A stretch of DNA of 48,546 nucleotides from Marinilabiliales bacterium (GTDB taxonomy: Bacteria; Bacteroidota; Bacteroidia; Bacteroidales; F082): positions 1 through 48,546 of the forward strand of contig PKTA01000176.1 of assembly GCA_002869365.1 (NCBI GenBank), written 5' to 3'. Every line of letters begins with the position of its first letter. Within the stretch, counting starts at the first letter, position 1. Made by a program: the position numbers and the translations under genes. Positions 1-48,546 of this stretch are shown here, piece after piece. The notes beneath the pieces were generated by a model, which saw only the letters and a list, made by a program, of their open reading frames with translations, was not told where the DNA came from and did not search any database.

Positions 1-25
1 AAATTAATAATTGAAAATTAGAGAT

Positions 26-718
26 ATGAAAACCATAGGTATTGTAGGTGGAATGAGTTGGGAGTCAACAAAAGTTTATTACGAAATAATAAATGAACAA
101 GTTAAACAAAAACTTGGAGGTTTTCATTCTTGTAAATGCCTTATCTATTCAGTTGATTTTGCTGAAATACAAAAACTTCAACATGAAGATAAGTGGGAAG
201 AGTTGGATATTTTAATGGCCGATGCCGCAAAACGATTACAAATTGCCGGCGCCGACTTTATTGTACTTGCAACAAACACCATGCATCTTTGTGTTGAGGC
301 TATTAAAGAGGCTGTTGAGATACCTATTCTTCACATAGCACAAGCAACTTCTTCTGCTATCATTAATAAAAATATTAATACAGTCGCACTCCTGGGTACA
401 AAGTTTACGATGGAGAAGGATTTTTACAAGAGTATTTTAACTAAGAATAATATAGAAGTTATTACACCAAATGAGCAGGAAAGAGATATTATCCATAATA
501 TTATTTTTGGCGAATTGGTACAGGGAATTATTAAAGATGAATCCAGAAATAAATTTATGGCAATTATCTCCAGGCTTCAATTGCAAGGTGCTGAAGGAGT
601 TATACTTGGTTGTACGGAAATTCCACTACTAATTTCCAGTGACGATGTCGAAATTGAAGTTTTCAATACCACCAGAATTCATGCTGAGAAAGCAGTGGAA
701 ATGGCCTTGAAAGAGTGA
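26..718 (+). CDS. Aspartate/glutamate racemase family protein
   Basis: A 230-residue member of the Asp/Glu racemase superfamily, cytoplasmic and cofactor-independent, which interconverts L- and D-amino acids. The N-terminal GGMSWEST motif and overall pattern resemble the E. coli YgeA/L-DER branch. The two catalytic positions are Thr83 (in ATNTMH) and Cys196 (in LGCTEIPLL), not the two-Cys pair of classical aspartate racemases. The Thr/Cys pair is known for the L-Asp/Glu-specific E. coli enzyme. I place the start at the ATG at 26: an upstream in-frame TTG at 11 would add five residues (MKIRD) that the family lacks. The window edge hides the promoter. It ends in TGA, so TGA serves as a stop codon in this genome. 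Family assignment is firm; substrate preference is inference. Confidence 0.88.
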   Translation: MKTIGIVGGMSWESTKVYYEIINEQVKQKLGGFHSCKCLIYSVDFAEIQKLQHEDKWEELDILMADAAKRLQIAGADFIVLATNTMHLCVEAIKEAVEIPILHIAQATSSAIINKNINTVALLGTKFTMEKDFYKSILTKNNIEVITPNEQERDIIHNIIFGELVQGIIKDESRNKFMAIISRLQLQGAEGVILGCTEIPLLISSDDVEIEVFNTTRIHAEKAVEMALKE

Positions 719-851
719 AGATAGTAGAGTGAAGAGTGTAGAATGTAGAGTGTAGAGTTATGAATTTTGAGTTATGAGTTCTTATGATTCAGACTTTACA
801 AATGAACACAACCTACTCACAACATGCAAATGCGACCTGCAACCCGACTGA
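719..851. repeat. Intergenic degenerate direct repeats
   Basis: The gap between two convergent genes is filled by imperfect copies of a GTAGAGTG-like word (about 722-757). These run into GAGTTATGAATTTTGAGTT (755-773) and GAGTTATGAG. The second phrase reappears in reverse complement at 29914-29949 and partly at 17131-17157, so it belongs to a dispersed intergenic family. No ORF or convincing terminator hairpin was seen here. Confidence 0.55.
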
Positions 852-1562
852 CTAAAAATTCGGTTTCAAATCGTATTTTTTATAGAAATCGCTAATGCGC
901 TGAACGGCTTCTTCAACGGTATCTACAAGTTCGAATATTTGAAGATCATCTTCCTTAATCATCCCTTCTTCCAGCATACGGCTATTTATCCATTCTAATA
1001 GCCCGCCCCAATATGATTTTCCTACCATAACAATTGGAAAACGTACTAGTTTGTGTGTCTGTATTAGAGTTATAGCTTCAAATAATTCATCCATTGTTCC
1101 AAAACCACCCGGCAATACAACATACCCCTGCGAATAGCGCATAAACATAAGTTTACGGGTAAAGAAATAATTGAATTCCAATAACTTATCTGGATCAATA
1201 TAAGGATTTGCACTTTGCTCAAACTCCAGATCAATATTTAAGCCTACTGATTTTCCACCTGCGATATGGGCACCTTTATTGGCGGCTTCCATAACTCCGG
1301 GACCACCACCGGTAATAATACCGAAGCCCTTTTTCGTAAGAAGATAAGCAAGTTCTTCTGCCAGATGATAATAGTCGTGGCCGGGTTTTGTACGTGCTGA
1401 ACCAAACACAGCAACACAGGGCCCAATTCGGGAAAGTTCTGTATAACCATCAACAATTTCGGCCATTATTTTAAAAACAGACCATGAATCATGAGCTTTT
1501 ATTTGAGTCCAAGATTTTGGTTGAAACTCCTTTTTAAGTCTTTGTAAATCATCTTCCTGCAT
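852..1562 (-). CDS. LOG-family protein (TIGR00730-type Rossmann fold)
   Basis: A 236-residue protein of the LOG (formerly 'lysine decarboxylase') family. Members hydrolyse nucleoside 5'-monophosphates to the base and ribose 5-phosphate; in plants and some bacteria this releases cytokinins. The two signature motifs are present: GGGPGVMEAANKGA at about 85-98 and PGGFGTMDE at about 151-159, the latter carrying the catalytic Glu. It is the last gene of a minus-strand operon, 11 bases after uvrA. That placement hints at nucleotide salvage or housekeeping but does not prove it. The older annotation as a decarboxylase is not supported by the motifs. Substrate unknown. Confidence 0.88.
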   Translation of the reverse strand: MQEDDLQRLKKEFQPKSWTQIKAHDSWSVFKIMAEIVDGYTELSRIGPCVAVFGSARTKPGHDYYHLAEELAYLLTKKGFGIITGGGPGVMEAANKGAHIAGGKSVGLNIDLEFEQSANPYIDPDKLLEFNYFFTRKLMFMRYSQGYVVLPGGFGTMDELFEAITLIQTHKLVRFPIVMVGKSYWGGLLEWINSRMLEEGMIKEDDLQIFELVDTVEEAVQRISDFYKKYDLKPNF

Positions 1563-1573
1563 AGCATTGAATT

Positions 1574-4399
1574 TTATTTTAATTCTTCCGCAAGATACTT
1601 AGCGGTATAACTGTCTTTATTTTTAATTATTTCCTCGGGGGTTCCCTTGCAAACTATTTCCCCTCCCCTTTCTCCACCTTCAGGGCCCATATCAATAATA
1701 TAATCGGCAACCTTAATCACTTCCATATTATGCTCAATAATTATTATTGTATTTCCTTTATTTACAAGTTTTTGAATAACTTTAAGAAGAACATTTACAT
1801 CTTCAAAATGCAAACCTGTTGTGGGTTCATCCAGAATATAAAGAGTTTGTCCGGTATCTCTTTTCGATAATTCAGATGCAAGCTTTACCCTTTGTGCCTC
1901 ACCACCCGAAATGGTTGTAGAAGATTGACCTAGAGTAAGATAGCCCAAACCAACATCCTGAAGAGTTTTAAGTTTTATAACAATTTTAGGAATATTTTCG
2001 AAAAACTCAACAGCCTGGTTTATTGTCATATCCAACACATCATTTATGGATTTACCTTTAAATCTGACTTCCAGAGTTTCACGATTGTAACGCTTGCCAT
2101 AACATTCATCACAAGGCACATAAACATCGGGGAGAAAGTTCATTTCTATGGTTTGTATTCCTGCTCCCTGACATTTTTCGCATCTGCCACCTTTTACATT
2201 AAAGGAAAATCTGCCGGGTTTATATCCTCTTATTTTGGCTTCGGGTATATTACCGAATAATTTTCTTATTTCATCGAAGACTTTTGTATAAGTTGCCGGA
2301 TTAGATCGTGGTGTTCTGCCGATGGGCGATTGATCGATGGCAATAACCTTATCAATATTTTTTAGCCCATCAATACTTTTATATTTCAGAGGATCTTTTA
2401 ATGCTCTGAAAAAATGAGCGTTTAATATTGGATATAGAGTATCATTAATGAGAGTAGATTTTCCGCTTCCCGACACTCCTGTTACGCATATCAATGTCCC
2501 TATGGGAAAATCAACATCAACATTTTTCAAATTATTTCCCCGTGCTCCCTTTATACTAAGGAACTTTCCATTTCCCTTTCGCCTTTTCTTTGGGATTGAT
2601 ATTTCCCTTCTTCCTTTTAGGTAGTCAGCAGTAATACTGCCATTTTCCATTATTTCAGTGGGAGTTCCTGTGGCTACAATTTTACCGCCATGACGTCCTG
2701 CTCCCGGACCTATATCAATAACATAATCGGCAGACATGATGGTATCCTTATCGTGCTCTACAACAAGAACTGAATTACCAATGTCTCTCAAATCCTTAAG
2801 AGCATAAATTAACTTATGATTATCTCTTTGATGTAATCCAATACTAGGCTCATCAAGTATATATAAAACTCCTGTTAATCGTGATCCAATTTGGGTTGCC
2901 AGACGTATTCTTTGTGCTTCTCCTCCCGACAAACTCCGGGTTGGTCTGTTTAAGTTAAGATACTCTATCCCAACTTCCAACAAAAAGTCAAGTCGGGTTT
3001 TAATTTCACGCAATACTTCTCTGGCAATTTTAATTTGCTTTTTGCTTAGTTTACTCTCAATATTTTCTAGCCAGTTTCTAAGATTCAGCAAGTCCATACT
3101 TGCCAATTCTGAAATATTTTTATTGTGAATTTTAAAAAACAAGGCTTCTCTTTTCAACCGCGCCCCTTCACATTCAGGACACTGATGTTTATTCATAAAT
3201 CCTTCAGCCCATTTTTTTGAAGTTTGAGAATGGCTATCGTTATTATAATTCTCAACATATTTAATTACACCCTCAAATGACAATGAATACGAACGGGTAA
3301 TTCCAAGATATTCCTTTTTAATTTCAAAGGTTTCTTCCGAGCCATTCAAAATGGTTTCCATACCCTCTTTCGGTATATCTTTTAAGGGAGTATTTAAATC
3401 AAAATTATACTTTAATCGTATGGTTTCCAACTGCTTATAAACCCATGAATTTTTATATTCCCCCAGAGGTTTAATACCACCTTTTTTTATGGACATATAC
3501 ATATCGGGCATAACTTTCCTCATATCTATTTCAGAAACTTTACCTAGCCCATTACAATTTGGACAAGCCCCATAAGGTGAATTAAATGAAAATGTATTTG
3601 GTTCCGGTTTATCATACGATAGCCCTGACTCAGGGCACATAAGCTTGCTGCTAAAATGCCTTATTTCCCCTGTTTCATCGTCTAAAACCATAACAACTCC
3701 TTTGCCATACTTCATGGCAACAGAAATTGTTTTCTTCATTCGTTGATCATCTTTATCGCTGATTTTTATCCTATCAACAACTACTTCAACATCATGAATT
3801 TTATACCTGTCCAGTTGCATTCCAAATGCAATTTCACGTATTTCTCCATCAACTCTTACGCGTAAAAATCCCTGTTGTCTTATCTGCTCAAAAAGTTCTC
3901 TATAATGACCTTTACGACCTTTTACTATGGGAGATAAAAAACTAACTCCTTTACCCTGAAAATCATTCTTAATAATTTCAACTATCTGATCCTCATTGTA
4001 CTGAACCATTTTTTTATTGGTATTATAAGAATAAGCTTCGCCGGCGCGGGCAAACAACAGACGTAAAAAATCGTATATTTCAGTTATTGTACCAACCGTT
4101 GAGCGGGGATTACGATTTACAGATTTCTGTTCAATACTTATAACCGGACTAAGTCCGTTTATTTTGTCTACATCGGGCCTTTCCATATTTCCAATAAACT
4201 GACGGGCGTAGGCCGAAAGAGTTTCCATATAACGCCTCTGGCCTTCAGCATAAATTGTATCGAAGGCCAATGATGACTTTCCACTACCACTTAAACCAGT
4301 TATTACCACTAATTTATCGCGAGGGATAACAAGATCGATATCACGAAGATTATGTACTCTTGCTCCTAATATTTCCAGAATATTTTCCTTTTCCTGCAC
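1574..4399 (-). CDS. uvrA: Excinuclease ABC subunit A (UvrA)
   Basis: A 941-residue UvrA, the damage-recognition ATPase of nucleotide excision repair; it acts in the cytoplasm as a dimer with UvrB. Two ABC-type ATPase halves are visible: the first Walker A ([13 protein letters not shown]) lies near residues 34-46 and the second ([14 protein letters not shown]) near the middle. Each half has an LSGGEAQR- or [12 protein letters not shown] signature and a DEP Walker B. Zinc-binding Cys pairs are present ([16 protein letters not shown] with CDEC further on). Length matches the family. The start codon is GTG (complement of 4397-4399); no ATG lies just upstream. It sits 19 bases after the transglycosylase gene and 11 bases before the LOG gene, so the three are probably co-transcribed. 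Confidence 0.97.
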
Positions 4400-4418
4400 T
4401 TATTAATTTATTTGCATT

Positions 4419-5357
4419 TTATTTAGTTCTTTCTATATGGGTGGCATTATAAGGTAACTCGGGGATTTCAATAATGTATGTCTTTTTCCTTCTATTGACA
4501 AGGTTTTTTTCCCTCAGCCATGGATTGAAATACTTAAGCAATTTATAACTTATTCCCTGCTCCTGAGCAAAGTCGGCCCAATGCTCAACAGAGGAACTTA
4601 TAACCACCATTCTTTTTGGAATTGGCTGCAGATAATCTGTTTCATCAAGATAAAAACCATATTTCTCAGGATTTTCCAATATTAATTTAGTGGCAAGTAT
4701 TCTGTATATATATCTTGCTGTTTCATCGTTGAGCAATAAATCGTAATACGACTTTTCACTCTGTCTGTCAATTTGCCTGTTCATCCCTCTAATACCTGCA
4801 TTATATGATGCCGCAGCCATGGTCCAATTACCAAATTCTTCATAACTTTTTTGCAAATACTTACAAGCAGCCTCTGTAGATTTTTTCACGCTATAGCGTT
4901 CATCTACATATTTATCTACTTCCAAATCATATTCTTTAGCAGTACCCTTAAGCAATTGCCAGTACCCTTTTGCTCCAGCCGGGGAAGTAACGTTTTGCAA
5001 TCCACTTTCGATTACTGCCAGATATTTAAAATCGTCGGGTATATTATTCTCCTTTAGGATTTCTTCTATCATAGGAAAAAACCTATGTGTTCTTTTTATA
5101 ATCTGTATAGTATAAGAATGCCAATATGTATTTACTGTAAGTTCCTTATCCAGCGATTCTCTTACATAAAACAAGTCCAAAGGCACTTGTTCTCCTGCAA
5201 AAGTCAACGAATCGGGAATAGGCAAAGATACTATACGATAATACTGATCGTTAGTGCCTGGTAAGTTTTTATCATGTCTTTCCTTCCAAAAATCGATACC
5301 AATTACCAATGCTATAATAATAAATGACAATAATAAATATGAAAGAAATTTGTTCAT
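4419..5357 (-). CDS. Membrane-anchored lytic transglycosylase (SLT domain)
   Basis: A 312-residue MltD-like lytic transglycosylase that would cleave peptidoglycan glycan strands with formation of 1,6-anhydro-MurNAc. Residues 4-22 form an N-terminal hydrophobic anchor or uncleaved signal. The SLT domain follows: IPDDFKYLAVIESGL gives the catalytic Glu117, and SPAGAKGYWQLL (about 125-136) and AAASYNAG are the other family blocks. The last 60 residues (HWADFAQEQGISY, FNPWL, YIIEIP) look like a single degenerate LysM-type wall-binding module, so it is shorter than E. coli MltD, which has two LysM repeats. It appears to be the first gene of the operon that continues with uvrA. Confidence 0.9.
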   Translation of the reverse strand: MNKFLSYLLLSFIIIALVIGIDFWKERHDKNLPGTNDQYYRIVSLPIPDSLTFAGEQVPLDLFYVRESLDKELTVNTYWHSYTIQIIKRTHRFFPMIEEILKENNIPDDFKYLAVIESGLQNVTSPAGAKGYWQLLKGTAKEYDLEVDKYVDERYSVKKSTEAACKYLQKSYEEFGNWTMAAASYNAGIRGMNRQIDRQSEKSYYDLLLNDETARYIYRILATKLILENPEKYGFYLDETDYLQPIPKRMVVISSSVEHWADFAQEQGISYKLLKYFNPWLREKNLVNRRKKTYIIEIPELPYNATHIERTK

Positions 5358-5452
5358 CAGCAGTAACAGAATTTAGAATTGCGAAGATAGTTTACTTATT
5401 AAAAGTGAAGGCAGAATATGAGCGTTAAATTGTTATAAAAAGATTAAAATAT

Positions 5453-5995
5453 TTAAAATGGGCTCACAAAATCTTTAAATAGAGGTCCTGTTTTGTCTTT
5501 CTCAGAAAGTATTGGATTTTCCACTTTCCAATCAATATGTAAATCCGGATCGCACCACAATATTGAACCTTCTGAATTTTTATTATAGACATTAGTACAT
5601 TTATAAAAAAACACTGTATTATCTTCAAGAGTAACAAAACCATGTGCAAAGCCCGGCGGGACCCAGTACATCCATTTGTTATCCTGAGTTAGTTCCACAG
5701 ATGCCCATTTTCCATATGTTGGAGAATTTTTTCTTATGTCGACGGCAACATCAAGTACCGAACCTTTCATCACCCTAACCAATTTTCCCTGAGCAAAAGG
5801 AGGTTTTTGAAAATGAAGCCCCCGTAAAACACCTTTTGAAGATTTGCTCTCGTTATCCTGAACAAAATTGTGATCTATTCCGTTCCTTAAAAAGTTCTCC
5901 TTATTGTAAGACTCGAAAAAATAACCCCTGTGATCCTCAAAAACAGTAGGCTTAACAATATACAAATCAGGAATTTTGGTCTTAATTACCTCCAT
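5453..5995 (-). CDS. rfbC: dTDP-4-dehydrorhamnose 3,5-epimerase (RmlC)
   Basis: A 180-residue cupin-type epimerase converting dTDP-4-keto-6-deoxyglucose to dTDP-4-keto-L-rhamnose in the dTDP-rhamnose pathway. Family blocks visible: the DHRGYFFE motif (21-28), RGLHFQ with catalytic His61, WVPPGFAHGF (111-120), and Tyr137 after FFYKCTN. Length is normal for RmlC. The other dTDP-rhamnose genes (rfbA, rfbB, rfbD) are not in the window, so this copy is separate from them. It is divergent from bamD across a 269-base spacer, and a 95-base gap separates it from the transglycosylase gene downstream. Confidence 0.95.
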   Translation of the reverse strand: MEVIKTKIPDLYIVKPTVFEDHRGYFFESYNKENFLRNGIDHNFVQDNESKSSKGVLRGLHFQKPPFAQGKLVRVMKGSVLDVAVDIRKNSPTYGKWASVELTQDNKWMYWVPPGFAHGFVTLEDNTVFFYKCTNVYNKNSEGSILWCDPDLHIDWKVENPILSEKDKTGPLFKDFVSPF

Positions 5996-6230
5996 ATCTT
6001 CTACAATTATTATTAATTGGTAAAGATAAAAAATTAAAAGTAATTCCAGGCCCTTTGCCCTGTCAATACGTAAATTCGGAAAATAAATGTTTATTGATAG
6101 AGTTATCTCATTCCATACAAAATCAGAAATTCATGACCAGGATTACTAATAATTGTTAATTATTTATCACAAATTTAGGGTATAAATTATACTTAAGATT
6201 TTTTATGAAATAAAGGCATGCATATTTCGT

Positions 6231-6260
6231 TTTGTACTTCAACTTTTTATCTTAATTTTG
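6231..6260 (+). promoter_or_regulatory. Candidate Bacteroidota promoter of bamD
   Basis: TTTG at 6231-6234 and TAATTTTG at 6253-6260, separated by 18 bases, match the Bacteroidota -33/-7 consensus (TTTG, TAnnTTTG). The -7 box ends only four bases before the bamD ATG at 6265, so a transcript would start almost at the initiation codon (leaderless or nearly so). Inference from consensus only. Confidence 0.6.
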
Positions 6261-6264
6261 CGCC

Positions 6265-7059
6265 ATGTTTAGAAAAGTGACATTTATATTGTTATTTGCT
6301 GGTTTATTGACAGTTACCTTTAGTTGTAATGGATATCAGAAATTATTAAAAAGCAGCAATAACGAACTAAAATACGAAACTGCCATCGACCTTTATGAAA
6401 AAGGAAACTTCAATAAAGCACTGCAGTTTTTCGATATTTTAAGGGCCGTACATCGTGGAACTCCTAAAGGAGAACTGATTACATATTATACAGCTAATTG
6501 TTATTTTCAGTTAAAAGACTATAATATAGCCAGTTACTATTATAAACAATATACACAATTGTACCCCAGAGGAGAGCATGTTAAGGAAGCCGCTTTTACA
6601 AGTGCTTATTGTAATTATCTGGATTCACCGAGATCTTCATTAGACCAAACAAGTACTTATACCGCCTTAAAGGAGTTACAAAATTACATCGACATGTATC
6701 CTAACGACAGCAAAGTTGAAGAGGCAACTAAACTAATGGATGATCTTCGCGATAAATTAGAAGTGAAGGATTATAACATTGCCAAACTATATTATAATAT
6801 GGATAGTTATCAGGCAGCAATAACATCCTTCGAAAACTTATTGGATGACTACCCTGATACTGATTATCAGGAAGAAATACTTTATTATATTACTAAAGCT
6901 TATTATAAATATGCTGAAAAAAGTATCTATACAAAGAAAAAGGACAGATATGAAAAAACAGTTGAGTCTTATAATAACTTATTACAACTTTATCCGGAGA
7001 GTAAATTTTTAAAAGAAGTTGGAAATATAAGCGATGACGCTAGAAAACAATTAAATTAA
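6265..7059 (+). CDS. bamD: Outer membrane assembly lipoprotein BamD
   Basis: A 264-residue BamD/YfiO-like lipoprotein, part of the BAM machine that folds beta-barrel proteins into the outer membrane. It has an N-terminal lipoprotein signal with Cys21 as the lipidated residue (TFSC; not an ideal lipobox, but common in Bacteroidota). The rest is TPR-like helical repeats rich in Tyr and Asn, e.g. DLYEKGNFNKALQFFD and YNIASYYYKQY. The gene order bamD, omega subunit, coaBC, porD is well known in Bacteroidota and strengthens the call. The next gene begins 8 bases after the stop codon. Confidence 0.92.
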   Translation: MFRKVTFILLFAGLLTVTFSCNGYQKLLKSSNNELKYETAIDLYEKGNFNKALQFFDILRAVHRGTPKGELITYYTANCYFQLKDYNIASYYYKQYTQLYPRGEHVKEAAFTSAYCNYLDSPRSSLDQTSTYTALKELQNYIDMYPNDSKVEEATKLMDDLRDKLEVKDYNIAKLYYNMDSYQAAITSFENLLDDYPDTDYQEEILYYITKAYYKYAEKSIYTKKKDRYEKTVESYNNLLQLYPESKFLKEVGNISDDARKQLN

Positions 7060-7067
7060 TATATAAA

Positions 7068-7403
7068 ATGGATTACAAAAAAGTTAAAACTGAAACTACT
7101 GCAGTTACCCGTACAAAGGACGACTTTTACGAGCAAACCGGTAATATTTATGAAACTATTGCTGTTTTGGCCAAAAGAGCTAACCAGATTGGTGGAGAAC
7201 TAAAGCAGGAACTTGATCAAAAAACTGCTGAATTTGCCTCTACTAACGATAATCTGGAAGAGGTTTTTGAAAATCGCGAGCAAATTGAGATTGCAAAATT
7301 CTACGAAAAACTTCCAAAACCTACCTTGATTGCGGTTCATGAGTTTTTAAATGAGCAGATTTATATCAGAAATCCACATAAAACTATTTCAACAAATTTC
7401 TAA
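7068..7403 (+). CDS. rpoZ: RNA polymerase omega-subunit-like protein (Rpb6 family)
   Basis: A 111-residue protein matching the divergent Bacteroidota omega subunit, which helps assemble RNA polymerase around beta'. What is seen: an N-terminal KTETTAVTRTKDDF segment, then a helix NIYETIAVLAKRANQIG resembling the omega core (x-R-A-x-Q-I), then an acidic linker and a lineage-specific C-terminal part (LPKPTLIAVHEFLNEQIY). Similarity to E. coli RpoZ is weak, so the assignment rests on the helix motif and the conserved place between bamD and coaBC. Gaps are 8 bases on each side, consistent with one operon. Confidence 0.8.
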   Translation: MDYKKVKTETTAVTRTKDDFYEQTGNIYETIAVLAKRANQIGGELKQELDQKTAEFASTNDNLEEVFENREQIEIAKFYEKLPKPTLIAVHEFLNEQIYIRNPHKTISTNF

Positions 7404-7411
7404 TGTAAAAA

Positions 7412-8620
7412 ATGCTGAAGGGTAAAAAAATATTAATTGGTATAACTGGCAGTATTGCTGCTTATAAAATACCATTTTTGATACGGCTACTAAAAAAAGG
7501 AGGTGCCGAGGTTCAAATTATTTTAAGCCCTTATGCTAAAGAATTTGTAACACCATTAACTCTTGCTACTTTAAGTGAGAATGCGGTTCTTCACGAGTTT
7601 CATAAACGTGATGATGGTAGTTGGTTCAGCCATGTTAATCTTGGGCTTTGGGCCGACTTATTTTTAGTTGCTCCGCTTACGGCAAATACTATGGCTAAAA
7701 TGGCCTGTGGTATAGCCGACAATTTACTATTAACAACAGTATTGTCGGCAAGATGCCCCCTATTTTTTGCACCCGCCATGGATTTGGACATGTATAAACA
7801 CCCAAATACACAGGAAAATATCAAAAAACTTCAATCTATTGGATATAAGTTAATTGAACCTGTTGAAGGAGAGTTGGCAAGTGGACTAGTCGGCTTTGGC
7901 CGCCTCGAAGAACCGGAGAAAATTTTTGAAGTAATAAAAGATTTCTTCGAAAAAAAAAAGCCTCTAAAAAATAAAAAGGCGCTTGTTAATGCAGGCCCAA
8001 CATACGAACCTATTGATCCTGTGCGCTTTATAGGCAATCATAGTAGTGGTAAAATGGGTGTGGCTATAGCCGATGCACTAGCAGAGTTGGGTGCGGATGT
8101 GGAACTGGTTTTGGGACCTAGTAATGAGAAACCTAAAAACCAAGGAATTACCATACATAATATTAGAACGGCAGAAGAAATGTACGAGAAATGCATGAGC
8201 ATCTTCCCATCTTCTGATATATGTGTACTCTCAGCTGCAGTTGCCGATTTTACTCCTGATAATATTTCCGATACCAAGATTAAAAAAGAAAGTGGTTTCT
8301 CTTCTATACAATTAAAACCAACTAAAGATATACTTGCAAGCTTGGGAAGTCAAAAGAAAAAGGGACAGATTTTAGTGGGTTTTGCTCTAGAAACAGATAA
8401 TGAGCATGCAAATGCAGTAAAGAAACTAAAGTCAAAAAACCTTGATCTTATTGTATTAAATTCTTTGCAAGACAAAGGTGCCGGCTTTGGTCATTCTACC
8501 AATAAGATTAGCATAATAAACAATAAACAAAAAACTTTTGAGTTTCCATTAAAAGATAAATCTGAGGTTGCTGTCGACATAGTTAATACTATAGTAAACC
8601 AAACGATATTTCATAAGTAA
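7412..8620 (+). CDS. coaBC: Phosphopantothenoylcysteine decarboxylase / phosphopantothenate-cysteine ligase (CoaBC)
   Basis: A 402-residue bifunctional coenzyme A biosynthesis enzyme. The N-terminal flavin decarboxylase (CoaC) half starts with GKKILIGITGSIAAYK. It carries the catalytic His in SHVNLGLWADL, the APLTANTMAKMACGIADNLL block, and PAMDLDMY, a variant of the PxMNxxMW motif with Asp in place of Asn. The C-terminal ligase (CoaB) half starts near residue 185 (KKALVNAGPTYEPIDPVRFIGNHSSGKMG). It ends with KLKSKNLDLIVLNSL and GFGHSTNKI. Length is usual. It is 8 bases after rpoZ and 11 bases before porD. Confidence 0.97.
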   Translation: MLKGKKILIGITGSIAAYKIPFLIRLLKKGGAEVQIILSPYAKEFVTPLTLATLSENAVLHEFHKRDDGSWFSHVNLGLWADLFLVAPLTANTMAKMACGIADNLLLTTVLSARCPLFFAPAMDLDMYKHPNTQENIKKLQSIGYKLIEPVEGELASGLVGFGRLEEPEKIFEVIKDFFEKKKPLKNKKALVNAGPTYEPIDPVRFIGNHSSGKMGVAIADALAELGADVELVLGPSNEKPKNQGITIHNIRTAEEMYEKCMSIFPSSDICVLSAAVADFTPDNISDTKIKKESGFSSIQLKPTKDILASLGSQKKKGQILVGFALETDNEHANAVKKLKSKNLDLIVLNSLQDKGAGFGHSTNKISIINNKQKTFEFPLKDKSEVAVDIVNTIVNQTIFHK

Positions 8621-8631
8621 AAAAATACAGC

Positions 8632-9528
8632 ATGCGTAAGCGAATACTAGTTGCAATTCTTTCTATCATAATGACATTAAATGTGTCGGCTCAGGAATTC
8701 CTTTGCGATGTCAATGTACAACTACAAGGTATTCAGGGCGTTGACCAGTCTGTTTTTGATGCAATGCAGAAATCTGTTTTTGAATTCATGAATAATAGAA
8801 AATGGACAGGGTACAATTTCAAAATGGAGGAAAGAATAGAATGTACTATATTATTTACCATTACCAATGTTGTTGGAAGCGATGAGTTTTCAGGCAATTT
8901 AAATGTGGTTCTCCAGCGGCCAATATACAAAAGTGATTATGCTTCTCCTGTCTTAAACCTTGTTGATAAGGATATACATTTTAGATATGTTCCTTATCAA
9001 ACTATGGAGTTTGTAGAAAATTCATACACCGACAATTTAACATCAATACTTGCATATTATGCTTATTTAATGCTGGGATTGGATTTTGATACTTTCTCTT
9101 TGTATGGAGGAGATCCTTTTTACGAAAAGGCACAATCTGTTGTTAACTCAGCACAAAATTCCAATGAAAAAGGATGGCAGGCATTTGAAGGTCCTAAAAA
9201 CAGAAATCAGTTGCTGGCCGGACTTACAAACCAGTCGTATAATAATTTGAGAATGTTCCTTTACGAATATCACCGTAGAGGCTTAGACACCATGTCGGAA
9301 GATGTTGAAGGTGGCCGATCAATTATCGGAAAATCACTAAGACATTTTAAAGCGGTTAACGATAAGAGACCAGGACTTTATCCTCTTCAGGTATTTGTTG
9401 AATCCAAAAGAAATGAGCTAATAAATATTTTCAAAAACGCTACTCCTGCCGAAAAAACTGCAATGATTAACATTATGAAGGATGTTGATCCGGCAAATTC
9501 AAGCACCTATGAGAATGTAAATAAGTAG
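8632..9528 (+). CDS. porD: Type IX secretion system protein PorD (DUF4835)
   Basis: A 298-residue exported protein of the DUF4835 family, known as PorD in Porphyromonas gingivalis, where it is needed for type IX secretion. Residues 1-20 form a signal peptide ending in SAQ. The mature protein has family features (VNVQLQGIQGVDQSVFD; GYNFKMEERIECTILFTI; VPYQTMEFVENSYTDNLTS; LGLDFDTFSLYGGDPFYEKAQ). It closes the bamD-rpoZ-coaBC run. In many relatives recN follows; here a 370-base gap and an exopolysaccharide operon follow instead. The secreted esterase at the right end of the window has a type IX sorting tail, consistent with an active system. PorD's exact role in the machine is not settled. Confidence 0.85.
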   Translation: MRKRILVAILSIIMTLNVSAQEFLCDVNVQLQGIQGVDQSVFDAMQKSVFEFMNNRKWTGYNFKMEERIECTILFTITNVVGSDEFSGNLNVVLQRPIYKSDYASPVLNLVDKDIHFRYVPYQTMEFVENSYTDNLTSILAYYAYLMLGLDFDTFSLYGGDPFYEKAQSVVNSAQNSNEKGWQAFEGPKNRNQLLAGLTNQSYNNLRMFLYEYHRRGLDTMSEDVEGGRSIIGKSLRHFKAVNDKRPGLYPLQVFVESKRNELINIFKNATPAEKTAMINIMKDVDPANSSTYENVNK

Positions 9529-9898
9529 TTTTTAGAATTTATTAGCGAGGAAGCGATTTTACAATAAAACTACTGTGTAAAAGTGCGATAAATCGTTCAC
9601 TATGATAAAATAAATTTAAAATTTTTGATGTTTATAAATATAACTTCTGTAATATTTGAAAATTGAATATTTGACAAATCTTATATTTTATGCTGAAAAT
9701 ATTTAATTTATAAAGAAATATTATCTTTAAATAATGTTTTGATTTTATCCTGACATTTTTTTACCTTACTTAGTGCTTTATTGAAATTTATTGTTTTATT
9801 TCGATAAAAAGAATGTTAATAAACATTCTAAAAATGTATCTATGACTTGGGTTCATAAAAATTCAGATTTCAAACTTGTTAATACGGTTTAGCATTTT
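9529..9898. other. AT-rich intergenic region before the exopolysaccharide operon
   Basis: 370 bases without a gene. It is very AT-rich and contains a 9-base direct repeat AATATTTGA at 9651-9659 and 9666-9674, a cluster of TTTATAAA-like words, and one perfect palindrome (9810-9829, listed separately). No clean TTTG/TAnnTTTG promoter pair was found close to the start at 9899. The length suggests a long 5' leader or several upstream regulatory sites. Confidence 0.5.
9810..9829. promoter_or_regulatory. Perfect palindrome upstream of the exopolysaccharide operon
   Basis: AGAATGTT-AATA-AACATTCT: an 8-base perfect inverted repeat with a 4-base centre, 69 bases before the first gene of the operon. 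The size and symmetry fit a dimeric repressor or activator site; it could also form a small RNA hairpin. The binding protein is unknown. Confidence 0.45.
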
Positions 9899-11431
9899 AT
9901 GGTAACAACTAAGGTAAAATTATTTATAGGGTTGATGGTTTTCATTACTCTATTATCAACACCTCTTAGTGTTGAAGCACAGGAGAATGTGTTGTACAGC
10001 ACTATTGACAGAGCAAAAGAAATGCGTGATGCCGGTGATTATGAACAGGCAGCAGAAGTATTAAAAAAGTTAGACAATCAAAATCCAGGAAATATTTGGG
10101 TTCAGCGTTTGTATGCGGAAACATTAATATGGCTTAAAGACTACGAAGAAGCCACATTAGTTTACGAAAAAGCAATAAAAATGCATCCGGATGATATGGA
10201 TGTAAAATATGAATTTGCCACGTTTTTATTCAATCTGGGGGAGTATGAAAGAGCACAGGAATTGCTTCTTATTTATACTCAGAAAAATACGAGAGTTGCT
10301 AAAGCCGAAAAACTTTTAGGTACGACCTATTATTATTTAGGTGATTTTCTCCCGGCAGTTGAACATTTGGAAAAATCGCTGGAGTTGAACCCCAACGACA
10401 AAAATACGCTCCAACTTCTTGATGAGGTTTCCCGGATTACAAAACCATGGATAGGTGTAGGTTTTGCATACAGAAATGATTCTCAAAACATAACACAACT
10501 TTTTCCTGCAATTGAAGGTGGCTTGTACAAATCATCATGGTTTAGTCCATCGTTTTATCTTAATGCGCAAAACTTCTCTGTGGACAGTACAGATAATAAC
10601 CAGATAAATTTTGGGGTTCGAAATAGTTTTCTGTTTAGTAAAATTGGATTAAGCGCCAAGTTTGGAGTAGGTGTAAATTATGCATCAAGTATTGATTCTG
10701 TATATCTTCTTTGGGATTTGGCATTACAGCAGAGTTTGTCAGATAATTTAATTATTTCTGCAAAAGCAGAGCGCTCGGCATACACCTACACCATTAGCAG
10801 CGTTAAAAAGCCTATAAATAGCGATAAATATAATCTCTTTGTCGAATGGAAGAAACAAAAAAGTTTGTGGGTAAATATTGGTTATCTGGCAGAGGTTTTC
10901 CCCGATGCCAATAATATACAAACAGCCTATATTTGGGCTTTGAGTCCATCAATGTCATTTTCAATTTTTGAATTACGACTTGGTTATTCATTTAGTTATG
11001 CCAACTCCAAAGAGAGTAGGTATGTAACTGTAAAATCGAAGCAGGATATAATAAATGATTTTAGCGAAGATGAAGCAATTGAAGGAGTTTATAATCCATA
11101 CTATACTCCAAATAAAGAGTTTACAAACTCAGTGCTTGGAAATCTTTTATTAAAACCAAACTCAAATTTAGATATTAGGTTGCATGCTACTGTAGGCATT
11201 TATTCAAGGACTATGAACCCTTACTTTTATCTTGACACCAACAATGCAGGTCAAACAATTATTAAACAGGATTTTTTTCAAGAATCATATACTCCTATGG
11301 ACTTGGGAATAAAAATCAATTATGGTTTGTCAAATGCATTAGATTTGGTTATTTCATATAAATATTTCCAATCTTTCTATTTTAATAGTAATAATATTCA
11401 GTTAGGGTTAAAACTGCGCTTTAATAAATGA
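9899..11431 (+). CDS. TPR and outer-membrane beta-barrel protein (YaiO-like exopolysaccharide export)
   Basis: A 510-residue exported protein. Residues 1-27 form a signal peptide (ending VEAQ). Residues about 35-180 are TPR repeats (AGDYEQAAEVLKKLDNQNPGN; KDYEEATLVYEKAIKMHPDD; LGDFLPAVEHLEKSLELNPND). From about 185 to the C-terminal Phe-Asn-Lys the sequence alternates as in an outer-membrane beta-barrel of the YaiO type, ending in YFNSNNIQLGLKLRF. The TPR-plus-barrel layout parallels PgaA or BcsC, which carry nascent polysaccharide through the periplasm and outer membrane. The stop TGA overlaps the ATG of the GT2 synthase (ATGA), so the two are translationally coupled. Export role is inferred from architecture and context. 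Confidence 0.75.
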   Translation: MVTTKVKLFIGLMVFITLLSTPLSVEAQENVLYSTIDRAKEMRDAGDYEQAAEVLKKLDNQNPGNIWVQRLYAETLIWLKDYEEATLVYEKAIKMHPDDMDVKYEFATFLFNLGEYERAQELLLIYTQKNTRVAKAEKLLGTTYYYLGDFLPAVEHLEKSLELNPNDKNTLQLLDEVSRITKPWIGVGFAYRNDSQNITQLFPAIEGGLYKSSWFSPSFYLNAQNFSVDSTDNNQINFGVRNSFLFSKIGLSAKFGVGVNYASSIDSVYLLWDLALQQSLSDNLIISAKAERSAYTYTISSVKKPINSDKYNLFVEWKKQKSLWVNIGYLAEVFPDANNIQTAYIWALSPSMSFSIFELRLGYSFSYANSKESRYVTVKSKQDIINDFSEDEAIEGVYNPYYTPNKEFTNSVLGNLLLKPNSNLDIRLHATVGIYSRTMNPYFYLDTNNAGQTIIKQDFFQESYTPMDLGIKINYGLSNALDLVISYKYFQSFYFNSNNIQLGLKLRFNK

Positions 11432-13041
11432 ACACAAAACTAAGACATGATTTATGGGTTTTTAAGAAATCAAAGGCCCCCACAAGAACAGATCTGTTTG
11501 TCCTTTTAATATTGGCAATAGTTGGTTTAATTGGTATTTATAATTTAATTGAATGGTGGTTTCAGGCAGAACACATCAGTAATATCGCATTATTTGTAAT
11601 CTTAAGTACCTTTTTCTGGTATGGTATTTTAAGAATAGTATTGATATGGATAAACTATCTTTGGATCAGCAGTCCAATAGAAACTCCTAAGCCTGAAGCA
11701 GGTTTAGATGTTGCCGTTTTTACAACTTCTGCTCCCGGAGAACCCATTTCAATGTTTAAAAATACCTTCAAAGCACTTCAAAATTTAAATTACCCACATA
11801 CCACTTATTTGTTAGATAGTACCGGAGATATCGCATTTAAGGAACTTGCTGAAGAATATGGGGTAGTTTGGTTAGACCTGGCCAATTTACCCGGAGCAAA
11901 AGCCGGAAAAGTAAATAAAGCATTAGAACTTACCAAAGAAGAATTCATCCTTATTTTAGATCCTGATCATATTGTTTTCCCCAATTTTTTAGATGAAACC
12001 TTAGGTTTTTTTAAGGATGAAAAAGTGGGTTTTGTTCAGGTTAATCAAGGCTACTACAATCAGTATCGTTCGTTTGTTGCAAAAGGTGCAGCAGAACAAA
12101 CCTATACTTTCTACGGACCTACTCAAATGGGATTATTTGGTTACAATGGAGCGGTAGCCATTGGTGCTAATTGCACCTTTCGTCGTAAGACCTTTGAAAG
12201 TATTGGAGGACATGCTCAGGGCTTAGCCGAAGATTTGCAGACTTCCATAAGAATTCATGCAAAAGGATGGAAATCGGTTTACAATCCGGTAATTGTTAGC
12301 AGAGGTTTAGTGCCCGAAGATTTTGCATCATTTAGTAAGCAGCAGTTAAAATGGTCACGAGGCGTTTTCGAATTATTATTTGATGAAATTCCATATGCCC
12401 TGAAAGATCTAAATTTTTGGCAAAAAGTTTCGTATTTGTCCATTGGAACTTATTATCTCTTTGGAGCGATAAATTCATTCTTTATCATTATTCCATTTTT
12501 TTATTTTTTCCTCAAAATTGTTCCGGCCAATATGGATATTATTGAATTTGTGGAATTAGGCTCGGTTATATTAATTGCGGCAACGGCAATTTACGCTTAT
12601 GCCCAACGTTTTTTAACCGACAAAGAAACTGAAAGAGGATTTCACTGGCGAGGGATGATTTTAAAATATGCTACTATTCCTGCTTTTGTTTATGCCTTTG
12701 CTTTAACTTTATTGAAAAAAAGAATTCCATATATACCAACAGCAAAAACGGCAGTAAGAAATTTCATGAACCCTTTTGTATTACCTTTAATATTCTATGT
12801 TGTTTTGTTTCTATCTACTGTTGTTGGTGTGTATATTAACAGAAGGTATTTTGTTCCGGAAAGTGAATTATTATTTACTCAACAGCAAACCTGGGGCATG
12901 TTAGGATTTTCATTTATAGTTTTTATTCAGTCTGTTGGAGGACTGTGGGCTGCTTATTCAGCTGTTAAAATAAAACCTGAAGATGCATGGAGCAGAATTA
13001 ATGTTAAAGAGGATAAAACAATTGAAGTTATTGATAAATAG
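11428..13041 (+). CDS. Processive family 2 glycosyltransferase (cellulose/PNAG synthase-like)
   Basis: A 537-residue inner-membrane polysaccharide synthase. Two membrane helices lie at about 22-45 and 52-80. The catalytic domain follows with the D,D,D,QxxxW pattern of processive GT2 enzymes: Asp130 (LLDST), DPD at 178-180, the acidic AED at 267-269, and QQLKW at 305-309. Four or more further helices follow (about 335-360, 372-390, 410-425, 455-475, 495-515), as in BcsA channels. No PilZ domain is present: the protein ends about 20 residues after the last helix, so any c-di-GMP control would need another protein. It is coupled to the export barrel upstream and followed by nucleotide-sugar genes. 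The polymer it makes is unknown. Confidence 0.85.
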   Translation: MNTKLRHDLWVFKKSKAPTRTDLFVLLILAIVGLIGIYNLIEWWFQAEHISNIALFVILSTFFWYGILRIVLIWINYLWISSPIETPKPEAGLDVAVFTTSAPGEPISMFKNTFKALQNLNYPHTTYLLDSTGDIAFKELAEEYGVVWLDLANLPGAKAGKVNKALELTKEEFILILDPDHIVFPNFLDETLGFFKDEKVGFVQVNQGYYNQYRSFVAKGAAEQTYTFYGPTQMGLFGYNGAVAIGANCTFRRKTFESIGGHAQGLAEDLQTSIRIHAKGWKSVYNPVIVSRGLVPEDFASFSKQQLKWSRGVFELLFDEIPYALKDLNFWQKVSYLSIGTYYLFGAINSFFIIIPFFYFFLKIVPANMDIIEFVELGSVILIAATAIYAYAQRFLTDKETERGFHWRGMILKYATIPAFVYAFALTLLKKRIPYIPTAKTAVRNFMNPFVLPLIFYVVLFLSTVVGVYINRRYFVPESELLFTQQQTWGMLGFSFIVFIQSVGGLWAAYSAVKIKPEDAWSRINVKEDKTIEVIDK

Positions 13042-13088
13042 AAAACTTGAGAAACCAGGTTTTTCTAAAAACTTAAAATATTAAAAAA

Positions 13089-13865
13089 ATGAAGACATTA
13101 TTATTAGCAGGTGGTTTTGGAACCAGATTTAGCGAAGAAACTGAACTAAAACCCAAACCAATGATAAATATAGGACCTAACCCTATCCTCTGGCATATTA
13201 TGAAAATATATTCTCATTATGGCTTTAACGACTTTGTGGTTTTATTAGGTTATAAGGGATATGTAATAAAAGAATATTTTGTTAATTATTTTATGCATCA
13301 GAGTGATCTGGAAATAGATTTATCAACTAATAAAATAAAAATTTTAAATACCAAAACGGAACCTTGGAAAATAACACTTTTGGACACAGGGCTTGATACT
13401 ATGACGGGAGGAAGAATCCTGCAAGCCAAAGATGTTGTAGGTGATGAAAGCTTCATGTTAACGTATGGTGATGGTGTTGGAAATGTGAACATTAAAGAGT
13501 TAGTAGATTATCATAAAAATCATGGAAAAGCTGTTACGATGACAACTGTTCAGCCTGAAGGTCGTTTTGGAGGTGTTTCATTCGACAAAAAAACCGGTTT
13601 AGTTGATGAGTTCATGGAAAAACCTGTTGGAGATGGAGGTTGGATTAATTCTGGGTTTTTTGTGTGCGAACCAAAAGCATTTGATTATATAAAAGATGGT
13701 AAGAGTACTATTTGGGAAAGAGAACCTTTAGAAAACCTAGCTGAAGATGGAGAGCTTTTTTCTTATAAACATCATGGTTTTTGGAAGCCAATGGATACTC
13801 AAAGAGATAATAAGCAACTTAATGATATGTGGTATCAAAATAAGGCATTATGGAAAACTTGGTAG
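13089..13865 (+). CDS. rfbF: Glucose-1-phosphate cytidylyltransferase (RfbF)
   Basis: A 258-residue nucleotidyltransferase making CDP-glucose from glucose 1-phosphate and CTP, the first step to CDP-activated 6-deoxy and dideoxy sugars. The N-terminal LLAGGFGTRF loop, KPKPMINIGPNPILWHIMKIYSHYG, the LTYGDGVGNVN acidic motif and KPMDTQRDN near the end are typical of RfbF, and length matches. It starts 47 bases after the synthase and overlaps the next gene by 16 bases. The weak imperfect stem in the preceding spacer (around 13050-13068) may tune expression, but I do not rely on it. Confidence 0.95.
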   Translation: MKTLLLAGGFGTRFSEETELKPKPMINIGPNPILWHIMKIYSHYGFNDFVVLLGYKGYVIKEYFVNYFMHQSDLEIDLSTNKIKILNTKTEPWKITLLDTGLDTMTGGRILQAKDVVGDESFMLTYGDGVGNVNIKELVDYHKNHGKAVTMTTVQPEGRFGGVSFDKKTGLVDEFMEKPVGDGGWINSGFFVCEPKAFDYIKDGKSTIWEREPLENLAEDGELFSYKHHGFWKPMDTQRDNKQLNDMWYQNKALWKTW

Positions 13866-14968
13866 ACTTTAAGGAATTGTTCGGTGGTGTTTATAAAAAC
13901 AAAAATGTCCTTATTACCGGGCATACCGGATTTAAAGGTTCATGGTTAGCACTTTGGTTAAATAAAATGGGAGCCAATGTTTTTGGCTTTGCATTAAAAA
14001 ACGAGGATTCACCAAATCATATCGATTTATTGAACATCCCAATTAAACAAAAATATGGCGATATTAGGGTATTGGGAGAACTGCAGAATTATCTAAAGGA
14101 AATTCAGCCCGACATAGTATTTCACCTGGCTGCTCAGGCTTTAGTTAAGAAATCGTATTTAGATCCCATTGAAACATACTCAACCAATGTAATGGGAACT
14201 CTTAATGTGTTCGAGGCTTGCAAAAAAACACCATCAGTAAAAGCAATTGTAAATGTTACCAGTGATAAGTGTTATGAAAATCAGGAATGGCATTGGGGAT
14301 ACAGAGAAAATGAACCTATGGGTGGTTTCGACCCCTACAGTGCCTCAAAAGCCTGTTCTGAAATATTGACTTCTTCCTACAGAAATTCTTATTTTAATAT
14401 TGATAATTATAAATCAACACATGAGGTTTTAGTAGCAAGTGGAAGAGCCGGTAACGTTATTGGAGGTGGTGATTGGGCTGCCGACAGATTAATTCCTGAT
14501 ATTGTTAAAGCAACATCCCGTAATGAGGTGGTAAAAATCAGAAACCCTAAAGCTACTCGTCCGTGGCAACATGTTTTGGAGCCTTTGAGCGGGTATCTTA
14601 CGCTAGGGTGGAAACTTTTAAATCAAAATAAGGACTATGCTGAAGCATGGAATTTTGGACCTGATATGCAGAGCAATTTACCCGTTAATGAGATTGCAGA
14701 ATTATCGAAAAAACAATGGAACGATATTCAAATTGAATTCAGTAAAGACCCAAATGACCAACATGAAGCACATTTACTCATGCTGGAATGTTCGAAGGCA
14801 AATAAGTTACTAAAGTGGAAACCTGTTTGGGGAATTGACAGAACTTTGGAAAAAACCATCGGATGGTATAGGGATTATTATAATTCCGGAAAAGTTGAAA
14901 CAGAAAAAGATATTGCAGATTATGTTAAAGATGCATTCAAATCAAACATTTCATGGGCAACACATTAA
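13850..14968 (+). CDS. rfbG: CDP-glucose 4,6-dehydratase (RfbG)
   Basis: A 372-residue extended SDR enzyme converting CDP-glucose to CDP-4-keto-6-deoxyglucose with bound NAD+. The GHTGFKGSWLALWL nucleotide-binding loop is at about 24-37. VNVTSDKCYEN contains the conserved TSDKCY block of sugar dehydratases, and YSASKACSE carries the Tyr-x-x-x-Lys catalytic pair. GRAGNVIGGGDWA and RPWQHVLEPL are also RfbG-specific. Its start lies inside the end of rfbF (16-base overlap), and its end overlaps the next gene by 16 bases, so the three sugar genes are tightly coupled. Confidence 0.95.
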   Translation: MENLVDFKELFGGVYKNKNVLITGHTGFKGSWLALWLNKMGANVFGFALKNEDSPNHIDLLNIPIKQKYGDIRVLGELQNYLKEIQPDIVFHLAAQALVKKSYLDPIETYSTNVMGTLNVFEACKKTPSVKAIVNVTSDKCYENQEWHWGYRENEPMGGFDPYSASKACSEILTSSYRNSYFNIDNYKSTHEVLVASGRAGNVIGGGDWAADRLIPDIVKATSRNEVVKIRNPKATRPWQHVLEPLSGYLTLGWKLLNQNKDYAEAWNFGPDMQSNLPVNEIAELSKKQWNDIQIEFSKDPNDQHEAHLLMLECSKANKLLKWKPVWGIDRTLEKTIGWYRDYYNSGKVETEKDIADYVKDAFKSNISWATH

Positions 14969-15858
14969 AAAATAAAAAAATATTAGTAACTGGTGGAAAA
15001 GGGTATTTAGGTTCTTTCCTGGTAGAATCTCTTAGGGAGAAAGGTGCTGATATTTATATTATTTCTATTGAAGCAGAAAACAGTGATCACAATTTTCCAA
15101 TTGATATTACTAATTTTGATGCTTTGGATGCTGTAATTAAAAAAATACAACCAGATATAGTTTACCATTTGGCAGCAAGCATCAGCAGGAATAGAGATTT
15201 TGGGATTTTCGATAATATGCTGAAAGTAAATGTTAACGGGACATTCAACCTTTTGAAATCATTATTGGGAACAAATTGTCAGCAGTTTATTTTTACTTCT
15301 TCAAGTGAAATTTATGGCAATAACGTATCTCCTTTCCATGAAGATCTTGTGCCGATGCCGGTTTCACCATATTCGGCTACCAAAGTTATGGCCGAAAACT
15401 TAATTAAGACATTTAGCCAGCAGTACAATAAAAACTATACTATTTTAAGACTTTTCAATTTCTTTGGCGAAAATATGTCAGATGACTTTTTTATCTCTCA
15501 AATGGTAAACTCGTTAAAAAAAGGTCAGGATTTTTTAATGACAAAAGGAGAACAAACCAGAGATTTTCTTTATGTAAAAGATGTCGTATCAGCCTTAACA
15601 ATTGTTGCAGAAAATACTAACGCATATAATGATACTTTTAATGTTTGTAGTGGAAAAGGAACTTCCCTGTCCTCTTTAGCATCTGTTGTTAATAAGCAGG
15701 TTAAAACAAGGGCCACTGTAAAACTTGGTGCGCTTCCATATCGTGAAAATGAGGTTTGGGAGATGATAGGTAGTTCAGTTAAAATAAAAGAAAAACTCGG
15801 GTTTATTCCTGAGCATACTCTGAGTGAAGGATTGGAAAGATTGATTAATAGTAAGTAA
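14953..15858 (+). CDS. NAD(P)-dependent SDR enzyme acting on a nucleotide sugar
   Basis: A 301-residue extended SDR family protein. The NAD(P)-binding loop is VTGGKGYLGSFL, the LAASISRNRDF segment follows beta-4, and the catalytic Tyr-Lys pair is in YSATKVMAENL. The position directly after rfbFG makes CDP-4-keto-6-deoxyglucose the likely substrate, so it could be a 4-ketoreductase (RfbJ/CDP-abequose-synthase-like) or an epimerase. The genes for 3-deoxygenation (ascarylose E1/E3) are not in the window, which argues for a plain CDP-6-deoxyhexose rather than a 3,6-dideoxyhexose. Family call is firm; the reaction is inference. Confidence 0.75.
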   Translation: MGNTLKNKKILVTGGKGYLGSFLVESLREKGADIYIISIEAENSDHNFPIDITNFDALDAVIKKIQPDIVYHLAASISRNRDFGIFDNMLKVNVNGTFNLLKSLLGTNCQQFIFTSSSEIYGNNVSPFHEDLVPMPVSPYSATKVMAENLIKTFSQQYNKNYTILRLFNFFGENMSDDFFISQMVNSLKKGQDFLMTKGEQTRDFLYVKDVVSALTIVAENTNAYNDTFNVCSGKGTSLSSLASVVNKQVKTRATVKLGALPYRENEVWEMIGSSVKIKEKLGFIPEHTLSEGLERLINSK

Positions 15859-15873
15859 TAAACCTATTTTTAA

Positions 15874-17055
15874 ATGGATAAATTATTGAATAAAATACCA
15901 CGTATTGTTTATGTCATTCTAGCTTTAGTTTTTGGTTTTTTAATTGTGATGGTTCTTTCAACTATAAGTAAAGATTCTTCAGGACCCATCGGGACTCTAT
16001 TAAATAAAACAGAAGCTTTGATTATTGATGTGGAAGAAAGTTTTATTTTGCAAGAACGGGAACATAAGAGATCTGATAAACTCAAGTGGTTTACATCCAT
16101 AAGAGATGATAAATCAAAATTGATAAACTCAAAAATCATTCTGCTTGGTGCTTCTGATAATACTCAGATTGATTCCTACGAAAGGATAATTGATTTGGAA
16201 GATAGTTTGCATTTAACTTTTCCAATTATTCATATTTACAAAGCCTGGGGTGAAAAGAGACAGCATCAATTCCCCAAGACGGAAGCCGAGACTATTTATG
16301 AACTGGGGTCTATTCCAATGGTTACATGGGAGCCCTGGCTCAGTATTTTTTCCGTTGAAAACTTTCCAAACATTGAACCTTCTATTGAAAAACGCAATAA
16401 AGGATCCATGGCATCAATTGCCCGGGGAGATTATGATAGTTATATTATTAAATGGGCATTGGAGGCAAAAGAATTTGCACATCCTATTTACCTAAGATTC
16501 GGGCATGAAATGAACGATCCTTATCATTATCCGTGGGGGCCGCAAAATAATTTAGCGCAAGATTATGTAAAAGCATATCAGCATGTTTTTGAAATATTTG
16601 AAAACAATCAGGTTGAAAATATAATCTGGCTATGGAATCCGCACCTCTCTTACAACTTTGAAGATTATTATCCGGGCGATAAATATGTGGATGTAATTTC
16701 ATTCGGGGTACTGAATTTCGGAACTGCTCTTGTCTGGAGTAAATGGTGGAGTTTTACAGAATTATTATCCAACAGTTATGATGTTCTTCTTAAGTTAAAC
16801 AAACCAATGATGATATCAGAGTTTGGCTCATTAAGTGTTGGTGGAGATAGATCGGAATGGTTTAAGGATGCTCTAATTGAAATTGCTAAAGATTATCCGG
16901 CTATAAATTCAATTATTTTCTTTCATTATTCAAATGAAAACAGTACTGACAAAGCCCTTGATTGGTACATCGTTGAAGATATGAAGGTTACAGACGAACT
17001 AATCCGTCAAATGAAAAAATGGCCAGACTCTATTAAACCACCAAAACAACCTTAG
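15874..17055 (+). CDS. Membrane-anchored GH26-like glycoside hydrolase
   Basis: A 393-residue protein with one N-terminal membrane helix (about 11-30) and a periplasm-facing domain resembling glycoside hydrolase family 26 (beta-mannanases, lichenases and related (beta/alpha)8 barrels). The acid/base motif is RFGHEMND (Glu212) and the nucleophile motif is SEFGS (Glu316); WEPW (152-155) and IIWLWNPH (250-257) fit the barrel strands. It starts 15 bases after the SDR gene and its stop lies in a terminator hairpin, so it belongs to the exopolysaccharide operon. Periplasmic hydrolases in synthase-dependent systems trim or clear misdirected polymer, which is the likely role. Polymer linkage is unknown. 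Confidence 0.75.
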   Translation: MDKLLNKIPRIVYVILALVFGFLIVMVLSTISKDSSGPIGTLLNKTEALIIDVEESFILQEREHKRSDKLKWFTSIRDDKSKLINSKIILLGASDNTQIDSYERIIDLEDSLHLTFPIIHIYKAWGEKRQHQFPKTEAETIYELGSIPMVTWEPWLSIFSVENFPNIEPSIEKRNKGSMASIARGDYDSYIIKWALEAKEFAHPIYLRFGHEMNDPYHYPWGPQNNLAQDYVKAYQHVFEIFENNQVENIIWLWNPHLSYNFEDYYPGDKYVDVISFGVLNFGTALVWSKWWSFTELLSNSYDVLLKLNKPMMISEFGSLSVGGDRSEWFKDALIEIAKDYPAINSIIFFHYSNENSTDKALDWYIVEDMKVTDELIRQMKKWPDSIKPPKQP

Positions 17056-17070
17056 ATAATAGGTTGTTTT
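17043..17070. terminator. Perfect 10-bp hairpin terminator at the end of the exopolysaccharide operon
   Basis: AAAACAACCT (17043-17052) and AGGTTGTTTT (17061-17070) are exact reverse complements around an 8-base loop. The stem has A and T runs at its base on both sides, so it can act in both directions between these convergent genes. The loop begins with the TAG stop codon (17053-17055) of the GH26-like gene. Confidence 0.75.
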
Positions 17071-17167
17071 ATGCTAATTAAAAATTTTTGGATAATTAAT
17101 AAAAACGCTAAACCAGATTTAGGGAAGTTCAAAAACTCATTACTCATAACTGAATTTAAGAAATCGC

Positions 17168-17779
17168 CTACTTAACTTTTAAGTCGAGCATTTTTTCATT
17201 TTCAATAAAGGCTTCAAAATGATCATCAATTTTTATTGGGCCCACTCCCACTGGTGTTCCGGTAAAAATCAAATCCCCAAGTTTTAGGGTAATAAATTGT
17301 GATAAGTAGGAAATAATATGATTAAAATTAAAAATCATATCAGACGAATTTCCGGCTTGCCTTTGCTCACCATTAACTTTTAAGGAGAAATTGATATTAT
17401 TTAAGTCCTCAAATTCTGATATTTTTTTAAAAGATCCCACAGGCGCTGAATTATCAAAGGCTTTTGCAATTTCCCAGGGAAGCCCCTTTTTTTTGCATTC
17501 ACTCTGCAGGTCTCTTGCAGTTAGGTCGAGGCCAATGCCTATTTCGTCATAATATTTATTAGCAAATCTCTCTTCGATATGTCTCCCGTTTTTTGAGATT
17601 TTTATTACCAGTTCTGTTTCATAATGGATATCCTTACTAAACTCGGGATAGAAAAAAGGATTATGCTTTTGAATTAGCGCTGTATCCGGTTTCATAAAAA
17701 ATACCGGCACCTTTGGTACAGGGTTATTTAATTCTTTGGCGTGATCGATATAATTTCTGCCAATACAAATAATTTTCAT
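17168..17779 (-). CDS. Fumarylacetoacetate hydrolase family protein
   Basis: A 203-residue FAH-family enzyme, cytoplasmic and metal-dependent. Members include acylpyruvate hydrolases and oxaloacetate decarboxylases/tautomerases. The start MKIICIGRNYIDHAKEL and the FFMKPDTAL loop are typical of the YcgM-like subfamily. Metal ligands are visible as the two Glu in HYETELV (residues 53-59) and the Asp in GLDLTARDLQ; GDLIFTGTPVGVGPI is the C-terminal signature. The compact length fits single-domain members. It follows the exonuclease gene on the same strand after an 86-base spacer that holds a large inverted repeat abutting the start codon. The exact substrate cannot be read from sequence. Confidence 0.88.
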   Translation of the reverse strand: MKIICIGRNYIDHAKELNNPVPKVPVFFMKPDTALIQKHNPFFYPEFSKDIHYETELVIKISKNGRHIEERFANKYYDEIGIGLDLTARDLQSECKKKGLPWEIAKAFDNSAPVGSFKKISEFEDLNNINFSLKVNGEQRQAGNSSDMIFNFNHIISYLSQFITLKLGDLIFTGTPVGVGPIKIDDHFEAFIENEKMLDLKVK

Positions 17780-17835
17780 CTGTTTAAAATTTTATAATTA
17801 TATACTAATGAGGCAATTACAAAATTTTAAAACAG
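17780..17835 (-). promoter_or_regulatory. 20-bp inverted repeat abutting the FAH start codon
   Basis: Positions 17780-17799 and 17815-17835 are near-perfect reverse complements (one single-base bulge and one mismatch that becomes a G-U pair in the minus-strand RNA) around a 15-base loop. In transcription order the structure lies after the exonuclease gene and ends immediately before the FAH gene's ATG (17777-17779). It is built mostly of A and T. It could be a weak terminator or a hairpin that hides the translation start. Confidence 0.5.
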
Positions 17836-17865
17836 ACGCAACCGCTTCACTTTCATAATATTTAT

Positions 17866-18672
17866 TTATAATGTACCCATTTTCAATTTAATGCGTGTAA
17901 TTATTTTTTTGGTATAAAGAGGGAAATCGGCATTCATCATCCATGAGTAGTAGGAAGGCTCATTTAGAAATACTTCCTTTAATGTTTTACCTTTATGCTT
18001 TCCAAAGTTTAAAGTCTCTTCATTATTTTCGTTATATACTATTTGTCCCATCAGGTCAACATTCCTGTGATGAGATGAAAATTCAGCCAAAGCTGCAATA
18101 TCATTCTTAACAGGCACATAAGTTTTTCCTGATTTGTCAGTATATTCGGCATCATCATATTTCTCTATCTGAGCTTTTAGCACCTCGTAGGTTGCCATAA
18201 CATCTGCCTCAGCTGAATGCGCATCTTCAAGAGATTTTCCAAGGAAAAATTTAACTGCCGCACTTAATGTCCTTTGTTCCATTTTCATGAAAATATTCTG
18301 AACATCAACAAGTTTACGGTTGGTTACATCAAAATCAACCTCTGCACGTAGAAATTCTTCTACCAGCATCGGAATATCAAATTTCAAAGAATTATACCCG
18401 GCCAAATCGCAATTTGCAAGAAAATCATCTACCTCTTTTGCTATTTGTTTAAACATGGGTTTATCTTTTACATCATCATAGGTAAAACCATGTATGGAAG
18501 ATGCTTCTTCAGATATAGGATATCCCGGATTTACCACCCAGGTTTTAGAAGTAGTTGTATTATTAGTATCAATTTTCAATATGCTTAATTCGATAATTCT
18601 ATCTTTAGCAACATTAAGTCCTGTACTTTCGATATCGAAGAAAGCAATTGGTTTTTTCAGGTTTAATTCCAT
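17866..18672 (-). CDS. DnaQ-like 3'-5' exonuclease with ExoX-like C-terminus
   Basis: A 268-residue DEDD-family exonuclease. The ExoI motif is FFDIESTGL (Asp13, Glu15) and the ExoII region is LAGYNSLKFDIPML. The ExoIII-type segment is DAHSAEADVMATYEVLKAQ (HxAxxD, so the DEDDh subclass). The extra C-terminal stretch FGKHKGKTLKEVFLNEPSYYSWMM matches the small domain seen after RNase T/exonuclease X-like proteins in Bacteroidota. It probably acts in DNA repair or proofreading. The start codon is four bases after the E2 stop codon (in minus-strand order), so the two genes are likely co-transcribed though functionally unrelated. Confidence 0.88.
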   Translation of the reverse strand: MELNLKKPIAFFDIESTGLNVAKDRIIELSILKIDTNNTTTSKTWVVNPGYPISEEASSIHGFTYDDVKDKPMFKQIAKEVDDFLANCDLAGYNSLKFDIPMLVEEFLRAEVDFDVTNRKLVDVQNIFMKMEQRTLSAAVKFFLGKSLEDAHSAEADVMATYEVLKAQIEKYDDAEYTDKSGKTYVPVKNDIAALAEFSSHHRNVDLMGQIVYNENNEETLNFGKHKGKTLKEVFLNEPSYYSWMMNADFPLYTKKIITRIKLKMGTL

Positions 18673-18676
18673 GACA

Positions 18677-19975
18677 TTATATTACAGTGTTTAAATCAAA
18701 ATTTTCAAGCAATTGTTTTACTCTTCTCAAAAACATTCCGCCAAGTGCGCCGTCAACAATTCTATGATCGTAGGCCATCGACAATATCATTATATGTCGG
18801 ATACCAATAACATCTCCACCTTCGGTTTCGATTACAACAGGTTTTTTACGAATAGCACCAACGCCCAAAATTGCTACCTGTGGTTGATTTATTATTGGTG
18901 TTCCACTCAAACTGTCGAAGGATCCGAAATTAGTAATAGTAAATGTACCACCCTGTATTTCATCGGGTTGCAACTTATTTTCTCTCGACCTTTTAGCAAG
19001 ATCATTAACAATTTTTGCTGTTCCAAGTATATTTTTCTGATCAGCATCCTTAATTACAGGAACTATCAAATTGCCGTTGGGAAGAGCAGCAGCCATACCC
19101 ACATTAATGCGTTTACGCAGAATAACTTTGTAACCATCAAGAGATGCATTTACCTGAGGATACTCCATCAAAGCCTGGGCAACTGCATTTATAAATACAG
19201 GAGTAAAAGTTATTTTCTCTCCTTCGCGTTTCAATACTGCTTCTTTTATTTTATTTCGCCAGTTTACAATATTAGTAACATCAACATCAATAAAAGAAGT
19301 TACATGAGGTGAAACATGTGACGACATTACCATATGATCAGCTATAAGGCGTCGCATTCTGTCCATTTCAACAACTTCATCTCCTTCATTTATACTAACA
19401 GGAGGTGCTTGTATACTTTTTACAGTTTTATCAGCAGAACTACTTGCGGCCTGAGTTTTTCTATTTCCTCTGTTTTTTATGTATTCTAATAGATCATTTT
19501 TAACTAAGCGATTATCTTTTCCACTTCCTTTAATACTTTCCAACTCTTCGAGGCTAATACCTTCTTCTTTGGCAATACTCTTCACCAAAGGTGATAAAAA
19601 CCTTTTGCTGGAACTAAAAACAGGCTTTGCAGGCTCTTCCTTTACATTACTCTTCTTTTCGTTACTCTCGGTTGGCTTATCATTTTTATCTACGACTTCC
19701 TCACCAATATCATCTGAACTTTCTTCGCTTTCACCATCAGTTTCGATAATCGCAATCACTTCTCCAACGGGAGCAACATCACCTTCTTCAAATAAAGTTT
19801 TTACTAAAACACCATCAATGGGGCTGGGCACTTCAGAGTCAACTTTATCCGTTGCTACTTCTACAATTGCATCATCTTCACTAAGAGTATCTCCTACTTC
19901 TTTGAGCCATTTATTAATCGTTGCTTCTATAATTCCTTCTCCCATTTTTGGAAGAACGAGTTCGTATTTTGCCAT
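18677..19975 (-). CDS. 2-oxoacid dehydrogenase E2 (dihydrolipoyl acyltransferase)
   Basis: A 432-residue E2 core enzyme of a 2-oxoacid dehydrogenase complex. Domains in order: lipoyl domain (1-80, lipoylated Lys44 in ATDKVDSEV); acidic linker (about 85-120); peripheral-subunit-binding domain (about 124-166); second linker; catalytic domain (about 200-432), with His404 and Asp408 in AYDHRIVDGALGG. Members of this type serve the branched-chain or pyruvate complexes. The E1 and E3 genes are not adjacent, as is often seen for the branched-chain enzyme in Bacteroidota. The start is an ATG with the typical MAKYELVLPKMGEG opening. Substrate class is inference. Confidence 0.9.
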   Translation of the reverse strand: MAKYELVLPKMGEGIIEATINKWLKEVGDTLSEDDAIVEVATDKVDSEVPSPIDGVLVKTLFEEGDVAPVGEVIAIIETDGESEESSDDIGEEVVDKNDKPTESNEKKSNVKEEPAKPVFSSSKRFLSPLVKSIAKEEGISLEELESIKGSGKDNRLVKNDLLEYIKNRGNRKTQAASSSADKTVKSIQAPPVSINEGDEVVEMDRMRRLIADHMVMSSHVSPHVTSFIDVDVTNIVNWRNKIKEAVLKREGEKITFTPVFINAVAQALMEYPQVNASLDGYKVILRKRINVGMAAALPNGNLIVPVIKDADQKNILGTAKIVNDLAKRSRENKLQPDEIQGGTFTITNFGSFDSLSGTPIINQPQVAILGVGAIRKKPVVIETEGGDVIGIRHIMILSMAYDHRIVDGALGGMFLRRVKQLLENFDLNTVI

Positions 19976-20021
19976 TTGTCCAGTATTTTTTTGAGGCTGT
20001 AAAATTACTTAATATTTTGTA

Positions 20022-20050
20022 TTGGTAAATGCATTTAATTTTTACTTTTG
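20022..20050 (+). promoter_or_regulatory. Candidate promoter of the DUF3276 gene
   Basis: TTG at 20022-20024 and TACTTTTG at 20043-20050 are 18 bases apart, in agreement with the Bacteroidota -33/-7 pattern. The box ends 31 bases before the ATG at 20082. Consensus-based only. Confidence 0.5.
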
Positions 20051-20081
20051 TTAATTCAACACTAAATGAAAAAATAACCGA

Positions 20082-20453
20082 ATGAAAGAGTTAGGCAATA
20101 TAGATAGAAAAAATCATGTTTATTCAAGAGTAATAAAGACAAATTACAGAACATATTTCCTTGATGTAAGAGTAACAAAGCGTGGACAAAATTATCTTAC
20201 TCTTACTGAAAGTAAGAAGAAATTCGACCAAAACAGCGGTAAAATGACCTATGAAAAACACAAGGTTTTTTTATACAAAGAGGATTTTGATGAATTTGCA
20301 GAAGCATTTGCTGATGTTGTGAAATATGCCAAAGAAAATGAGCATGAACACGAAGAATATCAAGAGCAAATTTCTGAAGATAGTACTGAGACTACCCCCA
20401 TTGAAAAATCTTCTGGTATTGATATAAACTTTGAAGATTTAGGGAAAGAATAA
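20082..20453 (+). CDS. DUF3276 / Pur-alpha-like nucleic-acid-binding protein
   Basis: A 123-residue protein of the DUF3276 (PUR-domain) family, conserved in Bacteroidota and related to the Borrelia regulator BpuR and eukaryotic Pur-alpha. The PUR-type strands are visible: VYSRVIKTNYRTYFLDVRVTKRGQNYLTLTESKK, then KMTYEKHKVFLYKEDFDEFAEAFADVVKY. The last 40 residues are a very acidic, low-complexity tail. Relatives bind single-stranded DNA or RNA; the targets here are unknown. It is divergent from the E2 gene and followed by a gap of about 190 bases to parA. Confidence 0.8.
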   Translation: MKELGNIDRKNHVYSRVIKTNYRTYFLDVRVTKRGQNYLTLTESKKKFDQNSGKMTYEKHKVFLYKEDFDEFAEAFADVVKYAKENEHEHEEYQEQISEDSTETTPIEKSSGIDINFEDLGKE

Positions 20454-20610
20454 CAGATTTACTGGGCAACAATTCAGGAGTTTGTTTTCACATCCCCACA
20501 AAAAAAATATTAAAATAAGCAGGTCAAACAAACGTATTTTACACGTAATCAAGTAAAGTGCGTGTTAATAACTTAAACTTTTTAGAAAAATACATTGACG
20601 ATGAAAATTG

Positions 20611-20618
20611 TATTTTTG
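20611..20618 (+). promoter_or_regulatory. Candidate -7 box of parA
   Basis: TATTTTTG at 20611-20618 fits TAnnTTTG and lies 28 bases before the chosen parA ATG at 20647. No well-spaced -33 TTTG was found, so this is weak. It overlaps the TTG at 20608 that could be mistaken for an upstream start codon. Confidence 0.35.
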
Positions 20619-20646
20619 TAGAAAGTCATTTATAATCTATAAATTT

Positions 20647-21459
20647 ATGGGAAAAACAATTGCAGTTACAAACCAAAAAGGAGGTGTAGGGAAAACTACT
20701 ACAGCAATAAATCTGGCTGCAAGTTTAGCCGTGCTTGAATATAAAACATTAATACTCGATGCCGATCCACAGGCAAATGCAACATCAGGCATAGGTTTTA
20801 ATCCCAAAAATATTAAGTCGAGCATATACGAATGTATTATCGACGATATGGATCCGGAAAAAGTTATACTTACTACCGACACTCCTAATTTGGATTTGAT
20901 GCCCGCACATATCGATTTAGTTGGAGCAGAAATAGAAATGATTAACAGACCCAATCGAGAAAAAATGATGAGTAAGGTAATAGATAAAATTCGTGATAAA
21001 TACGACTTTATCATAATCGACTGCTCACCATCACTTGGACTTATTACTGTTAACGCATTGAGTACCGCCGACTCAGTTATCATTCCTGTACAATGCGAGT
21101 ATTTTGCTCTTGAGGGACTTGGTAAACTACTAAATACCATTAAAATAGTTCAAAGTCGTTTAAATACAAATCTGGATATTGAAGGCATACTCCTAACAAT
21201 GTACGACAGCCGTTTAAGGCTTTCGAAGCAGGTTACCGAGGAGGTAAAAACTCATTTCCAGCAAATGGTTTTCAATACTATTATCAATAGAAATACTAAA
21301 CTGGGAGAAGCTCCGAGTTTTGGTAATTCCATAATTATGTATGATGCACAGAGTACCGGAGCAATAAATTATCTTAACTTAGCACGTGAGATATTGCAGA
21401 AAAACGATATGACAAACATTAAAAATTCGGAAAAAATCATAGATACAACTGATGAGTAA
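20647..21459 (+). CDS. parA: Chromosome partitioning ATPase ParA (Soj)
   Basis: A 270-residue Walker-type ATPase that, with ParB bound at parS, moves and separates replicated origins. The deviant Walker A motif QKGGVGKTTTAINLA opens the protein. DADPQANATSGIG is the A' region and YDFIIIDCSPSLGLIT is Walker B. Start choice: an in-frame TTG at 20608 would add 13 residues (MYFCRKSFIIYKF) absent from the family, so the ATG at 20647 is preferred. Its end overlaps parB by 8 bases. The order parA-parB-DUF5683-dapB is typical of Bacteroidota chromosomes, which argues against a plasmid origin. I saw no clear parS-type site in this window. Confidence 0.95.
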   Translation: MGKTIAVTNQKGGVGKTTTAINLAASLAVLEYKTLILDADPQANATSGIGFNPKNIKSSIYECIIDDMDPEKVILTTDTPNLDLMPAHIDLVGAEIEMINRPNREKMMSKVIDKIRDKYDFIIIDCSPSLGLITVNALSTADSVIIPVQCEYFALEGLGKLLNTIKIVQSRLNTNLDIEGILLTMYDSRLRLSKQVTEEVKTHFQQMVFNTIINRNTKLGEAPSFGNSIIMYDAQSTGAINYLNLAREILQKNDMTNIKNSEKIIDTTDE

Positions 21460-22348
21460 TACTAAAGGAAAGAAAAAAGCATTGGGACGAGGGCTTGACG
21501 CCATACTTCAAAGTCCGGAAACAGACATAACTGCCGTCGACATATCAGGTAATTATGTTGCAGGAGCTATTGCCGAACTCGACATTGATAAAATAGAGGC
21601 TAATCCTTTTCAACCCCGTACCGATTTCGACGAACAAAATCTTAAAGAACTTGCTGACTCAATTTCTGCCCAGGGTGTTATTCAGCCTGTAACCGTAAGA
21701 AAACTAGGATTTGAAAAATACCAACTCATTGCAGGAGAACGCCGTTTACGCGCATCTCAACTTGCAGGATTACACCGCATTCCCGCTTATATTCGTGTAG
21801 CAAACGATGAGCAGATGTTGGAAATGGCTCTCATAGAAAATATCCACCGTCATGACTTAAACTCCATAGAGGTTGCTATTAGTTATGCCCGTCTTATTGA
21901 AGAATGCAAACTTACACAGGAAAAACTCAGTGAAAAAATCGGGAAAAACAGATCTACAATCAGCAACTTCCTTCGCCTATTAAAACTTCCTCCGGAAATA
22001 CAAATAGCAATTAGAGATGATGTTATTAGTATGGGACATGCCAGAGCTCTGATAACAATTAAGGATGAAGAAACACAAATTAAGTTACTAAAGAAGATAA
22101 TTACCGAGGGATTAAATGTACGACAAGTAGAAGCCCTTGTTAGAGATTTGTATACATCTGATACATCTGACAAAAAAAATACCGCTAAAAGTAGTTTGCC
22201 GGAAAAATATAAGAAAACACCGGCCGAACTTAGCTTAATGTTCAATAGTAAAGTGAGTCTGAAAAGAAACAATAAAGGCAAAGGTTCTATCGTTATTGGA
22301 TTCAATAGTGATGAAGATTTAGATAGAATTTTAAACTTAATTAAATAA
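21452..22348 (+). CDS. parB: Chromosome partitioning protein ParB
   Basis: A 298-residue ParB/Spo0J-type CTP-dependent DNA clamp. Order of parts: basic GRGLDAIL opening; ParB N-terminal domain with NPFQPRTDFD, the LKELADSISAQGVIQPVTVR block and the CTP-binding GERRLRAS motif; central helix-turn-helix (LTQEKLSEKIGKNRSTISNFLRLLKLP); C-terminal dimerisation part (KVSLKRNNKGKGSIVIGFNSDEDLDRIL). Length is usual. Its ATG lies inside the last codons of parA (8-base overlap) and the next gene starts 6 bases after its stop. Confidence 0.96.
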   Translation: MSNTKGKKKALGRGLDAILQSPETDITAVDISGNYVAGAIAELDIDKIEANPFQPRTDFDEQNLKELADSISAQGVIQPVTVRKLGFEKYQLIAGERRLRASQLAGLHRIPAYIRVANDEQMLEMALIENIHRHDLNSIEVAISYARLIEECKLTQEKLSEKIGKNRSTISNFLRLLKLPPEIQIAIRDDVISMGHARALITIKDEETQIKLLKKIITEGLNVRQVEALVRDLYTSDTSDKKNTAKSSLPEKYKKTPAELSLMFNSKVSLKRNNKGKGSIVIGFNSDEDLDRILNLIK

Positions 22349-22354
22349 TAAATC

Positions 22355-22936
22355 GTGATACGGTATTTTATACCAAAAGTCCTTATTATCATTTTAACAA
22401 TCATCTTTTTTTCAAGTGTTGAAGCCAATGCTCAAAAAAAAGACACAAATGTTAAAACCGAAAAGGTAATGCACTCCCCCAAAAAGGCCACATATCTGGC
22501 ATTAGTCCCGGGCTTAGGACAGATTTATAATCGAAAATACTGGAAATTACCCATTGTTTATGCAGGTTTTGGAGTTACCGGATACCTAGGAATAAGCAAC
22601 AGAACAGAATATAAAAAATTTAATGAAGCATATACCTGCCTGATAAACGAAGGCGATGACTGCACCAATAAACTGTCCGAGTTATACAGCGAAGATGAAT
22701 TAGTTTACTATCGTGATTCCTATAGAAGGAATATGGAACTTTCTTTTATTATTATGGGAGCCTGGTATATACTTCAAATTTTGGACGCTTCCGTCGATGC
22801 TCACCTTTATTATTGGGAAGTTAATGACGATTTAAGTGTTGACATCCAGCCTATTGTACAACCAAATATCCCACTCAATATAAATTCTTCTTTCGACAAA
22901 CCTTATACAGGCATCAAGGTAAGTTTTAAATTTTAA
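22355..22936 (+). CDS. DUF5683 membrane protein
   Basis: A 193-residue protein with an N-terminal signal peptide (about 1-26, ending ANAQ). A DUF5683 core follows: KKATYLALVPGLGQIYNRKYWKLPIVYAGFG, a membrane hairpin rich in Gly and Pro, then a second hydrophobic helix (LSFIIMGAWYILQILDASVDAHL). Function is not known. The start codon is GTG at 22355, 6 bases after parB; no better ATG is in frame. The place between parB and dapB is conserved in Bacteroidota, which supports the family call. Confidence 0.8.
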   Translation: MIRYFIPKVLIIILTIIFFSSVEANAQKKDTNVKTEKVMHSPKKATYLALVPGLGQIYNRKYWKLPIVYAGFGVTGYLGISNRTEYKKFNEAYTCLINEGDDCTNKLSELYSEDELVYYRDSYRRNMELSFIIMGAWYILQILDASVDAHLYYWEVNDDLSVDIQPIVQPNIPLNINSSFDKPYTGIKVSFKF

Positions 22937-22940
22937 TCAT

Positions 22941-23675
22941 ATGAAGATAGTTATTTCAGGCTATGGCCGGATGGGTCATGAAGTGGAAAAAGTTGCAAAT
23001 GCACATAATCATGAAGTTATTGCTTCACTGGATGAGGAATCAGACTGGTTACAAAAAAAAGATATCATTAAAACAGCAGATGTAATAGTCGATTTCAGTC
23101 TTCCTGAAACGGCACTTGATGTATTTGAAAGATCTTTCAAATTGGGAGTTCCAATTGTTACAGGTACAACCGGATGGTATGATGAAATGGAAAAAGTAAA
23201 ATCACTATGTAATAAAAACGAGGCCACCTTTTTCTTTTCTCCTAATTTCAGTATCGGAATGAACATCTTTTTCCATGCCAATAAACTCGTGGCAAAATTA
23301 TCTGCGGCGAGCAATGTATATAAAGCAAGCATGGAAGAAACCCATCACATTCATAAACTGGATGCTCCCAGTGGAACGGCAATAAAAATTGCCGACGATA
23401 TAATTGACGAATTTCCCTCTTTAACAGAGTGGAAGAATGATTTGGAAGCAGAAGAAAATCAATTACCTATTATTTCATATCGAGAAGGCGAAGTTATTGG
23501 TGATCATACAGTTAAATACGAATCAGAAGTAGATATTTTGGAGATTTCTCATCATGCAAAAAGCAGAAAAGGTTTCGCTCTTGGGGCTGTTATGGCAGCC
23601 GAATTTATAATTGGAAAAAAAGGATTTTACAGTATGAATGATTTGATGGCCGAACTTCAAAAGAAGGTAAAATAA
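22941..23675 (+). CDS. dapB: 4-hydroxy-tetrahydrodipicolinate reductase (DapB)
   Basis: A 244-residue NAD(P)H-dependent reductase of the diaminopimelate/lysine pathway, which supplies peptidoglycan meso-DAP. The nucleotide-binding start is VISGYGRMGHEV. FSPNFSIGMNIFFHA and EETHHIHKLDAPSGTAIKIA contain the catalytic His-His pair and Lys. It is about 30 residues shorter than E. coli DapB, as is normal for Bacteroidota. It starts four bases after the DUF5683 gene and ends 5 bases from the convergent AsmA-like gene. lepB, often next in relatives, is not here. Confidence 0.95.
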   Translation: MKIVISGYGRMGHEVEKVANAHNHEVIASLDEESDWLQKKDIIKTADVIVDFSLPETALDVFERSFKLGVPIVTGTTGWYDEMEKVKSLCNKNEATFFFSPNFSIGMNIFFHANKLVAKLSAASNVYKASMEETHHIHKLDAPSGTAIKIADDIIDEFPSLTEWKNDLEAEENQLPIISYREGEVIGDHTVKYESEVDILEISHHAKSRKGFALGAVMAAEFIIGKKGFYSMNDLMAELQKKVK

Positions 23676-23680
23676 CAAAC

Positions 23681-25375
23681 TTACTCTTTGCGCTTCTTTT
23701 TATTTTTTCTATTAACCATAGTCTTCCCTATAGGAGATATTGTATTCACCAATCCTGACTGTACTGATTTCCAAAGCAAATTTCCAAACCCCTTATAACT
23801 AACTCTTTCGAACTCTATTTTTGCAGTTTTTACTCTTCCTCTTTTGGATGGATTAGAACTTGGCAATACCAAATTGGCCAACCACGACAATGTTTTATCA
23901 GTTTCATGATCACTAAGTTTGGTTACCTCAGCCTCCAGATTATCGTAAAGCATCAGCAATTGTCCTTCTGATCGTTTTGGACTGGCCTTCACAGAAAATG
24001 TTAATTGTGTTAAATCTCCGTTTTTAAACTTGATACCTGTGGCAGGATATAGCGCCTTATTGAAAGGCACAAGATTACATGTACCTAAACCACCCGAAAA
24101 ATAGAAAGTATCCACTGAACTATTATATGGCATCATTATTTGAAGGTTCATTGCAGCTATGCCATTTAGTTTTGCATTTACATCTATCCATAGTTTTTTA
24201 TCAGATGAAATACTATCTTCCAAAGATGTAACACCCTGAATATCTGCATTAAGATCCGTCATATCAACAAATACAGCCATTGTTGATTTTGGAGATAATT
24301 CGGAATAACTGAAATATCCATCCTTTATATATATTTTATCAATATTAATATCCTCCTTTAGTTGTTTTAAGATTTGCTGAGGAAATAATGGGTTTCTATC
24401 ATAGTCGGGTGGATTGTTTTTATCTTTAAATATCTTAATTTTTGGAGACTCAAAAACCATTTCATCCAAATCAAAAAGTCCCTCATTTAAAAATTTTCCC
24501 AATTTAACCCCTACCATATTCAAAGATGTTGCCTCAATATCTAAAACCTCTTTATCGAACTTATAGGATGCAGCCAACTTCTTCATTTCCACTTTTGGTT
24601 TATAAGTAAAATTCCTTAATTCGATACTACTATCAGCATTTGAATAAAGAAAACTACTAAAAGAAATGAGGTATCTTTCATTTCTTAAATCAATATTCTG
24701 GTTCGACATTATAATTTGCAGGTTTTTAGTGTCGAATTTGGAATACTCATCACCCTCATTTTTTTGGGCTACCTCAATGCCTTCTATATCTATATGTTCA
24801 CTGTTATATTTAAAAACAGTATCCTTCCTGTCAATATTAATCACATTCAGTTTAAAGTTATTCAAGTCGATGGTTCCTAACTTTCCATTTTTAAGCATTG
24901 GTATATTTATGGAGTCGGAAATAGTTAAACTTTTTTCTTGCTGTATGTTTTTATCCTCTATATAATTTTTTGTCTGCCTGATAAGTAAAGATGCATCACT
25001 TATCAATATTTTTTTTATCTCTATTTCCTTATGAAACAACAATTTAACAATACTGTACCCTTTAACTCGAATATCAGATATAAAAAATTCTTTTTGAGAA
25101 GGTTTATTAAATTTTCCAGTGTTAAAAAGGATTACTGAAGCAGAGTCAGGCCTTATTTCAACGTCTTTAAATATTAAGGTTGAAGAAAAAACATTAATCT
25201 TTAGCTTTCCAATATCGATAAATATACCCGAACTTTTGTTAATGGTATCTAACTTATTATCAAGCGTTTTAGTTGCAATTGAGGATAGAATAAAGTTTAA
25301 ACTTAGTCCGAGTACTATTAAAGTTATTATAGTTATTGAAAGAAATATTATTAAGCGCTTTCGGAATGATGACAT
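23681..25375 (-). CDS. AsmA-like membrane-anchored protein of unknown function
   Basis: A 564-residue protein with a single N-terminal membrane helix (about 8-30). A long periplasmic part follows, made of repeating strand-rich segments of the type IDIGKLKINVFSSTLIFKDVEI and IDKIYIKDGYFSYSEL, with a very basic C-terminus. The repeating 'x-I-x-x-x-I-x-D-x-x-hydrophobic' pattern resembles AsmA/DUF748-type proteins, which form long grooves that carry lipids between membranes. I cannot name a specific family. It is convergent with dapB (5-base gap) and 64 bases downstream of the MATE gene on the same strand. Lipid transfer or envelope upkeep is inference. Confidence 0.55.
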   Translation of the reverse strand: MSSFRKRLIIFLSITIITLIVLGLSLNFILSSIATKTLDNKLDTINKSSGIFIDIGKLKINVFSSTLIFKDVEIRPDSASVILFNTGKFNKPSQKEFFISDIRVKGYSIVKLLFHKEIEIKKILISDASLLIRQTKNYIEDKNIQQEKSLTISDSINIPMLKNGKLGTIDLNNFKLNVINIDRKDTVFKYNSEHIDIEGIEVAQKNEGDEYSKFDTKNLQIIMSNQNIDLRNERYLISFSSFLYSNADSSIELRNFTYKPKVEMKKLAASYKFDKEVLDIEATSLNMVGVKLGKFLNEGLFDLDEMVFESPKIKIFKDKNNPPDYDRNPLFPQQILKQLKEDINIDKIYIKDGYFSYSELSPKSTMAVFVDMTDLNADIQGVTSLEDSISSDKKLWIDVNAKLNGIAAMNLQIMMPYNSSVDTFYFSGGLGTCNLVPFNKALYPATGIKFKNGDLTQLTFSVKASPKRSEGQLLMLYDNLEAEVTKLSDHETDKTLSWLANLVLPSSNPSKRGRVKTAKIEFERVSYKGFGNLLWKSVQSGLVNTISPIGKTMVNRKNKKKRKE

Positions 25376-25439
25376 TTATTTTTTCTGTAAATATAACAGA
25401 AAATTTCAATTACCGTTTTTATATACGCATAACAAACAA

Positions 25440-26774
25440 TCACACAACTGCTTTCCTCCAGTTGCCGAATCTGAGATATAAAAACGACATTAAACTCATT
25501 AGTGTACCATAAACAATTTCTGAAGTCCAGGCAATGCTTATATCTACTTTGAACACATTAATTAAAACATAGGTATATATCAGATATAAACTTAGTACAA
25601 TAATTTCAAGACCGAATGAAACATCTGTTCTGCCGGTTCCTGAAATTCCGTTAAACAAAACAAAACCAATGGAGAGCATTATTGCACCCAGACTCACTAT
25701 TTTCAAAACAGGTATTCCTAGATTAATAATTTCTCTGTCGTTTGTATAAACCTCCATAATAATATCCGGGAATAATATTCCCAAGCCAACAATAATCACT
25801 ACACCTCCCAGGCATAGTAATACTATTTTTCCAATGAGGGTCATAACCAAATCCTGGCGTTTTAGTCCCAGCAAATAACTAACCAGAGTACTGGTGGCAG
25901 TGGCAAATCCCCATACGGGTATCATAAGTATTACATAAACACTCCTTATTATATTCGAAACTGCCAGGGCCATCTCCCCAAGTTTTTCTATAAACAAGAA
26001 GAAAACAAACCAAACAGAAAGGGAAATAAATTGCTGCATCATTATAGGTATCGCAAGTTTTAGTATCCTCAGTAGTTTTTGAGTATTAGGCTTGATAAAT
26101 TTAAACAGCGAGTAATCAGAGTACCTTACCGTTACTTGCGTATAAATAATAAAAAACAGCAAAGCCGAAACCTCCGCAATTACCGAAGCAAGAGCAGCAC
26201 CAGCCACACCCATTTCAGGGAAGCCAAATTCTCCAAAAATTAAAATATAATCCAGGATAATATTAGTTATTGCCATTACCACTGTGGTATAGGTAATTAC
26301 CTTTGTTTTTGTAAGTCCAACATAAAAAGCCCGGAAAACCATATTTCCAAAAGCAAAGAAAATTCCCACAGCCCTTATCTTCATATAAACTGTAGTCTCT
26401 TGAAAAATTGCCTTTGAACTTATGCTGTATTCAAGTATATCGAGAGAAATATATCGAAGTAGTATGTATGATAATACGGCAAGAAACCCTAAAAAATATA
26501 CCGAATGGTCTATAACTGAGCCAATATCCTTGAGTTTATTTTCTCCGAATCTTCTTGCAATAATTATCTGAGCCCCGGTACTAAAGCCAAGTCCAAGCAT
26601 AATAACAGCCAAATAGAACAATCCTCCCAATGCACTGGCGCCCAGAGCTATTTCGCCAACCCTGCCTAGAAATGCAGTATCGGTAAAATTTATAAGGTTC
26701 TGTGCAATACTTCCCAAAATAATGGGATAGGCAATTTGCCAAATTCTGCTGTATTTAATATTGACTTCCTGCAT
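25440..26774 (-). CDS. MATE family efflux transporter
   Basis: A 444-residue, 12-helix exporter of the MATE/NorM type that uses Na+ or H+ gradients to expel cationic drugs or metabolites. Two homologous halves are visible. The first opens with IAYPIILGSIAQNLINFTDTAFLGRVG; the second begins near residue 235 with LAIPIMMQQFISLSVWFVFFLFIEKLG. A start at TTG 26786 is possible, but that TTG is the last three bases of a -7 promoter box, so I use the ATG at 26774 (MQEVNIKYSRIW). It is upstream of the AsmA-like gene on the same strand. Substrate unknown. Confidence 0.92.
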   Translation of the reverse strand: MQEVNIKYSRIWQIAYPIILGSIAQNLINFTDTAFLGRVGEIALGASALGGLFYLAVIMLGLGFSTGAQIIIARRFGENKLKDIGSVIDHSVYFLGFLAVLSYILLRYISLDILEYSISSKAIFQETTVYMKIRAVGIFFAFGNMVFRAFYVGLTKTKVITYTTVVMAITNIILDYILIFGEFGFPEMGVAGAALASVIAEVSALLFFIIYTQVTVRYSDYSLFKFIKPNTQKLLRILKLAIPIMMQQFISLSVWFVFFLFIEKLGEMALAVSNIIRSVYVILMIPVWGFATATSTLVSYLLGLKRQDLVMTLIGKIVLLCLGGVVIIVGLGILFPDIIMEVYTNDREIINLGIPVLKIVSLGAIMLSIGFVLFNGISGTGRTDVSFGLEIIVLSLYLIYTYVLINVFKVDISIAWTSEIVYGTLMSLMSFLYLRFGNWRKAVV

Positions 26775-26783
26775 ACGAGGCGG

Positions 26784-26791
26784 CAAATTTA
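26784..26791 (-). promoter_or_regulatory. Candidate -7 box of the MATE gene
   Basis: On the minus strand this reads TAAATTTG, an exact TAnnTTTG box ending nine bases before the ATG at 26774. A transcript would have a leader of only a few bases. No clear -33 TTTG at the right spacing was seen. Confidence 0.45.
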
Positions 26792-26807
26792 GGAAAAAGG
26801 TTTTATA

Positions 26808-26926
26808 AAGTGCCTAGAGTTACAAATGCTCTTAAGTGCCTAGATTTAAAAAGGCTAAAGGGCTAAAGGCTAAAGTTAAACCTGTTCAAATTATCAATTA
26901 TCAATTTTCCATTATTCATTAATTAA
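26808..26926. repeat. Short direct repeats between divergent genes
   Basis: AAGTGCCTAGA occurs at 26808-26818 and 26834-26844. GGCTAAAG occurs three times between 26853 and 26875. ATTATCAATTATCAATTTTCC-type words follow. The patchwork is like the repeat-filled gaps at 719-851 and 29765-29950. No ORF. Confidence 0.55.
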
Positions 26927-26959
26927 ATCAATACTTTTGCAATAATATTTATAATAAAT

Positions 26960-29053
26960 ATGCAGAAGAAGTATATAAACTTATCGCTTAAGCTTAAACT
27001 GTTTTATCCGGTGTTAATTGCACTTTCAGTTGCTATTACAGTTTTTGCCATTTTAATAATAGGAGTTTCCCGAAATTCCATATACAAAGTGGCAGAAAAC
27101 GACATGCAGTTGCAAGTAAAAACTATTAAAAAGATGTTTGAGCGTGAACGACAACTTAAATTAAAGAAAGTTGAAACTGATTTAAAAGTTGCAAATCACC
27201 TGTTTTATGAAAAAAAGTTTGAAATTTCCGATAAGAAGATTGAAATAGTTGCAACCAACCAGTTTTCACTGGAAAAATACAATACCAGCGTCAAAAGATT
27301 TATACTTAATGGAAAACAAATTTACCTTTCAAATGACTTTCCAAATCAGTCCTTTAAATTGTTCGGTGGAACCACAACTATCTTCCAAAAAATTGATAGT
27401 GGATATTTAAGAATTTCCACCAATGTTTTGAAAGACGATGGTAGTGTTGCCGTTGGAACCTATATTCCAAACTCATCAATAGTTGCTAAAACCATAAATA
27501 ATAACGAAACCTATTACGGCAGAGCCTTCGTGGTAAACGACTGGTACATTACGGCTTATGAGCCTATTATTTATAAAAATGAATTAGTAGGTGCATTGTA
27601 TGTGGGAGGTAAAGAAAAAGATATTGAGAAACTAGAAAAAGTTCTGGAATCTCTTAAACTTGCAAAAACAGGCTTTCCTTTTGTTTTCGATTCGGAGTTT
27701 AATTTGATAATGCAACCCAGGCAAAATATAAACTTAATTAAGGATACAAGTTTGATGAATAAAATAGCAGTACAAAAGCAATTCAATGGTGTATTCTTCA
27801 GTGAGGAGAATAATACTGAATACATCATTGCTTCTGACTACTATGAAGAATTTGATATTTATATTGCGACTGCCGTTCCTAGTAAAGAATTGACTCATAC
27901 TTCTGTTAAAACAATTATAATCAACACTATAATTATCGGGTTTATTCTTTTGGCTCTGATAACTATTTTAATACTATCAACTACTTCCAGAAGAGTTTAT
28001 CGATTACTAAACGCAATTAAACTTAGCAATGTAAAATTAAAATCCACAAAGGAAGCTTTGAAACAAAGTGAAGAGAATTTCGAAACTATTTTTCAAAGTA
28101 GTAGTGATGAGATTTTTGTTTCCGATATGCAAGCCAATATTATTGAAGCAAATAATCAGGCGACCGAATTATTGGGCTATACACATGAGGAACTTTTACA
28201 AATGAATTTTCTGGACTTAAAACCTCTCAAACAAGCGGAACAATTCCTGTTAAACAGGGAAACCATTATGACTAAAGGAAGCCATATGTTTGATTCAGAA
28301 TATATTACAAAGTCCGGAGAAATAGTCCCTGTGGAAATTAATTCGAGAGTAATTGAGTTTAATGGTGAGCGGGTAATTTTAAGCATTTCCCGAAATCTTC
28401 TCAAAAGAAAAGAGATGGAGAGAAAGGTACTAAGTGCGGTAATTCAAACAGAAGAAAAGGAAAGAGAAAGATTTTCAAAAGATATGCACGATGGTATTGG
28501 CCCTCTACTATCCACTGTTAAACTTTATGTAAATGAATTGGGGACTTCTGATATTGGAGAAACTGAAAAAGTTGAATTTGTAAATCAGGTAAATAAAATG
28601 CTTGATGATGCTGTTGCCAGTATCAGGGAAATTTCTAATAACTTAATGCCAAGAGCCATTCATGAATACGGTATAATAAAAGCACTGGATGCATTTTGTA
28701 AAAAGGTAAACCAAACAGGTAAAATTCATGTTGAGTTCGACTCGGTGGGAATTGAGGCTACCCTGGATAAAAATGTGCAACTTATTCTATTTAGGGTAAT
28801 TAGCGAACTCCTTACCAATACTATCAAACATGCCAGGGCCGAAAATGCCCATGTAAAACTCCATAAATCCGACGATAGTATCTCTTTAATTTTTACTGAC
28901 GATGGAATTGGCTTCAATAGCAAAGATGTTATGGAAAATAAAAATACTGGTATAGGCCTTAAAAGTATTGTGAGTAGAATAAAGTCGATAAACGGTAGTA
29001 TTGAGATAATTAGCAAGGAAGGTGAAGGCTTCAAAATTATCATTGAAATTTAA
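26960..29053 (+). CDS. Sensor histidine kinase (periplasmic Cache, PAS, HisKA_3)
   Basis: A 697-residue membrane sensor kinase. Helix at about 15-36; large extracytoplasmic Cache-type domain (about 40-312), with SNDFPNQSF and the VVNDWYITAYEPIIYKNELVGALYVGG block typical of single-Cache-3/Cache-2 sensors; second helix (about 315-342); PAS domain (about 371-482; IIEANNQATELLGYT); HisKA_3 dimerisation helix with His510 in SKDMHDGIGPLLS; HATPase domain to the end (DDGIGF, TGIGLKSI). This is the NarX/DegS class, and the NarL/LuxR-type regulator 60 bases downstream is its obvious partner. The ligand is unknown. A TACTTTTG box at 26932-26939 may be the promoter. Confidence 0.9.
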   Translation: MQKKYINLSLKLKLFYPVLIALSVAITVFAILIIGVSRNSIYKVAENDMQLQVKTIKKMFERERQLKLKKVETDLKVANHLFYEKKFEISDKKIEIVATNQFSLEKYNTSVKRFILNGKQIYLSNDFPNQSFKLFGGTTTIFQKIDSGYLRISTNVLKDDGSVAVGTYIPNSSIVAKTINNNETYYGRAFVVNDWYITAYEPIIYKNELVGALYVGGKEKDIEKLEKVLESLKLAKTGFPFVFDSEFNLIMQPRQNINLIKDTSLMNKIAVQKQFNGVFFSEENNTEYIIASDYYEEFDIYIATAVPSKELTHTSVKTIIINTIIIGFILLALITILILSTTSRRVYRLLNAIKLSNVKLKSTKEALKQSEENFETIFQSSSDEIFVSDMQANIIEANNQATELLGYTHEELLQMNFLDLKPLKQAEQFLLNRETIMTKGSHMFDSEYITKSGEIVPVEINSRVIEFNGERVILSISRNLLKRKEMERKVLSAVIQTEEKERERFSKDMHDGIGPLLSTVKLYVNELGTSDIGETEKVEFVNQVNKMLDDAVASIREISNNLMPRAIHEYGIIKALDAFCKKVNQTGKIHVEFDSVGIEATLDKNVQLILFRVISELLTNTIKHARAENAHVKLHKSDDSISLIFTDDGIGFNSKDVMENKNTGIGLKSIVSRIKSINGSIEIISKEGEGFKIIIEI

Positions 29054-29063
29054 TTAAAAATCT

Positions 29064-29081
29064 TTGTTAATTTATTAACAG
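29064..29081. promoter_or_regulatory. Rex-like operator before the LuxR-type regulator
   Basis: TTGTTAA-TTTA-TTAACAG matches 13 of the 14 fixed positions of the TTGTTAAnnnnTTAACAA operator described for the NADH-sensing repressor Rex in several anaerobes. It overlaps the expected -33 region of a candidate TATTTTTG box at 29098-29105, which would suit repression. AT richness makes chance occurrence possible. No rex gene is in the window. Confidence 0.4.
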
Positions 29082-29097
29082 AATCATTTTCTTTTAC

Positions 29098-29105
29098 TAT
29101 TTTTG
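29098..29105 (+). promoter_or_regulatory. Candidate -7 box of the LuxR-type regulator
   Basis: TATTTTTG fits TAnnTTTG and ends nine bases before the ATG at 29114, so the regulator may be transcribed separately from the kinase gene ahead of it. No convincing -33 element. Confidence 0.35.
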
Positions 29106-29113
29106 CTGTCGAA

Positions 29114-29764
29114 ATGGACAGGATAATAAAGATAGTAATTGTTGACGATCACGAAATATTTCGTAGTGGCCTAAAAATGGTTTTGGGCAAACTCAACTAC
29201 ATAAAAGTTGTCGGAGAAGCATCCAATGGTCAGGAGTTTCTTGATTTATTGAGAATTACTCCCGTAGACATTGTTTTAATGGACATTGAAATGCCTATAA
29301 TGAATGGCATAGATGCAACTCAAATTGCCCTTAAGGAGAAACCCGATTTAAAGATAATTTCACTTACCATGTTTACCGAAGACGACTATATTCAAAGCAT
29401 GATGGATGCCGGCGTAAAAGGATTTCTGGTAAAAAACATAAATAAAGACACCCTCGACAAGGCCATCAGTACCGTGGCTGGTGGTGGCAGCTATTATTCT
29501 GAAGAATTGTTTAATTTCTTTACTAGAAAAATCAACCCCGCGGAAGAAAAAAAACATTGCCCGGAAGTTCAGTTTACAGCAAGAGAAAAAGAAATCCTTC
29601 AATTACTTTCTGAAGGCCTAAGCAATAAAGAAATCGCTGATGTTCTTTACGTAAGTGAACGCACCGTTGTGGGCCACAAATCAAATATGCTGGCTAAAAC
29701 AGGCTGTAAATCTGCTATCAGCCTTTTGGCTTACGCCTTGCGTAATAAACTTATTATCATATAA
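29114..29764 (+). CDS. NarL/FixJ-type response regulator
   Basis: A 216-residue two-domain regulator. The REC domain (1-125) has the acidic pair Asp11-Asp12, phospho-acceptor Asp57 (VLMDIEM) and Lys in GFLVKNI. The LuxR-type helix-turn-helix (about 150-212) starts FTAREKEILQLLSEGLSNKEIADVLYVSERTV. It is the likely partner of the Cache-PAS kinase directly upstream. It is the only regulator in the window with a recognisable DNA-binding output domain, which matters because the hydrogenase signalling genes just downstream have none. A Rex-like palindrome precedes it. Confidence 0.93.
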   Translation: MDRIIKIVIVDDHEIFRSGLKMVLGKLNYIKVVGEASNGQEFLDLLRITPVDIVLMDIEMPIMNGIDATQIALKEKPDLKIISLTMFTEDDYIQSMMDAGVKGFLVKNINKDTLDKAISTVAGGGSYYSEELFNFFTRKINPAEEKKHCPEVQFTAREKEILQLLSEGLSNKEIADVLYVSERTVVGHKSNMLAKTGCKSAISLLAYALRNKLIII

Positions 29765-30086
29765 TTGAATAATAGTGATTAGTCACTAGTCATTCATCAT
29801 TAGTCATTGGCTTGCTTGCCAGAACAAAGTGTAGGCATGGTTATTAGTCATTTATTGGTAAAAATAAAACTCTACTATTCACTTTTCATTTTTAATTTTT
29901 AAAATACAACCCAAAAACTCATAACTCACAATTCAAAATTCATAACTTAAAATCCTATTGCGTAAAAGTACTGGTTCAACCCAAAAATAAAAGGTAATTA
30001 GGCGCAAGTAAAAAGGTAGTATGCTACCTAGTCCATTCTTCAAACTCAAAATACTTTTACAGCATAAAAAATTAAAATTCAAAAAA
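29765..30086. other. Repeat-rich leader region before the hydrogenase operon
   Basis: 322 bases without a gene. It holds the palindrome TAGTGA-TTAG-TCACTA (29773-29788) and three copies of TAGTCATT (29787-29794, 29801-29808, 29845-29852). The dispersed AACTCATAACTC/AATTCATAAC phrase is at 29914-29949. A 9-base inverted repeat GTAAAAGTA/TACTTTTAC (29962-29970 and 30052-30060) encloses a small hairpin AGGTAG-TATG-CTACCT (30014-30029). The right arm of the 9-base repeat, TACTTTTA, is one base from a TAnnTTTG box and could be the operon promoter. Confidence 0.5.
30014..30029 (+). promoter_or_regulatory. Small hairpin or operator upstream of the hydrogenase operon
   Basis: AGGTAG-TATG-CTACCT, a perfect 6-bp inverted repeat with a 4-base centre, inside a wider pair of 9-base inverted repeats (29962-29970 and 30052-30060). 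The nested symmetry 58 bases ahead of the first ATG fits a regulator site or a leader RNA fold. Function is inference. Confidence 0.35.
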
Positions 30087-30587
30087 ATGGAAAATAATAA
30101 GAAAATTGTAATTGTAGATGACGATATCGACATTATAAATGTAGTAGAATCAGTACTAACAGCAAAAGGTTTTACAGTTTTATCAGCCAATGATAAAAAA
30201 GAAGGATTGGCATTAATTAAAAAGGAAAAACCTGATTTGGCCATTCTTGATGTGATGATGACAACTCAGTTTGAAGGATTTGAATTGGCGAATGAATTAA
30301 CCAATGACGATATTTTAAAGGACATGCCCATAATCATTCAAACTTCCATAGATGTTTTAACTACTACCAAAGCTAGTGTGCAGGCAATGGCTCGTGAGTT
30401 CCGTCAAAAGCCAGAATATTCCGACCTGAGAGTGATATTGGTAAAAGACCTTGTAACAGGAAATGCTGGTGTTGATTATCTCAATGAACAAAATGAAAAT
30501 GTATGGTTTCCGGTAAGTGCTTTTGTAAGAAAACCTGTGGATGCCAATATTCTTATTCCAGAAATAGCGCGACTTCTAAACAAATAA
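30087..30587 (+). CDS. Stand-alone response regulator (REC only) of the hydrogenase locus
   Basis: A 166-residue REC-domain protein with no output domain. DDD at 11-13, phospho-acceptor Asp55 (LAILDVMMTTQFEGF), Thr86 (IIIQTSID) and Lys149-Pro150 (FVRKPVD) are all present, so phosphorylation is likely. Between beta-4 and beta-5 it carries an insertion of about 40 residues (about 92-138) that makes it longer than normal REC proteins. A start at 30021 would add 22 basic residues encoded in the leader; the ATG at 30087 fits the family. It is the first gene of the hydrogenase operon, 15 bases before hydC. It resembles the second REC protein at 36844 (shared PDLAILDxMMxTQ). Confidence 0.85.
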   Translation: MENNKKIVIVDDDIDIINVVESVLTAKGFTVLSANDKKEGLALIKKEKPDLAILDVMMTTQFEGFELANELTNDDILKDMPIIIQTSIDVLTTTKASVQAMAREFRQKPEYSDLRVILVKDLVTGNAGVDYLNEQNENVWFPVSAFVRKPVDANILIPEIARLLNK

Positions 30588-30602
30588 CAAAACATCCATA
30601 TT

Positions 30603-31070
30603 ATGGAAAAACTCACAGAAATTTTCAATGATTATAGTGATTCAAGCAGAGATAGTTTGATTCCAATTTTACAGGATATCCAAACTCAGGAGGGCTATTT
30701 ATCCAAAGAATCTATAGTAGAGGTCGGCTCACATTTAAATATGCCTTCAAGCAAGATTTATGGAGTTGCAACATTCTACAACCAATTTAAATTTCAGCCC
30801 AACGGCAAATACCATATCCAGGTTTGCAGAGGTACTGCCTGTCATGTTTTAGGATCTGCTACAGTTTTACAAGAACTCGAAAAGCAATTAAAAATTAAAG
30901 CAGGTCAAACTACTCGCGATCAATTATTTAGCCTGGAAATAGTAGCATGTATTGGGGCCTGTGGTTTAGCACCCGTAATTTCAGTAAACGGAGAGTTTCA
31001 TGCCAATGTTGATGCCGGTAAATTGAAAAATATTCTTGAAAACTGCAAAAAGATGGAGGATGTTGAATAA
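30603..31070 (+). CDS. hydC: [FeFe]-hydrogenase subunit HydC (NuoE-like, 2Fe-2S)
   Basis: A 155-residue thioredoxin-fold [2Fe-2S] protein of the NuoE/HydC type. The four cluster ligands are Cys75 and Cys80 (CRGTAC) and Cys116 and Cys120 (CIGAC), with the usual helical N-terminal part (IPILQDIQTQEGYLS; IYGVATFYNQF). It passes electrons between the flavin subunit HydB and the hydrogenase HydA in cytoplasmic NAD(P)-linked trimeric hydrogenases, some of which bifurcate electrons with ferredoxin. Its stop overlaps the hydB start by one base (TAATG), giving translational coupling. Confidence 0.92.
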   Translation: MEKLTEIFNDYSDSSRDSLIPILQDIQTQEGYLSKESIVEVGSHLNMPSSKIYGVATFYNQFKFQPNGKYHIQVCRGTACHVLGSATVLQELEKQLKIKAGQTTRDQLFSLEIVACIGACGLAPVISVNGEFHANVDAGKLKNILENCKKMEDVE

Positions 31071-33007
31071 TGACAAATACTTATATAAATAATAGTCTGA
31101 ACTCATTTTATAATAATCCTGAGGCAGGAAGAATTATCAAAGGAGAAGAATACAAAGTAGTAAGCAGGCAATCCGTTGAAAAACCTATAATATATGTAGG
31201 AGCAGGAACTTGCGGACTTGGAGCAGGTGCAAGCAAAACTATTTCCTCCATAAAATCGTATATGGAAAGCCACAAAATAGATACTGAAATCGTAGAAGTA
31301 GGATGTATAGGACTTTGTTCTGCCGAACCAATAGTAGACATACAACTTCCTGGCTTTAACCGCATTGCCTTTGGAAATATTACAGAAGAAAAAGTTGATT
31401 CTTTGATGGATAGTATTTTGAATATGGAAATACCTTCCGGGATAGGAACTCTTTATCAATTGCCAATTGAAAATGCCAGAAATTGGGATGCTGTTTTAAA
31501 CTTTAAAGATTATCCATATTTCAAAAATCAAAAGCGCCTGGTACTTCAAAATTGCGGCATCCTAAATCCTGTAAGTATTGCAGAATTTATCTCAGCCGGA
31601 GGCTATTCTTCATACTTGAAAACTATTAAAACCAAATCCTCAATGGAAGTTTGTAATATGGTTGAGGAAAGTGGATTACGTGGCCGTGGTGGCGGTGGCT
31701 TTAAAACCGGTACTAAGTGGAAATTTGCACATAATACCGAGGCGGACCAAAAATATTTAATATGCAATGCCGACGAAGGTGACCCGGGTGCTTTTATGGA
31801 CAGAGCAGTTATAGAAGGTGACCCGCATAGATTACTTGAAGGCATGATGATTGCCGCTTATGGTATTGGAGCGAGCAACTCATATGTTTATATACGTGCT
31901 GAATATCCATTGGCAATTGAAAGATTAAAAATTGCTATTTCTCAGGCTAAAAAATATGGATTGTTGGGCGAAAACATCTTTGGCAGTGGTATCGATTTTG
32001 AAATTAAAATAAAAGTAGGCGCAGGAGCCTTTGTTTGTGGTGAAGAAACTGCATTAATAAACAGCGTGGAAGGAAAAAGAGGAATGCCCAAACCACGTCC
32101 GCCATTTCCCGCGGTAAAAGGACTTTTCGATAAACCAACTGTTATCAATAATGTGGAAACACTTTCCTGTTTACCTGAAATTATTCCAAATGGCGTGGAT
32201 GCCTTTAAGGCAATTGGAACCGAAAAAAGTAAAGGAACAAAGGTTTTTGCACTTTCAGGAAAAGTTAAACTTACCGGACTGGTAGAAGTACCTATGGGAA
32301 CAACAATACGTAAAGTAATTTTTGATATTGCAGGAGGTGTTCCAAACAATAAAAAGTTTAAATCGGTGCAGATAGGAGGCCCATCCGGAGGTTGTATCAC
32401 AGAGGAAAACCTTGATATAGAGGTAGATTACGATTCACTCCTAAGCATAGGAGCTATGATGGGTTCAGGTGGACTTGTGGTTATGGATGAAGATACCTGC
32501 ATGGTAGATGTTGCTAAATTTTTCATGGATTTTATCCAAAGAGAAAGTTGTGGAAAATGTATCCCATGTCGTGAAGGTACCAGCAGAATGCTTGAAATAC
32601 TTGAAAACATCACACATAAACCTGCCACATATTCAAAAAATGAGGCTCTAGAAAGATTTAGAGGAGTTACGCAACTTGAAAAGTTAGGAAAAGTAATTAA
32701 AGAGACCTCATTATGTGGATTGGGACAGACGGCACCAAACCCTGTTTTAAGTACAATTAAATGGTTTAGAGATGAATATGAAGAACACATATTCGACAGG
32801 AAATGTCGTGCTAATGTATGCACCGAATTAAGAACATTTACAATTGATGTGGATAAATGCACAGGATGTACAGTTTGTGCTAAAAAATGCCCCACAGACG
32901 CGATAATCGGAAGTAGAAAATCTCCACATTTTATTGTAGAGGATAAGTGTATAAGCTGTGGAACCTGCTATGATGTTTGTAAGTTCGACTCAATTGTAAT
33001 ATCATAA
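31070..33007 (+). CDS. hydB: [FeFe]-hydrogenase subunit HydB (NuoF-like, FMN and NAD(P)H binding)
   Basis: A 645-residue flavoprotein. Order of domains: N-terminal thioredoxin-like [2Fe-2S] domain (about 35-125) with Cys48, Cys79 and Cys83 visible but Gly/Ala where a fourth Cys would be expected; NuoF-type FMN/NADH domain (about 180-470) with GLRGRGGGGFKTGTKW and the CNADEGDPGAFMDR block; SLBB and [4Fe-4S] region with SCGKCIPCREGT and CGLGQTAPNP; two C-terminal [4Fe-4S] ferredoxin motifs (CTGCTVCAKKCP; CISCGTCYDVCKF). This is the usual trimeric-hydrogenase HydB plan. It would pass hydride electrons between NAD(P)H and the Fe-S chain, with a possible second branch to ferredoxin. hydA follows after 10 bases. 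Confidence 0.94.
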   Translation: MTNTYINNSLNSFYNNPEAGRIIKGEEYKVVSRQSVEKPIIYVGAGTCGLGAGASKTISSIKSYMESHKIDTEIVEVGCIGLCSAEPIVDIQLPGFNRIAFGNITEEKVDSLMDSILNMEIPSGIGTLYQLPIENARNWDAVLNFKDYPYFKNQKRLVLQNCGILNPVSIAEFISAGGYSSYLKTIKTKSSMEVCNMVEESGLRGRGGGGFKTGTKWKFAHNTEADQKYLICNADEGDPGAFMDRAVIEGDPHRLLEGMMIAAYGIGASNSYVYIRAEYPLAIERLKIAISQAKKYGLLGENIFGSGIDFEIKIKVGAGAFVCGEETALINSVEGKRGMPKPRPPFPAVKGLFDKPTVINNVETLSCLPEIIPNGVDAFKAIGTEKSKGTKVFALSGKVKLTGLVEVPMGTTIRKVIFDIAGGVPNNKKFKSVQIGGPSGGCITEENLDIEVDYDSLLSIGAMMGSGGLVVMDEDTCMVDVAKFFMDFIQRESCGKCIPCREGTSRMLEILENITHKPATYSKNEALERFRGVTQLEKLGKVIKETSLCGLGQTAPNPVLSTIKWFRDEYEEHIFDRKCRANVCTELRTFTIDVDKCTGCTVCAKKCPTDAIIGSRKSPHFIVEDKCISCGTCYDVCKFDSIVIS

Positions 33008-33017
33008 ATATAAAAAT

Positions 33018-34742
33018 ATGGATTTCACTATAAATATAAATAATAACGACTGCAAGGCAAGCACCGGAGATACAATACTTGAGGTAATTAACAGAAATGG
33101 TCTCAAAGTACCAACTCTTTGTCACTTAAAAAATTCAATGCCTACAGGAGCATGCCGCATGTGTGTTGTTGAAGATGTAGATAGCGGAAAATTAATTACC
33201 TCCTGCTCCTACCCTGCAAGCCCGGGGTTAAGAATAAAAACACATAGCCAGAGAGTTGTTGAGTCCAGGAAAACAATTATCGAATTATTGCTTTCCAACC
33301 ACCCTGACGACTGCCTTTATTGTGTAAGAAATAAAAACTGTGAACTACAAAATCTGTCAGAAGAACACCATGTTAGAGAACGCAGAATTAGAGGAAAAAA
33401 GAATCATGAAAACATGGATCTATCAAGTGCTTCTATAGTTCGCGATCCAGAAAAATGTATTCTCTGTGGACGTTGTGTTACAGTATGTGAAGATGTTATG
33501 GGTGTTGCTTGTATCGATTTTTTAAATAGAGGAAACAAAACAATAATTGGAACCAGTTTTAACGAAGGTCTTAACACCTCCAGTTGTATTAACTGCGGAC
33601 AATGTATTATGGTTTGCCCAACAGGTGCTTTAACAGAAAAAAATCACTTTGCAGAAATTCAGCAGGCAATAGAAGATCCTAAAAAACGTGTTGTTGTTCA
33701 ATATGCTCCTTCCATCAGTGTTTCAATGGCAGAAGAATTGGGCATGGAAACAGGGAAAGATATAAATGGAATTCTTAACGCAGCACTAAGAAAAGTTGGT
33801 TTCGATAATATTTTCGATTCATCCTTTTCTGCCGACCTTACAATAATTGAAGAATCGGCTGAGTTGATAGGTAGAATCCAAAATGGAGAAACCCTCCCAA
33901 TGATTACAAGTTGTTGTCCGGGTTGGGTGAAATATGCTGAGGAATTTTACCCTGAGTTGATTCCAAATTTATCTTCATGTAAGTCGCCTCAACAAATGCT
34001 GGGGGCAATAATAAAATCATATTTTGCTGAAAAAGAAGGTCTTTCACCTGAGGATATATACTCAGTTTCCATAATGCCCTGTACTGCAAAGAAATTTGAA
34101 GCACAACGCGAAGAAATGACTCAGGCAGGTATCTCTGACGTGGATGCTGTACTCACAACCAGGGAGTTAACAAAATTTTTAAAACTTTATGGAGTAGATA
34201 TGTTTAATATTAGTCCTGAACTTACCGACTCTCCAATGGGATTCAGAAGTACAGCAGGTAAACTATTCGGAGCCTCAGGAGGAGTTATGGAAGCGGCCAT
34301 TAGAACTGCCTATTTTAAAATTACCGGAAAAGAACTGGTAAACTTCCAGATTCCTCAGATTAGAGGATTACAAAACCGTAAAGAAGCACACATAAAAATT
34401 GGCGACTTTGATTTGGGAGTTGCTGTGGTAAACGGTATGGCAAATGCCAAAGATCTTCTTGATGAAATTAAAAATGGCAGAAACGACATACATTTTGTAG
34501 AAGTGATGGCATGCCCAGGTGGCTGCATTGGTGGTGGTGGCCAGCATATTGGTACCAGTGATGAAGAATTAAAAGCCAGGATGAGAACTCTCTATTCAAT
34601 TGATGAAAATGAAACCTTAAAAGTTTCTCATAAAAATCCTGAAATCATTGAGTTATACAATGAGTTTTTAAAAGAGCCACTTGGACACAAAAGTCATGAA
34701 CTACTGCATACTACATATAATAAAAGAGAAGTGTTAATATAA
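33018..34742 (+). CDS. hydA: [FeFe]-hydrogenase catalytic subunit HydA
   Basis: A 574-residue catalytic subunit that produces or oxidises H2 at the H-cluster. Domains: [2Fe-2S] (Cys35, 46, 49, 63); His-ligated [4Fe-4S] (His95, Cys99, 102, 108); two [4Fe-4S] motifs (Cys147, 150, 153, 157 and Cys190, 193, 196, 200); H-cluster domain with L1 TSCCPGW (Cys299, Cys300), L2 MPCTAKK (Cys355) and L3 ACPGGCIGGGG (Cys499, Cys503). Length and cysteine numbering coincide with the clostridial enzyme CpI. The company of hydB and hydC makes it a trimeric NAD(P)-linked (group A) enzyme. All key residues are intact, so the gene itself looks functional. A long hairpin begins at its stop codon. Confidence 0.97.
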   Translation: MDFTININNNDCKASTGDTILEVINRNGLKVPTLCHLKNSMPTGACRMCVVEDVDSGKLITSCSYPASPGLRIKTHSQRVVESRKTIIELLLSNHPDDCLYCVRNKNCELQNLSEEHHVRERRIRGKKNHENMDLSSASIVRDPEKCILCGRCVTVCEDVMGVACIDFLNRGNKTIIGTSFNEGLNTSSCINCGQCIMVCPTGALTEKNHFAEIQQAIEDPKKRVVVQYAPSISVSMAEELGMETGKDINGILNAALRKVGFDNIFDSSFSADLTIIEESAELIGRIQNGETLPMITSCCPGWVKYAEEFYPELIPNLSSCKSPQQMLGAIIKSYFAEKEGLSPEDIYSVSIMPCTAKKFEAQREEMTQAGISDVDAVLTTRELTKFLKLYGVDMFNISPELTDSPMGFRSTAGKLFGASGGVMEAAIRTAYFKITGKELVNFQIPQIRGLQNRKEAHIKIGDFDLGVAVVNGMANAKDLLDEIKNGRNDIHFVEVMACPGGCIGGGGQHIGTSDEELKARMRTLYSIDENETLKVSHKNPEIIELYNEFLKEPLGHKSHELLHTTYNKREVLI

Positions 34743-34819
34743 TGAGTACGAAGAAGAGGGCATTGTGGTTAATGAATTACTTTTTTAAAATAGTATAACC
34801 CTCTTCTTCAAATCTCATT
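34741..34819 (+). promoter_or_regulatory. Long stem-loop between hydA and the sensor kinase
   Basis: GAAGAAGAGGG (34750-34760) and CCCTCTTCTTC (34799-34809) form a perfect 11-bp stem. AATGAG (34741-34746) and CTCATT (34814-34819) extend it by six more pairs after a short internal loop. The loop is 38 bases and contains an alternative GGTTA/TAACC pairing that competes with the main stem. The element starts within the hydA stop codon and ends 13 bases before the next ATG. No T-run follows, so it looks more like an intercistronic processing or stability element than a simple terminator. Confidence 0.65.
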
Positions 34820-34832
34820 TTACGAAAAGAAA

Positions 34833-36830
34833 ATGGAAGTAAAAGGCACAGATAAAATTTTGGTTTATACCGTAAAAGACCGGTGCAGAGTATGTTACAC
34901 CTGCGTCAGGGAATGTCCGGTAAAAGCCATCAGGATTATAAACGGTCAGGCAGAAGTAATGGCTGAACGTTGTATAGCCTGTGGTAACTGTGTCAATATT
35001 TGTAGTCAGGGAGCGAAAACATTCAATAAACAAGTTGAGGAAGTTGAGAAGTTGCTAAAAAGTGATGAATTGGTAATTGCTGCAGTAGCTCCAAGTTTTC
35101 CGGCCGAATTCACCGAAATCGACAACAATACAGAATTTGTTGGAATGCTTAAAAAACTGGGGTTTAAAGGAGTTGTAGAAGTATCTTTTGGAGCAGATTT
35201 AGTTGCCAGAGAATACAAATCACTTTTAAGTAATAACGCCAACAAATCATTTATTTCTTCCGATTGCCCTGCTGTTGTATCTTGTATAAGGAAGCATCAT
35301 CCTGAACTGACCTCCTCACTTGCTCCAATTGTTTCTCCAATGGTAGCCATTAGTCGTGTTTTGCGTGAAAAATATGTGAAACCTATAAAAATTGTTTTTA
35401 TTGGTCCATGTATAGCTAAAAAAGGTGAATCAGATGAAGTTGACAATGCAATAACATTCACTGAATTAAGACAGTTATTAATGTCAAAAAACATTAATAA
35501 ATACAATATAAAACCTTCAGAGTTCGATCCTCCTCATGCAGGAAAAGGCTCTGTTTTTCCGGTTAGTCATGGCTTACTAAATACTATGGGAAAGTCTGCT
35601 GACGTTACTGATTGCAGTGTAATTGTTGCTGATGGCAAAAAGAATTTTATAGATGCAATTACTGAATATGAAAAGGGAAACCTAAAAGATAAGCACCTAC
35701 AACTATTATGTTGCGATGGATGTATTATGGGACCTGGTATGTCGAAAAATGGTAGCCGACTAAATCGTAGAAATAAGATAAGCACTTATTCACGCGACAA
35801 ACTTAATAAACTTAATCTCGCCGACTGGTATCATCAGATGCAGAAATACAAGACCATTGACCTTCATAGGAGTTTTGATGCTGTGGATTGCCGGATCGAT
35901 AAGCCTTCAGAAGAAGCAATAAATTATGCTCTTAAAAGGATGGGTAAGAATACTCCTGAGGATCATCTTAATTGCCGCGCTTGTGGTTATGACACCTGTC
36001 GGTTACATGCAATAGCAATAGTTAACGGATTTGCAGAGGTTGAGATGTGCTTGCCATACAGTATCGAAAAAATGCATCAAACCATCAGCAACCTTAATAT
36101 TTCAAACGAAAAACTTGCCAATGCCCGCCAGGCTTTAAAACAATCGGAAAAACTGGCAAGTATGGGACAACTTTCGGCAGGCATAGCCCATGAACTAAAC
36201 AATCCTCTTGGCGTTATATCAATGTACAGCAATATTCTTAAAGAAGAAGCAAATCCCGATGATCCAATTCTGGAAGACCTGGATTTAATTGTGGAACAGG
36301 CAGAAAGGTGCAAAAACATTGTTGGTGGATTATTAAATTTTGCCAGAAAAAATCAGGTAAAACCTGATAAAACAGATATAGTTGATTTCTGCCGTCATAG
36401 TCTCAATTCAGTTATTATTCCGGAAAATATAGAGGTTAACATAAACACAGAAAGTACTCAAATTTATGCTGAAATAGATAAAGATCAAATGATGCAGGTT
36501 CTTAGTAATCTTGAAAAAAATGCTATAGATGCTATGCCATCCGGAGGTAACTTAAATGTAAACATCCTGGATAAAATCGATGATATTGAAATTGTTATTT
36601 CAGACACAGGTAGTGGCATAAAAGAAGATGATATGGATAAGATATTTACGCCATTTTTTACCACCAAAGGTATTGGAAAAGGGACAGGAATGGGACTACC
36701 ACTGGTTTACGGAATTGTAAAAATGCATAAAGGTCAGATTAATGTTGTATCCAATGCTAATCCTGATAATGGCCCTTTGGGGACAAAATTCATAATCACA
36801 TTACCAAAAAGAACGAAAATCTCAAATTAA
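34833..36830 (+). CDS. Hydrogenase-like sensor histidine kinase (HydS-type, [FeFe] group C1-like)
   Basis: A 665-residue fusion with no membrane helix, so cytoplasmic. Order: two [4Fe-4S] ferredoxin motifs (Cys18-Cys28; Cys47-Cys57); a compact H-cluster domain (about 75-340); a PF04060-type [4Fe-4S] domain (Cys381, 384, 389, 406; RACGYDTC); HisKA helix with phospho-acceptor His453 (GIAHELNNPLG); HATPase domain (Asn563; DTGSGI at 591-596; GTGMGLPLVYG). All four H-cluster ligands are kept (Cys145, Cys193, Cys293, Cys297), but the catalytic proton-relay Cys is Asp144 (SSDCP) and the L2 Met is Gly191. This is the pattern of sensory [FeFe] hydrogenases linked to kinases. It likely senses H2 or redox state and phosphorylates the neighbouring REC proteins. 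Confidence 0.88.
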   Translation: MEVKGTDKILVYTVKDRCRVCYTCVRECPVKAIRIINGQAEVMAERCIACGNCVNICSQGAKTFNKQVEEVEKLLKSDELVIAAVAPSFPAEFTEIDNNTEFVGMLKKLGFKGVVEVSFGADLVAREYKSLLSNNANKSFISSDCPAVVSCIRKHHPELTSSLAPIVSPMVAISRVLREKYVKPIKIVFIGPCIAKKGESDEVDNAITFTELRQLLMSKNINKYNIKPSEFDPPHAGKGSVFPVSHGLLNTMGKSADVTDCSVIVADGKKNFIDAITEYEKGNLKDKHLQLLCCDGCIMGPGMSKNGSRLNRRNKISTYSRDKLNKLNLADWYHQMQKYKTIDLHRSFDAVDCRIDKPSEEAINYALKRMGKNTPEDHLNCRACGYDTCRLHAIAIVNGFAEVEMCLPYSIEKMHQTISNLNISNEKLANARQALKQSEKLASMGQLSAGIAHELNNPLGVISMYSNILKEEANPDDPILEDLDLIVEQAERCKNIVGGLLNFARKNQVKPDKTDIVDFCRHSLNSVIIPENIEVNINTESTQIYAEIDKDQMMQVLSNLEKNAIDAMPSGGNLNVNILDKIDDIEIVISDTGSGIKEDDMDKIFTPFFTTKGIGKGTGMGLPLVYGIVKMHKGQINVVSNANPDNGPLGTKFIITLPKRTKISN

Positions 36831-36843
36831 AAAAAATAAAATC

Positions 36844-37236
36844 ATGATAAATAATAAGAAACTTGTTTTGATAGTAGACGATGATCCAGACTACTTATTA
36901 CAACTTAAAACAAATGTTGAAAGTTTTGGTTTTAAAGTTGTTACAGCAGAAAATGTTAAAGATGCACTGGAAGTTCTAGATACAAAACCCGACCTTGCTA
37001 TCCTCGACCTTATGATGGAAACTCAGGATGCCGGATTTGTTCTCTCCTATAAAATTAAAAAGAGATATCCTGATGTTCCTGTGATAATTGCAAGTTCGGT
37101 AACTTCAGAAACCGGGCTAAACTTTCATCTGGAAACCGAGGAAGACAGGAACTGGATAAAAGCCGACAAATATCTTGAAAAAGGTATCCGTAGCGATCAA
37201 TTGCACCGTGAAATAAACAAACTTTTAAAACTATAA
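36844..37236 (+). CDS. Stand-alone response regulator (REC only), partner of the hydrogenase-like kinase
   Basis: A 130-residue REC domain with no output part. DDD at 12-14, phospho-acceptor Asp55 (LAILDLMMETQDAGF) and Ser84/85 are visible. The usual Lys-Pro near the end is replaced by LEKGI (Lys113, Gly), so the switch region is not standard. It starts 13 bases after the sensor kinase stop and ends 13 bases before the REC-kinase gene. That makes it the best candidate for direct phosphotransfer from the sensor, for example as an intermediate in a relay. The PDLAILDxMMxTQxxGF stretch is shared with the REC protein at 30087, suggesting a duplicated pair. Confidence 0.85.
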   Translation: MINNKKLVLIVDDDPDYLLQLKTNVESFGFKVVTAENVKDALEVLDTKPDLAILDLMMETQDAGFVLSYKIKKRYPDVPVIIASSVTSETGLNFHLETEEDRNWIKADKYLEKGIRSDQLHREINKLLKL

Positions 37237-37249
37237 TAAAATCCTAACC

Positions 37250-38371
37250 ATGGAAAAGTTAAGAGTTTTAGTTGTTGACGACGAGCCGGGAATAAGGTCG
37301 GGCGTGAGCAGAATATTGCGAAATTACAGCATAGGATTTCCTTTTATGGAAGACGACTTTTCCTTTGAAACAATAGAGGCGGAAACAGGAGAAATCGCTC
37401 TGGAAATTATTAATAAAAACGCACCCGATATTATTCTTCTCGACAACAAACTACCTGGCATACAGGGAATTGATTTATTAGAAATAATAAGTAAAATGAG
37501 ATTGGATACGGCCGTAATGATGATTACATCTTATGCTTCTCTGGATATTGCCGTAAAAGCAACAAATCTGGGTGCTTACAATTTTGTACCGAAACCATTT
37601 ACTCCTGTCGAATTAAAATCGTCAATAGAGAATATTAGCAAACATCTCTTCCTGAAAAGAATGACCCGCAAAATGAAGGAAGAGGGAAAACAGATACGTT
37701 TCCAGTTTCTATCGGTACTTTCTCATGAACTCAAATCTCCTTTAAATGCCATAGAAGGTTATTTACGGATAATGGAAGAAAAGCAGGTTGGTGAAAACAT
37801 TGAAGACTATATGTCGATGATAGACAGGTCTTTAATACGGATAAAAGGAATGCGAAACCTGATTATGGATATGCTGGATTTAACAAAACTTGAGTCTGGT
37901 AAAAAGTCGCGAAAACTTATTAAAACAGATTTGAACTATTTGGCAAATATGGCTCTCGACACTGTGAAGCCATTGGCAATCCAGCATAATGTTACTCTTA
38001 ACTCAAACATCGAAGAAGACTTAGTTATTACTGTTGACAAAGATGAAGTTGAAATTATTTTCAATAATTTACTCTCCAATGCTGTAAAATATAACCATGA
38101 AAATGGGGAAGTTAATTTCTCCGTTCACAAGAATAACTCAAATATCGAAATTATTGTAAAAGACAGTGGAATTGGCATATCCAAGGAAGATCTGCCAAAA
38201 TTATTTGAGGAATTCAGCCGTATAAAAACTTCAGAAACAAGAGATATCGCAGGTACCGGATTAGGACTCTCCATAACAAAAAAAATGGTCGAACTGTATC
38301 AGGGAAACATAAAAGTAGACAGCAAACCTGGCATAGGCACAACTTTCACTATTGAATTACCAATTGCATAA
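37250..38371 (+). CDS. REC-histidine kinase without sensor or output domain
   Basis: A 373-residue protein with REC first and kinase second. REC: Asp10-Asp11, phospho-acceptor Asp65 (ILLDNKLPG), Thr93 and Lys115-Pro116, with a short insertion after helix 1 (about 26-38). A helical linker (about 125-150) leads to the HisKA domain with His159 (LSHELKSPLNA) and the HATPase domain (Asn277; DSGIGI; GTGLGLSITKKM). It has no membrane helix, PAS or DNA-binding domain, so its input is probably phosphorylation of its own REC domain. Its end overlaps the hydG region: the preferred hydG ATG is at 38382, 10 bases after this stop codon. Confidence 0.85.
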   Translation: MEKLRVLVVDDEPGIRSGVSRILRNYSIGFPFMEDDFSFETIEAETGEIALEIINKNAPDIILLDNKLPGIQGIDLLEIISKMRLDTAVMMITSYASLDIAVKATNLGAYNFVPKPFTPVELKSSIENISKHLFLKRMTRKMKEEGKQIRFQFLSVLSHELKSPLNAIEGYLRIMEEKQVGENIEDYMSMIDRSLIRIKGMRNLIMDMLDLTKLESGKKSRKLIKTDLNYLANMALDTVKPLAIQHNVTLNSNIEEDLVITVDKDEVEIIFNNLLSNAVKYNHENGEVNFSVHKNNSNIEIIVKDSGIGISKEDLPKLFEEFSRIKTSETRDIAGTGLGLSITKKMVELYQGNIKVDSKPGIGTTFTIELPIA

Positions 38372-38381
38372 AACAAGACTC

Positions 38382-39809
38382 ATGAAATTTACTCCCGAAC
38401 AATACGTTATAGCCGATGAAGCCCAAAAACCATATATCGATACAGAAGAAATATGGTCATTTCTAAATAATGCCAAACCCACAAAAGAAAGAGTTGAAGA
38501 GATCATCAACAAATCCTTAAATAAGAATCGTCTTAATATGGAGGAAGTTGCCACATTAATTCAGGCTGACGAACCCTATCAGATAGAGATGATTAAAAAT
38601 GCTGCCAAACAACTTAAAGAAAAAGTTTATGGCAAAAGAATAGTTCTTTTTGCCCCACTTTATGTGGGAAATTTATGCATGAATAATTGCGAATACTGCG
38701 GCTTCAAATCAAGCAATAAAGAAACTGTTAGAAAAACTTTAACCAAAGAAGAACTTATTAGTAGTGTTGAAGCACTTGAGGAAAACGGTCATAAACGATT
38801 GATACTTGTTTATGGAGAGCATAAAAAATATTCTCCTGAATATATAGCTGAAACCGTTAAAACTGTGTATGGAGTAAAAACTAAAAATGGAGAAATAAGA
38901 AGAGTAAACATCAACGCTGCGCCTTTAAGTATTGAAGGCTTTAAAACTGTTAAAGAAGCAGGCATATGAACATACCAGGTATTTCAGGAAACATTTCATC
39001 CCCAGGCATATAAACATTATCATCGAGGAGGTAAAAAAGCCGATTATCTCGATCGGCAAATTGCTCTCGACCGTGCACAGGAAGCAGGTCTTGATGATGT
39101 TGGAATTGGTATTTTATTTGGCCTTTATGATTGGCGTTTCGATCTTTTGGGTCTCATCCGTCAGACCAATCACCTGGAAGCATGTTATAATGTTGGTCCT
39201 CACACAATTTCATTTCCCCGATTGCAAGATGCCTCAGAATTTAAGGTAGATCCCAAATACAAAGTTAAAGATGAGGAATTTACCCGAATTATTGCCATTC
39301 TCAGGCTTGCAGTTCCCTATACAGGCTTGATACTTACTGCAAGGGAACCTGCTCATATTCGTCAGGAAGTTTTGCAATATGGTTGCTCTCAAGTTGATGC
39401 GGGAACAAAAATTGAGTTGGGAGCATACTCCAGAAATGAAAATGGAAAACAAAATTTAAAACAGGAACAGTTCTTAATTAATGATGACAGATCGCTTGGT
39501 GATGTTATCGACGAACTAATGCAAAACGATTATCTCCCCTCCTTCTGTACAGCTTGCTACAGAAAAGGCAGAACAGGAGAACATTTTATGGAGTTCTCGG
39601 TGCCGGGTTTTATAAAACGCTTTTGTACACCTAATGCCATCTTAACTCTGGCAGAATACATCTGCGATTACGCAAAAGAAGATACTGCTATAAAGGGCTG
39701 GCAACTTATAAATAAAAATATAGAGGCTCTGGGTGAAGCAAAATTACAATCTACAGTAAGAAACAAAATTGAACTAATTAAGACAGGGGAAAGAGACCTC
39801 TACTACTAA
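38382..39809 (+). pseudogene. hydG: HydG, H-cluster maturase, interrupted by an in-frame TGA
   Basis: Read through one stop codon, this frame gives a full-length HydG of 475 codons, the radical-SAM tyrosine lyase that makes the CO and CN- ligands of the H-cluster. The N-terminal part has the radical-SAM Cys99-x3-Cys103-x2-Cys106 (CMNNCEYC) and ends ...VKEAGI at codon 195. Codon 196 is TGA (38967-38969) where HydG proteins have Gly (AGIGTYQ). From codon 197 the same frame continues without fault: TYQVFQETFHPQAY, DDVGIGILFGLYDWRF, then the second-cluster ligands Cys389, Cys392 and Cys415. There is no frameshift and no usable ATG restart before the C-terminal part. A single G-to-T change would explain it. 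It may be a true nonsense mutation, a sequencing error or a read-through codon. Confidence 0.85.
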
Positions 39810-41014
39810 TGAAAGGGAAAGATAGCAAACCACATATAGGAATTTTTGGAAGACGAAATAACGGCAAAAGTTCTTTCATAAACTTAATTTGCGGACAGGA
39901 AGTGGCCATAGTGTCTGATTTCGCTGGAACTACAACAGATCCTGTTAAAAAATCTGTGGAAATTTTCGGAATTGGACCAACAATTATTATTGATACAGCC
40001 GGTATTGATGATATTGGGGAGTTGGGTTCAAAAAGGATTGAAAAAACATTTGGAATTATTAAAACCATCGACCTGGCCATCCTCCTGCTTGCAAATAATG
40101 AATTTGGAGATTATGAAGAAAATCTGATTAACCATTTTAAGGATTACGATCTGCCATTTCTTATTTTTCATAATAAATCGGATGAAACTAAACTTGATGA
40201 TAATCTTAAAATTAATCTTCTTCAGAAGTTTGGTAAAGAAATAATAGACATTAATACTATCGACGGCACTCATCTTGAAGACATTACTGAAACCATCCGT
40301 ATTAATTTCCCTGAATCAGTGTTTTTAAAACCTTCGCTATTGGAAGGACTGGTAAAACCAAAAGAAGTTGTGCTGCTGGTAACACCAATTGATAGTGAGG
40401 CTCCTGAGGGAAGGATGATACTCCCCCAGGTAATGGCAATTAGAGATGTTCTTGATCAGCATTGTATATGCGTATGTGTTAGAGAAACAGAGTTGGAAGA
40501 TTTTATGAAATTGAAAATCAAACCCTCGCTGGTTATTACCGACAGCCAGGCTTTTGGGTATGTTTCAAAAATCATCCCCGGGGATATTCCTCTGACGGGT
40601 TTTAGCATAGTATTTGCCAGGATGAGAGCAAATTTTGAGAAATATGTTGAAGGCACACCACACCTATCTAAACTAAGGGATAATGATAAAGTTTTAATAC
40701 TTGAATCATGTACTCATCATTTGAGTTGTGAGGATATAGGCAGATACAAACTCCCCCGATGGATAAAAGAATTCACAGGTAAAAATATTGAATTTGAGGT
40801 AATTGCAGGTTTCAACAACATTAAAGCCGACATCAAAGATTATGCAATGCTAATTCAATGTGGAGGGTGTGTGGCAACCAAAAAACAAATTGCGAACCGC
40901 TTAAAACCTGCTATTGAAGCAGGGATTCCAGTTTCTAACTATGGAATGGCGATAGCCTGGTTAAATGGAATATTTAAGCGATCAATAGAACCATTTCAAG
41001 AAATAAGAACATAG
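39809..41014 (+). CDS. hydF: [FeFe]-hydrogenase maturation GTPase HydF
   Basis: A 401-residue GTPase scaffold that carries the 2Fe precursor of the H-cluster to HydA. The P-loop is GRRNNGKSS (14-22), the switch region follows as AGTTTDPV, DTAG is at 62-65 and NKSD at 122-125. The C-terminal iron-sulfur domain has the HydF signature Cys301-x-His303 (SCTHHLSC) and Cys351-x-x-Cys354 (CGGC). Its ATG overlaps the hydG stop by one base (TAATG), so its translation is probably coupled to hydG; the early TGA in hydG could therefore also lower HydF. Confidence 0.95.
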   Translation: MKGKDSKPHIGIFGRRNNGKSSFINLICGQEVAIVSDFAGTTTDPVKKSVEIFGIGPTIIIDTAGIDDIGELGSKRIEKTFGIIKTIDLAILLLANNEFGDYEENLINHFKDYDLPFLIFHNKSDETKLDDNLKINLLQKFGKEIIDINTIDGTHLEDITETIRINFPESVFLKPSLLEGLVKPKEVVLLVTPIDSEAPEGRMILPQVMAIRDVLDQHCICVCVRETELEDFMKLKIKPSLVITDSQAFGYVSKIIPGDIPLTGFSIVFARMRANFEKYVEGTPHLSKLRDNDKVLILESCTHHLSCEDIGRYKLPRWIKEFTGKNIEFEVIAGFNNIKADIKDYAMLIQCGGCVATKKQIANRLKPAIEAGIPVSNYGMAIAWLNGIFKRSIEPFQEIRT

Positions 41015-41018
41015 TATA

Positions 41019-42113
41019 ATGATAGCAGTTGAGAATATTTTAAGGGAGAGACTTTTTGACAAAGAAAGAATTGTTGATTTGCTGAACGCAGATGCGAATG
41101 AAAGCAAATTTATATTTAATGAAGCAGCAAGAATCAGAGAAAAATATTTAGGTAAAAAAGTCCATCTCAGGGGATTGATAGAACTCACCAACAAATGCTC
41201 AAAAAACTGTTTTTATTGTGGAATAGCATCATCCAATAAAAAAATTAACCGCTATTGCCTTGGCATGGATGAGGTAGAAAGAGCCATAAAATTTACTGAT
41301 GATAATAAGTACGGAAGCATAGTTATTCAAAGTGGTGAATTACAATCTGAAGAGTTTGTTTCTTATGTGGAGAAAATACTTCATAAAATAGTGGAAATTT
41401 CCTGGGGCCGACTTGGGGTTACTCTTTCCTGTGGTGAACAATCGGAGGATACTTATCGCAGATGGCGGGAAGCAGGAGCACATCGTTACCTCCTACGCAT
41501 CGAATCTTCTGATGAAAATCACTATTATAAATTACACCCAAAAAATGCTAAACATAATTTCCAAAATCGAATAAATGCAATAAAGACTCTAAAGGAAACA
41601 GGCTATCAAACAGGCACGGGAGTCATGATTGGAAGTCCGTTTCAAACAATTGAAAATCTTGCTGATGATTTGATTTTTATGAGAGATTTAGATATTGATA
41701 TGTGCGGAATGGGACCATACATAGGGCATGAAGATACTCCCCTTTTTCAACATAAAAACATCTGCTTTAGCAAGGAAGACAGGCTTCGACTAAGTTTAAA
41801 AATGATTGCCATTTTGAGAATAATGATGAAAGACATTAATATTGCTTCAACAACGGCCATGCAAACTTTGGTTAATGGCGGAAGAGAACTGGCTCTTAAG
41901 GCTGGTGCAAATATTTTAATGCCAAATACAACTCCAGGCATCTACCGCAATCAATATGCATTATATAATAATAAACCAGGTATTGATGAAGAGGCAGATG
42001 ATAGCAAATATTCAATTGAAGGTTTGATAGAACGAGCCGGACATGAAGTTGCCTATTCAGAAAAAGGAAATTCCAAACATTACCATAAACGCATGGTATC
42101 CTGTGCTCTATAA
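41019..42113 (+). CDS. hydE: [FeFe]-hydrogenase maturation radical SAM enzyme HydE
   Basis: A 364-residue radical-SAM protein. The cluster motif is Cys60-x3-Cys64-x2-Cys67 (CSKNCFYCGI). HydE features follow: SIVIQSGELQSEEFV, RLGVTLSCGEQ, RYLLRIESSDENHYYKLHP, GTGVMIGSPFQT and DMCGMGPYIGHEDTPL. HydE takes part in building the bridging dithiomethylamine/2Fe core of the H-cluster. It starts 4 bases after hydF and is the last gene of the hydrogenase locus; a promoter-like region separates it from the flavodoxin gene. All key residues appear intact. Confidence 0.94.
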   Translation: MIAVENILRERLFDKERIVDLLNADANESKFIFNEAARIREKYLGKKVHLRGLIELTNKCSKNCFYCGIASSNKKINRYCLGMDEVERAIKFTDDNKYGSIVIQSGELQSEEFVSYVEKILHKIVEISWGRLGVTLSCGEQSEDTYRRWREAGAHRYLLRIESSDENHYYKLHPKNAKHNFQNRINAIKTLKETGYQTGTGVMIGSPFQTIENLADDLIFMRDLDIDMCGMGPYIGHEDTPLFQHKNICFSKEDRLRLSLKMIAILRIMMKDINIASTTAMQTLVNGGRELALKAGANILMPNTTPGIYRNQYALYNNKPGIDEEADDSKYSIEGLIERAGHEVAYSEKGNSKHYHKRMVSCAL

Positions 42114-42127
42114 CACTTAATATTTTC

Positions 42128-42158
42128 TGTAAAAAATTTACAAAAACCATTATATTTG
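42128..42158 (+). promoter_or_regulatory. Dyad and candidate -7 box of the flavodoxin gene
   Basis: TGTAAA-AAA-TTTACA (42128-42142) is a perfect inverted repeat placed where the -33 element is expected. TATATTTG (42151-42158) fits the -7 consensus. The arrangement suggests a promoter whose upstream element is replaced or covered by a regulator site, loosely like the CRP/FNR-family TGT...ACA dyad. Inference only. Confidence 0.4.
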
Positions 42159-42204
42159 CATTGCACCAATTTAAATATCAATAAATTAGTTAATTTATAA
42201 CAGA

Positions 42205-42687
42205 ATGAAAGCAGGAATATTCTATATCAGCAACCATGGGACAACAGCAAAAGTAGCAAAGCAAATAGGTGAAAAAGTTCATCATACTGTTGATTTAATA
42301 GACATAAAAAAAATTAAGAATCCCAACCCTGAACTTTACGATTTGGTAATTCTGGGTAGTTCAATACATGCCGGTTCAAATCAAAAGAGCATGAAATCCT
42401 TTATAAAAAGAAATAAGGATGTATTTCTTAATAAAAAATTAGCCCTTTTTCTATGCTGCATGTACGAAGGGGAAGAAAGAATAAATCAATTTAACAATTC
42501 TTATCCTGAGGAGTTGAGAAATCATTCGGCAGCAAATCTGCTTGCTGGTGGCGAATTTATTTTAGAAAAAATGAACTTCCTGGAAAAAGCCATTGTTAAG
42601 AAGGTTGCAGGTGTAAATGAAACCAAAAGAAATATCGATGAAAAAGCAATTACTAATTTCATTGCTACACTTGAGAAAATAAAATAA
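42205..42687 (+). CDS. Flavodoxin-domain protein
   Basis: A 160-residue single-domain flavodoxin-like protein. The FMN phosphate loop region is ISNHGTTAKVAKQI (10-23), and the second flavin loop lies in LVILGSSIHAGSN (about 48-60) and FLCCMYEGEE (about 83-92). It resembles the HemG/flavodoxin_5 group more than classical electron-carrying flavodoxins because it lacks the long acidic loop. It has its own promoter-like sequence and is convergent with the PLP enzyme (6-base gap). It may be an electron carrier for the hydrogenase system or a protoporphyrinogen-type oxidase; the sequence does not decide. Confidence 0.8.
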   Translation: MKAGIFYISNHGTTAKVAKQIGEKVHHTVDLIDIKKIKNPNPELYDLVILGSSIHAGSNQKSMKSFIKRNKDVFLNKKLALFLCCMYEGEERINQFNNSYPEELRNHSAANLLAGGEFILEKMNFLEKAIVKKVAGVNETKRNIDEKAITNFIATLEKIK

Positions 42688-42693
42688 AAAGTT

Positions 42694-43800
42694 TTAATGA
42701 GTGCCTCTTCTCGGACAGAAAGGTAGTTTAAATTCTATATCATTTCCTTTATACTTTGCTTCAACACAATCGGTTGGATCACAGCAAGTGTGACAAACAC
42801 GTTTAAATGCTCTAAAACTTTTCAAATCTACTTCAGGTGAATAAAATCCATCTTTTATAGCTTCTTCATCCATAAGGTTTGTACTTAAATACTTCTTATT
42901 ACTATCGGGTAAAATTGTAACAACCAGCGCATCTTTTCCCAGCTCATTTTGAACTTTTAGCGCTCCGATGAAATTTGCTCCGGAAGATATTCCAACACCT
43001 AAGCCCAGATATTTTGATAATTTTTGAGCCATAATTATTGCATCTCCATCGTCAACACTAACAATTTCATCAAGTTTATCAAGTTGTACAACTTCCGGAA
43101 TAAACTCATCAGATATTCCCTGAATACGGTGTTTACCAACACGATATCCGGTTGACATAGTTGGTGAATTTGAAGGTTCCAGAGGATGTATCTTTATGGC
43201 ACTATTCATTTCTTTTAAATACTTACCAACTCCCATAACAGTTCCTCCTGTTCCAACTCCTGCTACAAAAGCATCCGGAGTGAAGGACCTATATCTCAAT
43301 TGCCACCATATCTCGGGGCCTGTTGTAGTATAATGTGCATCAACATTATCTAAATTTGAAAATTGACGTGGAAGAAATATATTTTCATTATTTTTCGCCA
43401 TTTCTTCAGCCATAGCTATGCTCCCAACAAATCCCCCCTGCTCTTTACTTACCAGCCTTATGTCCGCACCAAAACTTCTAATGAGGTTTTTGCGTTCATC
43501 ACTCATCCAGTCGGGCATAAAAATGGTTACCTCATGTCCGAGGCCTCTTCCCAAAGCAGCAAATGATATTCCTGTATTCCCACTGGTAGCCTCAACTATT
43601 CTGTCACCTACCTTTAAACTACCATTTGAAATTGCCTTCGAAAGTATATGAAATGCCATCCTGTCTTTAATGCTTTCCGTCATATTCATATTCTCTGCCT
43701 TCGCATAAATGGTGCGCTTTTCACCTTTATAATCAAAATCAATACCCAGCAGAGGAGTGTTACCAACTAAACTGGAAAGTCCTAAAATTCTATTTCTCAT
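42694..43800 (-). CDS. Cysteine-synthase-like PLP enzyme with Cys-rich C-terminal tail
   Basis: A 368-residue fold-type II PLP enzyme. The cofactor lysine is Lys45 in ESIKDRMA, the substrate loop is TSGNTG (72-77), and [15 protein letters not shown] (181-195) binds the phosphate. The core resembles cysteine synthase/cystathionine beta-synthase, but the protein is about 55 residues longer than CysK. The extra end holds Cys336, Cys339, Cys340, Cys345 and Cys362 ([10 protein letters not shown]...CPRRGTH), arranged like a metal or Fe-S site. The family 'PLP-dependent cysteine synthase' is likely. A role in sulfur transfer or Cys breakdown is possible but not shown. Confidence 0.82.
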
Positions 43801-44013
43801 TTTTTATATAATTGATATAAACAAAACTAAAACTAATTAGCGTATTTATTGTAATGGTGGCGCTTGCCTGAACATGATATTTTGCAGCATTTATCATTAT
43901 AAAGCTAGTTTATAATCTTTCTAAATAAATTGTTAGTTTTTTCTTAAAAAAAGCCATTTCCTCTTCACATGTTAATCATTAATGATACTTTCGCAGCCAC
44001 AACAAAAAAACAC

Positions 44014-44991
44014 ATGAATATTATAAGTAATAAACTAGAAGTAATGCGCACTCTGGAGAAGTCTATGAGTGACTTTTTAGCGAAATTTTTAAAACCTATT
44101 GATACAATCTGGCAACCTGACGACTACCTTCCAAAACCAGGCAGCGATACTTTTCACGAAGAATTAAGAGACCTACAAGAAGCAGCAAAAGGTATTGATG
44201 ACGACTTGATGGCGGTGATAGTTGGTGATACAATTACAGAAGAGGCCCTGCCGACTTATGAAGCATGGTTAATGGATGTAGAAGGTATTCACCAGGAAGA
44301 AAGGCAAGGCTGGACGCAATGGGTAAGAGCCTGGACAGCAGAAGAAAACCGTCATGGTGATCTTTTAAACAAGTACTTATATCTCAGCGGTAGGGTTAAT
44401 ATGCGTGAGATGGAAGTTACCACTCAGCATCTTATTGCTGATGGTGTTGACATACATACAGCGAAAGATCCTTATCGCAGTTTTGTTTATACAAGTTTTC
44501 AGGAAACTGCAACAAATATCTCACACAGAAGAGTTGCACAACATGTTAAGAAAAGTGGTAATGCATTATTAGCAAAGATGTGTGCGTTCATTGCATCTGA
44601 TGAAGCAAGACATGCAAAAGCATATCAGTTTTTTGTAAATAAAATCTTCGAAATGGACCCATCAGAAATGATGCTTGCATTTGAAGATATGATGAGAAAG
44701 AAAATTACCATGCCTGCTCATTTTATAAGAGAGTCAGGCGGAAAAGCCGGGGATTTGTTTGAAAAATTTTCTGATGCGGCCCAAAGAACAATGGTTTATA
44801 CAACTCAGGACTATATAGATATTCTAAAAGGCTTACTTAACGAATGGGATATTTCTAACATTAATGGCCTTAACGACCAGGCTGAAAAAGCAAGAAACTA
44901 CCTAATGGCACTTCCAGATCGATTAACGAGAATTTCTGAAAGAATGAGAACTTCTGAGTTGAAGCATGATTTCAAATGGCTTGCTGTATAG
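44014..44991 (+). CDS. Acyl-ACP desaturase (ferritin-like di-iron)
   Basis: A 325-residue soluble stearoyl-ACP-type desaturase that uses O2 and a di-iron site to insert a double bond into acyl-ACP. Iron ligands follow the family pattern: Glu111-x-x-His114 (AEENRHG), Glu164 (FQETATN) and Glu197-x-x-His200 (SDEARHA), plus Glu in ITEEALPTYE. A start at 43969 would add 15 residues (MLIINDTFAATTKKH), but a TACTTTCG promoter-like box lies at 43985-43992, inside that extension, so I choose the ATG at 44014. Finding an oxygen-dependent enzyme close to an anaerobic hydrogenase suggests a facultative or microaerobic life. Confidence 0.88.
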   Translation: MNIISNKLEVMRTLEKSMSDFLAKFLKPIDTIWQPDDYLPKPGSDTFHEELRDLQEAAKGIDDDLMAVIVGDTITEEALPTYEAWLMDVEGIHQEERQGWTQWVRAWTAEENRHGDLLNKYLYLSGRVNMREMEVTTQHLIADGVDIHTAKDPYRSFVYTSFQETATNISHRRVAQHVKKSGNALLAKMCAFIASDEARHAKAYQFFVNKIFEMDPSEMMLAFEDMMRKKITMPAHFIRESGGKAGDLFEKFSDAAQRTMVYTTQDYIDILKGLLNEWDISNINGLNDQAEKARNYLMALPDRLTRISERMRTSELKHDFKWLAV

Positions 44992-45026
44992 CGATTAAAG
45001 ACGAATAATGTTTAAACAATTTGGTT

Positions 45027-45707
45027 ATGGGAGAAATAATTGAACATATTCCGATTATTACAACCTTATTTTCAATTTATTTCTTTAGAGAAATATTTAC
45101 TCATTATCTAAATCGGAAGAAAACCTATTTAATGTGGTGGACGATTGGAGTTCTCACATTTGGATTGGGAACACTTTCTGAGAGTATTAATGTGCTATAT
45201 GGCTGGAATGAAATTAACCTAAAATATTGGTATATAATTGGTGCTTTGTTGGGAGGATTTCCATTGGCACAGGGAACAGTTTATCTTTTAATGAAGAAGA
45301 AATTTGCTAATATTTCCAGCATAATAATGGTTTTACTTATTATCATTGCTGCTATATTTGTGATTCTTACACCCATTAAAATTCCGGATGGTTTCGATTA
45401 TAAGTTAACAGGAGCAGTTTTTGAATGGAAATGGGTGCGCTATTTTTCACCAATAATAAACATTTATGCTTTTGTTTTTTTGGTTGGTGGTGCTATATTT
45501 TCTGCCATCAAATACAAAAAACAAACCAACAAAGAACCCCGTTTTAAAGGTAATGTTTACATAGCCATTGGCGGATTACTTCCTGGGATTGGCGGTTCAT
45601 TTACACGAGCAGGATATGTTAATGTGCTATTTATAACTGAGTTATTGGGATTGATATTAATCTATTTAGGTTATCGTATTATAAAGCTTGATAAGCATAA
45701 AAATTAA
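45027..45707 (+). CDS. Multi-pass membrane protein of unknown function
   Basis: A 226-residue protein with about seven predicted membrane helices (near 8-25, 35-55, 65-85, 95-112, 135-158, 175-195 and 200-217, read from hydrophobicity). Short charged loops include LNRKKTY and KYKKQTNKEPRFKG, and the C-terminus is basic. No family motif that I recognise. The ATG at 45027 (MGEIIEHIP) is used instead of the in-frame TTG at 45021. It lies 35 bases after the desaturase stop and 37 bases before the MFS transporter, all on one strand. Function unknown. Confidence 0.7.
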   Translation: MGEIIEHIPIITTLFSIYFFREIFTHYLNRKKTYLMWWTIGVLTFGLGTLSESINVLYGWNEINLKYWYIIGALLGGFPLAQGTVYLLMKKKFANISSIIMVLLIIIAAIFVILTPIKIPDGFDYKLTGAVFEWKWVRYFSPIINIYAFVFLVGGAIFSAIKYKKQTNKEPRFKGNVYIAIGGLLPGIGGSFTRAGYVNVLFITELLGLILIYLGYRIIKLDKHKN

Positions 45708-45744
45708 GTATTTTTATTTTTTAGAATTATTCAATCTTTAGACA

Positions 45745-47010
45745 ATGAGCGGAGGATTCAAAAAAAATCTTCAGTACTACAAATTCTGTCTTTACGGCTT
45801 CTTCAAAAATTTACGATTTTTTGAAGCCTTTCTCCTGCTGTTTTTTCTCGATAAAGGATTAACTTATCTTGAAATCGGTTTGCTTTATACTATACGAGAA
45901 GTTGTTAAAGCAGTAATGGAAATACCCAGTGGCATTATTGCTGATGCTTTTGGCAGAAGAAAAGTACTTATCAGTTCTTTTTTCTTTTACATAATTTCTT
46001 TTCTAGGATTTAGTTTTTCTGGAAATTTTATTTTGTTTGCCTTTTCCATGTCGTTTTTTTCCCTGGGGGATGCGTTCCGCACGGGAGTTCACAAGGCAAT
46101 GATTTTTAACTATTTGAAAGTTAATAATTGGGCTGATCAAAAAGTTGACTATTATGGACACACCCGATCATGGTCGCAGGCAGGATCTGCAATTTCGGCG
46201 GCAATAGCTGCACTTATTGTGTTTATTACAGGAGCATACAACACCATTTTTCTTCTTGCCATAATACCTTATCTTATTGATGCTGTATTGATTTGGAGTT
46301 ATCCGAAATTCCTTGATGGAGAAAAAACCAAACTTGATAAAAGTAAGTTGATTATGGCTTTTAAGGAAGTTTTTTCGGGCCTCAAGCTAAGCATGAAAAA
46401 ACCTGCATTATTAAAACCACTAATCAGTCTGTCACTATACACAGGTTATTATAAATCGGTAAAAGATTATGTACAACCAATAATTAAAACTCTTGCCATA
46501 AGCACTCCGTTTTTCGCATATTTAAACAATGAAAAGAAAACTGCTGTAATAATTGGAATATTTTATTTCATAGCATACATACTCACATCAATTGCCAGCA
46601 AAAATGCTTATGGCTTCAATAAATTATTTTCTAATCCATCTAAGGCGATGAAGATTAGCATTTTAATTGGTTTTATGAGTGGTGTTATAATAGGTCTGGC
46701 TTTTATTGAGCAGTACTATCTGGCTTCGGTAATTGGTTTTGTGATAATTTTGATGGTAGAAAACATTAGAAAACCAATAGGCATCTCTATGGTAGCAGAT
46801 AATACCAAAGACAAAGCTATGGCAACAATACTATCTGTAGAATCACAAACTAAATCGCTGTTCGCAGCAGTAATTGCTCCTGTCTTAGGTTTTATCGCCG
46901 ATTTTTATTCTCCAGGAATATCGATTTTAACTGTATCAGGGCTATTAATTATAATAAGCATATTTGTTAGGCCTAAAAATAAAAAAAATACGCAACCACA
47001 AATCAATTAA
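45745..47010 (+). CDS. MFS transporter
   Basis: A 421-residue major facilitator superfamily protein with about 12 hydrophobic helices. The A-like motif between helices 2 and 3 is GIIADAFGRRKVLI, and the first half opens with FEAFLLLFFLDKGLTYLEIGLLYTIREVVKAVMEIPSG. A longer central loop with many Lys residues (about 190-215) separates the halves. Its relatives are poorly characterised MFS proteins; substrate unknown. It is downstream of the membrane protein on the same strand, and the next gene begins 55 bases after it. Confidence 0.88.
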   Translation: MSGGFKKNLQYYKFCLYGFFKNLRFFEAFLLLFFLDKGLTYLEIGLLYTIREVVKAVMEIPSGIIADAFGRRKVLISSFFFYIISFLGFSFSGNFILFAFSMSFFSLGDAFRTGVHKAMIFNYLKVNNWADQKVDYYGHTRSWSQAGSAISAAIAALIVFITGAYNTIFLLAIIPYLIDAVLIWSYPKFLDGEKTKLDKSKLIMAFKEVFSGLKLSMKKPALLKPLISLSLYTGYYKSVKDYVQPIIKTLAISTPFFAYLNNEKKTAVIIGIFYFIAYILTSIASKNAYGFNKLFSNPSKAMKISILIGFMSGVIIGLAFIEQYYLASVIGFVIILMVENIRKPIGISMVADNTKDKAMATILSVESQTKSLFAAVIAPVLGFIADFYSPGISILTVSGLLIIISIFVRPKNKKNTQPQIN

Positions 47011-47065
47011 TAATGTCATTGTTTAACGATTTTATTATTTTTACACAAAAATTAGAATCAAAATC

Positions 47066-47725
47066 ATGAAGAAATTTCTATTTATCCTTTCATTGGTTGT
47101 ATTGAGCAGCATTCAATTAATTGCTCAAAATAATAACCAATTATTTTTTGTTTTCCTAAACACCAATCCCGACAAGGAACAAATTAGCGAATCGCAAACA
47201 GAAAGCCTGCAGGCAGCCCATTTAAAAAACATTGAAAAACTAGCAAAAGAAGGCAAAATTTTATCTGCAGGACCTTTTGAAGGAGGCGGCGGAATGTTTG
47301 TTATAAGTGCAAAAGATCAATTTCAGGCATGGGAATATTTGGAAACAGACCCTGCAATAAAAGCAAACAGATTTAAGGTTGAAGTATTACCTTTTCAAGT
47401 TTGGAACGGAAATATTTGCTCACCCAAAGAACCTTATGAAATGGTTAACTATCAATTTATCCGACTCATATCAAACCCTGATTTCAAAGGTGATGAACGT
47501 CCGTTAATTCATGATAATCGCATTTTTATGAGTAATTTAATGAGAGATTACAAAGAAGTGCTTGTTTATGGTTTTTTCAGCGAATTTAACGATGGTATGG
47601 TGGTAATTGACGGTTCACCGGAATTTGCAGAACAACTCATTAAAGAACATGGCTCCGTAAAAGCAGGTCAACTTTCCTACGAAATAAAAACACTTTATAT
47701 TGCCAAAGGTAGTTTCTGCGAATAG
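47066..47725 (+). CDS. Exported YCII-domain protein with a second, degenerate YCII-like half
   Basis: A 219-residue protein with a signal peptide (about 1-20, ending LIAQ). The first half (about 25-110) is a YCII-type fold: FFVFLNTNPDKEQ, QAAHLKNIEKLAKEGKILSAGPF with the conserved His, and FQAWEYLETDPAIKANRFKVEVLPFQVWNG. The second half (about 126-212) repeats the same plan more loosely (NYQFIRLISNP; VLVYGFFSEFNDGMVVIDG; EFAEQLIKEHGSVKAGQLSYEIKTLYIAKG), so the gene looks like an internal duplication. YCII proteins may be enzymes or small-molecule binders; an exported double form is unusual. It is convergent with the esterase gene. Confidence 0.7.
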   Translation: MKKFLFILSLVVLSSIQLIAQNNNQLFFVFLNTNPDKEQISESQTESLQAAHLKNIEKLAKEGKILSAGPFEGGGGMFVISAKDQFQAWEYLETDPAIKANRFKVEVLPFQVWNGNICSPKEPYEMVNYQFIRLISNPDFKGDERPLIHDNRIFMSNLMRDYKEVLVYGFFSEFNDGMVVIDGSPEFAEQLIKEHGSVKAGQLSYEIKTLYIAKGSFCE

Positions 47726-47730
47726 GAGAA

Positions 47731-48546
47731 TTATTTCTTTATAAACTTCCGGGTAAAAGAATTATTTTCACCCTTTACTTTTATAATATAAATCCCTTTA
47801 TTGAAATCAACAATATTAATTGTTGTTGGTGATTTTTTATACGTTTTTGTTTTATACACTAACTTTCCTTCAACACTTATTATTGAAATATCAGAATCTT
47901 CAATAGTTCCATCTACGGTTATTGTATTTTTCGCGGGATTCGGGAAAACGATAAGACCTGAAGCAGCATCTTCATTGTTTATCGACGTTGGCAATACAGA
48001 GCCATTAATATCGTATTTCAGAAAGAATTTCCATATTTCAGCGGAAGCATTAATATCATAATTTGTACCTGAGCCACCAAAAGCACTGCCCGGCCATGTA
48101 TGTCCTCCACCATAAATTTTAAAATGCTCGGTACTTACTCCATTATCACCAGTTGGATAAATTATATGTTCAACTGTGCTCCCATCATTAGGATCCGTAT
48201 CAGGTATTTGAATTGTAGTTGGTAAGGGATAACAATTATTATAATCCACCCAATAATCTATTGCGTCCTGAACAGGTCTAGTCCAGATTGCACCATCGTA
48301 GGGTACAACATTATCGGTAGTTCCATGAAACTGCAAAATCGGCATTGAATGAATAGGAGAACATTCATCATAAGTTTCAGGTGTCATCGATCCTGCAACA
48401 GGTGCCACTGCAGCAATTTTATCACCCAACTGGCAGGCCAGTAAAAAACTCATAAAACCACCATTCGACATTCCTGTTGCATATACTCTATCCGTATCAA
48501 TATTGTATAAAGCACTTAAGGAATCAATTAGTGCTGAGGTAAACCC
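47731..48546 (-). CDS. Secreted PHB-depolymerase-like esterase with type IX sorting tail (5' end cut by window edge)
   Basis: The C-terminal 271 residues of an alpha/beta-hydrolase that continues past the right edge of the window; the frame stays open to 48546. The nucleophile elbow is GMSNGG, the acid lies in FHGTTDNVVP and the His in GGGHTWPGS. This matches the LpqC/PHB-depolymerase/feruloyl-esterase type. The last 75 residues start LIVFPNPAKNTITVDG and end GIYIIKVKGENNSFTRKFIKK, a type A C-terminal sorting domain of the type IX secretion system. The protein is therefore probably exported across the outer membrane. Substrate unknown; the N-terminus and signal peptide are outside the window. 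Confidence 0.85.
   Translation of the reverse strand, partial: GFTSALIDSLSALYNIDTDRVYATGMSNGGFMSFLLACQLGDKIAAVAPVAGSMTPETYDECSPIHSMPILQFHGTTDNVVPYDGAIWTRPVQDAIDYWVDYNNCYPLPTTIQIPDTDPNDGSTVEHIIYPTGDNGVSTEHFKIYGGGHTWPGSAFGGSGTNYDINASAEIWKFFLKYDINGSVLPTSINNEDAASGLIVFPNPAKNTITVDGTIEDSDISIISVEGKLVYKTKTYKKSPTTINIVDFNKGIYIIKVKGENNSFTRKFIKK

What the first reader, a model, noticed from the sequence alone, without database searches (positions are those of the whole stretch)
38967..38969. In-frame TGA at codon 196 of hydG between two intact halves
Everything on both sides of the TGA is conserved HydG in the same frame, including both Fe-S cluster motifs; the expected residue is Gly (GGA to TGA is one base). 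TGA is used as a normal stop elsewhere (718, 11431). Without HydG the H-cluster lacks CO and CN-, so HydABC and the sensor kinase would both be dead while their genes look intact. Options: a very recent nonsense mutation, a sequencing error, or programmed read-through. Because hydF overlaps the true hydG end, early termination could also reduce HydF.
Basis: partly seen in the sequence, partly recalled or inferred. Interest (0 to 1): 0.85.

Follow-up and report, generated by a model that had tools for sequence, protein, structure and literature searches.

The report
Likely assembly-error stop in hydG
The stop codon in the middle of this hydrogenase-assembly gene, from an uncultured bacterium, is most likely a one-base sequencing or assembly error: otherwise identical intact copies exist, and the same draft genome has lone stops inside at least six other conserved genes, so it is probably ordinary.

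Summary
In detail: hydG (38382-39809, +) has an in-frame TGA at 38967-38969, codon 196, and both halves are otherwise intact HydG.

(1) The protein database holds an intact HydG identical at the other 474 residues on a different, 67,380-base contig, and a second copy with one further difference. The 104 distinct hydG sequences compared all have glycine there and no stop.

(2) The window is one contig of a 223-contig draft genome. Sampled stretches of it carry lone in-frame stops (TAA or TAG) inside at least six other conserved genes. For the one tested, yaaA, an otherwise identical intact copy exists too.

(3) Such places exceed a mixed control set (14 in 1.02 Mb against 4 in 1.48 Mb, P about 0.0016), though a hand count against same-genus controls alone is not significant (P 0.08). 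Frameshift-like breaks show no excess. Published simulations report that low-quality reads mainly add internal stops.

(4) Nothing found supports read-through.

Best reading: a consensus substitution error (0.70). Main rival: a real, very recent nonsense mutation (0.27). No raw reads were available and no essential gene was seen interrupted, so the rival stays open. Interest is low.

The parts
38382..38966 (+). hydG, first part (195 codons) with the radical-SAM motif CX3CX2C
   Evidence: TIGR03955 positions 8-192, 165.6 bits; motif at residues 99-106
38967..38969 (+). in-frame TGA, codon 196 of hydG, at a site where relatives have glycine
   Evidence: 104 of 104 distinct relatives GGN; intact otherwise identical protein P0001
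38970..39809 (+). hydG, second part (279 codons and the TAA stop) with the C-terminal cluster motif CX2CX22C
   Evidence: TIGR03955 positions 194-468, 304 bits; motif at residues 389-415
39809..41014 (+). hydF, overlapping the hydG stop codon by one base
   Evidence: TIGR03918, 467.3 bits; overlap seen
41019..42113 (+). hydE
   Evidence: TIGR03956, 324.4 bits
33018..34742 (+). [FeFe] hydrogenase catalytic subunit, group A6, intact
   Evidence: NF040763, 800.7 bits over its cut-off of 765
30603..33007 (+). NuoE-like (30603-31070) and NuoF-like (31070-33007) hydrogenase subunits, intact
   Evidence: Pfam and NCBIfam
34833..36830 (+). [FeFe]-hydrogenase domain fused to a histidine kinase, intact
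   Evidence: PF02906, PF00512 and PF02518

Best explanation
The in-frame TGA is most likely a single-base consensus error of this draft genome, so the living organism would have an intact hydG. A base at 38967 was probably miscalled or mis-resolved during metagenome sequencing or assembly. The same process is the likely source of the other lone stops in unrelated conserved genes of this genome. If so, HydG, HydF and the hydrogenases would be made and matured normally and no read-through is needed. Shown here: the TGA itself, the intact otherwise identical copies, and the other lone stops. Inferred: that the cause is technical, since raw reads were not available.
For: Intact HydG P0001 on a 67,380-base contig differs only at residue 196, and P0002 on a 10,550-base contig at 196 and 288; the window contig has 48,546 bases. 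None of 104 distinct relative hydG sequences has a stop. Six other genes of the same draft genome are interrupted by a single in-frame stop crossed by one profile or structure-sequence alignment: yaaA, GH17, lepA, an ABC-F protein, an iron-type alcohol dehydrogenase, a TonB-type receptor. yaaA also has an intact copy identical at its other 253 residues (P0121). The scan gives 14 places in 1,017,883 bases against 4 in 1,481,536 control bases, P 0.0016, while frameshift-like breaks show no excess, 5.8 per Mb against 6.7 to 14.4. Low-quality reads are reported to add mainly internal stops rather than frameshifts (PMC11017572, section 9).
Against: No read data, so a real mutation cannot be excluded. 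Against the same-genus controls alone, hand counts of 16 against 1 or 2 are not significant (P 0.08 and 0.20). None of the interrupted genes seen is clearly essential, and rpoB, rpoC and the tRNA-synt_1 matches are intact; a blind error process should now and then hit such genes. One of the 14 places is an ordinary gene boundary (window 29051) and several are not settled by homology. Three of five same-genus genomes lack hydG, so a real loss would be tolerable. The sources of P0001 and P0002 are withheld, so they may be other strains.
Confidence: 0.7

Rival explanations
1. A real, very recent nonsense mutation in the sampled strain. HydG would end after 195 residues without its C-terminal cluster site, and the hydrogenases would then stay without a finished H-cluster.
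For: Three of five same-genus genomes have no hydG match at all (G001-G003, 92 to 98% complete), so the pathway is dispensable in the genus. No clearly essential gene is among the interrupted ones seen. MutY is missing above cut-off in all five same-genus genomes, which could raise the mutation rate. The rest of the gene being intact fits a fresh mutation as well.
Against: It needs many independent fresh nonsense mutations across unrelated conserved genes with no excess of frameshift-like breaks. The yaaA stop is not the G:C-to-T:A type that MutY loss would give, judged from the residue in the intact copy. No second lesion in hydG or in the matched genes of the cluster.
Confidence: 0.27
2. Programmed or tolerated read-through of TGA (selenocysteine, a suppressor tRNA, or UGA read as glycine) that still makes full-length HydG.
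For: The downstream frame is fully conserved HydG. TGA is the rarest stop in the sample, 50 of 516 long open frames.
Against: None of the 104 relatives has the TGA and near-identical copies have glycine. Release factor 2 is present, 496 bits. No SelB over cut-off; the best match lies next to a tRNA-Trp and is probably EF-Tu. No tRNA-Sec over the gathering score. None of the tRNAs typed at 30 loci has a UCA anticodon. The RNA after the TGA folds more weakly than its shuffles (z 1.78). TAA and TAG interrupt other genes in the same way. The genome is 88.84% complete, so absences are not absolute.
Confidence: 0.02

Closest known systems
Spurious pseudogenes from assembly errors (Cooley and Wright 2024, PMC11017572; abstract and section 9 seen)
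   Same: Lone internal stops in otherwise intact conserved genes, scattered over one assembly, without an excess of frameshift-like breaks, while near-identical sequences elsewhere are intact.
   Different: Their tests used reads and reassembly; here no reads were available and the genome is a metagenome bin, so the cause is inferred.
Ordinary nonsense pseudogene
   Same: One substitution gives a premature stop in a gene of a pathway that sister species lack.
   Different: No other decay, and lone stops recur in other conserved genes of the same assembly.
UGA read as glycine (BD1-5/SN-2 and related bacteria; PMC4032931, search listing only)
   Same: TGA stands at a glycine site.
   Different: TGA is a normal stop here, release factor 2 is present, no UCA-anticodon tRNA was seen among those typed, and TAA and TAG are affected as well.

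Membership tests
HydG (TIGR03955) | profile score above the curated cut-off when read through | tested here: met
   493.8 bits against 312.15
HydG (TIGR03955) | radical-SAM CX3CX2C and C-terminal CX2CX22C motifs | tested here: met
   residues 99-106 and 389-415; that these are HydG's two cluster motifs is recalled
HydG (TIGR03955) | one uninterrupted reading frame | tested here: not met
   TGA at codon 196 in this assembly
Spurious pseudogene from assembly error | near-identical intact copy elsewhere | tested here: met
   P0001 and P0002; P0121 for yaaA
Spurious pseudogene from assembly error | raised number of internal stops over the assembly | tested here: met
   14 against 4 places, P 0.0016; not significant by hand count against same-genus controls alone, P 0.08
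Spurious pseudogene from assembly error | raw reads disagree with the consensus base | not testable with these tools
   no reads held
UGA recoded as glycine | TGA not used as a stop and no release factor 2 | tested here: not met
   TGA ends 3 of 43 window genes; prfB over its cut-off
UGA recoded as glycine | tRNA-Gly with UCA anticodon | tested here: inconclusive
   none among tRNAs typed at 30 loci; one further match not typed and the genome is incomplete
Selenocysteine at UGA | SelB and tRNA-Sec present | tested here: not met
   neither over its cut-off; genome 88.84% complete
Selenocysteine at UGA | stable hairpin just after the UGA | tested here: not met
   -4.3 kcal/mol, z 1.78

The most novel reading that the evidence does not exclude
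The stops are real: a lineage without MutY carries a genome-wide burst of fresh nonsense substitutions in dispensable genes, and this strain has just switched off all its [FeFe] hydrogenases through one codon of hydG.
Probability: 0.12. Interest if true: 0.45.

Novelty: not a real feature. Interest (0 to 1): 0.08.

Why it matters
If real, one base would silence a whole H2-producing and probably H2-sensing system. More practically, it shows how one base of a draft genome can make a metabolic pathway look dead, and it gives a quick check within the sequence itself: count lone stops against frameshift-like breaks elsewhere in the same assembly.

Tried and rejected
Recoding of TGA: no machinery found. 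A second HydG in the genome: none; the only other match is at hydE. A strain-specific mutator by MutY loss: MutY is missing above cut-off in all five same-genus genomes, and the yaaA stop is not of the type expected; MutM was not tested. Essential-gene test: rpoB, rpoC and the tRNA-synt_1 matches are intact, which says little at this rate. Comparison by homology with stretches of related genomes covered only about 49 kb of this genome; its rows other than hydG are, or by coordinates, gene ends, stretches before a true start, or antisense frames. Of the 14 places, window 29051 is an ordinary gene boundary and several (in L235, L238, L248, L252 and L119) are not crossed by one profile; of the 4 control places L053 is the end of a hydG gene and three are unsettled. 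yaaA is caught by the scan but not by the 14-codon filter, because start-like codons follow its stop. A larger sample, 1,317,994 unmasked bases, added two probable cases (in L286 and L279), neither confirmed by homology. One search failed at an N base after printing its codon-based expectation (4.96% of random substitutions give stops; TAA 0.48, TAG 0.27, TGA 0.24). The paper search for an interrupted HydG matched 734 papers on two of three terms; only the ten listed were seen and none of them mentions HydG.

Full report
What is there. hydG runs from the ATG at 38382 to the TAA at 39807-39809 with one in-frame TGA at 38967-38969, codon 196. Each half matches TIGR03955 in adjoining profile positions (8-192 and 194-468); read through, the whole scores 493.8 bits. 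The radical-SAM motif is upstream and the C-terminal cluster motif downstream. Around it lie a group A6 [FeFe] hydrogenase with NuoE- and NuoF-like subunits, an [FeFe]-domain histidine kinase with response regulators, hydF and hydE. Against the related contig G036:C98, hydG was the only gene of the matched 25.4-42.1 kb cluster with a stop inside the gene; the other stops lie before a true start or in antisense frames. hydF begins on the last base of the hydG stop codon.

Is glycine expected? Yes. All 109 relative loci examined hold hydG; their 104 distinct nucleotide sequences have GGN at this codon and none has an in-frame stop. Of the 120 database proteins listed (out of 7,999 scored), 115 show glycine by a motif test and 5 did not match the motif. 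Both solved HydG relatives whose alignments were printed, 4wcx and 4rtb, have glycine there.

Intact copies. The window is the whole of contig C135 (48,546 bases) of a draft genome of 3,598,065 bases in 223 contigs, 88.84% complete. The protein database lists P0001, on a 67,380-base contig, identical to this HydG except for glycine at 196, and P0002, on a 10,550-base contig, with one further difference at 288. Their sources are withheld, so they may come from the same or another sample.

The rest of the draft genome. A codon-usage scan looked for stops with good coding potential in the same frame on both sides, each set trained on itself. In 1,017,883 unmasked bases of this genome, 14 such places have no start codon for at least 14 codons after the stop; in 1,481,536 control bases there are 4 (binomial P 0.0016). 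In the same-genus genomes G002 and G003 alone it is 0 in 294,208 bases, but hand counts of 16 against 1 or 2 are not significant there (P 0.08 and 0.20), and a uvrA-like gene of G002 (named by me from its sequence) also has an in-frame stop. Six other genes of this genome are firmly interrupted, because one profile or structure-sequence alignment runs across the stop: yaaA (TAG), GH17 (TAA), lepA (TAA), an ABC-F protein (TAA), an iron-type alcohol dehydrogenase (TAA) and a TonB-type receptor (TAG, with a TAA near its plug). For yaaA, the only one of the six looked up, an intact copy identical at the other 253 residues is in the database (P0121). Frameshift-like breaks number 6 in 1.033 Mb here (5.8 per Mb), against 2 in 297 kb of G002 plus G003 (6.7 per Mb), 1 in 75 kb of G036 and 16 in 1.113 Mb of named genome contigs (14.4 per Mb). 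With about 5% stops per random substitution, 16 stops by hand count imply about 3.5 substitutions per 10,000 bases, or about half a change in a gene as long as hydG.

Reading. A scatter of lone stops, of all three kinds, across unrelated conserved genes, without an excess of frameshift-like breaks and with otherwise identical intact copies for both genes tested, is what consensus error looks like. Cooley and Wright (PMC11017572; abstract, section 9) report that low-quality reads mainly add internal stops rather than frameshifts and that nearly identical genomes often differ in pseudogene counts. The tests here do not fully separate error from a real recent mutation: no reads were available, no clearly essential gene was seen interrupted, and three of five same-genus genomes lack hydG, so a real loss would be tolerable. 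Hence 0.27 for a real mutation. If real, the hydrogenases would be inactive: leaving out HydG gave zero activity in vitro, and no active hydrogenase was produced in E. coli when any maturase was absent (PMC3457958, section 6).

Read-through. Release factor 2 is present. SelB and tRNA-Sec are not found above cut-off. The tRNAs typed at 30 loci include no UCA anticodon; one of 31 tRNA matches was not typed, and the set is incomplete. The RNA after the TGA folds more weakly than its shuffles. UGA read as glycine is known from BD1-5-type bacteria (PMC4032931, search listing only), but TGA is an ordinary stop here.

Organism. Named relatives are mostly uncultured Bacteroidales and Bacteroidetes genomes. 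The hydG contig of the nearest same-genus genome, G004, has the same length and match position as PKTD01000141.1, titled 'Marinilabiliales bacterium isolate BM719'. The assignment of this genome is inferred from these.

Noticed in passing
whole genomes G000-G004 (same genus): No MutY above the curated cut-off in any of the five same-genus genomes, against 16 of 31 genomes searched that have one; the single match in each of the five is endonuclease-III-sized.
   Followed up: partly
G000 sample against G002 and G003 samples: The draft genome is clearly more AT-rich (about 34% G+C) than the sampled stretches of its same-genus relatives (about 41%); the short G004 contig has 36%.
   Followed up: no
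G001, G002, G003: Three of five same-genus genomes have no match to HydG (or to HydE by cross-match), so the hydrogenase system is patchy within the genus.
   Followed up: no
L206 (G002:C60) near 2254: A uvrA-like gene (named by me from its sequence) has an in-frame TAG near its start in the sister draft genome.
   Followed up: partly
L119 (G000:C20) around 4618 and 4888, minus strand: A membrane-protein frame is interrupted twice, by TAG and TAA; only a weak carbohydrate-binding match was found.
   Followed up: partly
window 34833-38371: An [FeFe]-hydrogenase domain fused to a histidine kinase, a response regulator and a receiver-kinase protein lie directly upstream of hydG, which suggests H2 sensing; not followed.
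   Followed up: no
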